Shown: in pieces, positions 1 through 64,000 of the stretch
How positions within the stretch are numbered: the stretch's first letter is position 1
Layout of the letters: every line of letters starts with the position of its first letter
Source of the DNA: Maribacter polysaccharolyticus
Lineage (GTDB): Bacteria; Bacteroidota; Bacteroidia; Flavobacteriales; Flavobacteriaceae
DNA: 64,000 bases
Direction of reading: 5' to 3'
Assembly (NCBI RefSeq): GCF_028882255.1
Contig: NZ_JARBUY010000003.1
Location: 333,018-397,017, forward strand
Translations under genes and position numbers: made by a program
The notes under the pieces: generated by a model
What the model saw: the letters and a program-made list of their open reading frames with translations, nothing else
The model's database searches: none
Told to the model about the DNA's origin: nothing

Positions 1-424
1 TTGCCGTAGGATTCTTTTTTAGGAACGTTGGGCTATACACCTCAACGGGTACTGGGCTTTCCGAGCGGCTAACTGCCTTTAGGGTCCCGGTTACCACCAT
101 TTCTTCCAATTGTTCGGTACTGGGTTTAAGTTCAATATTAAATATTTTAGACTCCTCCCCTTGCAATTCAATGCGTTTTGAATAGGGCATATACCCAATT
201 ACCGAAACCACCAGATCGTATTTTCCCGGAACTAAGCCCGTAATGGCATAGGTGCCGTCATCAGTACTGGAAGTACCATGGCTCGTACCGCCCAAAAATA
301 CATTGGCATATGGAATGGGAATACCCCCTTCGGTAATGGTACCCTGTATTTGGCTTTGTTGCGCGGTCAGGGCGAAAGGAAAAATCAAAAGTACGAATGC
401 CAATAGGCGAAATAGTGGCTGCAT
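1..424 (-). CDS. TonB-dependent outer-membrane receptor, N-terminal part (cut by window edge)
   Basis: The minus strand is open from ATG at 424 to the window edge (141 codons) with no stop. A signal peptide of about 21 residues ends in LTAQ. It is followed by a carboxypeptidase-regulatory-like beta-sandwich (PIPYANVFLGG, GTYAITGL, KYDLVVSVIGY) and then EEMVVTGTLKAVSRSESPVP, which has the form of the region entering a TonB plug domain. Such receptors import siderophores, heme, cobalamin or other ligands across the outer membrane using TonB energy. The substrate cannot be told because most of the plug and the whole barrel lie outside the window. It is divergent from the S9 peptidase at 719. Confidence 0.85.
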   Translation of the reverse strand, partial: MQPLFRLLAFVLLIFPFALTAQQSQIQGTITEGGIPIPYANVFLGGTSHGTSSTDDGTYAITGLVPGKYDLVVSVIGYMPYSKRIELQGEESKIFNIELKPSTEQLEEMVVTGTLKAVSRSESPVPVEVYSPTFLKKNPTA

Positions 425-461
425 GAACACAATATTAATTTAGACAAAATAAAAATAAGGG

Positions 462-469
462 CAAAAATA
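462..469 (-). promoter_or_regulatory. Candidate -7 element of the TonB receptor
   Basis: The minus strand reads TATTTTTG 38 bases before the receptor ATG, an exact match to the Bacteroidota TAnnTTTG element. No TTG lies at the usual distance upstream (one is only 11 bases away), so the promoter call is weak. Confidence 0.35.
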
Positions 470-718
470 CGGCTTTGTTTCAATCCATAAGGACGATTCT
501 GTTAATAATTTTAAGACTTTTATAGTTGGATATGCGATGTTCCGTACGAGGTATATTCGGGAAAGGCTTGATTGAAAGCCTGTTGAATATTAAGTGTATG
601 GTGCCAAAGGAACTTTGGGAGGTGTTGGTTTCGTGGGCCTGTCTACTCTGCCATATGGTTGATCGCTTTGTAGTATCCGGGTTATTGTTTAAGTTTAGCT
701 TATCAATATTTTAATGTT

Positions 719-2761
719 ATGAGATTTAAGACCCTACCGATTGTACTGGTACTTTTGTGTTTCTTCTTTTACGGAAACGCGCAGAAAAAGGATTTTGGTT
801 ATATGGACCTTTTTGACCTTCAATACGCTACGGATCCACAGATTTCGCCCAATGGTGAGTGGATCGTGTATCGAAGGATGAAAATGGACGTCATGAAAGA
901 TAGGGCCGTTGGCGACTTGTGGTTGATCAAGAGTGATGGTTCCCAACATCAAAAACTTACGGCTAAGGAACAAAGTGAATCCAGTCCACAATGGTCGCCC
1001 AATGGGGATCGGATAGCCTATGTAAGCAGTACCGATGAAGGGGCTGAAATCTACATCTATTGGTTCAATTCGGGGAAAACCGCCAAAATATCCCAATTGC
1101 CATCAAGTCCGGGTTCTTTGACCTGGTCGCCAAAAGGAGATCGATTGGCTTTTACCATGAAGGTAGAGAGCAAAGCTCCGGTTGTTGCTAAAATGCCCAA
1201 GAAACCCAAAGGGGCCAAATGGGCCGAAACCCCCAGGATTACCGATAGACTGTATCACGAGGCCGATGGTCGGGGGTATATAAAACCGGGTTTCAGCCAT
1301 ATCTTCACCATTCCTGCCAATGGTGGGGCGCCCCGTCAGCTTACCTCTGGGGATTTTCAGCATAGGGGGAAATTAAGTTGGAGCCCACAGGCCGATATAA
1401 TCTACTTTTCCGCCAATAGAAATGAGGATTGGGAATATGATTTCAGAAACAGTGAGGTCTATGGGGTAGGTGTCGAAGATGGCATGATTACGGCTTTAAC
1501 CGATAGAAAAGGGCCCGATAGCAATCCGGTCGTATCCCCCGATGGGAAATATATCGCCTACATAGGTTTTGATGATAAGGTACAGACCTATCAGGTTCGT
1601 CGCCTTTACGTGATGGATGTTGATGGCGGTAACCCACGGGTGGTATCCCAAGCGTTGGATAGAAGTGTGTCCCGGATTGTTTGGGACCAAAAGAGTGAAG
1701 GGTTGTATTTTTCTTTCGATGATAAGGGCAATAGCAAGATTGGTCATATCTCCTTAAAAGGAAAGGTTACAAAACTCGCCGATGATATGGGCGGAACGAC
1801 CATAGGGCGTCCGTACGGTAGTGGGTCTTTCAGTGTATCAAAAAACGGCACCCTCGCGTACACCAAGACAAGACCTGAGTACCCTGCGGATTTGGCGGTG
1901 TTGAAAAGTAAGGCCAAATCACCCTTAAGGATCACCGATTTGAACCAAGGGTTGTTATCGTATAGGAACTTGGGCAAGGTGGAGGAAATAGGGTACAAAT
2001 CATCCGTGGATCAGCGCGATATCCAAGGATGGGTCGTTTATCCACCGGGGTACGATGCCTCAAAGGAATATCCTCTTTTGGTAGAGAACCATGGGGGCCC
2101 GATATTAAATTATGGGGACCGTTTTTCGGTGGAGATGCAGTTGTATGCGGCCGCGGGCTATGTGGTTTTTTACCCGAATGCCAGAGGGAGTACCAGTTAT
2201 GGGGAAGAATTCGGAAACCTGCTTTATAATAATTATCCAGGGGATGATTATCAGGATGTGATGGATGGTGTGGATTATTGCATTGCAAAGGGTATTGCCC
2301 ATGAAGATCGACTGTTTGTGACCGGCGGAAGTGCAGGCGGTATAATGACGGCTTGGATTATTGGCAAGAACAATAGATTTGAAGCTGCGGTGGTAGCCAA
2401 ACCGGTTATGAACTGGATCAGTAAAACCCTTGTTGCCGATAATTACTTTGGGTATGCGAATTCCCGTTATCCCGGTCAACCCTGGGAAAATTTTGAAGGG
2501 TATTGGAAATTTTCCCCCCTCTCTCTCGTTGGTAATATTGAGACCCCAACCATGGTTATGGTAGGGATGGACGATTTAAGGACCCCGCCCAGTGAGGCGA
2601 AACAACTATACCATGCCCTTAAATTGAGGAAAAAGGAAACGGTATTCGTAGAAATACCCAGTGCCAGTCATGGGATAGCCAATAGGCCAAGTAATTTGAT
2701 CGCCAAGATCACCCATACATTGGCTTGGTTTGATAAGTATAAAGGATCTGATGGGAATTAA
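719..2761 (+). CDS. S9 family prolyl oligopeptidase, secreted
   Basis: A 680-residue serine peptidase of family S9 (DPP-IV / acylaminoacyl peptidase type). Residues 1-21 form a signal peptide ending in GNAQ, so the protein acts in the periplasm or beyond. Residues about 30-400 are a WD40/TolB-like propeller with repeated ISPNGEW, WSPNGDRIAY and VSPDGKYIAY blades. The C-terminal alpha/beta hydrolase carries the nucleophile in GGSAGG (Ser538), Asp619 in GMDDLR and His651 in SASHG, a complete triad. It should remove short peptides from proline- or acyl-containing N-termini of oligopeptides; the exact specificity is not readable. The gene abuts the next one, whose ATG follows the stop directly, so the two are probably co-transcribed. 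Confidence 0.93.
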   Translation: MRFKTLPIVLVLLCFFFYGNAQKKDFGYMDLFDLQYATDPQISPNGEWIVYRRMKMDVMKDRAVGDLWLIKSDGSQHQKLTAKEQSESSPQWSPNGDRIAYVSSTDEGAEIYIYWFNSGKTAKISQLPSSPGSLTWSPKGDRLAFTMKVESKAPVVAKMPKKPKGAKWAETPRITDRLYHEADGRGYIKPGFSHIFTIPANGGAPRQLTSGDFQHRGKLSWSPQADIIYFSANRNEDWEYDFRNSEVYGVGVEDGMITALTDRKGPDSNPVVSPDGKYIAYIGFDDKVQTYQVRRLYVMDVDGGNPRVVSQALDRSVSRIVWDQKSEGLYFSFDDKGNSKIGHISLKGKVTKLADDMGGTTIGRPYGSGSFSVSKNGTLAYTKTRPEYPADLAVLKSKAKSPLRITDLNQGLLSYRNLGKVEEIGYKSSVDQRDIQGWVVYPPGYDASKEYPLLVENHGGPILNYGDRFSVEMQLYAAAGYVVFYPNARGSTSYGEEFGNLLYNNYPGDDYQDVMDGVDYCIAKGIAHEDRLFVTGGSAGGIMTAWIIGKNNRFEAAVVAKPVMNWISKTLVADNYFGYANSRYPGQPWENFEGYWKFSPLSLVGNIETPTMVMVGMDDLRTPPSEAKQLYHALKLRKKETVFVEIPSASHGIANRPSNLIAKITHTLAWFDKYKGSDGN

Positions 2762-3190
2762 ATGGGAAAACAAAGCACTCTTTTTTGGAATCTGATCATT
2801 GTAGTGACCATCAGTGTATGTCTATTGGCTTTTTTGGCCCATTCCAAAAATTGGACTCAAACCGATGATGACCAATTCAAGATCTTGTCGGGGTTCTATT
2901 ATAAAAAATTGAAATATGCCGATTTGGACAGTGTGCTTTGGGTCGAAAGGATACCCCCTATGGAGCGGCTGAATGGATTTTCGGGATTTGATAAGGAAAA
3001 GGGGATTTTCAGGGAATTCAAGGACTCCCTTACCACTAAAAAAGTGAGTGTCTTTATCGATAACTTTTCGAACGGAAAAATAAAAATAGTCTATAAGGAT
3101 TCCTTAAGCTTGTATGTAAATTACAAGGACAGTTTGGAGACAGTAGGCCTGTTCAATTTATTGAAGGGTAAAATAACGCCTGCCGATTAA
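2762..3190 (+). CDS. Hypothetical membrane-anchored protein
   Basis: 142 residues, not recognised. An N-terminal hydrophobic stretch (about residues 9-27) is followed by a hydrophilic domain rich in Lys, Asp and aromatic residues, so the protein is probably a single-pass inner-membrane protein with a periplasmic domain, or has an uncleaved signal. Its ATG begins on the base after the stop of the S9 peptidase gene, and an intrinsic terminator follows 20 bases after its stop, so the two genes form a transcription unit. No catalytic motif is visible. Confidence 0.7.
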   Translation: MGKQSTLFWNLIIVVTISVCLLAFLAHSKNWTQTDDDQFKILSGFYYKKLKYADLDSVLWVERIPPMERLNGFSGFDKEKGIFREFKDSLTTKKVSVFIDNFSNGKIKIVYKDSLSLYVNYKDSLETVGLFNLLKGKITPAD

Positions 3191-3210
3191 AACCGGATGA
3201 AAAGAAGAAA

Positions 3211-3239
3211 AACCCGAAGCCCCTTGCTTCGGGTTTTTT
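3211..3239 (+). terminator. Intrinsic terminator after the S9 peptidase unit
   Basis: An 8-bp stem CCCGAAGC/GCTTCGGG with a 5-base loop is preceded by A-rich sequence and followed by six T. It sits 20 bases after the stop of the 142-residue gene. Confidence 0.85.
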
Positions 3240-3427
3240 GTTGGGTTGGCCGTTTGCTTTAGGAACAACCGCCTTTTGTTTTAACGATGCCCATAAAATC
3301 ACGGTGGTAACAAAGACCCTTTATTAAAGGGGCCTTTAACCCTGAACCTGTTTTTTGGCAAGTATGTATCCCTAGGAACCTCCCACTTCGGTACGTTTCC
3401 ATATCTTAGGGCAAAATTATTTGTTAT

Positions 3428-3814
3428 ATGGTTCTCTTAGCACAGGTTGTCGGTTCACTCTTAGGTTTATTGGCGGTTATTTTTGGGGCTTTCGGTGCCC
3501 ATGCCTTAAAGAAATCACTGGATAATGAGCAGTTAAAAAGCTTTGAAATCGGTGTAAAATACCAAATGTACCATGCTATTTTGTTGTTGGTATTGAGTTT
3601 CAACCTTAATTTCGATACCGGTATACAGCGCTATATGGTCTACTGTTTCATGATTGGCATAGTTTTGTTTTCGTTCAGTATTTATGCGTTGGTCCTAGGA
3701 AAATCAAAAGGAATGAACATGGCTTTCCTCGGTCCGGTTACCCCCCTGGGCGGACTTCTTCTGGTTATCGGTTGGGGCCTGTTGTTCTATAATTTTATCA
3801 CCAATCTTATTTGA
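3428..3814 (+). CDS. DUF423 family membrane protein
   Basis: 128 residues with four hydrophobic segments. The family hallmarks are present: GAFGAHALKK near residue 20, YQMYHA near 46-51, and GPVTPLGGLLLVIGW near 100. DUF423 proteins (YgdD-like) are small inner-membrane proteins of unknown biochemical role, usually 120-130 residues, so this one is full length. The gene is convergent with the one at 3818, with only three bases between the stops. Confidence 0.9.
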   Translation: MVLLAQVVGSLLGLLAVIFGAFGAHALKKSLDNEQLKSFEIGVKYQMYHAILLLVLSFNLNFDTGIQRYMVYCFMIGIVLFSFSIYALVLGKSKGMNMAFLGPVTPLGGLLLVIGWGLLFYNFITNLI

Positions 3815-3817
3815 TCC

Positions 3818-5359
3818 CTATTTGGAAATTTCCACATCGGAAGTGAAATCACGAATGGCTTGGTTCGGCTCAATGATCGTTTGTCCTTTCCAAAATTCAG
3901 GATCGTAGTTGGGCATATAGGTGGGTAAAACGGAATTGTTCTCGGTAAATGACGTATAGGCGGCATGGGATATTAAATTGGAATCAAAGACAATGAGTTC
4001 CTGTTTTTTGACCCCTGTGGTTTCCATATCGATCTTTAACGAAAGTTCGTTTTGTTTGTTCCGGCCTTTTACATGTTTGTTCTTTTCAATGATCTTCAAG
4101 GGTCTTCGAATACCAACGGTAGTGCCTTTTTCCTGTTCCATAAAACGAAGGTCATAGGTACCCTTGGGCGATTTCGCAAAAATCATTTTCCCCTTACGTG
4201 AATAATTGTTCATATGAATGCCCAGTAAATTGAATTTCCGCAACGATTTTACGTTTTCATAATCCAATCGGACAATGGCAAAATCGTCGGGATTGATGTA
4301 GAGTAGGCCTTTGTAATCTGCGGTACCTTTAGGGGAGAATTCCAAAATATAGACCGCATCCTCACCCATATAGGTAAACTCTTTTAAGGTGTATTCGTAT
4401 TTTTTTGATTTATTGATGAAGTCAAGGGGGGAACCTTCCAAATAAAAGAGATCTTCCATCATGTCCACAATACTGTTTTTGCCGTATTTCGCGAAATTGG
4501 TCTTTCGTTCGGCTTCCCTCTTTCTCTTTTCTTCCAACTCTTTTTCCAAGGCGGCTTGATCGGTGGAGTCGATATCGGATTCAAAGATCCGATGAAAATC
4601 CTCCCCCTTGATCTTGGTTCCGAACCATCCGGATTTGATCTTGAAGTAAGAATCCCTTTTGATATTCGATGTAAGGATCTCATTGAATTTTTCCTCCAGC
4701 TTCCCCTCATCGAGTTCTTTGCTCTTGTCATAAAGTTCAGAGGCCTTGATGATAGCTATTTTCTGATTTTCCGCGTCCATATTGCCATATAGGTCGCAAA
4801 GGATCTCGGTAAAATAACTCGATTTTTTAGGGACGGTGTTCAACACACTATCGAGGAACGTTTTATTGAGTTCCTTGATGGTCGATTTTACGAAGGTATA
4901 GTCCATCTTATTGAAATCCTGGAAGTACGAATCCCTAAAGAACATTCTTTTTTTACGAAGCTCCTTGTCGTAATTCTTGTCCAAGTTTTCTTTTACCAAT
5001 GCCAGGATCTCATCGGCGGAATAGTTCCTGTTCGTAACTACCACGGGATTCAGTTCAATGGCCTTAGGGCTTAAATAAATGACATCCCCTTCAAATTCGT
5101 TCAAGGGTTTGCCTAAGGATGCATAGCCGATACAAGAGATCAAGAGCGAATCGGTGGCAAGGACATTATCGTCCACTGGAAGGCTAAACCGACCTTCCTC
5201 ATTGGTGATGACCCCTTTCTTGTTCAATTGTACCGTGGCGTAGGGGATCGGTTCATGTGTAACCGAATCCAACACCCGGTTGGTCAGGGTTTGACTTTGT
5301 ACGGTACTGCAAAAAACAATGATCAGCATGGCGAACAGCCATAAAATTACTTTGTCCAT
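3818..5359 (-). CDS. Secreted carboxypeptidase-regulatory-like domain protein
   Basis: 513 residues. A signal peptide ends near VQSQ (residue 23). Residues about 25-105 form a carboxypeptidase D regulatory-like beta-sandwich (EPIPYATVQLNKKG, NEEGRFSLPV, LLISCIGY), the type found at the front of many Bacteroidota surface proteins. The rest is a long Lys/Glu-rich region followed by a beta-rich portion (EYTLKEFTYMGEDAVYIL, GLLYINPDDFAI) that resembles proteins annotated only as carboxypeptidase-like. There is no TonB plug or barrel and no peptidase motif. It is probably periplasmic or associated with the outer membrane; the function is unknown. Confidence 0.8.
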   Translation of the reverse strand: MDKVILWLFAMLIIVFCSTVQSQTLTNRVLDSVTHEPIPYATVQLNKKGVITNEEGRFSLPVDDNVLATDSLLISCIGYASLGKPLNEFEGDVIYLSPKAIELNPVVVTNRNYSADEILALVKENLDKNYDKELRKKRMFFRDSYFQDFNKMDYTFVKSTIKELNKTFLDSVLNTVPKKSSYFTEILCDLYGNMDAENQKIAIIKASELYDKSKELDEGKLEEKFNEILTSNIKRDSYFKIKSGWFGTKIKGEDFHRIFESDIDSTDQAALEKELEEKRKREAERKTNFAKYGKNSIVDMMEDLFYLEGSPLDFINKSKKYEYTLKEFTYMGEDAVYILEFSPKGTADYKGLLYINPDDFAIVRLDYENVKSLRKFNLLGIHMNNYSRKGKMIFAKSPKGTYDLRFMEQEKGTTVGIRRPLKIIEKNKHVKGRNKQNELSLKIDMETTGVKKQELIVFDSNLISHAAYTSFTENNSVLPTYMPNYDPEFWKGQTIIEPNQAIRDFTSDVEISK

Positions 5360-5561
5360 GGGCGAATGATCGATGATTGGTTATCACAAACTAACACATA
5401 GCCGTAAAAATGTCCGTACGGTTTTTAGTTTCCTTAAGACACCTTTAGCTTTTTATTATGCGTTAGGATGAATATAAAGAAGACGACCTTTTGGTCAATT
5501 CGTTACAGAAGGTAGGGGGAAATATAAATCCTGATGGTAAAAATAAGGCCGTTGCCGGTAT

Positions 5562-5711
5562 TCAATGACAGCCGCAACCATCTTCCCCACAAATTTTCTT
5601 AGGGCTTTTTTTGGATGAAAACAGGGATTTGGGCAACACGAATTTGCTTATGAGGTACACAAAGGCAAGAATTACGATGGCATAAACCACTATGTGTTGA
5701 AAGAGTTCCAT
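5562..5711 (-). CDS. FeoB-associated Cys-rich membrane protein
   Basis: A 49-residue gene whose ATG (5711) lies one base after the feoB stop. The translation has an N-terminal membrane helix (about residues 7-26) and a short basic tail ending in CGEDGCGCH. This is the layout of the small FeoB-associated Cys-rich proteins that follow feoB in many Bacteroidota and Firmicutes. Its position as third gene of feoA-feoB supports a helper role in ferrous iron uptake, for example metal delivery or stabilising the transporter; the mechanism is not established. Confidence 0.85.
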   Translation of the reverse strand: MELFQHIVVYAIVILAFVYLISKFVLPKSLFSSKKSPKKICGEDGCGCH

Positions 5712-5712
5712 G

Positions 5713-7950
5713 TTATTTCAGTAATTGATAAGCGATCAATGCTACAAGATAGGCAAAAAGACTCATAAAAGCCAATTGGGCCGCAGGCCATTTCCAAGAA
5801 TTGGTTTCCCGTTTAACAATGGCCAAGGTACTCATACACTGCATGGCAAATGCGTAAAAAAGGAGTAAGGATATACCGGAAGCCAGATTGAACAAGGGTT
5901 TATTGGTGTCTGCGTTAACTTCGGCCGACATCCTGTTTTTAATGGTATCTTCCTCGTCACTGCCAACACTGTAGATGGTGGCCAAGGTACTTACAAAAAC
6001 TTCCCTTGCCGCGAAGGAGGTTATCAGGGCGATACCTATTTTCCAATCATAACCCAATGGTTGTACCATGGGTTCAATGGCCTTGCCCATATTTCCGATA
6101 TAGGAGTTCTCCAATTTATAACTTGCAATTTCCTGAAGCTTTGCCTTATGGTGCAATTCTTGCTTGAAGTTATGGACGGAATCGGATACCTGTTGGGGAG
6201 TTAGGTCATAGACATTTTTTGAAATGCTATCGTTCAGTGCATTTTGGTAGGTCCTTATATCTTTGGCAATATTTTCTTGATTGAATGCGGACAATCCTTC
6301 TTCTTGAATGCGATTTTCTATTATAGATGCTGCATTTTCATAATTGTCGGTAAAACCATTGGAGCCCAAAAACCACAATATAATCGATATGGCCAAAATG
6401 ATCTTACCTGCCCCGAAAACAAAGCTTTTGGTTTTCTCCCAAACCGTATAGGCGACGTTTTTGAACAGGGGAAGTTTATAATTGGGCATTTCCATCACAA
6501 AAAAGGTATGGCTTTTGATCTTTAAGATCTTATTGAGTACCATGGCCGAAAGAATGGCAGCAACGAATCCTATTAAATATAAAAGCATTAAGGTCATGGC
6601 CTGGTACCCCAAGCCGAGAATCCGTCCTTCAGGGATGACCAAAGCTATTATGATAAGATAAACCGGTAACCTCGCGGAACAGGTGGTAAAAGGTGTGACC
6701 AGGATGGTAATCAGACGTTCTTTCCAATTTTCGATGGTACGTGTGGCCATAACGGCCGGAATGGCACATGCCGTTCCGGAAATCAAAGGGACAATACTCT
6801 TGCCACTCAATCCAAAGGGGCGCATAACACGATCCATTAAAAAAACCACCCTACTCATGTATCCTGATTCCTCCAAAAGGGAAATGAACAGGAACAGGAA
6901 GGCGATTTGGGGAATGAAGATCACGATACCTCCGATACCCGAGAGAATTCCCTCGGCAATCAGGTTGGTAAGCATGCCCGGTGGAAATGACGTTTTGACC
7001 CATTCGCTCGCAGCGGCAAAGGTTTCGTCAATGAAATCCATGGGAACACTGCTCCAGTCATAGATGGCCTGGAAAATCGTCATCAATATGACGAAGAAAA
7101 TCAAATAACCGAATATCTTGTGGGTCAATATTTTGTCGAGTGTCGCTTTAATACCTTTGGCTGCGTTGATATCGACCTTATAGGTTTCCTTTAAAATGGA
7201 GTTGATGAATTGGTATCTTTTGATGGTCTCTTTTTGTTGCAGACGCTTTAACTCGGATTTTGATTTGGTATTGAACGAAGAGGCATCCTTGACCAAGTTT
7301 TTCTCCAAGGGCATAAAGTTTACATCTTGGGTAATGACCAGCCAAAGTTTATAAAGATCCTCATTGGGGAAGGTTTCCTGTAGACTTTTAAAGTATTCGG
7401 GCGCAATGACCGTCATATCCAGGTTGGGTTTGATCGACAGGTTTTTATAATCGGCGATCAATACCTTTAATCGGTCTATACCCGTTTTTTTACGGGTACT
7501 GACCAAGGCGATTTTGGTATCCAACTTTTTTTCCAACAGGGCAATATCCAATGATATCCCCTTTCGCACCATTCTATCGGCCATGTTAATGACCAGGATG
7601 GCAGGTATTTTCAAATCCTTGATCTGGGTAAACAGCAAGAGATTCCTTTTCAGGTTTTCGACATCGGAAATGACAATGGCCAAATCGGGATGGTCCTTGT
7701 CATTTTTATTCAGCAGCAATTCAACGGCTACACTTTCGTCAAGGGAGGTCGTATTTAGGCTGTAAGTACCGGGAAGATCTATAATATGCGCCTTTACACC
7801 TCTTGGGAGTTTGCAGATACCCTCTTTTTTTTCTACGGTTATCCCCGGATAGTTGCCTACTTTTTGATTTAGTCCGGTCAGTTGGTTGAAAACCGAGGTT
7901 TTTCCGGTATTGGGATTGCCGATTAGAGCAACATTGATCTGCTTACTCAT
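5713..7950 (-). CDS. feoB: Ferrous iron transport protein B
   Basis: A 745-residue inner-membrane Fe(II) transporter. The N-terminal GTPase has G1 GNPNTGKT (residues 11-18), a DLPG G3 and an NMAD G4. It is followed by a helical linker and the membrane part with two gate regions: SGYMSRVVFLMDRVMRPFGL with GTACAIPAV, and TTCSARLPVY, which contains the Cys often proposed to line the iron path. SFAAREVFVST lies near the C-terminal gate. The full length is normal for the family. The start codon overlaps the feoA stop (ATGA), so the two are translationally coupled. This is the main uptake route for Fe(II) under low oxygen or reducing conditions. Confidence 0.97.
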   Translation of the reverse strand: MSKQINVALIGNPNTGKTSVFNQLTGLNQKVGNYPGITVEKKEGICKLPRGVKAHIIDLPGTYSLNTTSLDESVAVELLLNKNDKDHPDLAIVISDVENLKRNLLLFTQIKDLKIPAILVINMADRMVRKGISLDIALLEKKLDTKIALVSTRKKTGIDRLKVLIADYKNLSIKPNLDMTVIAPEYFKSLQETFPNEDLYKLWLVITQDVNFMPLEKNLVKDASSFNTKSKSELKRLQQKETIKRYQFINSILKETYKVDINAAKGIKATLDKILTHKIFGYLIFFVILMTIFQAIYDWSSVPMDFIDETFAAASEWVKTSFPPGMLTNLIAEGILSGIGGIVIFIPQIAFLFLFISLLEESGYMSRVVFLMDRVMRPFGLSGKSIVPLISGTACAIPAVMATRTIENWKERLITILVTPFTTCSARLPVYLIIIALVIPEGRILGLGYQAMTLMLLYLIGFVAAILSAMVLNKILKIKSHTFFVMEMPNYKLPLFKNVAYTVWEKTKSFVFGAGKIILAISIILWFLGSNGFTDNYENAASIIENRIQEEGLSAFNQENIAKDIRTYQNALNDSISKNVYDLTPQQVSDSVHNFKQELHHKAKLQEIASYKLENSYIGNMGKAIEPMVQPLGYDWKIGIALITSFAAREVFVSTLATIYSVGSDEEDTIKNRMSAEVNADTNKPLFNLASGISLLLFYAFAMQCMSTLAIVKRETNSWKWPAAQLAFMSLFAYLVALIAYQLLK

Positions 7951-8192
7951 ACTCTTTGGATATCTTCGATAAGATCAAGTTCAATTTTAAGCGCCATGGA
8001 ACGCCGTATGGCTATATGGGAGCCATTAACATTGATGTATATGGGATCTTTAAAGGGTGCTATTTGCACCAATTCAACTTCATTGCCAGGCAAGCATCCC
8101 AATTCGAGCAATTTAATGGGTAAAAGATCATCGGGGAATTCTTTGATGACCCCTTTCTGCCCGGGCTTGAGATGTGCAATACTGGTACTCAT
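7947..8192 (-). CDS. feoA: Ferrous iron transport protein A
   Basis: An 81-residue FeoA domain with an SH3-like fold: LKPGQKGVIKEF, LPIKLLELGCLPGNEVELVQIAPF and HIAIRRSMA are the usual strands. FeoA is a small cytoplasmic partner thought to modulate FeoB. It is the first gene of the unit feoA-feoB-small Cys-rich protein and overlaps feoB by four bases. A promoter -7 element lies 27 bases upstream. Confidence 0.93.
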   Translation of the reverse strand: MSTSIAHLKPGQKGVIKEFPDDLLPIKLLELGCLPGNEVELVQIAPFKDPIYINVNGSHIAIRRSMALKIELDLIEDIQRV

Positions 8193-8218
8193 TTATTTAG
8201 AATGATTATAAGTAAGGG

Positions 8219-8226
8219 CAAAAGTA
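8219..8226 (-). promoter_or_regulatory. Candidate -7 element of feoA
   Basis: The minus strand reads TACTTTTG, an exact TAnnTTTG match, ending 27 bases before the feoA ATG. I see no clear -33 TTG and no Fur-box-like palindrome in the 85-base gap. Confidence 0.45.
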
Positions 8227-8277
8227 AAGGAAAAAACTGAATTAGGACGTGAAATCAAAAGCAAATCTTGCAAGATT

Positions 8278-8952
8278 TTATTCGGCATATGACGATTTAA
8301 GTATTTTAAGATCTTCCATAAGCCTGTCGATGTCCTCCTTTTTGGTCCCGTCGTAAAACCCACGGATCCTACGTTCTTTATCCACAAGGATGAAATTTTC
8401 GGTATGGATCATATCGAACGGACCGCCATCGCCAACGGTCTTTACCGCCAAATAGGATTTCCGGGCCAATTCATAGATCTGTTTTTTGTCGCCGGTGACC
8501 AAATTCCATTTCGTATCATCGACCCCTTTTTCAATAGCGTATTTTTTTAATTGGGCAACCGAATCGATGACAGGGGTTACCGAATGGGAAAGTAAGCGTA
8601 CCTCATCGTCATCTTTGATCATTTCCTGTATCCCGGCCATGTTCTTTGTCATAATCGGGCAAATGGTAGGGCAAGTGGTAAAGAAAAAATCGGCGATATA
8701 GATTTTGCCTTCATAATCTTTTTGGGTAATGGTCTTTCCATTTTGGTTGGTCAATGCGAAATCCGCTACGGTGTGGTATTTTTTTACATGTTGCAAAGTA
8801 CTGTCAACCAGTTCGGGATTCACCATGCTTGGCTGGTAAACGGTCAATGTTTTTTTAGGTTGGAGGGCCCTGTAGAAGAGTACCATGATAGCGATCGAAA
8901 TGGTCGAAAACACTATGGCGAAGAGTTTGTATTTGCCGAAAAAGGAACGCAT
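8278..8952 (-). CDS. SCO1/SenC family copper chaperone
   Basis: A 224-residue thioredoxin-fold protein. An N-terminal hydrophobic segment (residues about 11-29) anchors it in the inner membrane. The copper ligands of the family are present: C94 and C98 in TTCPTICP and H183 in IHTENF. SCO proteins deliver copper to the CuA site of cytochrome c oxidase or act as thiol reductases. It stands alone with its own promoter, next to feoA, and has a lipoprotein paralogue at 26663-27355. Confidence 0.92.
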   Translation of the reverse strand: MRSFFGKYKLFAIVFSTISIAIMVLFYRALQPKKTLTVYQPSMVNPELVDSTLQHVKKYHTVADFALTNQNGKTITQKDYEGKIYIADFFFTTCPTICPIMTKNMAGIQEMIKDDDEVRLLSHSVTPVIDSVAQLKKYAIEKGVDDTKWNLVTGDKKQIYELARKSYLAVKTVGDGGPFDMIHTENFILVDKERRIRGFYDGTKKEDIDRLMEDLKILKSSYAE

Positions 8953-8962
8953 GATCTTTTTT

Positions 8963-8993
8963 CAAAGGTACAGCAGTCCGCCCTTCTTTTCAA
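8963..8993 (-). promoter_or_regulatory. Promoter of the SCO1 gene (TTG - 20 bases - TACCTTTG)
   Basis: On the minus strand TTG (8993-8991) is followed after 20 bases by TACCTTTG (8970-8963), matching both elements of the Bacteroidota sigma-A promoter, 11 bases before the ATG. Confidence 0.6.
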
Positions 8994-9056
8994 ATTATCA
9001 GGGTCTTGATGCTGCTAAAAATTTCACAAAAAGGAATTCGCCTTAACAGTTTCTTT

Positions 9057-9085
9057 TTGTAAGACTATGTAAAAGCGTACTTTTG
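9057..9085 (+). promoter_or_regulatory. Promoter of rseP (TTG - 18 bases - TACTTTTG)
   Basis: TTG at 9057-9059 and TACTTTTG at 9078-9085 match the Bacteroidota -33/-7 pair. The ATG follows 24 bases downstream. Confidence 0.6.
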
Positions 9086-9109
9086 TGCGATCAATTTTAG
9101 AAATTATAG

Positions 9110-10465
9110 ATGAGTCCGATCGTTATACAAATTATCCAATTCTTTTTAAGTCTGTCCCTATTAATCGTACTTCACGAGCTAGGGCATTTTATTCCAGCCA
9201 AGATTTTTAAGACCAGGGTAGAAAAATTCTATCTGTTTTTCGATGTCAAATTTTCACTTTTCAAGAAAAAAATCGGGGAAACCGTTTATGGTATCGGCTG
9301 GTTACCTCTTGGGGGTTATGTGAAGATTGCCGGAATGATCGATGAGAGTATGGATACCGAAGCCTTAAAGGAAGAGCCCAAAGAGTGGGAGTTCCGGAGT
9401 AAACCGGCTTGGCAACGATTGATCATTATGCTGGGTGGGGTAACGGTCAACTTTATCTTGGCCGTGATCATTTATGTGGGCCTTGCTTTTGCCTATGGGG
9501 ATGAGTATGTACCCGCAGAAAGCCTAAAGGATGGTTTTTTGGTAACTGAGAAAACCTTGGGCGATAAGTTAGGGGTGCTCACCGGGGATAAGATCATTGC
9601 CGTAGATGGTAAAAAGGTCGAAGCATTTCGGAATATATTGCCAGAGATCGTTTATGGGGAGACCATGACGGTGGTTCGCGACGGGAGGACTTTTGAGCAG
9701 GCTATCCCCGTTGATTTTATCGCCACTTTATCGGAAGATAAGGATAAGGTCCGTTTTTTGAGCTATAGGCTCCCATTTATCATCAAGAACGTGGCGGAAG
9801 GATCCATAAACAAGGGGGTTGATTTTCAGGCCTTTGATGAGGTGATAAAGGTCAATGGTACCGAAGTATCCTATGTAGATCAAGTAAAGCCCATTTTGGA
9901 AGCCAATAAGGGACAGGAGTTGGTGTTGACGGTTAAAAGAAAAAATGGCGATATCGTCGATTTGAAGGTACAAGTAAGCGATGAAGCTACCATAGGCGTT
10001 CAGCTAGGGGGGTTGACGATGCAGGAATATGCGGATAAAGGTTATTTTGATATAAAAACGAAGAAATATTCATTTTTGGAATCCATTCCTGCCGGGGTCG
10101 ATAAGGGAGTATCTACCTTAAGTACCTATATCAAGGGCATGAAGAAGATTTTCAACCCCGATACCGGGGCCTATAAGGAAGTGGGTGGTTTTGCGGCCAT
10201 TGGGGGGCTGTTTCCCGATAGTTGGAACTGGCCGGTTTTTTGGAACACCACTGCATTCATATCGATAATACTGGCTTTTATGAATATTCTGCCCATACCC
10301 GCTTTGGATGGGGGGCATGTATCGTTTCTGTTGTATGAGATCGTTACGGGAAGAAAGCCGAGCGACAAATTTTTGGAGTATGCCCAGATGATCGGTTTCT
10401 TTATTTTAATAGCATTATTGCTGTTTGCCAACGGTAATGATCTATACAAATGGTTATTTAAATAG
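9110..10465 (+). CDS. rseP: RseP-type site-2 zinc metalloprotease
   Basis: A 451-residue intramembrane protease of family M50. The zinc motif HELGH (residues 22-26) lies in the first membrane helix. Two PDZ-like regions fill about residues 115-300. The third zinc ligand is Asp400 in LPIPALDGG near the C-terminal helices. Such proteases cut anti-sigma factors after a first periplasmic cleavage and clear leftover signal peptides. In flavobacteria the sigma/anti-sigma partners are usually elsewhere, and none is visible here. The length and motif spacing are normal. Confidence 0.95.
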   Translation: MSPIVIQIIQFFLSLSLLIVLHELGHFIPAKIFKTRVEKFYLFFDVKFSLFKKKIGETVYGIGWLPLGGYVKIAGMIDESMDTEALKEEPKEWEFRSKPAWQRLIIMLGGVTVNFILAVIIYVGLAFAYGDEYVPAESLKDGFLVTEKTLGDKLGVLTGDKIIAVDGKKVEAFRNILPEIVYGETMTVVRDGRTFEQAIPVDFIATLSEDKDKVRFLSYRLPFIIKNVAEGSINKGVDFQAFDEVIKVNGTEVSYVDQVKPILEANKGQELVLTVKRKNGDIVDLKVQVSDEATIGVQLGGLTMQEYADKGYFDIKTKKYSFLESIPAGVDKGVSTLSTYIKGMKKIFNPDTGAYKEVGGFAAIGGLFPDSWNWPVFWNTTAFISIILAFMNILPIPALDGGHVSFLLYEIVTGRKPSDKFLEYAQMIGFFILIALLLFANGNDLYKWLFK

Positions 10466-10730
10466 AGAAAGCGATCTTAACCTCTTAGAAATTGCTTAAT
10501 TATTCCATATTAAGTAGAAATACATATTTTTATTGGGTTCATTCGTGCCATTATTAACAATATTTTAATAATAAGGGTGCTTTTTTTGTGATATTTCAAC
10601 AATAAAGAAAGATTATAGCTTGAAATTGAGTTTGTAACAAAAATTATGATAATTATAACTTTTTTAACAAAAAGTTAAATAAAAGTGTAATTTTTCGTTA
10701 GTTTTAAACTTATAATCAAACTATAATTTT

Positions 10731-13700
10731 ATGAAAAAAAGAACTTTTCTATTCTTTCTTGTTTTTCTAAATGCCGTGGCATCTTTTGTTATGGCTCAGG
10801 AAATGATTGTTACGGGTATCGTATATGATGGTACGGGAAATGTGTTGCCAGGTGTGAACATCTTGGTAAAAGGAACCCAACGTGGTGCCTCTGCAGATTT
10901 TGATGGTAAATTTCAGATTAGGGCTTCTTCGGGAGAGTTTCTTATATTTTCCTATTTGGGTTTTACCACCAAGGAAATTGAGGTAACCGGGAATCAATTG
11001 AACGTTACCTTGGAAGAAGACACCAATGAACTCGATGAAGTTGTTGTCACTGCCTTCGGGGTTGAAAAAAAGGAAAAGTCGTTAGGCTACTCTGTGACTA
11101 AAGTCAATACTGAGGATGTTATATTGGCGGGTCAGGTAAGTGCTGTTGAAGCCCTTCAGGGTAGGGTGGCTGGCGTGCAGATCAACAGGGCATCGGGATC
11201 CGCTGGAGGTGGTGTGGATATCTTGGTCAGAGGGATATCTTCCATTAATCCCGGTAGAAATAACCAGCCTTTGATCATCGTGGACGGTCTGGCGATCAAC
11301 AACGATAACATATCGGGAAACATTTTGCCAAGTTCCGGATCCAATGCGCCCAGTAGCTCGGAGCAATTTGCTTTTTCAAGTAGGTCGGGAGATATCAATC
11401 CAGAGGATATTGAGAATTATAGTGTGCTTAAGGGTGCTGCGGCAACGGCATTGTATGGGGTTAGGGCAGCAAATGGTGCGATAGTAATCACTACCAAAAA
11501 AGGGCGATTCGGTAAGGCAAGGATAAATGTAACCATGAATACCACGTTCAGAAAAGTGACCAAAGTACCCGAATTACAGACCACCTATAGGGAGGGTTAT
11601 CTTGGTTCTCCTAGGGTACTTTACACCCCGGAAACGGAAACGGGCTATACTTTAACGGGTACTAGTACGCCCTTCTATTCCTTTGGGCCGGAATATTCGG
11701 TAGATTCATTTCAGTATGATGAGGATACCGTGTTGGATTTGAGTAATGACAAGTTCCACGATATCTATGACGATTTGTTCTCAACAGGAATAAACACACA
11801 GATCAACTTTAATATTAGTGGTGCCGATGATAGGTTTGACTACTTTTTCTCGGTTGGTAACAGTAGCGACCAGAGTATTGTCCCTAATTCGGATTACGGA
11901 AAGCTGTCCTTTAGGTTTAAAGGGGGCTACAAGGTTACCGATAATTTCAAGATCAGTTCATCCATTCAGTATACAAATTCCGGGGGGCGTAGGGCCAATG
12001 GTGGGGACAAGTCCATTATCAGCTCTTTGGCCTATTATTCACCCACCTTCGATTTGAACGATTATAAAAATGCAGATGGTACACAACGAAATTACACCCC
12101 TTGGATCGACAATCCACGTTATTTTGCAGAAGTGAGTGCGTTGACAGACGATGTAAACCGTTGGATCGGGAATGTTACCCTGAATTGGAGCCCTTTGGAT
12201 TGGCTCAACCTGTCTTACCAAGCACAAATTGATAATTACTCGGATCATAGGAATCGATTTGTGCCACCTGAATTGGATACAGGATCACAAGTGGGAGGAT
12301 TTATCATAAATGAAAATGTACTTTTTACAGGGATTGAGTCGAATTTTTTAGCGACTATGACCAAAAATTGGAGCGAGGATTTCAATACCTCCTTGTCTTT
12401 GGGTAACCAAATTTCGGATGTCAAAAGCAACTACGACCGTATGTATGGTGAAAATTTGAACATTGCCCATTACAATGATATCAGCAATGCAACCATATTG
12501 GACAATTCCAATAGTGTCACCCAAGTTCGAAATGTAGGGGTTTTTGGAGAACTCAAATTGGAATATATGGATAAAGTGTTTGTTACTTTTACGGGAAGAA
12601 ACGACTGGGTCTCTACCCTTCCTCAAGAAGACCGTTCTTTCTTTTATCCGTCTATTAGTGGTGCATATTTATTTTCGGAAGATATTGTTTCGGACAATGA
12701 TATTTTCTCATTCGGAAAATTAAGGGCTTCTTGGGCAGAAGTAGGTAAAGGTCCAGGCTTCGGTGACAGCGGTCATTATTTCGTGGCCGATGGGGATTTT
12801 CCTTTTAATGGCGTGGGTGGATTTCGGTCCAGTACAAGTACAGGCTTGAATCTTGTTCCCGAACGCACAAGAACATGGGAGGTAGGTACAGACCTTAGGT
12901 TTTTTAAAAATAGATTGAGGTTTGACTATTCTTACTTCACATCAAAGGTCAATAATCAAATATTTGATGTCAATATGGCCTATTCAACCGGCCTTTCCTC
13001 AGTAACCAGAAATGCAGGGAACTATAAGAATTGGGGACACGAACTCTTAATAAGTGGCGATGTTGTAAAAACGGAAGACCTAAATGTTGAATTGATTTAT
13101 AATTTTTCAACGAATAGAGGGGAAGTATTGGACCTTCCTGATGATGTTGAAAACGTGACATTTGCAGGTGACGGGGCCCCGGAATTGTACCTAAGGGTCA
13201 AGGAAGGGGATAAAATGGGATCACTTTACGGATACAACTGGACCTATGTAGATGGGGAACTTTTTATTAATTCCGCTGGATACCCGGAAATAGATGATAG
13301 TGAAGGATATGTTATCGTGGGGAATGCACTTCCGGATTTTACAATGTCCTTGGGAAGTAATATCAAGTGGAAAAACTTAGGGTTGAATTTTTTGGTAGAA
13401 TGGAAAAAAGGAGGGGATAAGTACAGTTGGGCAAGACGTACAATGATCCGTAATGGTACAAGTAAGGTAACAGAATATAGGAATATTGATGATTATGTCT
13501 TCGAAGGGGTTATGGAAGATCCCGATGCCCCGGGAACTTATGTTACCAATACTACCCCTACTGCATATGGGCTCGATGAAAGCTATTATAGGAGTTGGAC
13601 TTACTTTACGGGTGCTGCGGAGAATTACCTCCAGGATGCATCATGGGTTAAGTTAAGAAGTGTAGGCCTTAGTTATGATCTTAGGGAGTTATTCGGGAAA

Positions 13701-13883
13701 AAGAATCTTTTCGATAATTTGGTGCTAAGCGTCAGTGCCAACAATATTTTGTTATGGACCCCTTATGATGGTTATGATCCAGAAGGAAGCGCATATAGTG
13801 CCGGAAGCAATATTTATGGTTTCTCAGGAAAAGGGATTCCTCTGACGGAAAATTATTCCATGGGTCTTAAAATAGGGTTTTAA
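10731..13883 (+). CDS. SusC-like TonB-linked outer-membrane protein
   Basis: 1050 residues. A signal peptide ends near VMAQ (residue 23), followed by a carboxypeptidase-regulatory-like domain (residues about 26-105), the TonB box region LDEVVVTAFG, and a plug with ALQGRVAGVQI, VRGISS and QPLIIVDGLAINN. The rest is a 22-strand-type barrel ending in an aromatic-rich strand that closes with LKIGF. It is the transport channel of a SusCD complex, which pulls a ligand (glycan or peptide) captured by the SusD lid into the periplasm. The partner gene follows after 12 bases. No glycoside hydrolase, peptidase or sensor is attached, so the substrate cannot be inferred. Confidence 0.95.
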   Translation: MKKRTFLFFLVFLNAVASFVMAQEMIVTGIVYDGTGNVLPGVNILVKGTQRGASADFDGKFQIRASSGEFLIFSYLGFTTKEIEVTGNQLNVTLEEDTNELDEVVVTAFGVEKKEKSLGYSVTKVNTEDVILAGQVSAVEALQGRVAGVQINRASGSAGGGVDILVRGISSINPGRNNQPLIIVDGLAINNDNISGNILPSSGSNAPSSSEQFAFSSRSGDINPEDIENYSVLKGAAATALYGVRAANGAIVITTKKGRFGKARINVTMNTTFRKVTKVPELQTTYREGYLGSPRVLYTPETETGYTLTGTSTPFYSFGPEYSVDSFQYDEDTVLDLSNDKFHDIYDDLFSTGINTQINFNISGADDRFDYFFSVGNSSDQSIVPNSDYGKLSFRFKGGYKVTDNFKISSSIQYTNSGGRRANGGDKSIISSLAYYSPTFDLNDYKNADGTQRNYTPWIDNPRYFAEVSALTDDVNRWIGNVTLNWSPLDWLNLSYQAQIDNYSDHRNRFVPPELDTGSQVGGFIINENVLFTGIESNFLATMTKNWSEDFNTSLSLGNQISDVKSNYDRMYGENLNIAHYNDISNATILDNSNSVTQVRNVGVFGELKLEYMDKVFVTFTGRNDWVSTLPQEDRSFFYPSISGAYLFSEDIVSDNDIFSFGKLRASWAEVGKGPGFGDSGHYFVADGDFPFNGVGGFRSSTSTGLNLVPERTRTWEVGTDLRFFKNRLRFDYSYFTSKVNNQIFDVNMAYSTGLSSVTRNAGNYKNWGHELLISGDVVKTEDLNVELIYNFSTNRGEVLDLPDDVENVTFAGDGAPELYLRVKEGDKMGSLYGYNWTYVDGELFINSAGYPEIDDSEGYVIVGNALPDFTMSLGSNIKWKNLGLNFLVEWKKGGDKYSWARRTMIRNGTSKVTEYRNIDDYVFEGVMEDPDAPGTYVTNTTPTAYGLDESYYRSWTYFTGAAENYLQDASWVKLRSVGLSYDLRELFGKKNLFDNLVLSVSANNILLWTPYDGYDPEGSAYSAGSNIYGFSGKGIPLTENYSMGLKIGF

Positions 13884-13895
13884 TAAAAATTAGGA

Positions 13896-15383
13896 ATGAT
13901 GAGAAAAGTATTAAAAAATATATTTATTGGAACGTTGCTTGTCGGTATTATGGCCTGCAGCGACGATTATTTTGACGTGAACACACCTTCTGCCTCGGTG
14001 GATGTTGAAGATTTGGGAATGAGTGATCTTTTGGGACCTGTGATACATAGTACCCTTTATGCCCAATATTATGCTGAAACTGTTGTAGGAAATTATACGC
14101 AATATTTCGGTGGATATGGTTATGCTGCTGCGGGATACTCAGAATTGTCCGCTACGTGGAGCGAGATTTATCTTTATATTTTGCCCAATACAGAGGCTAT
14201 CAAAAACAAAGCGGAAGAAACTGGCGCTATACATTATGGTGCCATAGCAGAGATTCTTGAGGCAGCGAATATTGGATTGGCTGCCGATATGTGGGACAAC
14301 ATACCGTTTACCGAAGCTACAGACGGAACGGAGAATCCTTATCCGAATTTCGATACACAGGAAGAGGTATATGCATCGGCCATAAATCTTTTGGACAGTG
14401 CTATTTCCGCCCTCCTATCTGAAGATAATTCCAATATCTCTGTTGGGGATGAGGATTTGATCTATGGAGGGGATATGGATCAATGGCTAAGGGCGGCCTA
14501 TACCATTAAGGCGAGACTTCAATTGCATTTGATCTATAAGGGGGTGTATTCGGCATCCGATGTGTTGACTACTATCGAAAATGGCTTTACCACTGTGGAT
14601 GATGATTTCCTTTTGGACTTTCCGAGTGATGAACTTAATCCATGGTATGCGAATAATGTATTGACCCGGAACACCGGGAATTATTATAGGGCCCCAAACG
14701 ACCAAATAGTTGGGATGATGAACGGTAACAGCTATCCTTTTGAGAGTGGTATAGTTGATATTGACCCTCGTTTACCGATTATGTTTCAGAATGAAGGGGC
14801 AGAAGGTGATCCCTGGAGGGGGTTTATAAATGGAGGGGAAGGAGAGTCCTTTGATGGAGAAGATGCCAATACCTTTTTTAAGGATGGAGGATATTATACC
14901 AACGCTACCGCCCCTTTGATCCTTATAACTTATGCTGAGGCTATGTTCATAAAGGCCGAAGCCGCTTTCTTGGCTAATGGAGGTAATGAAACCAGTGTAG
15001 GGGCCAATAATACGGCCTATGAGGCTTATATGGATGGAATTGCGGCAAGTATGGAGAAATTGGGAGCGGAAGGAACGGATTATATGGCTGATACTTCAGT
15101 GGATGTGGGAGTCGGCAACTTGATGCTTAACCACATTATGAAGGAAAAATATATAGCCAATTATTTAAATGTGGAAACTTATAATGATTTTAGGCGATAT
15201 GATTTTTCAAGTGACGTTTTCATGGACTTGGCATTGCGATTGGAAGGCGAAGGGGATGATTCGGAATATGCCGGACAATGGTATAGAAGGGCAGTTTATC
15301 CAGATTCTGAACAAAATTCCAATGAAGACGTTGTAAATGCCAATTGGCAAGAACCTACCGTTGATGTTTGGTGGGCACAATAA
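13896..15383 (+). CDS. SusD/RagB-like outer-membrane lipoprotein
   Basis: 495 residues. The lipoprotein signal ends in GIMAC with Cys21 as the lipid anchor; a second ATG one codon in gives the same protein. The body is helix-rich with TPR-like features of the SusD-like fold (AEILEAANIGLAADMWDNIPFTEA, PLILITYAEAMFIKAEA). It looks closest to the SusD-like subfamily often labelled nutrient-binding, several members of which go with peptide rather than glycan uptake. It forms the surface lid over the SusC channel directly upstream. A strong hairpin 36 bases after the stop ends the unit. Confidence 0.92.
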   Translation: MMRKVLKNIFIGTLLVGIMACSDDYFDVNTPSASVDVEDLGMSDLLGPVIHSTLYAQYYAETVVGNYTQYFGGYGYAAAGYSELSATWSEIYLYILPNTEAIKNKAEETGAIHYGAIAEILEAANIGLAADMWDNIPFTEATDGTENPYPNFDTQEEVYASAINLLDSAISALLSEDNSNISVGDEDLIYGGDMDQWLRAAYTIKARLQLHLIYKGVYSASDVLTTIENGFTTVDDDFLLDFPSDELNPWYANNVLTRNTGNYYRAPNDQIVGMMNGNSYPFESGIVDIDPRLPIMFQNEGAEGDPWRGFINGGEGESFDGEDANTFFKDGGYYTNATAPLILITYAEAMFIKAEAAFLANGGNETSVGANNTAYEAYMDGIAASMEKLGAEGTDYMADTSVDVGVGNLMLNHIMKEKYIANYLNVETYNDFRRYDFSSDVFMDLALRLEGEGDDSEYAGQWYRRAVYPDSEQNSNEDVVNANWQEPTVDVWWAQ

Positions 15384-15418
15384 GCATTAATATAGGTCAT
15401 TTTTTAAATCAAATTGGG

Positions 15419-15448
15419 ATATAGGGGGGCGTCCCCCCTATATTTTAA
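15419..15448 (+). terminator. Hairpin terminator after susCD
   Basis: A perfect 11-bp stem (ATATAGGGGGG with CCCCCCTATAT) around a CGT loop is followed by TTTTAAAT. The six consecutive G-C pairs make it very stable. Confidence 0.75.
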
Positions 15449-15479
15449 ATCATTTTTTTAATTGCAAAACCTTTTTTGT

Positions 15480-15510
15480 TTGGCGTATTTGAAAAAAGCA
15501 TTTATATTTG
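15480..15510 (+). promoter_or_regulatory. Promoter of tRNA-Asn (TTG - 20 bases - TATATTTG)
   Basis: TTG at 15480-15482 and TATATTTG at 15503-15510 fit the Bacteroidota promoter. The tRNA begins 32 bases downstream. Confidence 0.6.
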
Positions 15511-15541
15511 CACCCGCTTTAGGTAATAAAGCAGGATAAAT

Positions 15542-15615
15542 TCCTCCTTAGCTCAGTTGGTTAGAGCATCTGACTGTTAATCAGAGGGTCCTTGGTTCGA
15601 GCCCAAGAGGGGGAG
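15542..15615 (+). tRNA. tRNA-Asn (anticodon GTT)
   Basis: A full cloverleaf of 74 nt. The acceptor arms TCCTCCT/AGGGGGA have one G-T pair. The D arm has AGCTCAGTTGGTTAGAGC, the anticodon stem TCTGA/TCAGA encloses the loop CTGTTAA with GTT at 15576-15578, and the T arm contains GGTTCGAGCC. CCA is not encoded (GCAA follows). A terminator lies 12 bases further on. Confidence 0.97.
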
Positions 15616-15626
15616 CAACAAAGAAG

Positions 15627-15653
15627 AAGCCACACGAAAGTGTGGCTTTTTTT
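15627..15653 (+). terminator. Intrinsic terminator after tRNA-Asn
   Basis: The stem AAGCCACAC/GTGTGGCTT with a GAAA tetraloop is followed by a run of T. Confidence 0.88.
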
Positions 15654-15767
15654 ATTTCGAAAATCTTGGGCAAGAAGGCTGGTCCAAATCATTTCCAAAC
15701 CTTATTTACTTCAATAAATTGCTTGTAATTGGCTAATAATTAGTATATTGTATAAAATAGGATCAGA

Positions 15768-16154
15768 ATGAACAGAAAAGTTTTTATACAAAAAACAATG
15801 GGGGCCATGCTTATTGCACTGCCTGCCTTTTCATTGATCGGGTGTTCCAGTTCCGATAATGGATCGGATAATAATCCGGATCCAGAACCGGATCCAGACC
15901 CTCAAGGTAATTGTTTGGAAAACGGGACTGAAATTAATATTTCTGCCAATCATGGTCACAGTTTGAACGTATCCCAAGCCGATGTACAAGCTGGCGTAGA
16001 GAAGGTTTATTCAATTCAGGGTAGTTCGGGGCATAATCATGAAGTTACCTTAACCGTGGCAAATTTCGATGCCTTGAAAAGTAATAACGCTATTACAGTA
16101 GGGTCATCCACTGGAGACGGACATACACATTCCGTAAGGGTTTCTTGTGCCTAG
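15768..16154 (+). CDS. Small His-rich lipoprotein with three HxH motifs
   Basis: 128 residues, family not recognised. The leader ends in FSLIGC, giving Cys26 as a lipoprotein anchor, followed by a Ser/Asn/Asp/Pro linker (about residues 27-46). The remaining 80-residue domain has three regularly placed HxH pairs, H62/H64, H89/H91 and H119/H121, and Cys49 and Cys127 at its two ends. The pairs sit in predicted beta-strands and could form a copper or zinc site on the cell surface or in the periplasm; that is inference. The gene is monocistronic, closed by a bidirectional terminator at 16232. Confidence 0.8.
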   Translation: MNRKVFIQKTMGAMLIALPAFSLIGCSSSDNGSDNNPDPEPDPDPQGNCLENGTEINISANHGHSLNVSQADVQAGVEKVYSIQGSSGHNHEVTLTVANFDALKSNNAITVGSSTGDGHTHSVRVSCA

Positions 16155-16231
16155 TTAATGATAAAACAATGAAATAGGGAATAAGGATATAAATGAGCCA
16201 CGAGCTAACAAATTATTTTTTTCAAACTAAC

Positions 16232-16259
16232 AAAAGCCATTCGATAGAATGGCTTTTTT
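16232..16259 (+). terminator. Bidirectional intrinsic terminator between convergent genes
   Basis: The stem AAAAGCCATTC/GAATGGCTTTT with a GATA loop has T on the plus side and T on the minus side, so it can stop both the HxH lipoprotein gene and the large minus-strand gene ending at 16393. Confidence 0.85.
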
Positions 16260-16392
16260 CATTCTCGGAATCTGTTCGACAAAAATGGGGCACATGGGAT
16301 AAATGATGTTCCATGCGGGACTTATTACCAAGTACAACGATCTTTTATAGCTACTGTATTTTTCTACGGGAAGTCACCAAGGCTATACATCC

Positions 16393-18915
16393 CTAGTTAC
16401 TTTTGACCCGATAGGTAATTCTTCTATTGGAAATCACGGTCCGTACATTTAACGAAAGCGTTGCGGCATTGGAGGTTACCGGAGATGCGCAGATAAAAGA
16501 GGAATTTTGTACCACTACCCTATATTGGTAGCCGTTCATGGATAAGTCCGTTGTACTTAATGTCAAGGTAGCAGTTGAAGAACCTGAATATAGGGACCCG
16601 TCCGTCAAATCTGTAAAAGTCACTCCCCCATCAGTGCTTAACTGCCATTGATAGGCATTTGCATTGTTGGCCGAAACGGTGAAATTGCCTCCCGATCCTG
16701 CAAAGGCCGTAACATCGGAGGGGTGTGTTGTGATGGTAGGTGCAGCTCCCGATTCGAGATAATCCGCCGTACCACTGCTATCTGCATCTGTCGGTGCGGT
16801 ATAACCATCGACTTTATTGGAACCGGTGACTTGGCCATTACCATCCACGGTAGTGGGTAGGTCTGCCAAAAGGCCATCGTTATTATCATCGGTAAACCCA
16901 GCTTCCAACACATCGTAACAACCGTCTCCATCACTGTCAAGGTCTAAATGATTCGGAATACCATCATTGTCCATATCCAAATCGGAACATATTGAAAAAG
17001 TGTTCAAGGTACAGAAATCCGCATCTTGATAATTCGGTGTTCCATCACTGTCGGGATCTGCAGTCGGATCGTTACCATTGGATTCTACCGTATCGGGAAT
17101 ACCATCGTTGTCATCATCAAGGTCATCGATATCCTTGACTCCATCACCATCATAATCATCGAATACCGTGATGGTGACCACTGCGGTATCACATAAATTC
17201 GAATTGCTGTCATCGCAGACTTCATAAGTAAACGTATCGGTGCCCGTAAAACCGAGATCGGGCACATAAGTGAAACTTCCATCGCCTGCCAAGGTCAATG
17301 TCCCGTAAGACACATCGATTATGGGAGTGGTGCTAACCGTCAACAAATCATTAGTCTCCATATCGGTATCATTGGCTAAAATTCCTGTTGCGGAAACGTT
17401 CAGTGTCGTATTCTCAGTGGCATTGAAAGTGTCTGCTGTCGCACAGGGATTGGCATTAACACTTATAATATCCGCCGGGTCGGTGGTCGGGGTACACCCC
17501 AAAAGTGGCGCAATACCCAGTTGGTAATCTCCAGGGGTGTCTATTAAAACATTATCCATTCCTACTCCGGATATTTCTGAAAGTCCGTTTGCGGGAAAGA
17601 CAACCCCAGGGGTAAGGGAATACCAGGTATATTCGGCGGTGGTAGAAGTAAATTCCGCCTGTATCGTCCTTGTTTCACCGGATGTACAGGAATCAAAACT
17701 AGAGGGTGCAACTAAAGTAGTGTTCACTTGGGTTCCCGCTGAGCTTCCCAAAAAATCATAGGGTCCTGCAAAATCCTTTAGATTGGAGGTAAAGGAAGAC
17801 GAAGCCCTGGATTTGGAAAGTACTGCACTGAACGGGGAATCACATGCCGCGGAAGTACCGAACAATGCCCTAGGATCAAATCCCAATTGGGTAAAATTTA
17901 TCCCTACCTCTGCCATATAGCCCGCATTATACGTGTTGGTATAGCCAGAGGTGTTGGTGGTTCCCCAAGGTGGAGCAGTAGTGGAAAAGGTATTTACATT
18001 GCTGAAAAGGGCTCCTGAAGTCACTACGATCTCTCCATAACCATAGGTACTCCCACCGTCAATATTGGAACCCCACGTAAAAGTGGATGTCCCTCCAGGG
18101 GAAGTCCCGGAATTGAATACGGAACGGTCTACCCATAACCGCACTTCCACCCCTGAAACACCACCGCCACCATAGGCAAAACCGATGATCATGTCCCCTA
18201 TTTGGGTAACGTTACCGCTGCCATCGAATTCCCATGCCGTATGGCCTTCTTGACTACCACTGTTGGTAAACCCCGAACCCGATTGGGCCAACTCAGAAAC
18301 AAAGAGTTCAAAATCGACAAAATGATTACCGGAAGAGGACAAGGTAGAAATCATTAGGTTTACCCACAGGTCATCCGTAACATTGATGCCATCCCTTCGC
18401 ATATGTACTCCAGTGTCGACAATATCCGATTTGTTGGGAACAGGGCCACTGACCACTGGCCATGAAGTCTCAGGGTTGTCCCCGTTCTTACCACCAGCGA
18501 AAGAAGTCTGGTCATTTGAGGAATAATTGACATAATCCCTGCCGTAGCGGGAACTGTACCAGATATAACCTGAATTGGATGCATAATTTGGAATGCTCTG
18601 CCTTAGATCGAATGCAATGTTGTTACCTGCCGATAATTGGCCGGCGTACCCATTGGAAACCGCCGTGGCCTCATCAATTACCCCTGCAGATAATACTCCT
18701 CCGTTGTGAAACCAGTCATCTGAAGTAATCCCAGAAATAATATCTCCGGAATAGGCATCTGCCTCAATGCCAAAATTCGCCCCAGTTCCTGTTTGGGAAT
18801 AGATAGGAACGGTGAGCATTAATAACAGGAATAACGGGGTGAGTTTATAAAGAATACACCGGATACCATTCCCTAAAGTACGAATATGGACTATAGTGGG
18901 CTTTTTCATGAGCAA
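16393..18915 (-). CDS. Large secreted protein with tandem-type, TSP3 and Ig-like domains
   Basis: 840 residues. The second Met, two codons in, may be the true start; a signal segment ends near PIYSQ. The N-terminal 400 residues are Gly/Ser/Thr-rich and not recognised. About residues 495-590 form a cadherin-like module ([40 protein letters not shown]). About 590-690 are calcium-binding thrombospondin type-3 repeats ([22 protein letters not shown]). About 725-820 are an Ig-like domain ([13 protein letters not shown]). The chain ends in the basic tail [14 protein letters not shown], which is not a standard type IX sorting domain. It is probably an extracellular adhesin or matrix protein. It is divergent from the DUF4382 lipoprotein gene. 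Confidence 0.85.
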
Positions 18916-19206
18916 TAGTTGCCAAAGGATTTTAACGCCACTTTGGAGTTGGACTGAGTATTGTTCGAAAGATGGCTCTTTTTCGAGGAAATTTAAAAAT
19001 ATTGTTGTGAAATGGACATTAATATCGGTCTGTGCCTAACGACTTGTGGTCTGAAAATCTGGTGTTAACATGCATTTCATCGAAAAAATTCAAGAAAATC
19101 AAGTTTTGAGGTAGGGTTTCATGAATATTGTATTGTTGTAAGGGTCAGGCCCATTAACTCATGGGCATAACCTAAATAAACATTTTAATCAAAAAAATCA
19201 GGAATT

Positions 19207-20100
19207 ATGGGAGTCAAGAATTTTTCAATATGCTTAGTGGCATCTTTGGCGATGTTCATCGGTTGTTCGGATAGTAACGATACAGGTTCGGATATAGGAA
19301 GAATGTCGGTAAAATTGACCGATGCCCCTTTTCCGCATGATCTGGTGGCCGAGGCCAATGTTACTATCTTTAAGGTGGATGCCCGTAATAAGGATTTGGC
19401 ATCCGATACTGCTATGGAAACGGAAAAATCCGATGAAAGTTATTCACCATTTGTTGTACTCATGGAGGAAGAAATCCAAGTAAACCTTTTGGAGCTCACC
19501 AATGGTGTTACTGAAAATCTTGCCGATATAGAAGTCCCCGTGGGTACCTATGATTTGGTACGGGTCTATGTAAAGGGGGTCAATGTGGTCCTGACCGATG
19601 GTACGACATACGACTTAAAGGTTCCTAGTGGCGAACAGACCGGTATAAAGGTATTTATTAAGCCAGGACTGACTGTTGTTGGTGGATTGAGTGCAGACTT
19701 GCTGCTGGATTTTGATGTAAGCAATTCTTTTGTAGCTAAGGGAAACAGTAAGGTTTTGGCCGGTATCACCGGATTTAATTTTAAACCTGTCATCAAAGCC
19801 TGTAACCTTTCTACCGCCGGAAGCCTAATAGGTAGCGTGACCACCATACAAGAGGAAGTCGCCGTAGGCCTGGAAGGGGCGCAGATATCGGTTATGGCTG
19901 CCGACACCTTGAATACCACCACGTTTACCGACGAGACGGGTTCTTATATGGTCATGGGACTTTTGGCTGGAAGCTATGACGTGTCCGTAGACCTGGAAGG
20001 GTACGATTCCGAGACTGTCGAGGAAGTTACCATTACTGCGGCCAATAAGACCGTTCAAGATTTTGAACTTATCGCAACGGAACCGGAAACGGGGAATTAA
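19207..20100 (+). CDS. DUF4382 lipoprotein with C-terminal carboxypeptidase-regulatory-like domain
   Basis: 297 residues. The leader ends in AMFIGC (Cys20), then a short Ser/Asp linker. About residues 30-190 match DUF4382 (GRMSVKLTDAPFP, EANVTIFKVDAR, ADIEVPVGTYDLVRVYVKGV). Residues about 200-292 form a regulatory-like beta-sandwich (GLEGAQISVMAAD, GSYMVMGLLAGSYDVSVDLEGY). The protein is outer-membrane or periplasmic and of unknown function, presumably binding. The gene is monocistronic, with a terminator about 70 bases after the stop. Confidence 0.88.
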   Translation: MGVKNFSICLVASLAMFIGCSDSNDTGSDIGRMSVKLTDAPFPHDLVAEANVTIFKVDARNKDLASDTAMETEKSDESYSPFVVLMEEEIQVNLLELTNGVTENLADIEVPVGTYDLVRVYVKGVNVVLTDGTTYDLKVPSGEQTGIKVFIKPGLTVVGGLSADLLLDFDVSNSFVAKGNSKVLAGITGFNFKPVIKACNLSTAGSLIGSVTTIQEEVAVGLEGAQISVMAADTLNTTTFTDETGSYMVMGLLAGSYDVSVDLEGYDSETVEEVTITAANKTVQDFELIATEPETGN

Positions 20101-20455
20101 ACCCTTGTTTTTATGAAATTTTGGGACGCCAACAAGGAAACCTTGGTTTGTGTCCATTAATGAACATCGGAAGGGCCATTCGTAAGAATGGCTTTTTCAA
20201 TGTTCCTAACCTGGTAATTTTTTTTATCCACGTAATTTAAGACTGTTGGCATTTTATGTTAGTCTTATTTTGAAGTTGGGTACCGTAATCCATTCATAGT
20301 ATATTAAGTTGGTTGATTCCTTAAATAGGTGAGCAACAAAGCTCTTTTTAGCCTCCATTGGGGGAAGGCTTGTTGAAAATATGAGGTACTGAAAGGTAAT
20401 ATAACCCTTCCAAAACTTTAACTTTACCTTATATTCATTTCTTTTCACAATTGCT
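20101..20455. other. Intergenic region with terminator, otherwise featureless
   Basis: 355 bases between the DUF4382 gene and the GH63-like gene. It holds the terminator at 20172 and then AT-rich sequence. I see no exact TAnnTTTG element, no gene and no repeat. Confidence 0.5.
20172..20197 (+). terminator. Intrinsic terminator after the DUF4382 gene
   Basis: The stem GCCATTC/GAATGGC with a GTAA loop and five T. The stem sequence is the same as in the terminator at 16232. Confidence 0.85.
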
Positions 20456-23095
20456 ATGAAAGAAAAATCTGAAGAGCTCAAGCGACTTAAAGCGCATTAC
20501 TCAAAACAAAAAGATTGGCTAAAATGGGGTCCCTACTTAAGTGAACGTCAATGGGGTACCGTACGTGAGGACTACAGTGCACATGGTGATGCATGGAACT
20601 ATATCCCACACGATCACGCCAGGAGTAGAACCTATCGGTGGGGCGAAGATGGTATTGCGGGTATTTCCGATCGGTATTGCAACATTTGTTTCGGGATAAC
20701 CCTTTGGAACGGAAAGGATCCCATTCTAAAAGAACGTTTGTTCGGGCTTCCCGGACCAAAAGGCAACCATGGGGAAGATGTAAAAGAGCTTTATTATTAT
20801 TTGGGGAACACACCTTCCCATTCGTACATGAAACACCTGTACAAATATCCCCAGAATGAGTTCCCTTACGTAAAACTGGTAGAGGAGAACAAAAAAAGGG
20901 GCAAAGAAGAACTGGAATATGAACTGTTCGACACCGGGATTTTTGACAACAATGAATACTTTGATGTCGTTACGGAATACGCCAAGGCCGATGGGGAAGA
21001 TGTATTGATAAAGATATCGATCGCTAATCGGGGACCCAAGACAGCACCGGTTTATTTAATGCCTACGCTGTGGATACGCAATTTCTGGAGTTTCGGTGAA
21101 ATGGAAGAAAAACCCATTATCAAAAAAGGAAAATATCCGGACCATGTTACCATAAACCATTCCTACGTTGGGAAATATACCCTTTATTTCGAGAAGCCAA
21201 CCGAACTTTTGTTTACCGAAAACGAAACGAATCGGGAAAGGATTTTCGGTGATGAAAATGACCATCCCTATAAAAAAGACTTTTTTCATGATGTGGTCAT
21301 CAAAGATGATTATTCGCTGGCCAAAAAGAAAGGGGAAGGAACCAAGTTCGCACCACTCTACAGGTTGAAGTTGAAAGCAGGGGAAACCCAAACCGTTAAG
21401 TTGAGATTGGTAAAAGGACGCCTGGAAACACCTTTTGATAAAAATTTCGATACCGTTGTTTCGGATAGGGAAGAAGAATCGGAGGAATTTTACAAGGGGA
21501 TAACACAAAAATCCTCAAAAGAACAACGGGAAATCCAAAAACAGGCCTTTGCCGGACTCCTTTGGACGAAACAATACTATAATTACGAGGTGGAAAAATG
21601 GTTGCATCCCGATCCGAATGATGAATTGCCGGGAATTGAACGGGCATATTTAAGGAATAGCAATTGGAAAACCTTGCGCACCCATGATATCCTCTCGATG
21701 CCCGACACTTGGGAATACCCTTGGTTTGCCGCTTGGGACTCGGCCTTCCATTGTGTTACCTTCGCTATGATAGATCCCGATTTTGCCAAGGAACAGTTGT
21801 TGCTGTTCACTAAGGAATGGTTTATGGCACCCAATGGACAGATTCCTGCCTATGAATGGAATTTTAGCGATGTGAATCCTCCCGTACAGGCCTGGGCAGC
21901 CATCCATATCTATCAAATTGAGGAACGGAGCACCGGAAAAGGGGATCTGAAATTTTTAAAACGGATGTTCAATAAATTGGCGCTCAATTTTACCTGGTGG
22001 GTAAATCGCGTGGATCGGTTCGATAAGAATATCTTCGAAGGGGGATTTTTGGGTTTGGATAATATCGGGGTATTCGATAGGAGTAACGGAATTCCGGGAG
22101 GAGGTATTCTGGAACAGGTCGATGGTACTTCCTGGATGGCGCTCTATTGTCTTAATATGCTCGAAATGGCCCTCGAAATAGCCATTGAGGACGAAACTTT
22201 TGAGGATATGGCCATCAAATACTTTGGTCATTTCGTGTTCATTGCCGAAGCCTTGAACAAACTTAAGGAAGGAGCCCCTGGATCTTGGGATGAGAATGAA
22301 GGATTCTTCTACGATACGTTGATCTTGCCCAATGGACAGTCGATACCCATCAAGGTCCGTTCCATTTCGGGCTTGTTATCCCTTGCGGCAGTATTGAACA
22401 TTAGAAAGGAAACCTTGGACAAATTACCCCGTTTTCGTAAAAGTATGGAGTGGTTTCGTAAATACCGTAAGGAAAATGCCAAATACCAGGTTATCGAAGA
22501 TTATGCCGCGGGTAAGGATGTATTGCTCTCCCTGGTGCCCAAAAAGCGTATGGATATTTTGATCAAGAGCATGTTGAACGAATCGGAATTTTTAGGGAAT
22601 CATGGTATCCGCTCCCTTTCCAAGGCGCATGAAAAGCCCTATTCCATTGAGATTGATGGGGCCACTTATGGAATCACCTATGAACCTGCCGAATCACAAA
22701 CAAATTTATTCGGGGGCAATTCCAATTGGCGGGGACCCATATGGATGCCAATGAATTATCTGTTTATCGGTACTTTAAAAGAATATCACAACTATTATGA
22801 AAATGACCTCAAATACCAATTCCCTACAGGAAGTGGTAACTATTTGAATTTAAAGGAAATAGGGTTTGAGATCAGCAAAAGGCTGATTGCGATGTTCGAT
22901 AAGGATGAAAAAGGCCATCGGCCTATACATGCCTTGCACAAAAATCATTATACCGATGAACATTTCAAGGACCTTATTCTTTTCTACGAATATTTTCATG
23001 GCGATAATGGCCGTGGGGTCGGGGCCTCCCACCAAACGGGCTGGACGGCATTGGTGGCCAATCTGATCGAGGAGATCAATCGTGCAAAAAAGTAA
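20456..23095 (+). CDS. GH63-like glucosidase (MGH1-type (alpha/alpha)6 barrel), cytoplasmic
   Basis: 879 residues without a signal peptide. The C-terminal (alpha/alpha)6 barrel has the family signatures WEYPWFAAWDSAFH, PAYEWNFSDVNPPVQAW, NLFGGNSNWRGPIW and HQTGWTALV. These place it with the GH63 and mannosylglycerate-hydrolase-like enzymes that cut alpha-glucosidic bonds with inversion. The N-terminal half is the beta-sandwich usual in these proteins. The absence of an export signal points to an intracellular substrate such as glucosylglycerate, trehalose-like or short alpha-glucan molecules; this is inference. The gene is single, with its stop near the convergent LytTR pair. Confidence 0.87.
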   Translation: MKEKSEELKRLKAHYSKQKDWLKWGPYLSERQWGTVREDYSAHGDAWNYIPHDHARSRTYRWGEDGIAGISDRYCNICFGITLWNGKDPILKERLFGLPGPKGNHGEDVKELYYYLGNTPSHSYMKHLYKYPQNEFPYVKLVEENKKRGKEELEYELFDTGIFDNNEYFDVVTEYAKADGEDVLIKISIANRGPKTAPVYLMPTLWIRNFWSFGEMEEKPIIKKGKYPDHVTINHSYVGKYTLYFEKPTELLFTENETNRERIFGDENDHPYKKDFFHDVVIKDDYSLAKKKGEGTKFAPLYRLKLKAGETQTVKLRLVKGRLETPFDKNFDTVVSDREEESEEFYKGITQKSSKEQREIQKQAFAGLLWTKQYYNYEVEKWLHPDPNDELPGIERAYLRNSNWKTLRTHDILSMPDTWEYPWFAAWDSAFHCVTFAMIDPDFAKEQLLLFTKEWFMAPNGQIPAYEWNFSDVNPPVQAWAAIHIYQIEERSTGKGDLKFLKRMFNKLALNFTWWVNRVDRFDKNIFEGGFLGLDNIGVFDRSNGIPGGGILEQVDGTSWMALYCLNMLEMALEIAIEDETFEDMAIKYFGHFVFIAEALNKLKEGAPGSWDENEGFFYDTLILPNGQSIPIKVRSISGLLSLAAVLNIRKETLDKLPRFRKSMEWFRKYRKENAKYQVIEDYAAGKDVLLSLVPKKRMDILIKSMLNESEFLGNHGIRSLSKAHEKPYSIEIDGATYGITYEPAESQTNLFGGNSNWRGPIWMPMNYLFIGTLKEYHNYYENDLKYQFPTGSGNYLNLKEIGFEISKRLIAMFDKDEKGHRPIHALHKNHYTDEHFKDLILFYEYFHGDNGRGVGASHQTGWTALVANLIEEINRAKK

Positions 23096-23159
23096 TTTTA
23101 ATGATCCATGTCGTTTTTGGTTTTGCCAATGCGATGACGATTACAAAAAAAGACAGCTT

Positions 23160-23843
23160 TTAGAATAATCTTTCCTTGACTGAATCATAATAGCGCGTAC
23201 TGACAGGTATCCGATGATCGCCGATGATCAAATCCCTACCCTTTAAAGCCGTCACCTTTTTACGGTTGACGATAAATGATCGGTGTACCCTCATGAACAA
23301 ATCGGCCGGTAGGTTTTCTTCCAATTTCTTTAAGGATTGATTGCTCAATATTTTTGTTTGGGCCGTATGGTAGATCACATATTCGCTATCACTTTCGATA
23401 AATAGGATATCTTGGTATTTAACTTTGTGAAGGTCATAGCCCGACTTTACGGTCAAGGTATCCAATTCATTCGAGGGTGGGGGTACGGACTTGATCTGCA
23501 CTTTGTTCACGGCCTTTAAAAAGCGTTCGAAAGTGATCGGTTTCACTAAATAATCAAGAACGTTGAGTTCATAACCCTCCAAGGCATATTCCGAATAAGC
23601 GGTGGTAAAAATGACATGGATGCCCGTGGGCAATAATTTGGCGAAATCGGTTCCTTTCAATTCAGGCATTTGAATATCCAAAAACAACAGATCGATGTCG
23701 TGGTCTTTAATGGTCTGCAACGCGTTTAGGGGGTTCTCAAGGGAATCCACCAAGTATAGGGAATCCAGTTTTTGTATGTAGGTCTTTAGTAAGGTCCTTG
23801 CCAGTTCCTCATCGTCAATGATTAGACATTTAATCTTGGCCAT
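23160..23843 (-). CDS. LytTR-family response regulator
   Basis: 227 residues. The receiver domain (1-120) has Asp10/Asp11, the phospho-acceptor Asp56 in LFLDIQMP and the Lys in LDYLVKPITF. The C-terminal LytTR DNA-binding domain spans about 128-227 (FIESDSEYVIYH, MRVHRSFIVNRKKV). Its start overlaps the histidine kinase stop by 14 bases, so the two form a coupled two-component system. Such pairs (LytSR/AgrA-like) bind direct repeats near promoters. No target is proved here; the divergent YHYH/SCO operon is the nearest candidate. Confidence 0.95.
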   Translation of the reverse strand: MAKIKCLIIDDEELARTLLKTYIQKLDSLYLVDSLENPLNALQTIKDHDIDLLFLDIQMPELKGTDFAKLLPTGIHVIFTTAYSEYALEGYELNVLDYLVKPITFERFLKAVNKVQIKSVPPPSNELDTLTVKSGYDLHKVKYQDILFIESDSEYVIYHTAQTKILSNQSLKKLEENLPADLFMRVHRSFIVNRKKVTALKGRDLIIGDHRIPVSTRYYDSVKERLF

Positions 23844-24861
23844 TCAAATAAAACTTCAAGTGCACCTTAAAAGTAGCCGAATCATCCTTAATAACCAACT
23901 TATGTTTTTTGGGGTAGAGGATATGCAGCCTCTTTTTTACATTTTCGATCCCTATGCCGCCTACCTCATCCTTTTGTGACGGGGTTTCAGGAACGCTGTT
24001 TTCGATTTTAAAAATGACTTCATTGGCATCGGTATATAAATCGATCCTTAAAAAAGTATTGTTTATTTTTTCAATATTACCATGTTTAAGGGCATTCTCA
24101 ACAAAGGGGATCAATAGCATCGGGGCAATAAAAATATTTTTATCCAATATCCTGAAATTCGTCGTTATCGGATAAGGTTTACTGCTTTTTAAGGCAAACA
24201 TTTTTAGATAGTCCTCGATGTAGGCGATCTCTTTCCGTATAGGTACAAATGGCTGTTCACATTCATAGAGTACGTAACGGAGCATGTTCGACAAGGTACT
24301 GATACTTTGTTGGGTTTTATCGGAGTCGGTTACCGATAGGGCATAGATGTTGTTGAGTGAATTGAACAGGAAATGCGGATTGATTTGGGACTTCAATAAT
24401 TTCAATTCGGTCGCCAGGTTTTCACTCTTATTCCGAATGGTTTCCTCCTCTTTCTGTTGTGCGAAAATAAAGGTTTCTACGAAAGTGGCTATTAAATACG
24501 CAATGGCCAGTACCAAAAATTGGATAAGGAACTTTGGGGGGGTAGCAGGTCGCCTTCCCGGAGGAGGTTCTTGTAGAAATGGAGGGGGTGTTCCGGATGG
24601 TGCCATGAACAAATCGGATGTGATTCCTGCACAGAGCAATAGCAGTACCAAGGAGACAGCGATAAAAAGAACATATTTCTTTTTGAACAAGAGGGCCGGT
24701 GCTGTATAAAATATCAAAACACCTATAATCACGATCTGTACTAAAAACGAGGGTCCGTTATCCGTTATAAATTTATCATTATCAGGGATGACCATCCAGG
24801 CGATGAGCCATATGGCAAACCATAAAAAGATATGGAATAGAAATCGCTTTGTTCGCTTCAT
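23830..24861 (-). CDS. LytS-type sensor histidine kinase
   Basis: 343 residues. Four hydrophobic segments fill the first 135 residues, with a Pro-rich loop PPPFLQEPPPGRR between the third and fourth and no large sensor domain. A His_kinase domain follows, with NPHFLFNSLN and phospho-acceptor His163. A HATPase domain comes next (IPFVENALKHG as N-box, GGIGIENVKKRL as G-box). It works with the LytTR regulator encoded downstream with a 14-base overlap. The signal sensed is unknown; the small membrane domain suggests a membrane-derived cue. Confidence 0.94.
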   Translation of the reverse strand: MKRTKRFLFHIFLWFAIWLIAWMVIPDNDKFITDNGPSFLVQIVIIGVLIFYTAPALLFKKKYVLFIAVSLVLLLLCAGITSDLFMAPSGTPPPFLQEPPPGRRPATPPKFLIQFLVLAIAYLIATFVETFIFAQQKEEETIRNKSENLATELKLLKSQINPHFLFNSLNNIYALSVTDSDKTQQSISTLSNMLRYVLYECEQPFVPIRKEIAYIEDYLKMFALKSSKPYPITTNFRILDKNIFIAPMLLIPFVENALKHGNIEKINNTFLRIDLYTDANEVIFKIENSVPETPSQKDEVGGIGIENVKKRLHILYPKKHKLVIKDDSATFKVHLKFYLNGQD

Positions 24862-25325
24862 ACTGCAAATAAAGAGAAATATTTTTTATCCAAATATCGG
24901 CAAGAAGGGCATAAGACTACCTAAAAGGAACGCTAACGGACCAAGGCTGGGTATTCGCTGAAAACTATGGACCGATCACTTAATGGTCTCCATTTCCATG
25001 AGGGCATTATGCATCTTTGTGAAAACGATATGGAGGCGTTAATGGTGGTGGTCGCTATCATCCTTGCTAAAATTACCCAAGTCCAATAGGTATTTACAAG
25101 GCATAAAAAAGAGTTGAATGTGCAAGAGGATTTTAAGTTTGGGGATATTGTTTTTGACATAGGCGGTAAATGCCGATCAGCCCGATGTTTCCACCACCAT
25201 GCTGGTCGAAAGGGGGGTTGTAATTCACTGTTTTACATGATTTTTTTGGGTAAGGAGGGTGTTGCGACCCTAAGGATAAAGTAGGTTTGATGAATATGAT
25301 TATTAATATAAAAGACATTTTGCAT
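24862..25325. other. Intergenic region with a possible decayed coding remnant
   Basis: 464 bases between the divergent LytS kinase and YHYH genes. The plus strand at 24940-25089 reads as an open frame containing SLKTMDRSLNGLHFHEGIMH, which recalls the first helices of a MarR-type regulator but breaks off after 49 codons. I see no terminator and no good promoter. The resemblance is weak. Confidence 0.2.
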
Positions 25326-26075
25326 ATGAAAAATTTAGTGTTGATGTTGTTTGGTTTAACCCCGTGCTTTTTTGGTCTTACGGCTTGTAGTACTGATAGT
25401 ACCGATGATGTGGAGTTTAGTGAAGATGATACGGTTGTAACGGAATTGCATGCGGCATTTGCGGCATTCAATTCCGATGCCACGACCATTTATTTGGATG
25501 GTTCGGAAGTGGTCATAGAAACTACGGGGCTGCCAAACCATGAAACCGTATATTGGGGGGAAGGTAACGACCTCTATATCGAAGAGCCCGATGTGGCGGT
25601 TACCCCGAGTATCATGTCAAGTAACAACAATGCCACCACCATAAGGGTCGATGCAACACCCGATTTAACGGGTAATACGGTAGAAACCGAATTGAATACG
25701 ATCGGGATAGCGGTAAGCGGATCATCTATTTTCAATGACCAAGAAGGGGCTGGGGCCTTGGATCAGGCAGCTGCCAGTTTGGATTGGACCGGTGCCCATA
25801 TTGGTCCTGGGGTATACCATTATCATTTAGAGCCCAAGGCGTTTTCCAATGATGATGGGAATTTAGTGGGGATCCTACTTGATGGGATTTTCCTTTATGG
25901 AAGAAAATGCAATTCAACAGGGACTTACCCTACCGATTTGGATGCTTCTGGCGGACATACATCAACCACCCAGTACACCGACGGTGAAGCGGAGTACCAC
26001 TATCACATTATCAACGAGGTCTATTCCACTACAGGATCCTATTTGGCCTTTGCCGGACCCTTTCAAGGTTACTAG
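25326..26075 (+). CDS. YHYH-domain lipoprotein
   Basis: 249 residues from the second possible ATG, chosen because it opens directly into a lipoprotein leader ending in GLTAC. Two copies of the motif giving the family its name are present, GVYHYHLEPKAF and AEYHYHIINEVY, with a conserved GILLDGIFLYGRK between them. YHYH proteins are secreted, and their His-rich motifs suggest metal binding; no enzyme activity is established. It is the first gene of a three-gene unit followed by a MORN-repeat lipoprotein and a SCO1 lipoprotein, which points to copper handling in the periplasm. The C-terminus ends in AGPFQGY. Confidence 0.88.
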   Translation: MKNLVLMLFGLTPCFFGLTACSTDSTDDVEFSEDDTVVTELHAAFAAFNSDATTIYLDGSEVVIETTGLPNHETVYWGEGNDLYIEEPDVAVTPSIMSSNNNATTIRVDATPDLTGNTVETELNTIGIAVSGSSIFNDQEGAGALDQAAASLDWTGAHIGPGVYHYHLEPKAFSNDDGNLVGILLDGIFLYGRKCNSTGTYPTDLDASGGHTSTTQYTDGEAEYHYHIINEVYSTTGSYLAFAGPFQGY

Positions 26076-26082
26076 ATCGATC

Positions 26083-26688
26083 ATGAAACTTTTTTTCCCT
26101 TACTTATTGATCATACCGCTTTCCTTTTTCGGTTGTAAAGATGCTTCGGGAGATAAGGCCAAGGCAGACGATGCGATCGCAATTACCGATTTTGAGGTGC
26201 TTAAAAGCGCATTGGAACTCCGTCCCATAGAGGGGAAGTGGTATTATCAGGGCAAACCTTTTAATGGGTATTCCTTAAAATACCACCCAAACGATACCTT
26301 GGGCGAAAGGCTTGGTTATTACCAAGGGAAAAGGGAAGGTGTGGCAAGAAAATGGTCAGAGAACGGTGTACTTAGGATAGCATCCCATTATAAACAAAAC
26401 CGATTGGTAGGCAGGTATAGGACCTGGTGGGAAAATGGGGTATTGGCTTCGGAATCGCACTACGTAAACGGAACATTGGAGGGTATTGCGAAAGAATGGT
26501 ACCCCAATGGGCAATTGGCCAAAGAACGGCATTTGGTCAACAGTAAGGAACAAGGCTTGCAAAAAGCATGGCTGCAGAACGGAAAATTATATGTGAACTA
26601 TGAGGCCAAAGACGGGCGCATCTTCGGGATGCGAAGGGCGAATTCATGTTATCAGTTGGAAGATGAAGTTGTCGTCAAATCAAAATAA
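26083..26688 (+). CDS. MORN/YwqK-type repeat lipoprotein
   Basis: 201 residues from the ATG at 26083, which gives a clean lipoprotein leader (PLSFFGC). An upstream in-frame ATG inside the YHYH gene would give a long non-homologous extension and is rejected. At least four MORN-like repeats run from about residue 45 to 165 (GYYQGKREGVARKW, NRLVGRYRTWWENGVL, GTLEGIAKEWYPNGQL, GLQKAWLQNGKL). Such proteins are often labelled YwqK-like antitoxins, but nothing here supports a toxin system. The repeats more likely form a binding surface. The gene starts eight bases after the YHYH stop and overlaps the SCO1 gene by 26 bases. Confidence 0.85.
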   Translation: MKLFFPYLLIIPLSFFGCKDASGDKAKADDAIAITDFEVLKSALELRPIEGKWYYQGKPFNGYSLKYHPNDTLGERLGYYQGKREGVARKWSENGVLRIASHYKQNRLVGRYRTWWENGVLASESHYVNGTLEGIAKEWYPNGQLAKERHLVNSKEQGLQKAWLQNGKLYVNYEAKDGRIFGMRRANSCYQLEDEVVVKSK

Positions 26689-27355
26689 GGCCCTAGTCGG
26701 GCTATTGGCCGTTTTCCTTTTGGTTATGGGTTGTAATCAAGGAAAGGACAATAGGGAGGCCAAGACAGGGATGACCAATACGGTGGTACATTTACCCTAT
26801 TACAATGACGGATCTTTTACCCCCCATTGGTTGCTTCCCAATAGTGAAGAAGAAAAGGCTTTTCATAAAATTCCCGATTTTAAGTTGGTGAACCAACTTG
26901 GGGATTCGGTTACCCAGGATACGTTTAAGAATAAGATCTATATCACCGATTTCTTTTTTACGAGCTGCCCGGGAATTTGCCCTAAAATGACGGCAAACAT
27001 GATCAAGGTACAGGAAGAGTTCAAGGAAACCTCTGAGGTGTTATTGCTCTCACATACGGTCACACCGAGTATAGATTCGGTTTCCGTCCTTAAAAGGTAT
27101 GCGGATAAAAACAAGGTGCTGGCCGATAAATGGCATTTGGTCACCGGGGATAAATCCGAAATCTACGATTTGGGCAGAAATCAATATTTCGTGGAAAATG
27201 ATTTAGGAGTTCCCAAAGATGTAAACGATTTTCTACATACCGAGAATTTCCTGCTTATTGACAAGAACAGGCACATACGGGGAATTTACAATGGTCTTAA
27301 TAGGGCGTCGATCGCCCAATTGGTCCTTGATGTGAACGCCTTGATCATGGAATGA
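26663..27355 (+). CDS. SCO1/SenC family lipoprotein (second copy)
   Basis: 230 residues from the ATG at 26663, chosen because it gives the leader ending in LVMGC (Cys24). The thioredoxin fold carries copper ligands C102 and C106 in TSCPGICP and H192 in LHTENF. It differs from the 8278 paralogue in being lipid-anchored. In an operon with YHYH and MORN lipoproteins it may serve another copper target than cytochrome oxidase, or move copper between these partners; that is inference. The start lies within the end of the MORN gene (26-base overlap), implying coupled translation. Confidence 0.92.
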   Translation: MKLSSNQNKALVGLLAVFLLVMGCNQGKDNREAKTGMTNTVVHLPYYNDGSFTPHWLLPNSEEEKAFHKIPDFKLVNQLGDSVTQDTFKNKIYITDFFFTSCPGICPKMTANMIKVQEEFKETSEVLLLSHTVTPSIDSVSVLKRYADKNKVLADKWHLVTGDKSEIYDLGRNQYFVENDLGVPKDVNDFLHTENFLLIDKNRHIRGIYNGLNRASIAQLVLDVNALIME

Positions 27356-27553
27356 TCCAAGGCCGATTTTCAAGGGATTACTAAGGTTCGTTCGGCGACA
27401 ATAGCTTAACCTAAGCTTTAAGGTAAATTAACCGCCTAACTCCCAATGATCTATACTTTTGTAGGGCCTCCTTTTAAGGAGGAAACGTTCTTTATATGAG
27501 TTAGTTTAGTTTAAAGCTGATGGTGACATTGGCTTTTTTTGTCCCTCTTTGTT

Positions 27554-28924
27554 TTAGGGGTCGACCAGGAATTCCTTGTACCATTTCCCTGAGCTTTTGA
27601 CGATTCTTTTTTGGGTATCGAAATCGTTGTATACCAATCCAAATCTGGGGCGATAGCCCTCTGCCCATTCAAAATTATCGGTAAATGTCCATACGAAGTA
27701 GCCGTCTAAACGCAAGCCTTCCTTCTTCGCCCTATATACCTCTTTTATGTAGGCCTGCAGATAGGACAGCCTTAGCCGGTCATCAACTTCCCCATGTACG
27801 ACCTTATCCTCAAAAGCAGCTCCATTTTCGGTAATGATCAATTTGTTGATCCCTTCATAGGCATTGTATTTAGAGATCATGGTATGGATACTTTTAGGGT
27901 ACACCTCCCAATCCATCAACGTAGTGGGTACTTTGCGTTTCGTGGCATGTACCAGTTTAGACCTAAGATAGGGGACGGTAAAACTGTATTTGATCACCTC
28001 CCGGGTGTAATTTTGGATACCGATAAAATCAAAATCGAAAACCATGTTTTTTTCGTCTCCCGGTTTTTGGTACTTCGCCAAGCGCTTTAATACTTTAAGG
28101 TCTTTGGAAGGATAACCCAATCCCAAACTGGGCTCTATGAATAAACGATTCAATAGGGCATCTGCCTTTTTCGCCGCTTTAATATCCCTTTTTCTTGAGG
28201 AGTACGGACTAATTTGTGAGCAGGAAAAGGTGGTGCCGATACAGGCATTTTCGACAACCTTTCGCAGCGCCCTCCCGCCCAATGCCTGGCATAGTGTTGC
28301 ATGGTGTACCGAAGGCAAGAAATTGCTTAGCCCTTTTTTTCCGGGGGCATGGGCACCTAAAAAATAACCTGCCCCGGTAAAAACCATGGGTTCGTTCAAT
28401 ACCATCCAGTGTTTTACACGATCCCCGAAAAGCTGTCCGCAATGTATGGCATAGGTTTCGAACCAATTCAGGATGTCCCTATTGGTCCATCCCCCTTTTT
28501 CCTCAAGGGCCTGTGGAAGGTCCCAATGGTAAAGGGTGACCCAAGGGGTGATGCCGCAGGCCAGGCAAAAATCGATTACCCGATTGTAAAAATCAATGCC
28601 GGCGGTACTCAAAGTGCCTTGACCGTCAGGCATTATTCTTGACCAAGATAGGGAAAATCGAAAATGCCGGATGTTCATGGATCGCATCAAAAGAATATCT
28701 TCCTTATAGCGATTGTAAAAGTCACAGGCTTTTTGGCCATTTTGCCCAAGATGGATGTTCTTGGTATTGAGGGTGAACCGGTCCCAGATCGATTCGCCCT
28801 TATCATTGCTATCATGGGCACCTTCTATCTGATAAGCGGCGGTGGAAACCCCCCAGATAAATTCAGGACCGAAATCCCTTTTATGTAGATCAAAATCGGT
28901 AAGCGAAGCCAGTGGTTTTGTCAA
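27554..28924 (-). CDS. GH1 family beta-glycosidase, cytoplasmic
   Basis: 456 residues, normal GH1 length. The acid/base Glu178 lies in LNEP and the nucleophile Glu366 in ITENG. The sugar-binding motifs (STAAYQIEGA, LYHWDLPQAL, WTFTDNFEWAEG) are intact. The start is TTG at 28924, overlapping the TGA stop of the glycosyltransferase gene (TTGA), a coupling arrangement like ATGA. There is no signal peptide, so it acts on imported disaccharides or on a cytoplasmic or membrane glycolipid. Its place behind a glycosyltransferase and a metallophosphoesterase favours the second idea, but this is unproved. Confidence 0.93.
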   Translation of the reverse strand: MTKPLASLTDFDLHKRDFGPEFIWGVSTAAYQIEGAHDSNDKGESIWDRFTLNTKNIHLGQNGQKACDFYNRYKEDILLMRSMNIRHFRFSLSWSRIMPDGQGTLSTAGIDFYNRVIDFCLACGITPWVTLYHWDLPQALEEKGGWTNRDILNWFETYAIHCGQLFGDRVKHWMVLNEPMVFTGAGYFLGAHAPGKKGLSNFLPSVHHATLCQALGGRALRKVVENACIGTTFSCSQISPYSSRKRDIKAAKKADALLNRLFIEPSLGLGYPSKDLKVLKRLAKYQKPGDEKNMVFDFDFIGIQNYTREVIKYSFTVPYLRSKLVHATKRKVPTTLMDWEVYPKSIHTMISKYNAYEGINKLIITENGAAFEDKVVHGEVDDRLRLSYLQAYIKEVYRAKKEGLRLDGYFVWTFTDNFEWAEGYRPRFGLVYNDFDTQKRIVKSSGKWYKEFLVDP

Positions 28925-29934
28925 ATCGAATGATACTTTTGGCCGATCGGAGCTTCTTGTAGAAGGCGATCGACAATTTCAGCGGTGATATCCGGATAAA
29001 AAACCTCGGTCTTATGGTTGGTATCTACCCAATGGCGTAAGGTTTCGAAATGTTTCATCTTCAGCGATTTCAAAATGGGGACGCCCATTTCTTCGAGTGC
29101 CTTGGCGTTACATTGTTGTTCATATTGCCCCTTCATGGGTATGGCCATTAACTTTTTACCTAAGTACAGGGCCTCTGCAGGGGTTTCGAATCCGGCACCG
29201 CAAAGGATACCTTTGCAATTTGCCATACTGTGTACAAAGGCTTTATTGTTGATTTTGCGAACGGTAATATTTTTATAAAAGAAGTCCGTATCGGTATGTT
29301 TGGAAAAAACCTGCCATTCTACCCCTTTCAGTTTCGACAATACCTTCAATATCTTTTCGTCACCATAAGACGGTAGGTACACCGTATAATAATCACCAGC
29401 GGTCTTTGTGGATTCCCGTACTTCCTTACGTATGATGGGGGTGTATATCCTTTCGCCATACGCCTTAAAATGCAAGCCGTACGATTGTGTCGTAGGCGCG
29501 TATTTTTTTAGGATCATCTTTCCTAAAAGATCGTTTTTTGTCGGTTTCGGGGTATTGGGGGCGATTACCGCTGCTTGGTGGCTAAAACCAATGCAATCCT
29601 TTTGGGTTAATTTACAGGCCCATGCCGAAACGGGTTCAAAATCATTGATGATCAAATCGTAATCGGAAATCGGCAGACGTTTGACTTCGTTTTGTAATTG
29701 GGCCGAATTTAATTTCAGATAGGTTCGCCACATATCTACCCCACCTTTTTTCCCGAAAACAAAACTCAAGCCCTTTAGGCGATATTTAATGGGATAAGGT
29801 ATTTGAACATCGGCTTGGCTGCCACTGACCAAAATGTCGAGGGCAACATTTTTTTTGTGGATTTCGGGTATAATGTCGCGGGCCCGGCTTAAATGACCAT
29901 TACCGGTGCCCTGAATGGCATATAATATTTTCAT
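28921..29934 (-). CDS. GT-B fold glycosyltransferase
   Basis: 337 residues. The N-terminal motif AIQGTGNGHLSRA near residue 7 and the C-terminal GILCGAGFETPAEALYLGKKLMAIP with a following EQQCNA are typical of the MurG / UDP-glucuronosyltransferase-like GT-B group. The donor is probably a nucleotide sugar; the acceptor is unknown, perhaps a membrane lipid. It is the middle gene of an operon, seven bases after the metallophosphoesterase gene and overlapping the GH1 gene by three bases. Confidence 0.85.
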   Translation of the reverse strand: MKILYAIQGTGNGHLSRARDIIPEIHKKNVALDILVSGSQADVQIPYPIKYRLKGLSFVFGKKGGVDMWRTYLKLNSAQLQNEVKRLPISDYDLIINDFEPVSAWACKLTQKDCIGFSHQAAVIAPNTPKPTKNDLLGKMILKKYAPTTQSYGLHFKAYGERIYTPIIRKEVRESTKTAGDYYTVYLPSYGDEKILKVLSKLKGVEWQVFSKHTDTDFFYKNITVRKINNKAFVHSMANCKGILCGAGFETPAEALYLGKKLMAIPMKGQYEQQCNAKALEEMGVPILKSLKMKHFETLRHWVDTNHKTEVFYPDITAEIVDRLLQEAPIGQKYHSI

Positions 29935-29940
29935 GAGGGC

Positions 29941-30813
29941 TTACTTGGTTTTTAGGGTATTGCCGGTTACGGAAAAGGTTTTGAATTCGAGCATCATTCG
30001 TTCAAAAAGCTCATTTTTACCTAGTAATTCGGTGGGTTCCATAACCTCCATATCCCGGGAATGTATGGCGATATCTTTATCGTAGGTATATAATTCCCAT
30101 TGGCCTTTGGAATATTCCAAGGCCGTAAGGTTTTCGATCCAATCCCCCGAATTCAAATACATTACGGAGCCTTTGGCCGTAGTTACCTTTCGAATGACCG
30201 GTTGGTGTATATGTCCACAGATCACATAGTCGAATTCTTTTTCAATGGCGATATCCGCGGCGGTCTGTTCAAAATCACTGATGAACTTAATGGCAGACTT
30301 TACCCCGTTTTTTATTTTCTTGGACATGGAAACGGGCTTTTTACCCATTTTTTTAGAAATATAGTTCACGGCACTGTTCAGTAAGATCAAAAAGTCGTAC
30401 CCTATGGCCCCTAGTTTTGCGATCCATTTGGAATGTTGCATGGTAACATCAAAAACATCGCCGTGGAAAATCCAGGCCTTTTTACCATGGACATTAAGGA
30501 GTTCTTTGTTTTCGATACTGAACGATCCCATTTTAAAACCCACGAATTTACGGAGCATTTCATCATGGTTGCCGGTAATGTATTGCACCTTTATCCCCTT
30601 GGAAACCCATTCCAACAGGAGCTTTATGATCTTCATGTGCGATTTGGGCCAGTAGTGTTTGCTAAACTGCCAAATGTCGATAATATCACCATTGAGGACG
30701 ACATGGGATGGTTTGATCGACTTTAAATATTTTAGGAGTTCTTTGGCGTGGCAACCATAGGTGCCGAGATGTACATCGGAAATGACCACTATATCCACAG
30801 GTCTTTTTTTCAT
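29941..30813 (-). CDS. LpxH-like metallophosphoesterase
   Basis: 290 residues of the calcineurin-like phosphoesterase fold with all metal motifs: SDVHLG, NGDIID, TGNHDEM and CGHIHQP. This set is that of UDP-2,3-diacylglucosamine diphosphatases, which release lipid X in lipid A synthesis. Flavobacteria often carry several related copies, so it may act on a different nucleotide-lipid or sugar-nucleotide diphosphate. It is the first gene of the metallophosphoesterase / glycosyltransferase / GH1 operon, and the combination suggests glycolipid synthesis or turnover. Confidence 0.85.
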   Translation of the reverse strand: MKKRPVDIVVISDVHLGTYGCHAKELLKYLKSIKPSHVVLNGDIIDIWQFSKHYWPKSHMKIIKLLLEWVSKGIKVQYITGNHDEMLRKFVGFKMGSFSIENKELLNVHGKKAWIFHGDVFDVTMQHSKWIAKLGAIGYDFLILLNSAVNYISKKMGKKPVSMSKKIKNGVKSAIKFISDFEQTAADIAIEKEFDYVICGHIHQPVIRKVTTAKGSVMYLNSGDWIENLTALEYSKGQWELYTYDKDIAIHSRDMEVMEPTELLGKNELFERMMLEFKTFSVTGNTLKTK

Positions 30814-31238
30814 TTAAGAAGGGTCGGATTGGTTTGTTGTTTTTTCCCACCTCTAAAGGCAGGGGCGTAGCTAACCGATCGAATATGGAGAAGATCGATC
30901 AGTAAAGTTGTAAGCGAAACCGAAATTTTTTTCATTGTCATGACTTCAACCAGGACAAAGGTTTCGAATAAATTTCGATACTTCTGTAAAATCGATTTTA
31001 ATGTTTGGTTAAGCGAAGTTTAATAATATACTTCTTACACGGCATGAAATAACCATCTTATAACCTTCAAAAATTTATTTTCAATATAATATTCATGAAT
31101 ATTGTTTTCCCCCGGTATCATGGGCTTGCCGTTCCATAAAGGGTTTAGTGATTATCGTCAATGTATTGGGGATTTGTTGGCTTGGAAGTAATTCACATGA
31201 AATTATCTTAGGTTGACGATGTAGGTAGCAAGAATTCA
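30814..31238. other. Intergenic region, nothing recognised
   Basis: 425 bases between divergent genes (metallophosphoesterase and FAD oxidoreductase). AT-rich, with no exact TAnnTTTG, no convincing hairpin and no small gene. Confidence 0.4.
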
Positions 31239-32420
31239 ATGGACAGTTATATGAAGATACAACCACAATATGACCTTATTGTCGTAGGAGGAGGGGTTCT
31301 AGGAACTTTTCATGCCTACCATGCGCTTGAAAGAGGGTTGAAGGTGGCTTTGGTAGAAAAAGACAGTACCCCCCAAGGTGCCAGCATTACCAATTACGGA
31401 CATGTGGTGCCCTCTGCGATGAATAGCAAATGGCAGCTTTTTGGACGGGAAAGTTTAAGGATCTACAAAGAAATACAGGAACATTTCGATATTTCGGTTC
31501 GCCAAGAAGGTAGTGTGTATTTTGCTTCCAATCCTGAAGAGGAACAATTGCTTGTAGAGCTGCATCAAATCAATAGGGACAACGACTATCGATCGGAATT
31601 ATTGACGAAGTACGAATGCCTCAAGGCCTACCCGGGATTACGTAATGATTATGTTCGCTCCGGGCTTTTTTTTCCTGAGGAATTGGTGGTGGCCCCACGG
31701 CTCATGCTCAATAAATTGCATGCATACTTAAAAATTTCAGGGTTGGTACTTTATCTAAACTGTACAGTGATCGATTGTATCGCCTTGTCTAACGGGATAG
31801 AAGTACAGTGCTCCAACAATACTTCTTTGTCTGCTGCGAAGGTTATCATTTGTAATGGTACCGAATTTAAGACCTTGTACCCGACATTGTTCCAAGAAAG
31901 TGACCTCATGGTGTCAAAAATGCAGCTGATGCAAACCTCCCCACAAAAGCACTATAAATTGTCGGGTTCGGTACTTGCCGGTCAGAGCATACGTGCCTAT
32001 GGGGCTTTTCAAGAATGTCCGTCCTATGCCCATATACCTTCCAACGGTGGTAAAGGCTTCACGGATAAGGAATATGGGGTGCAGATCCACTTTAACCAAA
32101 CCTTGGACGGTTCGATCATTATTGGGGATTCGCATCGATCGGTCGATGTGTCCAAAATCAATTCCCTGGGAACGGATTTGGATATGGAGATTGACCACTA
32201 TATCCTTAAAGAGGCCAAAAAAATCATCGATTTACCCACCTACAACATACAAAGAAGATGGTACGGACTGTTTTCCCATTGTAAAACGGCAGACGTCTTT
32301 CAGGCAACGATCGACGATAACATCCATATTGTTACCGGAATTGGTGGGAAGGGATTGACCGGTAGTGCGGGATTCGCAAAAGCGAATATTCATGAAATAT
32401 GTAATCTAGGAGGCCTTTGA
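31239..32420 (+). CDS. FAD-dependent oxidoreductase (TIGR03364-like, DAO fold)
   Basis: 393 residues. The Rossmann FAD motif VVGGGVLGTFHA is near residue 15, then EKDSTPQGAS, and the C-terminal FAD contact is ITGIGGKGLTGS-like (TGIGGKGLTG). The shape is that of the D-amino acid oxidase superfamily, closest by memory to the TIGR03364 group, whose members in other bacteria sit near phosphonate genes. No phosphonate gene is present here. It would oxidise an amine or amino acid to an imine. A second ATG four codons in is an equally good start. The gene is monocistronic. Confidence 0.8.
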   Translation: MDSYMKIQPQYDLIVVGGGVLGTFHAYHALERGLKVALVEKDSTPQGASITNYGHVVPSAMNSKWQLFGRESLRIYKEIQEHFDISVRQEGSVYFASNPEEEQLLVELHQINRDNDYRSELLTKYECLKAYPGLRNDYVRSGLFFPEELVVAPRLMLNKLHAYLKISGLVLYLNCTVIDCIALSNGIEVQCSNNTSLSAAKVIICNGTEFKTLYPTLFQESDLMVSKMQLMQTSPQKHYKLSGSVLAGQSIRAYGAFQECPSYAHIPSNGGKGFTDKEYGVQIHFNQTLDGSIIIGDSHRSVDVSKINSLGTDLDMEIDHYILKEAKKIIDLPTYNIQRRWYGLFSHCKTADVFQATIDDNIHIVTGIGGKGLTGSAGFAKANIHEICNLGGL

Positions 32421-32794
32421 AACGGGTTTATTTGAGGTCGTCGTGCGTAAAGCAACCCGTACCTTGAGGATCGCCGGGTTGAAATTAGCCTATCGGATCG
32501 GCGATTTCCGTCCGTAATTTTGACCTTAATGCCACCGGTGACCTTTGAATATGGGGTTCGGTCAACATCAACCTATTTTGCCGCCATAGGGCAAGCGTTT
32601 CCATGAATCGGGGTTTAAAAATGGTCGGGAAGGGTTCAAAATTAAATTTGTTATATATTTGAAAGCTAACTTAGAACCACTATATGCCCTAGCATTGGAC
32701 TTTTATCCTTAATTTTAAGTGAAGTTTAAGGCTACAAGGTCTAACGTTATTTCATAAGCTGTTAAATGCATCAAAACCTTCAAATCAAAGTCAA
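32421..32794. other. Intergenic region upstream of the GTPase cassette
   Basis: 374 bases. Apart from the -7 element at 32654 I see no gene, no terminator for the oxidoreductase gene and no repeat. Confidence 0.4.
32654..32661 (+). promoter_or_regulatory. Candidate -7 element of the small GTPase cassette
   Basis: TATATTTG is an exact TAnnTTTG match, 133 bases before the ATG at 32795. No TTG stands at the right distance, only TTC (32635-32637) with 16 bases between. Confidence 0.35.
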
Positions 32795-33151
32795 ATGTCA
32801 AAAAACCAAAAAGATGTAATCAAATTGCACGGAAACCAAGATCCGAACGCTAAGATAGAGGCGATAAAAAATCTGATTTTTGGGGAGAATATGGAGGCCT
32901 ACGAGGCCGAGTTCGAAGCTTTAAAAGAGGACATTCTCAATAAGAAGAAGATTTTGGAGGATTTGATCGAGGAGGTTGGGTCGGACTTGAGAAAATCATT
33001 GGATGATGTTTCCACCGACGTTAATATCAGGATTACGGACTTGGAGAAAAGTTTGGAAACCAAGTTGGAAGATTTAGAGGAAAAAAGTATCGCAAAGGAT
33101 ACCCTAGGGAAATTGCTCATCGAATTGGGTGAGAAAGTCAGTAGTAAATAA
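32795..33151 (+). CDS. Small coiled-coil protein of the GTPase cassette
   Basis: 118 residues, no signal peptide, strongly charged. About residues 35-100 show heptad patterns (EALKEDILNKKKILEDLIEE, ITDLEKSLETKLEDLEEK), so it is probably a dimeric coiled coil. The N-terminal IKNLIFGENMEAYEAEF (25-41) and the C-terminal DTLGKLLIELGEKV (102-115) look like capping motifs. From memory, proteins with this LIFGE start and LG-L-IELG end occur beside OmpA-like proteins in other phyla, but I cannot verify that here. It is the first gene of the cassette, 20 bases before the next. A scaffold or adaptor role is inferred. Confidence 0.75.
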   Translation: MSKNQKDVIKLHGNQDPNAKIEAIKNLIFGENMEAYEAEFEALKEDILNKKKILEDLIEEVGSDLRKSLDDVSTDVNIRITDLEKSLETKLEDLEEKSIAKDTLGKLLIELGEKVSSK

Positions 33152-33171
33152 TAGTTCCAACGGCAATTCGA

Positions 33172-34023
33172 ATGAGCGAAAAAGACAGATTGGAAATCCT
33201 TAAGGATATTTTGTTCACCGAGGATCGGCAAGATATTGATAAAATCGCCGAGCGTATCGAATTGTTGGAAGAAGCCTATAGCAATAGGGAGAAATTTGCC
33301 GCTAAGGTAGATCCCATCGTAGAAAGGCAGTTAAAGGAATATACCAAGAACATACCCCAAAGCCTGGGCCCCGTAATTACCGAGACCTTAAAACGGGAAA
33401 TAAATAACCACAAAGACGAGGTCGTAGATGCCATTTATCCCATTCTTGGTAAGATGGTCAAAAAATATGTCGCCCAAGAAATCCGGGTCCTATCGGAAAA
33501 AATAGACAATCAGTTGAGTTTTATTTCTGCTTGGAAAAGAAAGATAAGATCGTTCTTTTGGGGAAGAAATGAAAAAAAACTATTGCTCGACGATCTTGCT
33601 TCCGGTAAAATTCAACAGGTATTTTTGATAGAAAGGGATTCGGGCCTTTTAAAAGCGGCGTATTCCAAAACCGAAACCATAGATGAAGAGATGATATCCG
33701 GAATGCTCACCGCCATTAAGTCCTTTGTCGAGGATGCCTTCAATCAAAAAAACCAAGAGCTCGAACTTATTGAATATGAGTTGTATAATATCCATATCCA
33801 AAGTTTTGTCAACTATTATGTCGCGGTTGTAATCTCCGGGGCCTATGGTTTAAAAACAAAGGATGAGGTGCAAAATATCATTTTTGATTTTTACCATAAC
33901 TTTATGGAGATGAACCTTGATCTGATCTATACAAGCCGTCATCTGGAGCATCCGGTAGTTACCATAAGTACAGAACTCATTGAAAAAAAGCTAGCAGCAT
34001 ATTTTGGCAATACAAAGATCTAA
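33172..34023 (+). CDS. Cytoplasmic protein with a roadblock/longin-like C-terminal region
   Basis: 283 residues, no signal and no membrane segment. The N-terminal helix ILKDILFTEDRQDIDKIAER (10-29) resembles the LIFGE helix of the preceding protein. About residues 60-125 contain amphipathic helices (EVVDAIYPILGKMVKKYVA). About 147-245 read VFLIERDSGLLKAAY, MISGMLTAIKSFVEDAF and YYVAVVISG, the strand-helix-strand order of roadblock/longin-type domains. A similar arrangement forms the cytoplasmic half of some OmpA-family proteins, by memory. It directly precedes a small GTPase (20-base overlap). As MglB (a roadblock protein) is the GAP of MglA, a role as regulator or partner of this GTPase is a reasonable inference. 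Confidence 0.75.
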   Translation: MSEKDRLEILKDILFTEDRQDIDKIAERIELLEEAYSNREKFAAKVDPIVERQLKEYTKNIPQSLGPVITETLKREINNHKDEVVDAIYPILGKMVKKYVAQEIRVLSEKIDNQLSFISAWKRKIRSFFWGRNEKKLLLDDLASGKIQQVFLIERDSGLLKAAYSKTETIDEEMISGMLTAIKSFVEDAFNQKNQELELIEYELYNIHIQSFVNYYVAVVISGAYGLKTKDEVQNIIFDFYHNFMEMNLDLIYTSRHLEHPVVTISTELIEKKLAAYFGNTKI

Positions 34024-34507
34024 GAAAATCGTGATCCTCGGTCATTTTGGCGTTGGCAAAACATCATTGATCCGGAGGTTTGTTGAAAATAGTTTTTCAG
34101 ATAAATACCAGGTTACCATCGGTGTGCATATCTCCAAAAAAGTTGTTGAGGTAGGTCCTGAAGAATCGGTGTCACTTATTATATGGGATCTGGAAGGTAC
34201 CGATGAAGTGCAAATGATCCGGCAAGCCTATTTATTGGGTACCCATGGGGTGGTCTTTGTTTTCGATATCAGTAGGCCTTCAACGTTTCAGGACCTAAAC
34301 CGTGATTTAAGAATAGTTGCGGATAAAATGCCTGAAACCCCTTTGGTCGTCGTAGGCAACAAGAAAGACCTGGCCATAGAGGATGAACTTCAAATACTTC
34401 TGGATGACAACGATATCAAGGCCGATTATTTGACCAGTGCAAAAACAGGGGATGATGTCAATGAAATGTTCACCCATTTAGCAATGTTATTGAATGGCCA
34501 CTCTTAA
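34004..34507 (+). CDS. Rab/Ras-like small GTPase
   Basis: 167 residues. The five GTPase motifs are present: P-loop GHFGVGKTS (13-21), switch I Thr in VTIGV (Thr38), DLEG (62-65) for G3, NKKD for G4 and TSAK for G5. The latter two are as in eukaryotic Rab proteins. The residue after the G3 Gly is Thr66, where Ras/Rab have the catalytic Gln, so intrinsic hydrolysis should be low. The start is TTG at 34004, inside the end of the previous gene; the only nearby alternative (GTG at 34030) would delete the first strand. No lipid-modification Cys is seen at the C-terminus. It is coupled to the sensor kinase gene by a 14-base overlap. Confidence 0.9.
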   Translation: MAIQRSKKIVILGHFGVGKTSLIRRFVENSFSDKYQVTIGVHISKKVVEVGPEESVSLIIWDLEGTDEVQMIRQAYLLGTHGVVFVFDISRPSTFQDLNRDLRIVADKMPETPLVVVGNKKDLAIEDELQILLDDNDIKADYLTSAKTGDDVNEMFTHLAMLLNGHS

Positions 34508-36026
34508 ACAATACAGGGAACAATACATTAGCCGGAATGTTCAGTTTGTCGTCATTGATTTGGATGGTAGGGTACTGGAAAGCGATCGGGTATTTTTAGC
34601 CATAAATCCAGGCGATTTTATTTACGATGTGCATCCGTTCTTTGCATCCTATGCTTCCATTTTGGAAACGAAGGAAGGATCGGTTACCTATAATGGTGTG
34701 CATCTTGGGGTTGCGGGCCAAAATTTCATTACCGACGTTGGTATGATCAATAAAGGGAACCATATCCTTCTGGTCATAAACGATCTTACCGAACACTATA
34801 CGTCCTTGCAAAAAATAGCCCAAGCAAGGAACGAATCGATAATAAATTCCGAATTGGTCGTTCTGAAAAATCTGGAATTGGAAGAAAGGGAACGATTTAA
34901 AAATACCTTTATCCGGAACTTCAGCCATGAACTTAGAAATCCATTGACCAGCATTGTTTCGATTACCAACCTTCTCGAAAAAAGCCAATTGGACAGGGAA
35001 CAAAGTCAAATGGTCGATTTCCTTAAAGAATCGAATGCCCACTTAAAATTGTTGCTCGAAGATATCATGAGCATCAGTATGATCGCTTCCGGAAAGTTGA
35101 TTTTACGCCATAAAGTATTCAACCTGATAAGCTTACTTGAACTCATTGCGTTTACCTATGGGTCGAAAACCAAAGGAACGCCGATTCGATTCGACCTGGA
35201 TTATGATCGTAGGATCCCGGAATATATCGAGGGGGATCGTATACGTATATTCCAAATCTTGACGAATTTACTGGATAATGCCTTGAAATTCACCGAGGAA
35301 GGTAGTATCGCCCTAAAGGTATCACTCAATCAAAAAAGGGCCAATAAAGTGAGCTTGCGATTCGAAGTTTCCGACACTGGGATCGGTATTCCCTTGGAAA
35401 AGACAAAGGCAATATTCGAGAGTTTTACACAATTGGAGGAAGAAGGCAAAAAGGAAGGTGCTGGTTTGGGACTTTCCATAGTCAAAGGTTTACTGGGATT
35501 GATGGGGAGTGAGGTCTATGTACGATCGGAATTGGGCAAGGGATCCTCCTTTTATTTTGATGTCACCCTGACCTATGCGTTGGACCTGGCGTCCAAACCC
35601 TTGAAAAAAAACAAAAAGGAACTCCTTGACCTGCGAAAGCCCAAATCAAATAAGAAATATAGGGTATTGTTGGTTGAGGATGACGAACGGACACAAATGG
35701 TGCTGTTCAAGACCCTAATGGATACCGATATGTTTTATATTGATCTGGTCAATGACGGGGCATTGGTTTTGGAAACGGTAATCAACAATCCCTATGACGT
35801 GATTCTTATGGATGTTGATCTTCCCAATGTACCCGGTGATCAAATAACAAGGTTGATACGCGATTTCCCCTTTAAGGATATAAAGAAAATCCCCATTATA
35901 GGGGTTACGGCCAATGTCTTTGAGGAAGATATGGACGCTTATTTAAAAATGGGGATGAACGCCGTGGTTACAAAGCCATTTGATTTCAACGAACTCCTTG
36001 AGGCCATTGTTAAATCGCTACGGTAA
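34494..36026 (+). CDS. Hybrid sensor histidine kinase with receiver domain
   Basis: 510 residues without membrane segments. Residues 1-100 form a PAS-like sensor, followed by a helical linker. HisKA has phospho-acceptor His145 in FSHELRNP. The HATPase domain (about 250-370) has LLDNALKFTEEG (N-box), DTGIGIP (G1) and GAGLGLSIVKGL (G2). The receiver domain (about 387-508) has EDDE and Asp440 in LMDVDLP, with Lys in VTKPFDF. It is a soluble hybrid kinase, so it probably reads a cytoplasmic cue, possibly the GTPase state. There is no output domain, so phosphate must pass on to an unlinked partner. It is the last gene of the cassette. Confidence 0.93.
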   Translation: MATLKQYREQYISRNVQFVVIDLDGRVLESDRVFLAINPGDFIYDVHPFFASYASILETKEGSVTYNGVHLGVAGQNFITDVGMINKGNHILLVINDLTEHYTSLQKIAQARNESIINSELVVLKNLELEERERFKNTFIRNFSHELRNPLTSIVSITNLLEKSQLDREQSQMVDFLKESNAHLKLLLEDIMSISMIASGKLILRHKVFNLISLLELIAFTYGSKTKGTPIRFDLDYDRRIPEYIEGDRIRIFQILTNLLDNALKFTEEGSIALKVSLNQKRANKVSLRFEVSDTGIGIPLEKTKAIFESFTQLEEEGKKEGAGLGLSIVKGLLGLMGSEVYVRSELGKGSSFYFDVTLTYALDLASKPLKKNKKELLDLRKPKSNKKYRVLLVEDDERTQMVLFKTLMDTDMFYIDLVNDGALVLETVINNPYDVILMDVDLPNVPGDQITRLIRDFPFKDIKKIPIIGVTANVFEEDMDAYLKMGMNAVVTKPFDFNELLEAIVKSLR

Positions 36027-36249
36027 ACGCCCCTTAACCGTCAACTGCGTTTATCCGTTTGTTGTATAGGTAGTTTTTTAAATAACAATATCAGAAAAAA
36101 CCTACAAAAATGTATTTCGTCGATGAAATAAGGTATTTCATCGATGTAATATTTTATTCGAAATTTTTGAGAGCAAAAAAAATCGGAGAGTGCCATAGAT
36201 TTGTCTTAACGGGAAATAAAGAGAACGATTTTACATGTAAAGGACACTT
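36027..36249. other. Gap holding the tandem operator-like palindromes
   Basis: The 223 bases after the kinase gene contain no recognisable terminator. Their most distinct content is the palindrome pair at 36115-36149. Confidence 0.4.
36115..36149. promoter_or_regulatory. Two operator-like palindromes, centres 21 bp apart
   Basis: TTTCGTCGATGAAA (36115-36128) and TTTCATCGATGTAA (36136-36149) are near-palindromes of the form TTTCATCGATGAAA, 21 bp centre to centre, two helical turns. Together TCGATGAAATA and TATTTCATCGA also form a perfect 11-bp inverted repeat around AGG. They lie about 100 bp before the 54-residue gene. A related site occurs at 49004. Confidence 0.5.
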
Positions 36250-36414
36250 ATGGATACATCGATTTTAATGGATATTCTTTTCATAATCAGTTTGATGGTT
36301 TTTTTAACGACCCTATATATCATCGTGCCGACAACCTTGCAAAAGCGTAAAACGATGGTAAAGTCAAGGGTGCTTCGAAACGATGTTGAAAGTACCATGA
36401 AAAAAAGAAAATGA
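36250..36414 (+). CDS. Putative 54-residue single-pass membrane protein
   Basis: The open frame from ATG 36250 to TGA 36414 encodes a hydrophobic helix (about residues 5-29) followed by a very basic tail with eleven Lys or Arg (QKRKTMVKSRVLRND, ending KKRK). This membrane-plus-positive-tail pattern obeys the positive-inside rule and is unlikely to be random, though the frame is short. It lies between the tandem palindromes and the structured RNA candidate. No family is recognised. Confidence 0.45.
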   Translation: MDTSILMDILFIISLMVFLTTLYIIVPTTLQKRKTMVKSRVLRNDVESTMKKRK

Positions 36415-36469
36415 AGCATCAAGTGCCGGATGGTAAGATGTACTTGTAGGCGCATTAAATAATACAGAT

Positions 36470-36641
36470 GGGTAAAATGCTATATAAACACTAACCGTTT
36501 TATCCAAACCGTCCACTGGAATTTGAATTGGTTGTTCCAGTGGACGTAAAAACCAACCAGGGTTTTGATAGTAATAGAGGTAATTTAGGTTTAACTAGTT
36601 TGGTTGGTTTAAAAAGGCCCTGAATACAGGGCCTTTTTTTT
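36470..36641 (+). ncRNA. Candidate structured small RNA with four stem-loops
   Basis: Four successive inverted repeats. SL1 is GGGTAAAA/TTTTATCC (36470-36477, 36498-36505, one G-U). SL2 is GTCCACTGGAA/TTCCAGTGGAC (36511-36521, 36535-36545, perfect 11 bp). SL3 is AAACCAACCA/TGGTTGGTTT (36550-36559, 36601-36610, perfect 10 bp, 41-nt loop). SL4 is AAAGGCCCTG/CAGGGCCTTT (36613-36636) followed by more T, an intrinsic terminator. No reading frame of note crosses it. It may be an independent small RNA or the long 3' end of the 54-residue gene's transcript. I found no exact promoter, and no known family is recognised. Confidence 0.5.
36613..36641 (+). terminator. Intrinsic terminator of the structured RNA
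   Basis: The stem AAAGGCCCTG/CAGGGCCTTT with an AATA loop runs into eight T in total. It is the strongest terminator of this region. Confidence 0.88.
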
Positions 36642-37197
36642 AAAGAAGGAAAGATCGTTAAGGGGCTATAAACCTGTAATAAAAAGAAGATAAGCGCAAT
36701 TACATCAAATGGGGAAATCCCTGATATAAAATAAGTGATGGGTCAAAGTAATAGGGAAGAAGGGTTATTTGTGGGTTCGGTTTTTTTAGGAGATGTCTTA
36801 AATTTTGAATTACCCGTACGGGATTGCGAAGGAAAGGAGTTGTGTAATTGGGGTATCACGGTTATCGAACCATAAAATTGCTATGAAAAAGGAATACGGT
36901 AAGGGCTGTTGCTACTTTTAGGGATCATGAACCTGCTTTGTATATTCTAAAGCCCGCAGTAACCGGTTTTGATCGAATACGAAGAAAAGGAAGAAAGTAA
37001 AAAAGAATATAAAGGCTGAATTTCAAATTTGAATACATACTTGAGGTGATCCGAATAGGGGTTCAATTTCATGATGTAAGATGATGCGGATTGTGTTTGT
37101 GATGTTCCCCTCAGGGATAATACGGAAGAATTTTCGGTTATCCCTTTTTCTTTTTCCATAGGTTATTTTTAGTATTTTTGGGCTAAAGACCTTTTAC
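36642..37197. other. Intergenic region, no firm gene
   Basis: 556 bases before the ridA-like gene. The plus strand has a 45-codon frame at 36738-36875 (starts MGQSNREEGLFVG, ends VIEP) with protein-like composition but no family. The minus strand has a 70-codon frame ending at 36947 with low-complexity Ser-rich content. Neither is convincing. The -7 element of the next gene is at 37173. Confidence 0.3.
37173..37180 (+). promoter_or_regulatory. Candidate -7 element of the RidA-like gene
   Basis: TATTTTTG is an exact TAnnTTTG match 17 bases before the ATG. The -33 TTG is not clear. Confidence 0.4.
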
Positions 37198-37779
37198 ATG
37201 AAATATATTACATTGTTTGCCTTGCTGGCCTTAACGGTATCCTGTACTACGGATGGAAAAAGTGAAGGTAAAGAAGTGAAAATGGAAATCATCAAAGAAA
37301 AAATACCGGAAGGGTATGATCCTGAAAAAAATTTGGTCGGGTTAGGGATTCCATTTGAAGAGATTTCAGCACCCTTGGCAAATTATGTCAATTCGGTACG
37401 TGTGGGTAACCTTATTTTTATGGCGGGTAAAGGGCCGAAAGGTGCCGACGGGGAAACGATTACCGGTAAGCTAGGTCAGGAATTGGATGTGGAACAGGGA
37501 TATGCTGCGGCGAAATCGATAGGTGTACAGCAATTATCCGTACTTAAATCGGAGCTGGGCAATCTCAATAAGGTAAAACGTATCGTCAAGGTTACCGGCA
37601 TGGTCAATGCGGTACCTGAATTTAAAGATCATTCCAAAGTGATCAATGGGTATTCCGACTTTATGGTCGAGGTTTTTGGCGATAGGGGAAAGCATGCAAG
37701 AGCTGCCGTTGGTATGGGTTCATTACCAAATAATATGGCTGTTGAAATTGAAATGGTGGTAGAGGTTTTTGAAGATTAG
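37198..37779 (+). CDS. RidA/YjgF-family protein with a lipoprotein signal
   Basis: 193 residues. The first 16 form a lipoprotein leader ending in LTVSC, then a Lys/Glu linker to about residue 45. The rest is a full RidA (YjgF/YER057c/UK114) domain: VRVGNLIFMAGKGP, SELGNLNKVKRIVKVTGMVNA, and HARAAVGMGSLPNNMAVEIEM with the Arg that binds imine/enamine carboxylates. RidA normally removes reactive 2-aminoacrylate in the cytoplasm, so an exported, lipid-anchored copy is unusual and must have another substrate or a binding role. The gene is monocistronic. Confidence 0.9.
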   Translation: MKYITLFALLALTVSCTTDGKSEGKEVKMEIIKEKIPEGYDPEKNLVGLGIPFEEISAPLANYVNSVRVGNLIFMAGKGPKGADGETITGKLGQELDVEQGYAAAKSIGVQQLSVLKSELGNLNKVKRIVKVTGMVNAVPEFKDHSKVINGYSDFMVEVFGDRGKHARAAVGMGSLPNNMAVEIEMVVEVFED

Positions 37780-38154
37780 ATTTCTAGGTTACCGTGTTTC
37801 ACATTTTTTGGCTTTCAGGTTATCAAATGACCCGAACGGGGGGAGTGTCCCCTAAAATGGTATGGAGATATCCAAAAAAATCATTTTTACCGCAAGGTGT
37901 CGAACAGGAAATCCTACCTACAAAATATATTTTGGGATGGCGTACGCGGAAAGTAATAAAAAAGGGATAGGGATCTTAAAATTAAAAAAGTAGCCTCGGC
38001 AAGAATCGAACTTGCATCTAAAGTTTAGGAAACTTCTATTCTATCCATTGAACTACGAGGCCCTTGAAATAGGAAGGCAAAAGTAAAGTTTTTTGTACTA
38101 ATTATGGCCTTCAAACAAAATTTTTTATGGCATTGCACTAAAATTGGGTTTTGG
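37780..38154. other. Intergenic region containing tRNA-Arg
   Basis: 375 bases. Only the tRNA at 37991-38062 is recognised; 37780-37990 holds nothing I can name. Confidence 0.5.
37991..38062 (-). tRNA. tRNA-Arg (anticodon CCT)
   Basis: A 72-nt cloverleaf on the minus strand. The acceptor GGCCTCG/CGAGGCT has a closing G-U, the D arm has TAGTTCAATGGATAGAA, the anticodon stem GAAGT/ACTTT encloses TTCCTAA with CCT at 38029-38027, and the T arm has AGTTCGATTCTTG. CCA is not encoded. It reads AGG codons. Confidence 0.95.
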
Positions 38155-38868
38155 TCATCTTTTTCGTTTCACCCATATTTCGTACATAGGTTCCCCTTTG
38201 CTGTTTTTTCCTTGGTGATGCCAATCGTCCCCTTGGATATTATACTCGAAAATAAGCTCGGCCCCGACCCTGGAATCATCCTTTGAGAAAAACTCGATAT
38301 TTTCTTGGTAAACGCCATTCTTTGAGATGAAGGAACCGCCACCGGTACCGCTGAACATCATGGTCTCCGTATTGTAGGCAATCCATTGGAACCTTCCGTC
38401 TTGCAAGAATTTCAATGTTTTCCGCGCCTTGCTATCACCCCTTCGTTCCTGACCTTGATCCGGCCCACGGGTACCGAACATCCATTGTCCGTCCAAATCC
38501 TGATTTGATTTAGGGGCTTGCTTCAATTCCATCTTGGATTTCATATCAAGGACCAATATATTCCCACGGGTTTCAAAAGGTAAGCGCAATTGCCGCACGG
38601 AGTCTTGGGTGTAATTGGAATTGAATTCCAAAAGTACTTCCATTAGATTATCTTCAATATGATAAAACCCGCCGACGGTTTTAATGAACTTCGCGGGGGA
38701 TTTGTCATAGGTGGTATAGGTAAAATAGTTGTCGGTCAATTTGACCTCATGGACGGTTTTTTTGACCTTTGAAAAATACACCCCTGGGGTAATTTGGGCA
38801 TACATCGTCTGTGTTCCGGTACAGATCAAGAAAAATAAAAGGAAGGTAACTTTGTCGACTGTTTTCAT
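38155..38868 (-). CDS. Hypothetical secreted protein
   Basis: 237 residues. The signal peptide ends at MYAQ (residue 25). The mature protein is beta-rich: GVYFSKVKKTVHEVKLTDNY, a middle part with GGFYHIEDNLMEVLLEF, and a C-terminal part with GRFQWIAYNTETMMFSGTGGG and SFISKNGVYQENIEFF. The second half looks like a small lipocalin-like barrel with a GxGGG turn, as in several secreted Bacteroidota proteins labelled only membrane or secreted. No catalytic motif is visible. The gene lies alone beside tRNA-Arg. Confidence 0.78.
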   Translation of the reverse strand: MKTVDKVTFLLFFLICTGTQTMYAQITPGVYFSKVKKTVHEVKLTDNYFTYTTYDKSPAKFIKTVGGFYHIEDNLMEVLLEFNSNYTQDSVRQLRLPFETRGNILVLDMKSKMELKQAPKSNQDLDGQWMFGTRGPDQGQERRGDSKARKTLKFLQDGRFQWIAYNTETMMFSGTGGGSFISKNGVYQENIEFFSKDDSRVGAELIFEYNIQGDDWHHQGKNSKGEPMYEIWVKRKR

Positions 38869-39314
38869 ACCACGGTGTTTTGGTTTTAAATATAAGAATT
38901 AATAAGCTAAAAATGAATTGGTTATAAGTGTTGTGGGGGCAATAAAAAAAATACGTATTTTTTTTCGTAAAAAGCTTGTTTTTTGTTTTTTTTGATTTTA
39001 TTTGCACCCACAAACCAAAAAGGTTTTTGGTTTGATTTTTGGCATTAGCTGAACATAATGAATAGTGTTTGTATGTTCGGGGCATTGGGAATTAGGAAGT
39101 CAAACCCACTGCCGGCCCAGGGATTGGGAAACCGGAATTTAAAGCTAACTTCTGATAACCTCTCTACAATCGTCTGCAGTCAGCACGATTATTTCTTCAT
39201 TCCCACTACGGCGGAGCAATTTGTCATTTGATTTTAAAACAAGACATTCCATCTAAAAGAAATCCCCATCCTTTTATTTTTTTATTGTTTTAATATTAAA
39301 TTTCAATTATTCCA
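38869..39314. other. Divergent intergenic region with two long palindromes
   Basis: 446 bases between the secreted-protein gene and the arginine decarboxylase gene. A perfect 22-bp palindrome, A8-TACGTA-T8, stands at 38944-38965. TTG (38976-38978) and, after 18 bases, TTTATTTG (38997-39004, one mismatch to TAnnTTTG) could be a promoter. A second inverted repeat is at 39011-39034. If that promoter is used, the polyamine mRNA has a leader of about 300 nt. Confidence 0.4.
39011..39034. repeat. Inverted repeat at the possible start of the polyamine leader
   Basis: CAAACCAAAAA and TTTTTGGTTTG (11 bp each) around GG. As RNA it gives a ten-pair hairpin followed by ATTTTT. It begins six bases after the possible -7 element, so it may be an operator or a 5' stabilising or attenuating hairpin. 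Confidence 0.45.
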
Positions 39315-40766
39315 ATGAATACAAAATATATCGATCTGATCGATCAAACGTTTGATTTTCCCCAAGAGGAGTTTACCCTTAGCAATGACAGTATCCAATT
39401 TCATGGTATTCCCTTGAAAGAACTGGTCGAAAAATACGGCAGTCCATTAAAATTCACTTATTTGCCCAAAATTTCGGATAATATTTTACGGGCCAAGAAT
39501 TGGTTTTCAAAAGCCATAGAAAAAAATGGGTACAAGGGAAAGTACCATTATTGCTATTGTACCAAAAGTTCCCATTTTCAGCATGTACTGCATGAAGCCC
39601 TTAAGAATGATATCCATATAGAGACTTCATCGGCTTTTGACATCAATATCATCGAGAACCTAAAGGAAAAGGGAAAATTAAAAGATGATGCCTACATCTT
39701 ATGCAACGGATTTAAGCGCGAACAGTACATAGAGAACATAGGTCGCCTTATCAATTCGGGGCATCGCAACTGTATTCCGATCATTGATAATTATGAGGAG
39801 ATCGATCTGTTGTCCGATGTTGTGGACGACAACTTTAAGGTTGGAATCAGGATCGCATCCGAAGAAGAGCCTAAATTCGAATTCTATACTTCGCGATTGG
39901 GGATAGGCTATAAGAATATCGTTCCCTTTTATGAAAACCAAATCAAAGAGAATGATAAGGTTGAGCTGAAGATGCTCCATTTTTTTATAAATACCGGTAT
40001 ACGGGACAATGCCTATTATTGGAACGAATTGGCCAAGTGTTTAAAGGTCTATGTGCGATTGAAGAAAATGTGTCCTTCTCTCGATAGCCTTAACATTGGG
40101 GGTGGTTTTCCGATAAAGAACTCCTTGGCTTTTGAGTATGATTATGAGTATATGGTCGATGAGATCATTAATCAGATCAATATCGCATGCCAGGAGGCCG
40201 AGGTACCCGTTCCCCATATCTTTACCGAATTCGGTAGCTTTACCGTTGGCGAGAGCGGTGGTGCCATTTATGAGATCCTCTATCAGAAACAACAGAATGA
40301 TAGGGAAAAATGGAATATGATAGATTCATCCTTTATTACTACCTTACCCGATACTTGGGCCATAAATAAACGATTTATCATGTTGCCGATCAACCGATGG
40401 AACGATGAATATGAGCGGGTCCTTTTGGGCGGACTCACATGTGATAGTGATGACTATTACAATAGTGAACAGAATAGGAACGCCATTTATTTACCCAAAT
40501 ACAGTAAAAGTAAGCCCCTTTATATAGGTTTCTTCAATACCGGGGCATATCAAGATTCCATTGGGGGTGTTGGGGGACTGCAGCATTGCCTTATACCTCA
40601 ACCCAAACACATTATCATCGATAGGGATGAAAATGGTGAGCTAACAACAACCCTGTTCAAGCCTCAGCAAAAAGCCGAGCAAATGTTACAGATATTGGGA
40701 TATGAAACCAAGGTGCCTGAAAAAATCACCGAAGAGGTACTTAACGAAATGACAATGCCTTTATAA
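39315..40766 (+). CDS. speA: Arginine decarboxylase (PLP fold type III)
   Basis: 483 residues of the alanine racemase/ornithine decarboxylase-like barrel. PLP Lys84 lies in YCTKSS, the glycine loop GGGFPIK near residue 265 binds the cofactor phosphate, and the dimer-interface Cys is in GLTCDSDD. The sequence is of the Bacteroidota type annotated as arginine decarboxylase. It would turn arginine into agmatine and CO2. Agmatinase is the next gene, 33 bases on, which strongly supports the substrate. It is much shorter than the 630-residue proteobacterial SpeA, as expected for this subgroup; another basic amino acid is possible. Confidence 0.85.
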   Translation: MNTKYIDLIDQTFDFPQEEFTLSNDSIQFHGIPLKELVEKYGSPLKFTYLPKISDNILRAKNWFSKAIEKNGYKGKYHYCYCTKSSHFQHVLHEALKNDIHIETSSAFDINIIENLKEKGKLKDDAYILCNGFKREQYIENIGRLINSGHRNCIPIIDNYEEIDLLSDVVDDNFKVGIRIASEEEPKFEFYTSRLGIGYKNIVPFYENQIKENDKVELKMLHFFINTGIRDNAYYWNELAKCLKVYVRLKKMCPSLDSLNIGGGFPIKNSLAFEYDYEYMVDEIINQINIACQEAEVPVPHIFTEFGSFTVGESGGAIYEILYQKQQNDREKWNMIDSSFITTLPDTWAINKRFIMLPINRWNDEYERVLLGGLTCDSDDYYNSEQNRNAIYLPKYSKSKPLYIGFFNTGAYQDSIGGVGGLQHCLIPQPKHIIIDRDENGELTTTLFKPQQKAEQMLQILGYETKVPEKITEEVLNEMTMPL

Positions 40767-40799
40767 GGATACTAAAAACAATAAATCAATTTTAAAAAA

Positions 40800-41744
40800 A
40801 TGGGTACAATAAAGAATTATGCGGGTATTACCGATGAATTCGCACAATTGGAAACTGCAAAGGTAATTTTGATCCCTGTTCCTTATGATGGGACAAGCAC
40901 TTGGGGGAAAGGGTCGGATAAAGGTCCGGACGCCTTCTTGAATGCCTCGGAGAATATGGAATTGTATGATATTGAAACCGATTCCGAAGTGTATAAACAA
41001 GGCATACACTTGACAAAGCCGGTAACCGAAAACGATTCTCCCGAAACAATGGTCAACGCGGTTCATAAAATAACCAAAGAGTACATAAAACGTAACAAAT
41101 TCGTTACCCTTTTTGGGGGTGAGCATTCCATTTCAATAGGAAGTATCAAGGCGTTCAATGAATGTTTTGACAACCTTACCGTTTTACATATCGATGCGCA
41201 CGCCGATCTACGGGAATCTTATAACGGTTCGACCTGCAATCATGCCTGCGCGGTACATGAAGCCAGTCAATCAACGAATTTGATCCAAGTGGGCATACGT
41301 TCGATGGATGCCATTGAAAAGACCTTTATGGATGAGGAAAAGACCTTTTTCGCCCATGACATGGTCAATGACGAATATTGGATGGATAAGGTCATCGACC
41401 TAATGACCGAGAACGTGTTCATCACTTTTGATCTCGATGCCTTGGATCCGTCCATTCTCCCATCAACGGGGACCCCTGAGCCAGGGGGACTGTTCTGGTA
41501 TGAAACACTGGAATTCCTAAAGCAGGTATTTGAGGAAAAGAATGTGGTAGGGTTTGATATTGTTGAACTATGCCCCAATCCCGAAGATAAATCATCGGAT
41601 TTTCTGGCGGCCAAGTTGTATTATAAAATGTTAAGCTATAAATTCATGGGCGAAGATGTCGGTGATGAGTATGACAATACCTATGATGTGAATTATAAAT
41701 CGGGGAACAATGCCCAATCAAAATTTGAAGATGACGAAGACTAA
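40800..41744 (+). CDS. speB: Agmatinase (ureohydrolase family)
   Basis: 314 residues with the binuclear manganese motifs GGEHSIS, HIDAHADLR and FDLDALDPS. SGAP-type gating sequences are replaced by STGTPEPGG, as in agmatinases. It should hydrolyse agmatine to putrescine and urea. The C-terminal 35 residues form an acidic tail (GEDVGDEYDN, KFEDDED). It follows the arginine decarboxylase gene and overlaps the deoxyhypusine-synthase-like gene by 14 bases, so the three are co-translated. Confidence 0.93.
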   Translation: MGTIKNYAGITDEFAQLETAKVILIPVPYDGTSTWGKGSDKGPDAFLNASENMELYDIETDSEVYKQGIHLTKPVTENDSPETMVNAVHKITKEYIKRNKFVTLFGGEHSISIGSIKAFNECFDNLTVLHIDAHADLRESYNGSTCNHACAVHEASQSTNLIQVGIRSMDAIEKTFMDEEKTFFAHDMVNDEYWMDKVIDLMTENVFITFDLDALDPSILPSTGTPEPGGLFWYETLEFLKQVFEEKNVVGFDIVELCPNPEDKSSDFLAAKLYYKMLSYKFMGEDVGDEYDNTYDVNYKSGNNAQSKFEDDED

Positions 41745-42708
41745 AGGAGCTATTTCCGAATTTATCGAGAAATACTATCTGCATTTCAATGCCGCGGCAT
41801 TGGTTGATGCGGCCAAAGGGTATGAGGAGCAATTGCAACAGGGTTCCAAAATGCTGGTGTCCTTGGCCGGGGCAATGAGTACTGCGGAATTGGGTAAGAT
41901 CTTTGCCGAAATGATCCGTCAGGATAAAGTACAGATCATATCGTGTACCGGTGCCAATTTGGAAGAGGATATCATGAATCTGGTGGCCCATTCCCATTAT
42001 AAAAGGGTGCCGGAATATCGAGACTTGACCCCCCAGGATGAATGGGCTTTATTGGAAAAAGGCCTTAATAGGGTTACGGATACCTGTATCCCTGAAGAAG
42101 AGGCTTTTCGAAGGTTGCAAGAACATATATTCAAGATCTGGCAAGAGGCCGAAGCGAAAGGGGAGCGGTATTTACCCCATGAGTACATGTACAAAATGTT
42201 GCTGTCCGGGGTATTGGAGGAATATTACGAAATAGACCTTAAAGATTCTTGGATGTACGCAGCGGCCGAAAAAAACCTCCCGATCGTCTGTCCTGGATGG
42301 GAAGATAGCACCATGGGCAACATTTTCGCTTCCTATGTTCTAAAAGGGGAGTTAAAGGCGAATACCATGAAATCGGGTATTGAATACATGACCTTCTTGG
42401 CCGATTGGTATACCGAAAATTCAAAAAACGGTATCGGCTTTTTCCAGATAGGAGGAGGTATAGCAGGCGATTTCCCTATATGTGTGGTGCCGATGTTGTA
42501 TCAGGATATGGAACGGACAGATACCCCATTTTGGAGCTATTTTTGCCAAATCAGTGATTCTACCACCAGTTATGGGTCGTATTCAGGTGCCGTACCCAAT
42601 GAAAAGATCACATGGGGCAAATTGGATATCAACACCCCGAAATTTATAATAGAAAGTGATGCGACCATTGTGGCACCATTAATTTTTGCTTATCTTTTAG
42701 ACATGTAA
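41731..42708 (+). CDS. Deoxyhypusine-synthase-like enzyme (probable bacterial polyamine aminobutyl transferase)
   Basis: 325 residues from the ATG at 41731, preferred over 41710 because it starts at the usual MTKTKGAISEFIEKYY. NAD-binding and active-site features of the family are present: SLAGAMSTA, ISCTGANLEEDI and the catalytic Lys297 in WGKL, matching WGKI of eukaryotic enzymes. Bacteria lack eIF5A, so the aminobutyl group must go to another amine. Homospermidine synthases are known to have evolved from this family, and putrescine is made by the two genes upstream. Homospermidine or a related polyamine is thus the likely product, by inference. Confidence 0.88.
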   Translation: MTKTKGAISEFIEKYYLHFNAAALVDAAKGYEEQLQQGSKMLVSLAGAMSTAELGKIFAEMIRQDKVQIISCTGANLEEDIMNLVAHSHYKRVPEYRDLTPQDEWALLEKGLNRVTDTCIPEEEAFRRLQEHIFKIWQEAEAKGERYLPHEYMYKMLLSGVLEEYYEIDLKDSWMYAAAEKNLPIVCPGWEDSTMGNIFASYVLKGELKANTMKSGIEYMTFLADWYTENSKNGIGFFQIGGGIAGDFPICVVPMLYQDMERTDTPFWSYFCQISDSTTSYGSYSGAVPNEKITWGKLDINTPKFIIESDATIVAPLIFAYLLDM

Positions 42709-42710
42709 TT

Positions 42711-43028
42711 ATGGACAAGCACCCACATTTAAAAAAAGTAATCGTAGATTTTAAAAAGTTGACCCCGGAAGTTCTTAAGCTTTTGGTCGATAGATACCCT
42801 GATGGATATGATGATAGGAATATCATTTCATTCCGAAATGCCAATGGGGAACGGGTCGAGGCTGTTGAGGTTTTGACCGAAGACACCAAATATCTCGTCA
42901 AGATCAGTGCAAAATTGGAATATACCATGGAGAACTATGATGAGGACGATTATGAGGATTATGACGATGACGATCCAGAAGGCGTTCCCGATCCCGATTT
43001 GCCCGAAGGTGGTAACGACGATGACTGA
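42711..43028 (+). CDS. Small protein with acidic tail, in the polyamine operon
   Basis: 105 residues, not recognised by function. Residues 1-70 form a compact alpha/beta domain (HLKKVIVDFKKLTPEVLKLLVDRY, VEAVEVLTEDTKYLVKIS). Residues 75-105 are almost wholly Asp/Glu/Pro/Gly (DEDDYEDYDDDDPEG, ending GGNDDD). Genes like this are common in flavobacteria next to polyamine genes and are often mislabelled DNA primase. It starts two bases after the previous stop. The acidic tail could bind polyamines electrostatically; that is speculation. Confidence 0.8.
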   Translation: MDKHPHLKKVIVDFKKLTPEVLKLLVDRYPDGYDDRNIISFRNANGERVEAVEVLTEDTKYLVKISAKLEYTMENYDEDDYEDYDDDDPEGVPDPDLPEGGNDDD

Positions 43029-43058
43029 TTCGGCACGAACAATCAATTCAATTTTTCA

Positions 43059-43086
43059 ATGGTTACCCCTTTATTGGGGTAACCAT
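43059..43086 (+). terminator. Strong hairpin between operon genes, without T run
   Basis: A perfect 11-bp stem ATGGTTACCCC/GGGGTAACCAT with loop TTTATT. No T tract follows, so it is either a weak terminator, an RNA-processing or stability hairpin, or an operator. It separates the polyamine genes from the GNAT/hydrolase gene. Confidence 0.45.
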
Positions 43087-43147
43087 ACCTATAACTCCCA
43101 AGCTATTCGCCCAAGGGATCAATGGCCACCTTATCACCTATCCTAAA

Positions 43148-44674
43148 ATGAAAATAAAAGAAATTGAAAATATTGAATTAAGGTTCCTTGATCTGGACGA
43201 TTATAAAGAACTTAAGGAAGCCATGCTTTCTTCTTATACGAATATGCCCGGTTCGTATTGGAAAGAGGAACAAATAAAACTATTGGTCGATAAATTTCCT
43301 GAAGGTCAGGTGGTGATCATGATCAATGGGCAGTTGGCTGGTTGCGCCTTGTCGATCATTGTCGATTATGATCTGTATGAGGATAATCATACCTATGAAG
43401 AGATAACGGGGAATTATTCCTTTGATACACATAGCGATGAAGGAGATGTTTTATACGGGATCGATGTCTTTATAAAACCCGAATACAGGGGGCTTCGATT
43501 AGGCCGTAGGCTCTATGATTACCGCAAGGAGCTTTGTGAGAAATTAAACCTTAAAAGCATCGTTTTTGGAGGCCGAATGCCCAATTATCATAAATATGCG
43601 GAAAAGATCACCCCTAAGGAATACATCGCAAAAGTAAGATTGAAGGAAATCCAAGATCCAGTCCTCAATTTTCAGATCAGCAATGACTTTCATCCTGCAA
43701 AGGTCATGAAAGGGTACTTGGAAGGGGATGAGGCATCCAATGAATATGCCATTTTAATGGAGTGGGACAATATTTATTATCAAAAGCCCTCAAAAAAAGC
43801 AGCGACAAAGAAAACCATTATCCGTTTGGGGTTGATCCAGTGGCAAATGAGGCCCTATGGGAACCTTGAGGCCTTATTGGAACAGGCGGAATACTTTATC
43901 GATGCCGTATCGGGGTATCGTTCCGATTTTGCGATGATGCCCGAATTTTTCAACGCTCCGTTGATGGCCGACCACAATCACCTTTCCACCCCCGATGCCA
44001 TTCGGGAACTAGCGAAGTATACACCGGCCATTGTGCAGAAATTCTCCGAATTCTCGATATCCTATAACATCAATATCATCACCGGAAGTATGCCCGAGGT
44101 GGTCGATGGAAAGTTGTTGAATGTAGGGTATTTGTGCAAAAGGGACGGGAGTGTTGAGCGGTATGAAAAGATCCATGTAACGCCTGATGAGTCCAAGGTA
44201 TGGGGAATGCAAGGCGGTAGCCAGATCAAGGCATTCGATACCGATTGTGGCAAAATAGGGATCTTGATCTGTTACGATGTGGAGTTTCCGGAATTGGGCC
44301 GTATTTTGGCCGATGATGGAATGAATATTTTGTTCGTTCCATTTTTGACCGATACCCAAAACGGCTATTCAAGGATCCGCAATTGCGCCCAGGCAAGGGC
44401 GATTGAAAATGAATGTTATGTGGCCATTGCGGGTAGTGTGGGCAATTTGCCCAATGTACAGAATATGGATATCCAATTCGCCCAATCCATGGTTTTCACA
44501 CCTTGTGATTTTTCTTTTCCTACCAATGGCATCAAGGCAGAGGCTACTCCGAATTCGGAGATGATCCTTATCGCCGACGTGGATATCGATTTGTTGAGGG
44601 AACTCAATCAATTCGGTGCGGTCCGCAACTTGAAGGATAGAAGGACCGATCTTTACGAGGTCAGGAAAAAGTAA
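43148..44674 (+). CDS. GNAT acetyltransferase / carbon-nitrogen hydrolase fusion
   Basis: 508 residues. Residues about 10-170 form a GNAT fold (VLYGIDVFIKPEYRGLRLGRRLYDYRKELCE is the acetyl-CoA loop). Residues about 227-508 form a nitrilase-superfamily domain with the triad Glu266 (MPEFF), Lys341 (YEKIH) and Cys375 (ICYDVEFPE). This bifunctional architecture is widespread in Bacteroidota. Downstream of arginine decarboxylase and agmatinase genes it might hydrolyse an N-carbamoyl or amide derivative of a polyamine and acetylate an amine; the substrates are not shown. No signal peptide, cytoplasmic. Confidence 0.92.
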   Translation: MKIKEIENIELRFLDLDDYKELKEAMLSSYTNMPGSYWKEEQIKLLVDKFPEGQVVIMINGQLAGCALSIIVDYDLYEDNHTYEEITGNYSFDTHSDEGDVLYGIDVFIKPEYRGLRLGRRLYDYRKELCEKLNLKSIVFGGRMPNYHKYAEKITPKEYIAKVRLKEIQDPVLNFQISNDFHPAKVMKGYLEGDEASNEYAILMEWDNIYYQKPSKKAATKKTIIRLGLIQWQMRPYGNLEALLEQAEYFIDAVSGYRSDFAMMPEFFNAPLMADHNHLSTPDAIRELAKYTPAIVQKFSEFSISYNINIITGSMPEVVDGKLLNVGYLCKRDGSVERYEKIHVTPDESKVWGMQGGSQIKAFDTDCGKIGILICYDVEFPELGRILADDGMNILFVPFLTDTQNGYSRIRNCAQARAIENECYVAIAGSVGNLPNVQNMDIQFAQSMVFTPCDFSFPTNGIKAEATPNSEMILIADVDIDLLRELNQFGAVRNLKDRRTDLYEVRKK

Positions 44675-44798
44675 TCCGTATCCAAATTCAAGTTCGATGG
44701 TTTTTATATTCCATTCAGATCGATTGTGGGCCAATTGGTTTCAATCGATAAACCTTGGATCGATACGTTTATAGTAGTTTATAAAATCAGGATAAATT

Positions 44799-46175
44799 AT
44801 GGCGCAGAACACGTTGCGTATTATTGGAAGTGAAGAATGGTGTAGTTTTGACCAATTGGGTATTCCGGCCATCAAGGCCAGGGTCGATTCAGGGGCAAAA
44901 ACCTCTTCGATCCAAGCCACCAATATCAAAATAATCAATAAAGGGGTTCAGGAATGGGTAAGCTTTGAGGTAAATCCCTTACAGGAAAACAGGAGTATCA
45001 GTTTAGTGTGTGAAGCGAGGTTGATCGATCGGCGCATGGTCAAAAGTTCTTCCGGTATTTCCGAGGAACGTATGGTGGTAAAAACCCCGATTTCATTTGG
45101 CAATGAATCTTTTGATATTGAATTGACCTTGGCCAATAGGGATACCATGGAGTATCGTATGCTTTTGGGACGGGAGGCCTTAATGGATAGGTTTATGGTG
45201 AATCCGGCCGAAAGTTTTAAACTACAACATTTCTCGAATGACGAAATAGACCTAAAGTACAAGCCTTTTTACAAACAGAAGACCGGGTTAAAGATTGCCC
45301 TTTTGGCCAGTAACCCGCAGCTTTACAGCAATAAGCGCATTATTGAGGCAGCAGAGGCCAGGGGCCATGAAATTGTTTTCCTCAATGTTGAATTGGCCTA
45401 TATGAAGTTGGATGCCCATTCGCCCGAAATTCGATATCGGGGAGGCAATATCCTAAATGAATTTGATGCGGTCATCCCCCGGATCAAACCTTCGGTGACT
45501 TTCTATGGGTGTGCTTTATTACGGCAATTCCATAATCTGGGGGTGTATTGCCAAAATACCGCAGAGGCGATAAACCAATCAAGGGATAAGCTTTTTGCCT
45601 CACAGTTATTTTCTAAAAACGATATCCACATACCCATTACGGGTTTTGCAAAATCCCCCATGGACACGAAAGACCTTATAAAAATGGTCAATGGTGCCCC
45701 ACTGATCATAAAATTATTGGAGAGTACCCAAGGTAAGGGCGTTGTTTTGGCAGAGACCAACAAGGCGGCCGAGAGTGTGATCAATGCGTTTAAAAGCGTC
45801 AACACGAACATTTTGGTACAAGAGTTCATCAAAGAAGCCAACGGGCAAGATATCCGTTGTTTCGTGATTAACGGGAAAGTGGTCGCATCAATTCAGCGGC
45901 AGGCCGAAAAAGGGGAGTTTAGGGCCAATATCCATCAAGGGGGCAAAGCCTCTACCATAAAAATCACCTCTGAAGAAAAGAAACTGGCCATTAAGGCCGC
46001 GAAAGTATTGAACTTGTCCGTGGCAGGGGTCGATATTATCCGGTCCAATAAGGGGCCCCTGTTATTGGAAGTGAATTCCTCGCCAGGTCTGGAGGGTATC
46101 GAGAATGCCACAGGTAAGGATATTGCCAATGAGATGATCACGGCAATTGAACGTAAATTGAAGTTGGCCAATTGA
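44799..46175 (+). CDS. Fused retropepsin-like (RimB-type) and RimK-type ATP-grasp ligase
   Basis: 458 residues. Residues about 5-145 carry the retropepsin-like zinc protease motif family, with [11 protein letters not shown] (28-38) as the catalytic Asp loop and [13 protein letters not shown] near 120. Residues about 160-458 form a RimK-like ATP-grasp with [33 protein letters not shown] and [18 protein letters not shown]. RimK adds glutamate residues to ribosomal protein S6 in Escherichia coli and RimB trims them; here both functions sit in one chain. Gene position after the polyamine cluster suggests a glutamyl-amide reaction as an alternative. Cytoplasmic. Confidence 0.9.
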
Positions 46176-46214
46176 GGTAAGGCCACAACGGCCATGATGC
46201 GGCCCTAGGGGTTT

Positions 46215-47165
46215 TTAATTTGGTTTTTTACCAAGGTTGTCCAACATTTCTTGGGTAGTCCGTTCCAGATCGAATTCGGGTTTCCAACCCCAATCGGATC
46301 GGGTTTGGGAATCATCGATGCTATTGGGCCAGGAATCTGCTATTTCCTGTCTAAAATCAGGTTTGTAATCTATCTTGAAATCCGGTATCCTGGTTTGGAT
46401 GCTCTTGGCGATTTCCTCCGGACTGAAACTCATGGCCGCGAGATTGTAAGAGGAACGGATCTTTATGTCTTTGGGATCACTTTCCATTAACAGAAGGGTT
46501 GCCCGTATGGCATCGTCCATGAACATCATCGGTAGTTTGGTGTCCTTGTTCAAAAAGCAGGTATAGGCTTTCTTGGAAAGTGCCTGGTGGTATATTTCCA
46601 CGGCATAATCGGTTGTACCTCCACCGGGCATCGTCTTATGGCTGATCAAACCGGGATAACGGAGACTACGGACATCGACGCCGAATTTTTGATGGTAATA
46701 ATTACACCAACGTTCCCCCGATTGCTTGCTGATACCGTAAACCGTATTCGGTTCCATGATCGTATTTTGAGGAGTATTGTCCGTCGGGGTATTCGGACCG
46801 AAAACCGCAATGCTCGAAGGCCAGAAAACCTTGTCGATCTTTTTTTCCTTGGCAAGGTTCAATACATTGAAAAGTGAATTCATGTTCAAGTTCCAAGCGC
46901 GCATGGGAAATTTCTCGGCGGTGGCACTGAGCATGGCTGCCATTAAATATACCTCACTGATTTCATAGTAGGCCACGACTTCTTCCAAAGCATTATAATC
47001 CGTGGCATCCAAAAGTTCGAACGGACCTGAGTCCATAAGGTTTTCGTTACCCTCACGGATATCACTGGCTATAACCCGGGTAGCACCGTATTTTTTTCGG
47101 AGTTCATAGGTAAGTTCCGTACCTATTTGTCCACAAGCCCCTAATATTAAGATGGGTTTTTGCAT
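46215..47165 (-). CDS. L-threonine 3-dehydrogenase-like SDR
   Basis: 316 residues from the ATG at 47165; an in-frame GTG nine bases upstream is less likely. The extended SDR fold has ILGACGQIG (NAD binding, near residue 5), a Ser/Tyr/Lys site with FWPSSIAVFGP and VYGISKQSGE, and substrate-binding features (MFMDDAIRATLLLM) of the short-chain type of threonine dehydrogenase, which oxidises threonine to 2-amino-3-ketobutyrate. It is convergent with the RimB/RimK fusion gene. An epimerase of related type is a less likely alternative. Confidence 0.9.
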   Translation of the reverse strand: MQKPILILGACGQIGTELTYELRKKYGATRVIASDIREGNENLMDSGPFELLDATDYNALEEVVAYYEISEVYLMAAMLSATAEKFPMRAWNLNMNSLFNVLNLAKEKKIDKVFWPSSIAVFGPNTPTDNTPQNTIMEPNTVYGISKQSGERWCNYYHQKFGVDVRSLRYPGLISHKTMPGGGTTDYAVEIYHQALSKKAYTCFLNKDTKLPMMFMDDAIRATLLLMESDPKDIKIRSSYNLAAMSFSPEEIAKSIQTRIPDFKIDYKPDFRQEIADSWPNSIDDSQTRSDWGWKPEFDLERTTQEMLDNLGKKPN

Positions 47166-47228
47166 AAAATACACGTTAAATGAATATGACGTAAATATAG
47201 CCTTTATTAAAATTCGTACATTCGCCTT

Positions 47229-47726
47229 ATGTATAAATTCGCAAGTGCAGCATTAGTGTTTTTCCTTGTTCTCTCCTGTAAGGAAGGCGCAAAGGAAGTG
47301 GCAGGGCAGGAGGGTTCCCTATATGAGATCAGTACTGAAAAATGGCCAAAAAAAGCCGTTTTGGATCCTAAAGTTGATGCCATTATAAAGGATTGGCCGG
47401 AATTCCTGGCCATGGATGGTCGTTTTGATGCCTTGTATACGGTGGCGAACAAGGAAGACTTAAGGCTTACCATCGACAATATCATAGAAGAACAGGAAGT
47501 ACTTGAAAAATCGACTTATCCCAAGGAGTTCGATACCCCACAGATAAAAAGTCGCCAAAAAGTATTCAAGACCTATGCCCTAAAGGTCAAGGGTGATCTG
47601 TATTACTACTTAGATCCGGGAGCTTCGGTAAATGAATTGATCGACTCCTATAATAAACTTCGCCAACAGTTCAACGCCGTGGTCAGCCATACCTTTGATG
47701 CCCAATTGATCTTGGACGGGGAATAG
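47229..47726 (+). CDS. Hypothetical lipoprotein
   Basis: 165 residues. The leader ends in FFLVLSC (Cys17). The mature part is helix-rich and charged, with repeated Lys/Glu segments (KEDLRLTIDNIIEEQEVLEKS, INELIDSYNKLRQQF-like) and no motif that I recognise. It is divergent from the threonine dehydrogenase gene (63 bases apart) and convergent with the TPR protein gene. Confidence 0.8.
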   Translation: MYKFASAALVFFLVLSCKEGAKEVAGQEGSLYEISTEKWPKKAVLDPKVDAIIKDWPEFLAMDGRFDALYTVANKEDLRLTIDNIIEEQEVLEKSTYPKEFDTPQIKSRQKVFKTYALKVKGDLYYYLDPGASVNELIDSYNKLRQQFNAVVSHTFDAQLILDGE

Positions 47727-47762
47727 CGAACACGTGGTGCAATCGGGGTTGCCGATAAGAGA

Positions 47763-48461
47763 TCAATTCCCTTCTTCGGCAGGAGTGGCTTTTCTAGCCT
47801 CTAAAGCTTGCTTGCTTAAGCTGGCCAAGTTGAAATTGGGTTCCAAGGTCAGGGCTTCATCGATCAGGGCAATGGCCTCATCGATGTTTTCTTTGTCCTG
47901 ATTATAGGTTATAAGTCCTTTTAAATGTAAAAATGCGGCTTTTAAGGAGACTTCATAAGGTTGTTGTCTTTCATAAAAAGCATATTTCATTTCGTCCTTC
48001 GCATTGGCCAATCCGTATTCAATATTGGCACTTGCCCCGACATTATCACCGATCTGTATTTTTAAATCGGCCATTTCATAGGCCAAATAGGCATTAGGGG
48101 TACGATTGTTCAATATTTCCATTTGCTCTAAGGCCCTCTTGGGTTGGTTAATGGCTTTTAACGAAATGGCCTTTACCTGTACGGCCAAGTCCGAATCCGT
48201 ATCGTCTTTTTCAAACCCTATGGTGTTCAGCGCCTGCATATGCTGGTTGTTATTGGCGTAGATATAGGCCAAGGTGTCCTTTCGTGCTTTTGAAGGGGAA
48301 AGTACATTGAGGTGGGTCAACGCATTGGTCATCCCATTTATATCGGCTTGCATTCTCATTTCCTTATAGAATGCCTGGTAATGTTTCAGTAGCTGGTCAG
48401 TGGATTGGGCACTTAGCGTAAAACCGGTAGCTATTAGGAAAAAAAAGACCATCTTTTTCAT
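47763..48461 (-). CDS. Secreted TPR-like protein
   Basis: 232 residues. A signal peptide ends at LSAQ (residue 19). The rest consists of helical hairpins of TPR type, clearest at residues about 85-135 and at IDEAIALIDEALTLEPNFNLASL near the end. It is periplasmic, probably protein-binding; the partner is unknown. No operon partner. Confidence 0.8.
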   Translation of the reverse strand: MKKMVFFFLIATGFTLSAQSTDQLLKHYQAFYKEMRMQADINGMTNALTHLNVLSPSKARKDTLAYIYANNNQHMQALNTIGFEKDDTDSDLAVQVKAISLKAINQPKRALEQMEILNNRTPNAYLAYEMADLKIQIGDNVGASANIEYGLANAKDEMKYAFYERQQPYEVSLKAAFLHLKGLITYNQDKENIDEAIALIDEALTLEPNFNLASLSKQALEARKATPAEEGN

Positions 48462-48547
48462 TGTACTTCTGTTTTGAAATTTAAAGTGTGCTAAACTATT
48501 AAATTTATTGGTATAAAGTTGTTAAGAACACCATTTATTCGGCAATA

Positions 48548-48573
48548 AAAAAGGTGCCCTAAGGCACCTTTTT
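48548..48573 (-). terminator. Intrinsic terminator after the 124-residue gene
   Basis: The stem AAAAAGGTGCC/GGCACCTTTTT with a four-base loop has T runs on both strands. It stands 21 bases after the stop of the gene at 48594-48968. Confidence 0.87.
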
Positions 48574-48593
48574 CATGATAAGGTTCAGAAACG

Positions 48594-48968
48594 TTAAACA
48601 ATTGTAAGAATTACTTCCTTTTTAGCGAACTGCCGAAGGAGTCCGGCATAAAAACCGATATTTTCAGGGGCCATTACCACACACGATTTTAGAAAATCCT
48701 TGAGGTTGTTGAACAAGAGGTTGGCATGTAGTAAAGGAATACCGGTATTGGCCTTGGTAGGGTCATAAAGCTTGTCGTCCATTACAATATCCATAGTAAT
48801 CCTCTTTCTATGGTAGTCAATGGATACATCAGCTGCATTATAGTGTTTTTTTAATAGTGCAACATGTAAGGGTTCGAATATTTTGGTCGATTGGGGGTTG
48901 GTGCAACTGTTGGAAATCAAATTCTCGATCTCCGATTTAATTCTGGATTTTAATGTTGTTTTTTCCAT
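48594..48968 (-). CDS. Hypothetical 124-residue protein under an operator-like site
   Basis: Not recognised. No signal peptide; the composition is that of a small soluble cytoplasmic protein with helices at both ends (LKSRIKSEIENLISN, IGFYAGLLRQFAKKE) and strands between (VSIDYHRKRITMDIVMDD). Its start is preceded at 49004-49017 by a palindrome like the pair at 36115-36149, so both loci may share a regulator. Monocistronic, closed by the terminator at 48548. Confidence 0.75.
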   Translation of the reverse strand: MEKTTLKSRIKSEIENLISNSCTNPQSTKIFEPLHVALLKKHYNAADVSIDYHRKRITMDIVMDDKLYDPTKANTGIPLLHANLLFNNLKDFLKSCVVMAPENIGFYAGLLRQFAKKEVILTIV

Positions 48969-49003
48969 GTCAATCGATTTTACGGTTCTCTTAAAGTTAT
49001 GTA

Positions 49004-49017
49004 TTTCATCGATAAAA
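49004..49017. promoter_or_regulatory. Operator-like site related to the 36115-36149 pair
   Basis: TTTCATCGATAAAA shares nine bases TTTCATCGA with the second 36 kb site and is centred 42 bases before the ATG of the 124-residue gene. ATCGAT is common, so this could be chance. Confidence 0.35.
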
Positions 49018-49089
49018 TGAAGGTAATCAACTGGTTAATACGTAAAAACACCCCTTTTTTGTTGTGAAAGTCATATTTTTTGTGGTGAA

Positions 49090-49899
49090 TCATTGCAGGA
49101 TTGAAGTCTTATAGGCATATTTTTTAACACGAATAAGCTTACTGGAGTCGATTATTTTGCCTGACAAGTTGGAATTTTGGCCATATTGTGGAGGAATCAA
49201 CCCTCTTTGTTGGGCAATCCGATGATAGTATTCTTTTTTGGTAGGATGTAACGGGTATGCCGCATTGAGGATTTCACCCCACCAATTTTTCGTAATGACG
49301 GCTTCTATAACTCCTATACAGTCATCCAAATGAATTAGATTAACTGGGTAGTCCCCATTCTTTAATCCTTTTTTACCCGATAACATCGTAATGGGATGCC
49401 GGTCTTCACCGATCAAACCTGCGAATCGGATAATTGTGGTTACGATATTTGGGATTTGTTGGAATAGTTGTTCCGAAACCAGCAATTGCCGGCCTGCTTC
49501 CGAAGTCGGTCGAGCTATGGTTTTTTCGGTGATCCTACCTTGGTCAGCACCGTAAACCGATGTACTACTGATAAAAATGATATTTTTCAGGGCCGAATTC
49601 CCAATGGCTTTTTGCAGGTGTTCCATTTTTCTGATATAATTCCCAGGATGCGCCCCTCGCAATTTCGGGGGAATGTTTATGATCAAAACCTCCGAATCCT
49701 CCAATAGTGCCGCCATGGGGCCATCTATTCCCGCTTCGGATACGGATATACTGTATGGTATGATACCGGCGTTTTCCAGAGCAGGGAGTTTATCCTTTGA
49801 GGTCGTGGTCCCGGATACCTTATGGCCCTTACCGATCAGGGAAATCGCCAAGGGCAAACCCAACCATCCGCAACCCATAATGGCAATGTTCTTAATCAA
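49090..49899 (-). CDS. SDR-family NAD(P)-binding protein
   Basis: 269 residues from a TTG at 49899, chosen because it gives MIKNIAIMGCGWLGLP, the usual start of this family, and overlaps the upstream peptidase gene by only eight bases. An ATG at 49932 would add eleven unrelated residues. GCGWLG is the nucleotide-binding loop, ISSTSVYG the Ser site, and LIHLDDCIGVIEAV the C-terminal motif. The proteins are atypical extended SDRs (YeeZ-like), probably reducing or epimerising a nucleotide sugar; the substrate is unknown. Confidence 0.82.
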   Translation of the reverse strand: MIKNIAIMGCGWLGLPLAISLIGKGHKVSGTTTSKDKLPALENAGIIPYSISVSEAGIDGPMAALLEDSEVLIINIPPKLRGAHPGNYIRKMEHLQKAIGNSALKNIIFISSTSVYGADQGRITEKTIARPTSEAGRQLLVSEQLFQQIPNIVTTIIRFAGLIGEDRHPITMLSGKKGLKNGDYPVNLIHLDDCIGVIEAVITKNWWGEILNAAYPLHPTKKEYYHRIAQQRGLIPPQYGQNSNLSGKIIDSSKLIRVKKYAYKTSILQ

Positions 49900-52177
49900 A
49901 GGAAATGGTTTTAGTATATAATATGGCATCATTCAAGACAAAGGGCATGGGAATATTGTCTTTAGGGCGCTCAGGAACCGTAAACTGAGGATTGGTGAGC
50001 AAATCGTTGGAGGCTTCATAAAATGTCAACTCCAAAACGGCATCTTTTGGTATGGACAATTTAATTTCCGTTTCATCATTATTGCTGATGTAATGTGTGA
50101 TCAACTTACCATTCTTTCTTTGGGTCAAATAATATTCGGAGAGCGCAATACCATTGACGACTGCTTTTTTGATTTCAATGGCATTGGAAAATACTTCCAG
50201 TCGGTTTACGGGGCGTTGGGGGGTTACGCAAAGTTCCAAAATGCGGTTTTCCGCAATGACGGTATCCAAATGCACCTCTATTTTAGGACCTAATATTTCC
50301 TTGGACGGGGCGTTGGCCACATAAGTGAACCCGGTAGCATACTTGCTGCTGATGGTATTGTCGGCCAGTTTTTTGGGAACCTGTTTGGTTTCCCCTATAT
50401 ATTGGGCGGTCCAATCGGAAATGACTTGTTCATACGTTGCCCAATTTGCCATTTGGGTATCGGCGTCAAAGACATATAAAAGGCTAGTGGGTTTCGGGTG
50501 TTTTTCAGTAAAACGGGCATTGAAATGTGCAGAGACCATGAATCCCATAAAAACCATGAAACCTAATATCCCCAATCTGTCTTTGTTCGTATAATTGGCA
50601 AATATGGGGAGTAAAAGGAAAAAGGTCAACGTGGTCAATAGGGTAGTCGCGACCATCATTTTGAGTCCTAGGCCAATGGGGAACATTTTTATAAACGGGG
50701 CATAGATCCATAGGGCAGGTAATGCCAAAAAGACGAATAAATAAACGTTGGGCTTTTTCTGGTAGACCACCACCAACAACGAGGCCAAAAGTGCGAACAG
50801 GGGAATGATGAAAAAACCTGCTCCGGGTAAATAGGTCCCAACCAAACCACAGATCGATAACCATAATACAATGGGCGCGACCAAGAGGTTCGGGGTTTTA
50901 ATATGGCGGAATTGATGGTACACCAGAAAACAGGTGGCCATGGAAAAAAGGACAAAGGCGACGATATACGTATGGCCGTTATACGTAAAGCCATGTAAAA
51001 TATCTTTATAAGCGGGATAGAACCATTTTAAGACCGTCCAACTGTAATAACCCACAATGGCGTTGATCGCCAAAGTTATGGTCATTGGAGCGAAGCCCAG
51101 AAGTATGTGGCGTACATGGATTGACTTTTTTCGAAAGCCAATTACCAAAAGCGCACCGAAAAAGAAGAGTGCCAAGGCGAACATGGGCCATATCCATTCA
51201 AAAGGATAAGAGACCAGTCTAAAAAATGGGATATTGAAATAGATGAAATCATCCAAGCTTTTCAGGGCCCCTAAGTCGGCTGCTGCAAAATGCACCAACA
51301 AGGGCATTAAATAGCTGCCTTGGTGGGCTAGTGTGTTGCGGTCCAAACGTTCAAAAGAATCATTGGCCGTATGATAATCGTAATGATCGTCAATAAACGC
51401 GAAGTTAAGGCCTTCGATATCCCCGTCTTCCCTAAAAACGGTTAAATCGGTATCGTTCGGGAGCATTTTATAAATACTGTACACCAAAGAATTTGCGACA
51501 GGGAATTGTGGGTCTGCCTTAACGAATTCATCGATCAGTCTCCCATTCCCTCGGTTGGTTTCGACCAACATATAGCTAGGCCCCCCACTTCCGCGGGCCT
51601 CAAAATTCAAGGTTAAGCCTACTTCCTTGGCCCAAGGATGCTTGTTTACAAAAAGATCGGCCCCGTTGAGTCCCAACTCCTCAGCATCGGAAATCAAAAT
51701 AATGATATCGTTTTTCGGAGGCTTGTCCCTACTTAAGAAGGCACGTACGCCTTCCAAGATGGTAGCCACTCCACTGCCGGCATCACTGGCGCCCAAAGCG
51801 GAATGTGGATTACTGTCGTAATGGGAAAGCAGTAATAAGGCCTTTCCATTCCCGGAACCTTCTATCCGGGCAAGTATATTGGTCGCTTTGCTTAAGTTGC
51901 CCCAATCACCGGCGGTATACCCTTCTTGGATGGTAGTTTCCAGGCCCATGGATCGTAATTGGGATATGATGTAATCACGCACTTTGGTATGGGCAGGGAA
52001 TCCTACGGCATGGGGTTCTTTGGATATTACTGCGACATGGGTCAACGCCCTATCGGTAGAAAACCGGGTCAAAGGGGCATCGGCATCCTTGGAATAGGAC
52101 GGCATGGAAGCCTTAAAACTCCAATAAACCGCTAAGAGTATCAATAAAAGGGTAGTGGCTTTTGTATATCGGTTCAT
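49892..52177 (-). CDS. M28 family aminopeptidase with multi-span membrane domain
   Basis: 761 residues. One membrane segment at the N-terminus (about 9-25) leads into an M28 peptidase domain (about 60-300) with zinc-binding LLLSHYDSNPHSALGASDAGSG and ISDAEELGLNG. About eight hydrophobic segments follow from residue 325 to 560, then a C-terminal beta-sandwich. The architecture is like the ER-type Fxna/M28 peptidases found in bacteria. The catalytic domain should face the periplasm and release amino acids from peptides. It overlaps the SDR gene by eight bases if that starts at TTG. Confidence 0.93.
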   Translation of the reverse strand: MNRYTKATTLLLILLAVYWSFKASMPSYSKDADAPLTRFSTDRALTHVAVISKEPHAVGFPAHTKVRDYIISQLRSMGLETTIQEGYTAGDWGNLSKATNILARIEGSGNGKALLLLSHYDSNPHSALGASDAGSGVATILEGVRAFLSRDKPPKNDIIILISDAEELGLNGADLFVNKHPWAKEVGLTLNFEARGSGGPSYMLVETNRGNGRLIDEFVKADPQFPVANSLVYSIYKMLPNDTDLTVFREDGDIEGLNFAFIDDHYDYHTANDSFERLDRNTLAHQGSYLMPLLVHFAAADLGALKSLDDFIYFNIPFFRLVSYPFEWIWPMFALALFFFGALLVIGFRKKSIHVRHILLGFAPMTITLAINAIVGYYSWTVLKWFYPAYKDILHGFTYNGHTYIVAFVLFSMATCFLVYHQFRHIKTPNLLVAPIVLWLSICGLVGTYLPGAGFFIIPLFALLASLLVVVYQKKPNVYLFVFLALPALWIYAPFIKMFPIGLGLKMMVATTLLTTLTFFLLLPIFANYTNKDRLGILGFMVFMGFMVSAHFNARFTEKHPKPTSLLYVFDADTQMANWATYEQVISDWTAQYIGETKQVPKKLADNTISSKYATGFTYVANAPSKEILGPKIEVHLDTVIAENRILELCVTPQRPVNRLEVFSNAIEIKKAVVNGIALSEYYLTQRKNGKLITHYISNNDETEIKLSIPKDAVLELTFYEASNDLLTNPQFTVPERPKDNIPMPFVLNDAILYTKTISFD

Positions 52178-52293
52178 AAGAAATGCTTATACCTTAAAAG
52201 TATAAAATATTCGAATGATCCAAGGCCCTAAGGGGTATTTAATGCGGTTCGATATTTTTTTCTATCTTTAAAAGGAACCTAAACATTAAGATT

Positions 52294-52758
52294 ATGGCTA
52301 TAAAAAGTTTTCAAGGTATCAGGAAGTCCACAAAAAAAGAGTTTGATGCCCCTATTCTGGTCTCGGACTATATGACGACCAAATTGATTACATTTTCTCC
52401 TGAACAATCCATATTGGAAGTCATGGAAAAGTTTGCCATCCATCATATTTCAGGGGGTCCGGTATTGGACGAAAATGGGATGTTGGTCGGTATTATCTCG
52501 GAGGCCGATTGTATGAAGCAGATATCCGAGAGCCGTTATTTCAATCAACCGATTCTGGATAAAAGCGTTGAGAAATATATGTCGAAAGAGGTAGAGACCA
52601 TTCCACATGATATTTCCATATTCGATGCTGCCGGTATTTTTGACAAACATAACCGAAGGAGATTACCCGTTATGAAAGATGGGGTGGTCGTTGGGCAATT
52701 AAGCCGTAAGGATGTCGTTATCGCCGCCTTAAAACTGAGTGGGCACAACTGGAAATAG
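52294..52758 (+). CDS. Two-CBS-domain protein
   Basis: 154 residues, cytoplasmic, with a CBS pair: first motif at about 25-75 (VSDYMTTKLITFSPEQSILEVMEKF, GGPVLDENGMLVGIISEAD), second at about 95-150 (YMSKEVETIPHDISIFDAAGIF, RRLPVMKDGVVVGQLSRKDV). CBS pairs sense adenine nucleotides or S-adenosylmethionine. No partner domain is attached, so it acts on another protein or as a stand-alone sensor. Confidence 0.93.
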   Translation: MAIKSFQGIRKSTKKEFDAPILVSDYMTTKLITFSPEQSILEVMEKFAIHHISGGPVLDENGMLVGIISEADCMKQISESRYFNQPILDKSVEKYMSKEVETIPHDISIFDAAGIFDKHNRRRLPVMKDGVVVGQLSRKDVVIAALKLSGHNWK

Positions 52759-52762
52759 TAAA

Positions 52763-53113
52763 CTATTCCCGTTTAACGATCATATAATAGTCATTGTCCA
52801 AGGGTAGATAGCCCAAATCGTATAGGAAGTAATAGGTCGTGCCTTTTTTGGTGGTATATAGGTTAGTGATGAATTCAAAATCGAAACCTTTATCGATCAA
52901 TCGGGTTCTTGTGGTCTTTGTTTTACCGTCTTTAAGCGGAAAACTATCCAGGATCCGATAGTTCTTTCGCAGTCGGTTATTGATGTTTCGAATCAGGTTC
53001 TTGCTGTCTTTGTTCACCTTGTTGTTAAAGGCATTCCTGCAATGGTCCGAGCAGAATTTTTTATCGATCCTCCCCTTGATTTCGGTACCGCATTCCAAAC
53101 ACTTTCGCTGCAT
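52763..53113 (-). CDS. Zn-ribbon protein (DUF2116-like)
   Basis: 116 residues. The N-terminal zinc ribbon has C5xxC8 and C21-S-D-H-C25. The rest is basic (NNRLRKNYRILDSFPLKDGKTK) with a C-terminal Tyr-rich beta part (YTTKKGTTYYFLYDLGY). It looks like a small nucleic-acid-binding protein of unknown task. It is the partner of the DUF6265 gene, starting one base after that gene's stop. Confidence 0.8.
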   Translation of the reverse strand: MQRKCLECGTEIKGRIDKKFCSDHCRNAFNNKVNKDSKNLIRNINNRLRKNYRILDSFPLKDGKTKTTRTRLIDKGFDFEFITNLYTTKKGTTYYFLYDLGYLPLDNDYYMIVKRE

Positions 53114-53114
53114 G

Positions 53115-53609
53115 TTACCGCATTCTTTTATAATTGAACTTTACCTCTTCTGAAGATCCATCCGCATCACCCACCACCACATACATATTGATTTCGTTTT
53201 CGCTGATTCTCTCTATGGTGAAATCATCAAAATATACCTTGTTACCATCCATCTTAACCAATTTAAAATCCACGGTATCATCCTTTTCTTCCCATCCTTT
53301 CAGCGAACCATGAAAATGTTTCAATTGCAATATCAAGGTTTCATCGCGTTGTTGAATGTGGCCCACTTCGTAGAACTGTACCTTACCATCGGACACCAGT
53401 TTAAAAACGAACATCATGGAATCTCCCAAGGGCGGACTCCAGATTTCCTCGGCAATGCCTCCAAAGGCTTCCCCTTTCCAATGGCCGGCAACCCAAGAAA
53501 CATCTTCCAAGGTAGCTTTGGGCGATGTGCCGTTTTCTTTAAAAGAAACAGTGTTCTGGGCAAAACAACTTATTGAAAAGCACAGCAATGGAATAATGGA
53601 CAATTTCAT
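53115..53609 (-). CDS. DUF6265 family secreted protein
   Basis: 164 residues with a signal peptide ending at CFAQ. It has the DUF6265 features: VSWVAGHWKGEAFGGIAEEIWSPP-like opening, then MMFVFKLVSDGKVQFYEVG and LQLKHFHGSLKGWEEKDD. It is a small beta-barrel of unknown function found in many marine Bacteroidota and Proteobacteria. The Zn-ribbon gene follows directly. Confidence 0.88.
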   Translation of the reverse strand: MKLSIIPLLCFSISCFAQNTVSFKENGTSPKATLEDVSWVAGHWKGEAFGGIAEEIWSPPLGDSMMFVFKLVSDGKVQFYEVGHIQQRDETLILQLKHFHGSLKGWEEKDDTVDFKLVKMDGNKVYFDDFTIERISENEINMYVVVGDADGSSEEVKFNYKRMR

Positions 53610-53709
53610 GGAATAACGCTCTTGTTGATAGAAAGATACGAATTATCAAATTATGAACGATTGGTATATTAATCGTCGATTTGGATATCGTATTTCAATA
53701 ATAGGCCAG

Positions 53710-54243
53710 CTAACCCTTCTTTGGAGAAACGTGCCTTTTCATTTTGTTTTGTTCAGGGTCTATTTTATAGTTGTAAGCGGTACTGAAATCGGCCTTTTCC
53801 AATAGGGTGTTGTAAAATACCGCTTTTTCCAAATCGCAGGCTTCGAATACGGCTTGGGTAAGGTCGGCCCCGGTAAAATCAACATCGATCAGTTTGCAAT
53901 GTTTAAAGGTGATCTTGGTCAACTTCATCTTATAGAATGAGGAGAAATTCAATGTGCAATGCTTAAAATTGAAGGACATCAAAAATTCGTTACACTCATT
54001 GAACTTTACCCCTAATATTTTGCATTGCGAAAATAGCACGGCATTGAAGATCGTATGGACAACATTGGTGTTGCTGAAATTGCATTCGATGAATTCACAC
54101 TCGGTAAAATTTTGGTTGTCTAAATACCCATCGGTAAAATCGCAATGCTCGAAAATGCAGTTTTCATACTCCCCTTTGGGAAGTCGGTTTTTCCGGAAAT
54201 CTTGTCCTTTATAGGTTTTGTCGGCAATAAAAAGGTTGTCCAT
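53710..54243 (-). CDS. Pentapeptide-repeat protein
   Basis: 177 residues with A(D/N)LxX-type five-residue repeats throughout (NCIFEHCDFTDGYL, ECEFIECNFSNTNV, DVDFTGADLTQAVFEACDL), giving a right-handed beta-helix. Similar proteins include QnrB/McbG-type gyrase protectors, but no direct evidence supports that here. Cytoplasmic. Confidence 0.9.
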   Translation of the reverse strand: MDNLFIADKTYKGQDFRKNRLPKGEYENCIFEHCDFTDGYLDNQNFTECEFIECNFSNTNVVHTIFNAVLFSQCKILGVKFNECNEFLMSFNFKHCTLNFSSFYKMKLTKITFKHCKLIDVDFTGADLTQAVFEACDLEKAVFYNTLLEKADFSTAYNYKIDPEQNKMKRHVSPKKG

Positions 54244-54288
54244 AATCAGTAGGAATGTTGGGATATGTATTGAAAAAAGGATCCAGGC

Positions 54289-57200
54289 CTATTTACCCAT
54301 GATGATGGCAGGTAATCCCAAATCTTTATACAATTGGTTATACGCGCCCATTTCTTGACCAACGATGGCCTTCTTTTCATTTTCATAGGTCTTCCATTCG
54401 GCCAAAAGGTCGTTAAGGCGTTCTTTGGCACCTTGGGTCACTTTGGGTTCCGCAACATCCACATAACTCTTCAGTTCCATAAATTCCGCATTGAGACGGT
54501 TATTGAAATTGATTACATCCTGAAAGGTTTTTTGTTTGGGTTGGATCAAGTGCTGTTCCCAGGTATCAATGCGTTCCAACAGTGTTTTCCCCTTATCCAA
54601 TAGCGATTTGGCCTTTTCATTGTCTTTTAACAGTTCGGCATAGCGTTGCAATTGGGTTTTGGCCGACCGCATGGCGGTCACCGATTCGTGAATGCTTTTT
54701 ATACTGCTCTCGATCTGTGTCAATACGGCTTGTTGTTCCCCATAGTCCGCCGGTGAACCTTCAACATTCGGATTTTTTAGAACGGTCACTTCGGTCTCGG
54801 CCGTCGATCCGTCCAAGGTCAGTATCAATTGGTACGTGCCGGGGCCAATGTGGGAGCCGGCATAGCTGCCGTAAACAAAGACCTTGTCCACTGCAGGCAA
54901 GGTTTCCTTTCTAAAATCCCATGTAAATCGGTTATATCCTTTTTTAGATGGAAGTGTTTCGGGTTTTGATGGACCGCCGGGCCACGATTTGAAATCCTTG
55001 GGTTTTTTGTTGGTATAGGTACTAATGGTTTCGCCCTTGAACACTATTTCAAGTTTTAGATCCAAACTATCGGCATCGGTATTTAGATAATAATCGATGG
55101 TCACTCCTGATTTAGGATTCTGGCCTAAGCCCGGAACGGGTTTGTCGGTATGTCCGCCAAAGAAAAGATAGGTGTCCTTGGGTTTGAAAATACTGATTGG
55201 TTTATTATGGGAGGATACATTTTGGATGGGAGCCAGGTCATCCAATATCCAAAAGGAGCGACCTGCCGTAGCGGCAACCAGATCATTGTCATGAATGACC
55301 AGATCATTGATCGGGACCACCGGTAAATTCAATTGGAAGGGTTGCCAATTTTGTCCGTCATCAAAAGAAATGAACAAGCCGGTTTCCGTACCGGCGTAAA
55401 GTAATCCTCTCTTGCGCTTATCTTCCCGTACCACCCGTACAAACGTATGTTCCCCCGTTATACCATTTGTTATATTATACCAAGTGGTTCCGTAATCGGA
55501 GGTCTTATAGATATAGGGTTTTAGGTCCATTTGTTTGTAGCGCATGACAACCACGTATGCCGTTGCCGGATCATGGGGAGAGACCTCGATACTATTTACG
55601 ATTCCCTCCTTTACATTAGGGGGAGTGACATTTTTCCAATTTTTACCGCCATCTTGTGTAAGGTGAATGAGTCCGTCATCACTACCGGCCCATAACACTC
55701 CTTTTTCGTGTGGGGACTCCACTAAATACATAATGGTATTGTAGTTTTCGCCACCGGCTGCCTCATTGGTGTACGGACCGGAGCCAGGGCCTTGTTGCGA
55801 TTTGTCGTTTCGGGTTAGGTCCGGACTTACGACCTCCCAACTAGTTCCATGGTCGATAGATCTGAATACGACGTTCCCTGCATGGTATATCGTACTTCTA
55901 TTATGGGGTGAACTGATAATGGGAGCGTTCCAATTGTATCTGAATTTGAAATTTTCCGGGGCATTCCCCAATCCTAGTTCCGGATATTCCTTGATTGATT
56001 TCGCTTCTCGGGAAGCACGCACCCATTTTTCGATGATACCTTGGTAACATCCCCCAAATACCATATCCGGGTTATCAGGGTCAAAGGCCAAGTAGGCACT
56101 TTCACAACCGGCGACCGAATACCAATCTTTCCAATCAATACCTTGGTCATTCGTACGACTGGCAATGGCAATGGCCGAATTGTCCTGCTGGCCTCCATAT
56201 ATATTATAGGGCACCAGATTATCGGTGATGACGCGATAGAATTGGGAGGTAGGCTGATTCTGTTGGGAACTCCAGCTTTTACCACCGTTATTTGAAATAT
56301 TGGCACCCCCGTCATTGGAATTGATCATGACATTATTGTTGGTCGGATGGATCCAAAGATCATGGTTGTCCCCATGGGGGGTTGCAAGGGGTTTAAAACT
56401 CTTGCCGCCATCGATTGATTTTGTTACGGGGGCATTCAGGACGTACACGAGGTTTTCATCCACGGGGTCGGCAAATATTTCCATATAATACCAAGAGCGC
56501 GCTATATTGATCCGGTCTTTGTTTACTTGGGTCCATTTCTTACCTGCATCATCGGAGCGGTACACCCCACCTTTATCGCCTTCGGCTTCTAGAACGGCAA
56601 AGACCCTTTCCGGATTGGCCCGGGATACCGAAATCCCGGCTTTCCCGAATTCTTTGGGCAAGCCTTCCTTCATTTTTTCCCATGTGTTTCCCCCATCCGT
56701 TGATTTGTATAGGCCCGAATCCTTTCCGCCCGAGGTAATGGTCCAAGGCAACCTTTCGTGCTGCCATAGGGCCGCGTATAAGATCAATGGGTTTTCCATA
56801 TCCATCGATAAGGATGAAGCCCCGGTAATGTCATTGACGAACAATACTTTTTCCCAATTTTTTCCTCCATCCAACGAGCGGTAGACCCCTCGATCTGGCG
56901 ATGGGCCGTATTGTGCGCCTTGTGCCGCAACAAATAGGATTTCGGGGTCGGTAGGGTGTATGATGACGTCCGAAATATGCCGGGTACTGTCCAGGCCTAT
57001 ATGTTCCCAGGTTTTTCCGGCATCGGTTGATTTGTATACCCCGTCTCCCATTGAGGTCATTACCCCACGGGCCGCATGTTCGCCCATACCTACGACAACA
57101 AGGTTGGGATTACTTTCAGATACTGCAATATCGCCTACGGTACCTGTTTGGAAAAATCCGTCAGAAACGTTTTTCCAGGTAATTCCGTCATCCACCGTTT

Positions 57201-57435
57201 TCCAAACCCCTCCACCTGTACTTCCCATATAATAGGTCATTGGTAGACCGACAACTCCTGTAGCGGCTACACTTCTTCCGCCGCGAAACGGACCTATATT
57301 ACGCCATTTTAATCCATGGAACATCGAATCTTGCACGCTGATGGCAGGAGGCGTCGATTTCTTTTTGCGTTTTTGGGATTGTACGGAAAGTGGTAAAATA
57401 AGAAGGGCAAGGAATAAAAGATGCAAAGGTTTCAT
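54289..57435 (-). CDS. Large secreted BNR/sortilin-like beta-propeller protein
   Basis: 1048 residues with a signal peptide ending near SVQSQ. About residues 35-740 carry many BNR/Asp-box repeats ([61 protein letters not shown]), so one or two large propellers of the VPS10/sortilin type. The C-terminal 250 residues form a beta-sandwich and then a helical region ([26 protein letters not shown]). The propeller has the glycosidase-like fold, but no catalytic set is evident. Probably periplasmic or extracellular, of unknown function; such proteins are often near peptidases in Bacteroidota. Confidence 0.92.
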
Positions 57436-57567
57436 ACGGTCGGTATTTAGGTTTTTCGATGTGTTCCGAAACGGTTGCAGAAAGATAAGAAACCTAGGGG
57501 AAATTTACGGAAGGGGAGGGAGTTTTCCTTGTATCTATCCGGTCTGGGCCAAGACGAAGGCATAAAG

Positions 57568-57610
57568 AAACCCCGGTCATTGGAAAAAGGTGTTCCCATA
57601 ACCGGGGTTT
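57568..57610 (-). terminator. Hairpin after the GH2 gene
   Basis: The minus strand forms a 10-bp stem AAACCCCGGT/ACCGGGGTTT with a 23-nt loop 13 bases after the GH2 stop, then CTTTATG. The short T run makes it only moderately convincing. Confidence 0.5.
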
Positions 57611-57623
57611 ATTGGTAACGATC

Positions 57624-59429
57624 TTAATTGTTCTCCTTGAGGTAGTAATCACGAAGGATATAAAAAGCCTGCTTTTTCATACCTTGTTCGGAAATCAGTC
57701 CTTTTCTGTTGAAATCTTCCTGAATCCTTTTCAAAGGGCGTCTGGAAGAACGGAAATCCATTAAAATCCATGGGGACAATCCGGAAAGGAAATCGATATT
57801 CCGCATCATTTCGATATTGGTCTTATAGAGATGGGCTTGGTATTCTTCGGTCCAGCGTTCATTCTTTTCCCCATGTAGGCCATATAAGGCACCTCCGCCC
57901 ACTTCGCTCATGACCATGGGTTTGTCATAGGCACTTGCCCATTTTAATGAGGAGCAGTTTTCGGGTTCATCCACATACCATCCACAATAGTGGTTTATGC
58001 CAATAACATCGACGGCCTTTCCTAAGGGATCTTCGATCAGTTTACCGTTTTCCCCTTCACTTTGGGTATCCAAGGCCGCTGTAATCAGTCGGGTAGGGTC
58101 CAATTTTCTGGCCTCTTCGGCCAAATTGCCCAAGAATTCAAGTCGGGCATCACTTTCCGGGGTTTCATTGGCCACCGACCACATGAGGATGGCGGCCCTA
58201 TTCTTGTCACGGGAAATCATTTCCGTGAGTTGGTTCTTGGCGTTGGCATAGGTATCGGTATTGTCGAATAGGATGGTCCAATACACAGGGATTTCCGACC
58301 AAATCATAAAGCCCATCTTTTCAGCTTCGCGCACCATGGTTTCACTATGGGGATAGTGGGCCAATCGGATATAGTTACAGCCCAATTCCTTGGCCCATTG
58401 TAACAATATCCTACATTCTTCCTTCGTGGTGACACGCCCTGTCTTAAAAGGAGCCTCTTCATGGATACTTATTCCCTTAAGAAAAACCTCCTTGCCATTC
58501 AGTACGATTTTGGATCCTTGGGTAGAAATCGTCCTAAAGCCGATGGCATCCGTTAGTTTGTCGGTTGTCGTTTTTATTGAAACCTCGTAAAGCTTGGGGT
58601 CGTTGGGTTCCCAAAGCTTGGGTTTTGCCTTTATCGAGAAATGGGCGGTTCCGTTTTCTATTACCGAATGTATGGTTTTGCGAAGTTCGGGAATGCTTAT
58701 TTCCACCCTCTCGCCATTTACGGCATTTTCTACGTTGACCCAACCTTCAATGGTAGTAGTAGAACCTTTTGCCAATTGAATGGAATAATCGGAAATATGG
58801 GTTACGGGCGTGGAAATCAAATGTACGGATCGGGTAATGCCCCCATAGTTCCACCAATCTTGGTTTACGGTAGGTACATTTTCCCTTTTTCGTTTATTGT
58901 CGACCTTGACCACAACAAAATTATTTCCTTTTTTGAGCTTGTCGGTAACTTCGAATTGAAATGGGGTATAACCTCCGGTATGGGTGCCGATGCGTTCCCC
59001 ATTAAGGTATACGATCGCTTCGTAATTCACGGCCTCAAAATACAAATAGACCAATTCTTTGGCGGTTGGCGTGTAGTTGAAATCTTTTTTATACCAAACG
59101 GTACCTTCGAAGTAGTATAATTTTTCCATTTGCGAATTCCAGTCCCCGGGTACCATGATCTGGTCACTGGTATCAAAGTTATATTCGATAAGATCGGAAG
59201 GGGATTGCATTTTGGCGTTCTTGAAAAACCCATTGTCCATGGGTTGTAGTCTATGGTTGTAATACCCGTTTTCCAAAGGGTCGATAATGATATCCCACAA
59301 GCCGTTCAGCGAAACTTTTTCCCTGGAATCGATATTCTGAAGTAGGTCTGAAAATTGCGGTTTTTGAGCGAACAACACCGAAAATGAGGAGAAAAACAAT
59401 ACGATGGATAGATTTTTTAATGCTTGCAT
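57624..59429 (-). CDS. GH2 beta-glycosidase (beta-glucuronidase / beta-galactosidase-like), secreted
   Basis: 601 residues from the ATG at 59429, chosen because it gives a proper signal peptide (ending VLFAQ) instead of an unrelated 20-residue extension. It has the jelly-roll, Ig-like and TIM-barrel order of GH2. The acid/base is Glu422 (SVANET) and the nucleophile Glu509 (VMSEVGG). The length (about 600) is that of beta-glucuronidases. It is periplasmic, 40 bases downstream of the beta-mannosidase-like gene, so both hydrolyse sugars of the same polysaccharide. Confidence 0.92.
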   Translation of the reverse strand: MQALKNLSIVLFFSSFSVLFAQKPQFSDLLQNIDSREKVSLNGLWDIIIDPLENGYYNHRLQPMDNGFFKNAKMQSPSDLIEYNFDTSDQIMVPGDWNSQMEKLYYFEGTVWYKKDFNYTPTAKELVYLYFEAVNYEAIVYLNGERIGTHTGGYTPFQFEVTDKLKKGNNFVVVKVDNKRKRENVPTVNQDWWNYGGITRSVHLISTPVTHISDYSIQLAKGSTTTIEGWVNVENAVNGERVEISIPELRKTIHSVIENGTAHFSIKAKPKLWEPNDPKLYEVSIKTTTDKLTDAIGFRTISTQGSKIVLNGKEVFLKGISIHEEAPFKTGRVTTKEECRILLQWAKELGCNYIRLAHYPHSETMVREAEKMGFMIWSEIPVYWTILFDNTDTYANAKNQLTEMISRDKNRAAILMWSVANETPESDARLEFLGNLAEEARKLDPTRLITAALDTQSEGENGKLIEDPLGKAVDVIGINHYCGWYVDEPENCSSLKWASAYDKPMVMSEVGGGALYGLHGEKNERWTEEYQAHLYKTNIEMMRNIDFLSGLSPWILMDFRSSRRPLKRIQEDFNRKGLISEQGMKKQAFYILRDYYLKENN

Positions 59430-59469
59430 TTTTAATTGATTTTTGTTTTGAGGTTTCGTGTAAGTTCGA

Positions 59470-62073
59470 TTATATCCTATCCAGGCCAATGGTATCCACT
59501 AAAGTAATCACCTTTAGATTGCCCCTGAATGATTCCAAGGTTTCAGTTTCACCTTTCGCAACGGTAATGGTTTTACGGGTGTTCGGGAGCATATCAAAAT
59601 AGTTGTCCGAGAAATTGGCATCGGAGCCTGAGGAGATAAAAACGTTTTTAGCCAATTTCCGGGTACTCAAGGTTACTTCAAACCGGTCGGTATTTTCTTT
59701 TACGGTGAAAGAAAGTTCCGGATCGGGAAAATCCAAGGTCTTGAAGGGCGATAGGTATTTAAAATTCTGGGCCACTACCTTGTCGCCTTGGATCAATTCA
59801 CCGGTTAGGACTACATTTTTAGAAATATTCCTATTGACCAATTCACTTTTTGGAATGGTTAGATAGGACTTACTTTGGTTGGGCTCAACAACGACCACTT
59901 CTTCCCATTTAGTGATTACATTGCCATCAAAATCGCGCAATTGCAGCTTCAGTTTGGCATCTATGGGTTTTAGGGAATCCGAGACAACGAATACCTTTAC
60001 ACTATCCCTTTGGTCTTCATAGGTGATCAAGAGGTTTTCGAACGATTTCTTTGCTTCGTAGTGGAGTGCCTTCCATTTGCCGTAATAATCGATGCTCGAC
60101 CAAGATGCGACAGGCCAACAGTCGTTGATTTGCCAATAAAGACTTCCCATACAGCGGTCTCGGTTTCTTCTATGGGCTTCAATCCCTACTTTGATGCCAT
60201 GGGCCTGCAAGAGCTGGCTTACATAAAGAAAGCTATCGAAGTCCTTAGGTCTTTTATAATGACGAAGCATATATTCTTCGATGGTTTCATTACCGATGCT
60301 TGACCGTTGATGCGATTTCATGACCTCAGAATAGATGTCGTGATCTTCTTTGACCGTATATTGGGCTACACTTGACATTTCCGGAAAGGATTGAAATCCG
60401 TATTCCGACATAAAACGGGGAATTTCAGTGGTGTACTTTTCAAAGGGTTCCTTGCCCCACCAGACCATCCAATAATGGGCATCCCCTTGTTCCAAGGATT
60501 CCGGTTGCCCAAAATCACTTTCAGGGGATGAGGGCCAATAAGAACGATTACCATCATAATGTTGAACGACTTCTGGCAGTATTTTATGGAAAATGTCGTC
60601 ATAGGCCTTCCAAATGGTATCGGAAATTTCTTGGGATTGTTCTTTGATGGCCTGATTTTTCCAACCCCAATTTTCCCAAGCGGAAAGAATTTCATTATTG
60701 CCGCACCATAAGGCAATGGACGTGTGGTTTCGAAGTCTTTTTACATTATCGATGGCCTCTTGTTTTACATTATCAAGAAAGTTTTGGTCTCCCGGGAACA
60801 TGGCACAGGCGAACATAAAATCTTGCCATACGAGCAATCCCATTTCATCGCACATGCCATAAAATCGGTCATGCTCATAAATACCTCCGCCCCAAACGCG
60901 GATCATGTTCATGTTCGCTGCTTTGGCAGAGGAAAGAATATGCTCGTAATCGGCTTCTTTTGCACGTGGAAGAAAAACATCCTGAGGGATATAATTGGCC
61001 CCTTTCATAAATACGGGATGACCGTTTACCTTAAAGTAGAATGAGGTTCCGTAGGTGTCGGGTTCCCTCACCAATTCCACGGTTCGTAAACCTATTTTAT
61101 GGGATTTTTGGTCTATGTACGAGTCCGAAATAACTTTCACTTCGATATTGTACAATACTTGTTCCCCCATGCCATTGGGCCACCATAATTCGGGATTCTC
61201 AATGTTAAAAGGGATGTGGAAGGTGTTCTTTCCTACGGCTAATGCGACTTCCTGTTTTTTGATGAGGGAATCATTGACCAGGATCTCGATTTCGGATTTT
61301 TCATCCATTTCATTGGCAGTCAATTCAAGTTGTGCGGTCAAACGGGCACTTTTGCCCAAAGTATCTTGCTGAATGAACAGGTCATCGATTTTATGGTGGT
61401 TCCAACTGCGGAGTTTTACGGGTCTCCAGATACCGGAGGTAACCAAGCGGGGTCCCCAGTCCCAACCAAAGTGGTAACCGGCCTTACGTGTGAAAATACT
61501 TACTTTTTTATCCCCTACTACCTGACCGATATTGGCCAGGTCATTGTCTGAAACCGGAATCCGATAGCCCAAGGCATCGTATTTTTTCAATCCTTTTTTA
61601 ATGGGCGATTCCAATACCACCCGAAGGTTGTTCCCACCTACTTTCAATTTTGATTTTACCCTGGCCGAATAACTTCTGAACATATTATCGGTCTTTAAGA
61701 TCAGGGTATCGTTCAGGTAAATGGAACCATAGGTGTCCAATCCCGAAAAGTCGAGTTCAAATTCCTGTTTGTCCAAGTCTTCCTCAGTGAGGGTAAAACT
61801 GGTTTTATATTCCCAGTCTTCCTTGTCGATCCATTGAAGCCCATGCTCATTCAGGCGGTAAAACGGGTCGGGTATTTTACCGATTTCCATTAAATCGGTA
61901 TGTACGGTACCCGGAACCTTGGCTTTGTTCCAAAGCGTATCCTTAGTGGACTTGAAGGTCCAATTTTGGGTAATATCGATTACCGATACGGCCGGTTTGT
62001 TGCCACAACCGGTTAAAAAAACAGTGATCATAAGATAAAAAAGGGTTTGGTGGATTCTCGGGGTTTTTAGCAT
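59470..62073 (-). CDS. GH2 beta-mannosidase-like lipoprotein
   Basis: 867 residues. The leader ends in VFLTGC with Cys23 as lipid anchor. The GH2 beta-mannosidase layout is present: GWDWGPRLVTSGIW and the TIM barrel with acid/base Glu461 (WCGNNE) and nucleophile Glu557 (FMSEYGF). It releases terminal beta-mannose from oligosaccharides in the periplasm or at the outer membrane. It is the first gene of a two-gene operon with the GH2 enzyme downstream. No SusCD pair or sulfatase lies next to it. Confidence 0.93.
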   Translation of the reverse strand: MLKTPRIHQTLFYLMITVFLTGCGNKPAVSVIDITQNWTFKSTKDTLWNKAKVPGTVHTDLMEIGKIPDPFYRLNEHGLQWIDKEDWEYKTSFTLTEEDLDKQEFELDFSGLDTYGSIYLNDTLILKTDNMFRSYSARVKSKLKVGGNNLRVVLESPIKKGLKKYDALGYRIPVSDNDLANIGQVVGDKKVSIFTRKAGYHFGWDWGPRLVTSGIWRPVKLRSWNHHKIDDLFIQQDTLGKSARLTAQLELTANEMDEKSEIEILVNDSLIKKQEVALAVGKNTFHIPFNIENPELWWPNGMGEQVLYNIEVKVISDSYIDQKSHKIGLRTVELVREPDTYGTSFYFKVNGHPVFMKGANYIPQDVFLPRAKEADYEHILSSAKAANMNMIRVWGGGIYEHDRFYGMCDEMGLLVWQDFMFACAMFPGDQNFLDNVKQEAIDNVKRLRNHTSIALWCGNNEILSAWENWGWKNQAIKEQSQEISDTIWKAYDDIFHKILPEVVQHYDGNRSYWPSSPESDFGQPESLEQGDAHYWMVWWGKEPFEKYTTEIPRFMSEYGFQSFPEMSSVAQYTVKEDHDIYSEVMKSHQRSSIGNETIEEYMLRHYKRPKDFDSFLYVSQLLQAHGIKVGIEAHRRNRDRCMGSLYWQINDCWPVASWSSIDYYGKWKALHYEAKKSFENLLITYEDQRDSVKVFVVSDSLKPIDAKLKLQLRDFDGNVITKWEEVVVVEPNQSKSYLTIPKSELVNRNISKNVVLTGELIQGDKVVAQNFKYLSPFKTLDFPDPELSFTVKENTDRFEVTLSTRKLAKNVFISSGSDANFSDNYFDMLPNTRKTITVAKGETETLESFRGNLKVITLVDTIGLDRI

Positions 62074-62373
62074 GCTATGGTTTTAAAATGGTACTTTCAA
62101 AAAAGTCAGTGGGCGTTAGGATATCAGAAGGACTTTATAGGTAAAAAATACCCACCAACGTCTTGGATGCCTATCGATTTATTGGCCTTTTCAAGGCCAT
62201 CAAATTTAAATGTTGTACTCCACTAAAACAAGGAATGGATAAATGCATATAAGACATTGACTAAATGGTACCACTTTTAGGGTAAGGGAACCTTTTAAAT
62301 TAATGGGGCACAAAAGTGAAATGTGATATTGGGGTCCAAAATATAAAAGGGACCATAGGTTTATAACCCGTTT
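62074..62373. other. Intergenic region, nothing recognised
   Basis: 300 bases upstream of the beta-mannosidase operon and after the kinase gene. No promoter element matching TAnnTTTG exactly and no hairpin of note. Confidence 0.4.
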
Positions 62374-62748
62374 TTATAAACCGAAACAATCCTTGAAATA
62401 TGGATAGTAGATCAGGAATATGACGATCGAACACGATAGTGCCGCGAATGTAACCGCACCGGCGGAAATGTCCTTTATAAAACCGATTTTCGGATGGTTT
62501 TCCAAGTGTACGAAATCGGCCAGTTTTTCCGCTGCGGTATTTAGGCCTTCCACACTAAGGACAAGTCCCATGGCCAATATCTGGTCGATCCAATCCTGTT
62601 TGGAAATATCGAATACCAAACCAAGGATCGTCAAGAACAGGAAGACGCATAATTGGGCGATGATGCTATGTTCCGTTTTAACCAATAGTACGGCTCCTTT
62701 TATGGCATAGCCGATGCTTTTAATCCTTCCATTTATGAATTTCCACAT
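62374..62748 (-). CDS. Diacylglycerol kinase (DgkA-like)
   Basis: 124 residues from the ATG at 62748; a TTG start at 62793 is less likely. It has three membrane helices and the family motif EGLNTAAEKLAD near residue 65, with Glu and Asn for metal and ATP. It phosphorylates diacylglycerol or undecaprenol, recycling lipid made by glycan-synthesis enzymes. Normal length for the family. Monocistronic. Confidence 0.9.
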   Translation of the reverse strand: MWKFINGRIKSIGYAIKGAVLLVKTEHSIIAQLCVFLFLTILGLVFDISKQDWIDQILAMGLVLSVEGLNTAAEKLADFVHLENHPKIGFIKDISAGAVTFAALSCSIVIFLIYYPYFKDCFGL

Positions 62749-62897
62749 GGATTTTGTTCTAACAGCCCCTTGGGGTAATTTTGATTGCGCCAAAAATAGG
62801 GTAAAATAGTGAACTGCCCATTGTGGATAGGGGGGGTCAATGTTAAGGGTTCTTTACCATTTTGTGTTTTTATGGCCTAAGGGTTACTTCAGATGGC

Positions 62898-63260
62898 TTA
62901 TTTTGTTTTGATCGTACCGTTCCTATACAGATCCAGGGCTGCGTTTAGTATATGTTGTATGGTCGTTATGGGGATATCCTTTGTAGGGTCTACACTGTAA
63001 ACCTTCATTCGGGAACGATTGCCCTGTTTTAGGTCAGGGTGATTCAAGTAGTTTCCCGCTACCATCAGTATGTAAGGTTCATCTGTTTTTTTATCCGTCC
63101 ATAGGTAACAGAACATTTTGTTCTTATAACAAAAACAAGGCATTCCATATTTTCGGGTTTCGGAAACGTTTGCGTCCTGGTCGAGAATGATCTTTCGCAG
63201 TGCCAACAAACAGCTTTTGTTCGGTTCATTTTTATTGAGGTAATAACTATCGGTATCCAT
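62898..63260 (-). CDS. DUF1801 family protein
   Basis: 120 residues from the ATG at 63260; a longer open frame upstream reads as non-homologous sequence. Features of the DUF1801/YdhG-like fold: LLALRKIILDQDANVSETRKYGMPCFCYKNKMFCYLW and the C-terminal YILMVAGNYLNHPDL. Function unknown; cytoplasmic. Confidence 0.85.
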   Translation of the reverse strand: MDTDSYYLNKNEPNKSCLLALRKIILDQDANVSETRKYGMPCFCYKNKMFCYLWTDKKTDEPYILMVAGNYLNHPDLKQGNRSRMKVYSVDPTKDIPITTIQHILNAALDLYRNGTIKTK

Positions 63261-63379
63261 ACGATTAATCGGGGAATTTTTTGCACACTGGGTTGAACAG
63301 GTAAATCTAAAAATTATTGGGCGTCTTGGGTTGGGGAATTGCTTGGCCAAAGGTTTTTAAACCATGGTCATAAAGAATT

Positions 63380-64000
63380 TTAGGGGTCATTCCCGCTTTT
63401 GTGTTTCATGATCTCTTTCTCACTAAGGCCTAAAAATTCCGCTGCGTTGTCATAGAATATATTTTCTTTTTGTTCCAAGGTCAGAAAAGCGGCATTATTT
63501 ACCGTTTCAATTCCGATACTGATCACTTCGGGCCACACCATTTGATCGCTCCCATACATGATCCTATCTCCAAATCCGGCATTGATAAGGGATTTCAGGT
63601 AGGTGTTGAATTCTTCTTGGGGCAGTATCCAATTGAGGACCGCAATATCTACATAAACATTGGGGTGGGCATACATGAGCGCTTTGACATCTTCAACATA
63701 AGGCCAACCCCCGTGCATGATGTAGAGCTTTACGTGGGGATATGCTACCAAGGCCCGTTCCAATTGCAAAGGGTTGGCATTGTAGGTTCGCATGCCGCCA
63801 AGCATTTGTGGCATTATATGAAAACCATAGTTCGGCCCCCCGGGGAAAATGTGGAACCCCAATGGAATGTCCAATTCCTGGGCCAGTTTAAAATAAGGTA
63901 ATTGTGAAGGGTCATCGGCTACTATGCCCCTGTAAAAAGGTGACATTTCGGCTATGGCTTTAAGGTGGCCCCTATTGTACTGTTTTTTCAAAACATCAAT
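63380..64000 (-). CDS. Amidohydrolase-2 family protein, C-terminal part (runs off window)
   Basis: The minus strand is open to the window edge (207 codons to the stop, no Met needed). The visible part of a TIM-barrel metal-dependent hydrolase has His in PLGFHIFPGG, His in LYIMHGGWPYVEDV and the metal Asp in MYGSDQMVWP. The family includes decarboxylases and lactonases of aromatic acids (ACMSD-like). It is convergent with no gene and followed by the DUF1801 gene. The start lies outside. Confidence 0.88.
   Translation of the reverse strand: MDVLKKQYNRGHLKAIAEMSPFYRGIVADDPSQLPYFKLAQELDIPLGFHIFPGGPNYGFHIMPQMLGGMRTYNANPLQLERALVAYPHVKLYIMHGGWPYVEDVKALMYAHPNVYVDIAVLNWILPQEEFNTYLKSLINAGFGDRIMYGSDQMVWPEVISIGIETVNNAAFLTLEQKENIFYDNAAEFLGLSEKEIMKHKSGNDP

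Follow-up and report, generated by a model that had tools for sequence, protein, structure and literature searches.

The locus raises the question of what a Rab-like small GTPase does between a putative roadblock-like protein and a hybrid histidine kinase, and whether the four genes concerned form a signalling system. The whole 64,000-nt stretch of DNA that was analysed is referred to as the window, and the genes of the cassette within it (positions 32795–36026) as A, B, G, and K (Table 1). On balance, the cassette is probably a soluble G-protein signalling system of the Group 1 Rup type, in which B would partner G and GTP-bound G would act on K.

The open reading frames sit exactly where an earlier note on this DNA had placed them, on the same strand, with a 20-base gap between A and B and overlaps of 20 bases between B and G and of 14 bases between G and K, matching the limit of 20 bases that it had claimed. 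None of the four products contained a strongly hydrophobic 19-residue stretch (maxima 0.26, 1.19, 1.11, and 1.52 for A, B, G, and K, respectively), which fits the label "soluble" given to the kinase. Its description as a hybrid kinase with a receiver was borne out by Pfam, which placed HisKA, HATPase_c, and Response_reg domains in K. Terminator-like sites in the region numbered 5 vs. 4.6 expected from shuffles.

Table 1. Features of the A-B-G-K cassette (positions in the window; all on the forward strand).
Feature	Positions	Strand	Description
Gene A	32795..33151	+	ORF, 118 aa; presumed coiled coil; conserved N-terminal I-K/R-x-h-h-F-G motif
Gene B	33172..34023	+	ORF, 283 aa; helical N-terminal part and roadblock-like domain; no TM/OmpA tail
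Roadblock-like domain of B, residues 134-254	33571..33933	+	Predicted by AlphaFold2 and Foldseek; order H-E-E-H-E-E-E-H
Gene G	34004..34507	+	ORF, 167 aa, TTG start; Rab-like small GTPase, Group 1 Rup type
G3 motif WDLEGTDE of G	34184..34207	+	Thr66 in place of the Ras-superfamily catalytic Gln
Gene K	34494..36026	+	ORF, 510 aa; hybrid histidine kinase with receiver
PAS-fold N-terminal domain of K, residues 1-98	34494..34787	+	Predicted by AlphaFold2 and Foldseek; common to other output classes
Post-PAS helix of K, residues 99-125	34788..34868	+	Conserved Gln110 at 34821-34823; AlphaFold2
HisKA domain of K, residues 136-200	34899..35093	+	Pfam; His145 in HELRNP motif
HATPase_c domain of K, residues 247-358	35232..35567	+	Pfam
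Receiver domain (Response_reg) of K, residues 391-505	35664..36008	+	Pfam
Terminator-like hairpin, 13 pairs	36118..36146	+	Starts 92 bases past the end of K; pattern match only

The coupling of such a GTPase to a hybrid kinase had been taken to be undescribed. This was wrong, since the arrangement was described from genome context as "Group 1 Rup" (Wuichet and Sogaard-Andersen, 2014; PMC4316618). The passages of that paper on Group 1 Rup list a coiled-coil protein, a protein of unknown domain that often has an OmpA tail, a Rab-like GTPase without the catalytic Gln, and an output enzyme with a conserved N-terminal Gln. The cassette has a single-domain GTPase of less than 240 aa with motifs G1–G5 and no G3 Gln, the A/B/output neighbourhood (the coiled coil of A being presumed), and the N-terminal Gln of the output. 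According to the same passages, no Rup GTPase had been experimentally characterised as of 2014, and Rup was separated from MglA as uncoupled to a roadblock protein, with 0 Rup GTPases coupled to MglB (PMC4316618); a literature search by titles and listings found no later study of a Rup GTPase.

The order A-B-G-K recurred in 8 other congeneric genomes (counted among those fetched at length, with a ninth congener, G002, left out; one K was interrupted) and in 6 more distant relatives, with B identity down to 32%, so the arrangement is not due to chance. Joint occurrence of the four genes in other genomes had been set beforehand as one of two tests of the earlier proposal, which passed it: across phyla, the order A-B-G-output was found in 73 of the 95 loci whose sequence extended at least 2 kb beyond B, spread over 11 named phyla plus a contig without assignment. 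Every locus was found via B, and one listing of B loci gave 80 among 543 confirmed; G128/L056 (E 8e-4), a candidate B relative, was dropped as no B frame was found at the locus. A relative of A, searched with a profile from 30 A proteins, was present in 102 of 107 B loci and lay directly upstream of B in 91 of the 95. All 15 B-positive genomes contained G (E <= 8.6e-23), compared with 0 of 45 B-negative ones, where 38 gave no match and 7 gave partial matches only (E 8e-5 to 9e-4; frames of 465–508 aa). Six genomes without G at the B locus encoded a Rup-like GTPase elsewhere (6/6); these are the informative part of a genome-wide search of ten, since the other four were known beforehand to carry G in the locus. 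The locus tree comprised 76 of the 83 loci with adjacent G and covers loci found in this analysis only. Gene pairing alone is insufficient to show that B binds G.

Protein A, presumed from its sequence to form a coiled coil, was 47% charged or polar, with a weak sub-threshold apolipoprotein match and no match to a curated Pfam or NCBIfam family. An N-terminal LR-x-LL-h-G motif shared by A and B was set aside as weak: the anchored hhalign P of 2.5e-4 (30 A and 80 B segments cut at the motif) was biased by this cutting and by the dropping of 15 motif-less B rows, and the unanchored P was 0.0039, with reversed controls at 0.041 and 0.047.

That the third gene encodes a Rab-like GTPase was well supported. 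G matched Pfam Ras (PF00071, E 5.9e-31) as a single domain of 167 aa, its best PDB matches were Rab35, Sec4, Rab5, and Rab6, and it was the one strong Ras match in its genome (2.2e-30; five others ranged from 4e-7 to 9e-4). The GKTSL P-loop, Thr, WDxxG, NKxD, and SAK positions were conserved across 96 aligned GTPases, and the G3 Gln was present in 2 of them. G may act as a Rab-like GTP switch; with no catalytic Gln of its own, it should rely on partners to set its state.

B is the candidate for a dedicated partner. Its AlphaFold2 model (alignment A5: 78 of 80 listed loci plus the window) had an overall pLDDT of 77 and a pTM of 0.53, with block means of 73–91 across residues 131–250. The roadblock/LC7 fold follows the order alpha-beta-beta-alpha-beta-beta-beta-alpha, and the predicted domain of B agrees with it, so the structure prediction by which the earlier note had wished its claim to be checked came out in its favour. 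The 50 PDB matches listed by Foldseek, which we take to be longin- or roadblock-bearing chains, comprised AP sigma/mu, zeta-COP, Rag, and LAMTOR/Ragulator, and for the remainder TRAPP, Mon1-Ccz1, CPLANE/Fuzzy-Inturned, Ykt6, Vamp7, and axonemal chains. Within this list, which held no MglB entry, the target-normalised TM reached 0.67 and the best E was 8e-5; the TM normalised to the whole query was 0.21–0.33, and several superpositions had an rmsd >10.

The roadblock/longin-like region is thus found in the predicted structure but is not visible by sequence. Robl_LC7 gave no match in the window's B at E 1 or in 85 B relatives at 0.001, and B had no match above the curated cut-off in Pfam and none to a curated NCBIfam family. 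A PDB sequence search with B returned nothing, and a search with profile A5 returned no roadblock chain; with profile A4, a TRAPP BET5 chain ranked first at a non-significant E of 0.69. Comparison with 23 MglB-type domains by hhalign was not significant either (P 0.023 for whole B and 0.028 for the domain), with six controls above these values (P 0.062 to 0.38). In a 39-column alignment of B and roadblock profiles, we read the stretch of B from FLIERDSGLL to MISGMLTAI as pairing with the strand-turn-strand-helix of roadblock domains. From its model and its co-occurrence with G, B appears to be a cryptic roadblock-like partner of G, a role that looks new.

Relatives of the first two proteins had been said to occur with OmpA-like proteins in other phyla, and the association proved stronger than claimed: OmpA was usually fused to B, in 70 of the 85 B proteins scanned. 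The rest of the 107 were the window's own B, those of 8 congeners, 6 further short ones from the window's relatives, one duplicate, 5 cut by contig ends, and L138. The membrane/OmpA tail is absent from B in the window and in the window's relatives, which seem to represent a new, soluble variant of the Group 1 Rup cassette. With its roadblock-like domain on a helical stalk, B could serve as a scaffold and as a GAP or GEF, and would be expected to dimerise and to bind G as MglB binds MglA. Most B relatives elsewhere run through a membrane helix into a peptidoglycan-binding OmpA domain, so that envelope state is the likely input there; where the tail is absent, the input would have to be cytosolic or arrive via A.

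Alternatively, B might be a mere dimer platform of the LAMTOR/Ragulator kind that lacks GAP or GEF activity and tethers G near the envelope or A, with an unlinked factor setting the state of G. LAMTOR and adaptor sigma/zeta subunits, which are among the Foldseek matches, are scaffolds, and the frequency of the OmpA fusion suits tethering. The window's relatives, however, keep A, B, G, and K together without a tether, so B does something beyond envelope anchoring. We consider a platform-only role rather unlikely; it is in any case close to a sub-case of the preferred explanation, in which B partners G.

The model of K residues 1–150 (pLDDT 86, pTM 0.68) was built from alignment A8 because alignment A7, with 37 rows, served the window's row poorly; the PAS assignment rests on the 17 rows of A8, which belong to one sub-type. 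In the same Foldseek pipeline as used for B, the N-terminal domain matched mainly PAS, LOV, and PYP entries; Pfam PAS gave no match in the window's K at E 1, so the assignment is by fold only. A profile of the domain found 88 ORFs in 82 of 107 loci. Along the helix face, Gln was kept in 90, Arg/Asn at +3 in 83, and Leu/Ile at +7 in 95 of all 98 domain matches (one other output comparison used 45 hand-picked outputs). In the 66 outputs scanned out of the 88 ORFs, the domain preceded HATPase_c (37), HD_5 (11), Sigma54 (5), GGDEF (3), Guanylate_cyc (3), EAL (1), and SpoIIE (1), with kinases under-counted because of the omitted rows (15 Bacteroidota rows close to the window or L044, one contig-edge row, one duplicate contig, and five short frames). 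The outputs of 7 PP2C cassettes (two, L073 and L108, recognised through Pfam and five through their resemblance to L073) lacked the domain. A PAS fold with a Gln-bearing helix common to kinases, HD-GYP, GGDEF/EAL, class III cyclases, SpoIIE, and sigma-54 activators is apparently new.

GTP-bound G may engage K at this PAS-fold domain and the Gln helix leading into the catalytic part. Contact there would change how K autophosphorylates, and with it the flow of phosphate to the receiver and from there to an unlinked partner. Elsewhere among bacteria, this effector domain is joined to other enzymes. The analysis shows gene order, co-occurrence, predicted folds, conserved motifs, and an exchange of output enzymes, whereas binding of G by B and of K by G, this direction of signalling, and GAP or GEF activity of B are what we infer. 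A reversed, conservon-like flow would instead have K sense through its PAS-fold domain and act as a GAP on G by phosphorylation or the Gln helix, with G-GTP as the output acting on further targets. Such folds are often sensors, and the 2014 authors, in the passages concerned, posited Group 2 MglA as the conservon output and suggested that Group 1 Rup may receive a Gln in trans (PMC4316618). Against this, the effector domain sits on enzymes at which signalling naturally ends (HD_5, GGDEF/EAL, class III cyclase, sigma-54 activator), the PP2C cassettes lack it, and the few informative pairs showed no compensation between the G3 residue and the Gln of K: G had regained its Gln in 0 of 5 adjacent pairs with a Gln-less output, the outputs of the two G proteins with a G3 Gln keep theirs too, and the 7 PP2C cassettes have neither. 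Trans-Gln catalysis by K was rejected on this ground and is kept only within the reversed flow, which we judge improbable. More doubtful still is that the C-terminal half of B is another alpha/beta domain, its roadblock likeness arising falsely from a moderate AlphaFold2 model and a broad fold class: the model scores, the high rmsd of several matches, the lack of a significant sequence match to roadblock, and the placing of longin and roadblock in a PAS-like fold class in the relevant text of PMC3521125 would allow it, but the 50 listed matches of B held no PAS, LOV, or PYP entry, while the K domain gave mainly those, and the 39-column alignment pairs B with roadblock elements.

With B partnering G and G acting on K as the preferred reading, a broader proposal can be made more tentatively, at near-even chances: Rup Rab-like GTPases may carry a roadblock partner after all, namely B, usually fused to OmpA, and together with the exchangeable PAS-plus-Gln-helix effector may form a general bacterial G-protein platform. 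If so, the platform would link the condition of the envelope, in a dozen phyla, to kinases, c-di-GMP enzymes, cyclases, phosphatases, or transcription. Bacteria would then already pair a Rab-like GTPase with a longin/roadblock protein, and the window's relatives would be the platform detached from the envelope. If B is a roadblock partner, MglA and Rup, both prokaryotic Ras-like branches, would also share one type of regulator, a point relevant to the origin of the Rab/Rag-longin pairing. The effector domain shared by six catalytic classes would offer a handle on general bacterial G-protein input, and the soluble version in the window would be convenient to purify.

The cassette shares with Group 1 Rup, as set out in the passages on it, the four components and their neighbourhood, Ras-like G motifs without the G3 Gln, an output with a conserved N-terminal Gln, and a histidine kinase among the output types. 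It differs in the missing TM/OmpA tail of the window's B and in the domain of B, which is called unknown there and is predicted to be roadblock-like here; HD_5, class III cyclase, sigma-54, SpoIIE, and PP2C outputs were seen beyond the GGDEF/EAL and kinases typical in the main text (PMC4316618). MglA-MglB of Myxococcus and Thermus likewise combines a small GTPase with an adjacent roadblock-fold partner (here predicted) and has two-component signalling links, but B does not match Robl_LC7, begins with a long helical part, and in most cases ends in OmpA, and G is Rab-like without the G3 Gln that, according to the 2014 text, MglA uses (PMC4316618). Robl_LC7 gave no match in the window's genome and matched in 15 of 20 other cassette genomes searched. 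Conservons (AGPS; CvnABCD of Actinobacteria) are also four-gene sets, of a kinase, a roadblock protein, a protein of unknown function, and a small GTPase; in the 2014 account, their kinase is membrane-spanning with an LPxR tail, no response regulator is included, CvnB is an MglB homologue, and CvnD is a Group 2 MglA (PMC4316618). Here, neither A nor B matches a curated Pfam or NCBIfam family, and K includes a receiver and is free of strongly hydrophobic stretches. Pairing of a Rab-like GTPase with a longin/roadblock protein is a hallmark of eukaryotic trafficking, and the cassette resembles eukaryotic Rab/Rag systems in its Rab-like GTPase and in the fold matches of B to TRAPP, Mon1-Ccz1, and LAMTOR; its output, in contrast, is a two-component or second-messenger enzyme.

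The four reading frames proposed in the earlier note, A (a presumed coiled coil), B (a roadblock-like candidate), G (a Rab-like GTPase) and K (a hybrid histidine kinase), were all present at their positions in the window sequence, which belongs to a genome of 4.76 Mb. Neither A nor B matched a curated family above its cut-off in Pfam and NCBIfam searches, and a hydropathy scan found no strongly hydrophobic 19-residue stretch in any of the four proteins. K contained HisKA, HATPase_c and receiver domains (Pfam). The same note had taken the coupling of a Rab-like GTPase to a kinase to be undescribed, a claim that has to be withdrawn since such loci were already in print, by genome context, in 2014 (Wuichet and Sogaard-Andersen, 2014; PMC4316618, excerpts). 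In its excerpts, that paper defines the Rup family of prokaryotic Ras-like GTPases, including a Group 1 whose neighbourhoods encode a coiled-coil protein, an unknown-domain protein, the GTPase and an output, the enzyme encoded after the GTPase. The unknown-domain protein often has a transmembrane helix and then OmpA behind the domain, the GTPase is without the G3 Gln, and the output, typically GGDEF/EAL or a kinase, has an invariant N-terminal Gln; according to the same excerpts, no Rup had been characterised as of 2014. In the literature collection searched, titles and abstract beginnings showed no later study of any Rup GTPase. The cassette belongs to a known class, Group 1 Rup, as a soluble variant, and two points appear to be new: the predicted roadblock-like fold of B, and an exchangeable effector domain of PAS type that comes with a broader set of outputs.

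Features of the cassette and its surroundings (window positions)
Feature	Position	Strand	Remarks
A	32795-33151	+	Reading frame
B	33172-34023	+	Reading frame; 20-base gap after A
G	34004-34507	+	Reading frame; 20-base overlap with B
K	34494-36026	+	Reading frame; 14-base overlap with G
N-terminal motif common to A and B	32795-33260		LR-x-LL-h-G type, across phyla; weak statistical support
Frame-poor stretch 3' of cassette	36027-37197		~1.2 kb; no frame >74 aa, no Rfam match
Terminator-like hairpin	36118-36146		13 pairs; inside the frame-poor stretch
Possible polyamine unit	39315-42708		Consecutive Orn/Arg-type decarboxylase, arginase-family and deoxyhypusine-synthase-family genes

Counting the window's own genome, 15 of 60 relatives had B: 10 of the 12 genomes of the genus, three more of the family and two more of the order. 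The two genus genomes without a B match were 68% complete. In a set of 60 Bacteroidota genomes, G was detected in all 15 that were B-positive (E 8.6e-23 or better); 38 of the 45 B-negative genomes had no G match, and in seven, frames of 465-508 aa matched in part (E 8e-5 to 9e-4). Across 395 Bacteroidota genomes, the B profile matched 15, counting the window's own; one of the 15 (G128) had no B frame on inspection. In a named genome collection, at least 543 stretches were confirmed as B-type, and 80 of these loci were taken up. The 107 loci with a B frame became 106 after removal of a duplicate contig, and order was counted in the 95 where B is followed by 2 kb or more; since every locus was located by its B gene, the presence of B in the locus counts is by construction.

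A lay directly upstream of B in 91 of these 95 loci. G adjoined B on the same strand in 80, lay elsewhere in the locus in nine and was not seen in six; all six genomes of the last kind encoded a Rup-like GTPase elsewhere. An output directly followed the adjacent G in 75 of 80 loci, 68 with the N-terminal domain that K shares with other outputs (N-domain) and seven being PP2C, while the remaining five had neither. The full A-B-G-output order was kept in 73 of 95 loci. B occurred in 12 named phyla (Bacteroidota, Acidobacteriota, Pseudomonadota, Thermodesulfobacteriota, Gemmatimonadota, Verrucomicrobiota, Planctomycetota, Coatesiibacteriota, Nitrospirota, Deferribacterota, Myxococcota and, in one MAG, Actinomycetota), and the full order in every one of them except Actinomycetota. 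Apparent tandem duplications were seen at L080:8121-10962 (two Ras-like GTPases and two N-domain frames) and in L088, L120 and L122 (two consecutive N-domain outputs). In a congener (L037:4834-6368), the K frame was interrupted near an A-run (frames of 249 and 281 aa), by sequencing error or in reality.

The AlphaFold2 model of B (79-row alignment, pLDDT 77, pTM 0.53) had a helical first half, followed at residues 134-254 by helix-strand-strand-helix-strand-strand-strand-helix, which we take to be the roadblock order. With E allowed up to 10, a Foldseek search of the PDB gave 888 matches, of which 20 reached 0.001 or better. The best 50 of the 888 (E from 8e-5) comprised AP1/AP2/AP4 adaptors, COPI zeta, Rag GTPases, LAMTOR/Ragulator, TRAPP, Mon1-Ccz1, CPLANE/Fuzzy-Inturned, Ykt6, Vamp7 and two axonemal microtubule entries. 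These are listed by entry name, not domain, and presumably carry longin/roadblock folds; the two axonemal matches, of ~100 residues, were taken as roadblock light chains. TM-scores in the best 50 were 0.19-0.67 normalised to the target and 0.21-0.33 to the whole query, with rmsd from 2.5 to 16.6, and no MglB entry was among them. Longin and roadblock domains have features in common that set them apart from other PAS-like folds (PMC3521125, excerpts). Robl_LC7 (Pfam) matched neither the window's B nor the scanned relatives, no roadblock model of NCBIfam matched B, a PDB sequence search gave no match for the window's B, and the B profile found no roadblock chain in the PDB either. Compared at the profile level with 23 roadblock domains taken from genomes that bear the cassette, whole B gave P 0.023 and its domain 0.028, against 0.062-0.38 for six controls. 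Robl_LC7 had no match anywhere in the window's genome; among 20 further cassette genomes that were searched, 15 had one. By predicted fold, B would act like a roadblock partner; by sequence, it is unrecognised.

OmpA was present in 70 of 85 B proteins scanned, and 82 of 88 B proteins of at least 400 aa had a mean hydropathy of >=1.6 over some stretch of 19 residues. The B proteins of the window and 14 relatives (L032-L043, L057, L058) were short (267-286 aa), without an OmpA-length tail and with maxima <=1.23, except L043 (1.71). When the short soluble type was placed on a tree of 76 GTPase rows, two changes were required: one in the group of 11 that includes the window (SH-aLRT 83, which does not firmly make it one clade; 99 for the larger group that adds three rows of OmpA type from the same phylum), and one in a single Thermoleophilia MAG. 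Because the long form is widespread, we read the short B as having lost its anchor rather than as ancestral, a direction that depends on the tree root.

G matched Pfam Ras (E 5.9e-31), and its best solved relatives by PDB sequence search were Rab35, Sec4, Rab5, Rab4 and Rab6 chains. GTP-binding motifs were kept across 96 aligned GTPases, in which the G3 Gln position held Glu in 50, Thr in 13 and Gln in two. In the seven cassettes where a PP2C-like phosphatase replaced the N-domain output (L068, L073, L086, L087, L101, L106, L108; six Gemmatimonadota, one Acidobacteriota), it held Arg (6) or Lys (1).

With a profile built from K-type N-termini, 88 frames were detected, spread over 82 of 107 loci. 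For K 1-150, the model (17 rows, pLDDT 86, pTM 0.68) showed a PAS fold, then a helix at 99-125. In Foldseek, seven matches reached 0.001 or better, all of them to chains of a single histidine kinase entry (VC2136); the rest of the best 50 were mainly PAS, LOV, PYP and phytochrome structures, plus a few others, among them an outer-arm dynein chain. Gln110 on the helix was kept in 90 of 98 domain copies, as were Arg/Asn at +3 (83), Glu/Asp/Asn at +4 (84) and Leu/Ile at +7 (95); these residues lie on one face of the helix, as would suit a docking or dimer surface. Stand-alone PAS/Gln-helix copies of ~130 aa adjoined a GTPase at L133:8074-8466 and L134:5642-6049. The 66 outputs scanned contained HATPase_c (37), HisKA (32), receiver (19), HD_5 (11; presumably HD-GYP type), sigma-54 activator (5), GGDEF (3), class III cyclase (3), Hpt (3), EAL (1) and SpoIIE (1) domains. 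Because the catalytic parts behind it are exchangeable, the constant N-domain probably receives the GTPase signal.

The 2014 paper proposes, in its excerpts, that the output's Gln completes the GTPase active site (PMC4316618). Five loci had an output without Gln and an adjacent G (L067, L072, L104, L115, L126), and in none did G carry Gln; in L075 and L082, G had Gln and yet the output Gln was kept, and in the PP2C cassettes Gln was missing from both. The idea is weakened, and no more than that because the cases are few.

We consider it probable that this is a soluble Group 1 Rup G-protein system in which B is the roadblock-like partner of G and G-GTP acts on K through the N-domain. That Group 1 Rup GTPases do have a roadblock partner, B, within a general bacterial G-protein platform with exchangeable outputs is put forward tentatively, at just under an even chance. 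Confidence in both readings was lowered slightly by several poor superpositions and the lack of an MglB entry in the fold listing for B. Table 1 of the 2014 paper gives MglB coupling as 0 for the Rup subclade vs. 404 for that of MglA, the GTPase of the known MglA/MglB pair (PMC4316618, excerpts). The conservons, actinobacterial four-gene sets, offer a precedent for kinase, roadblock protein and GTPase within one pathway (PMC13343842, excerpts).
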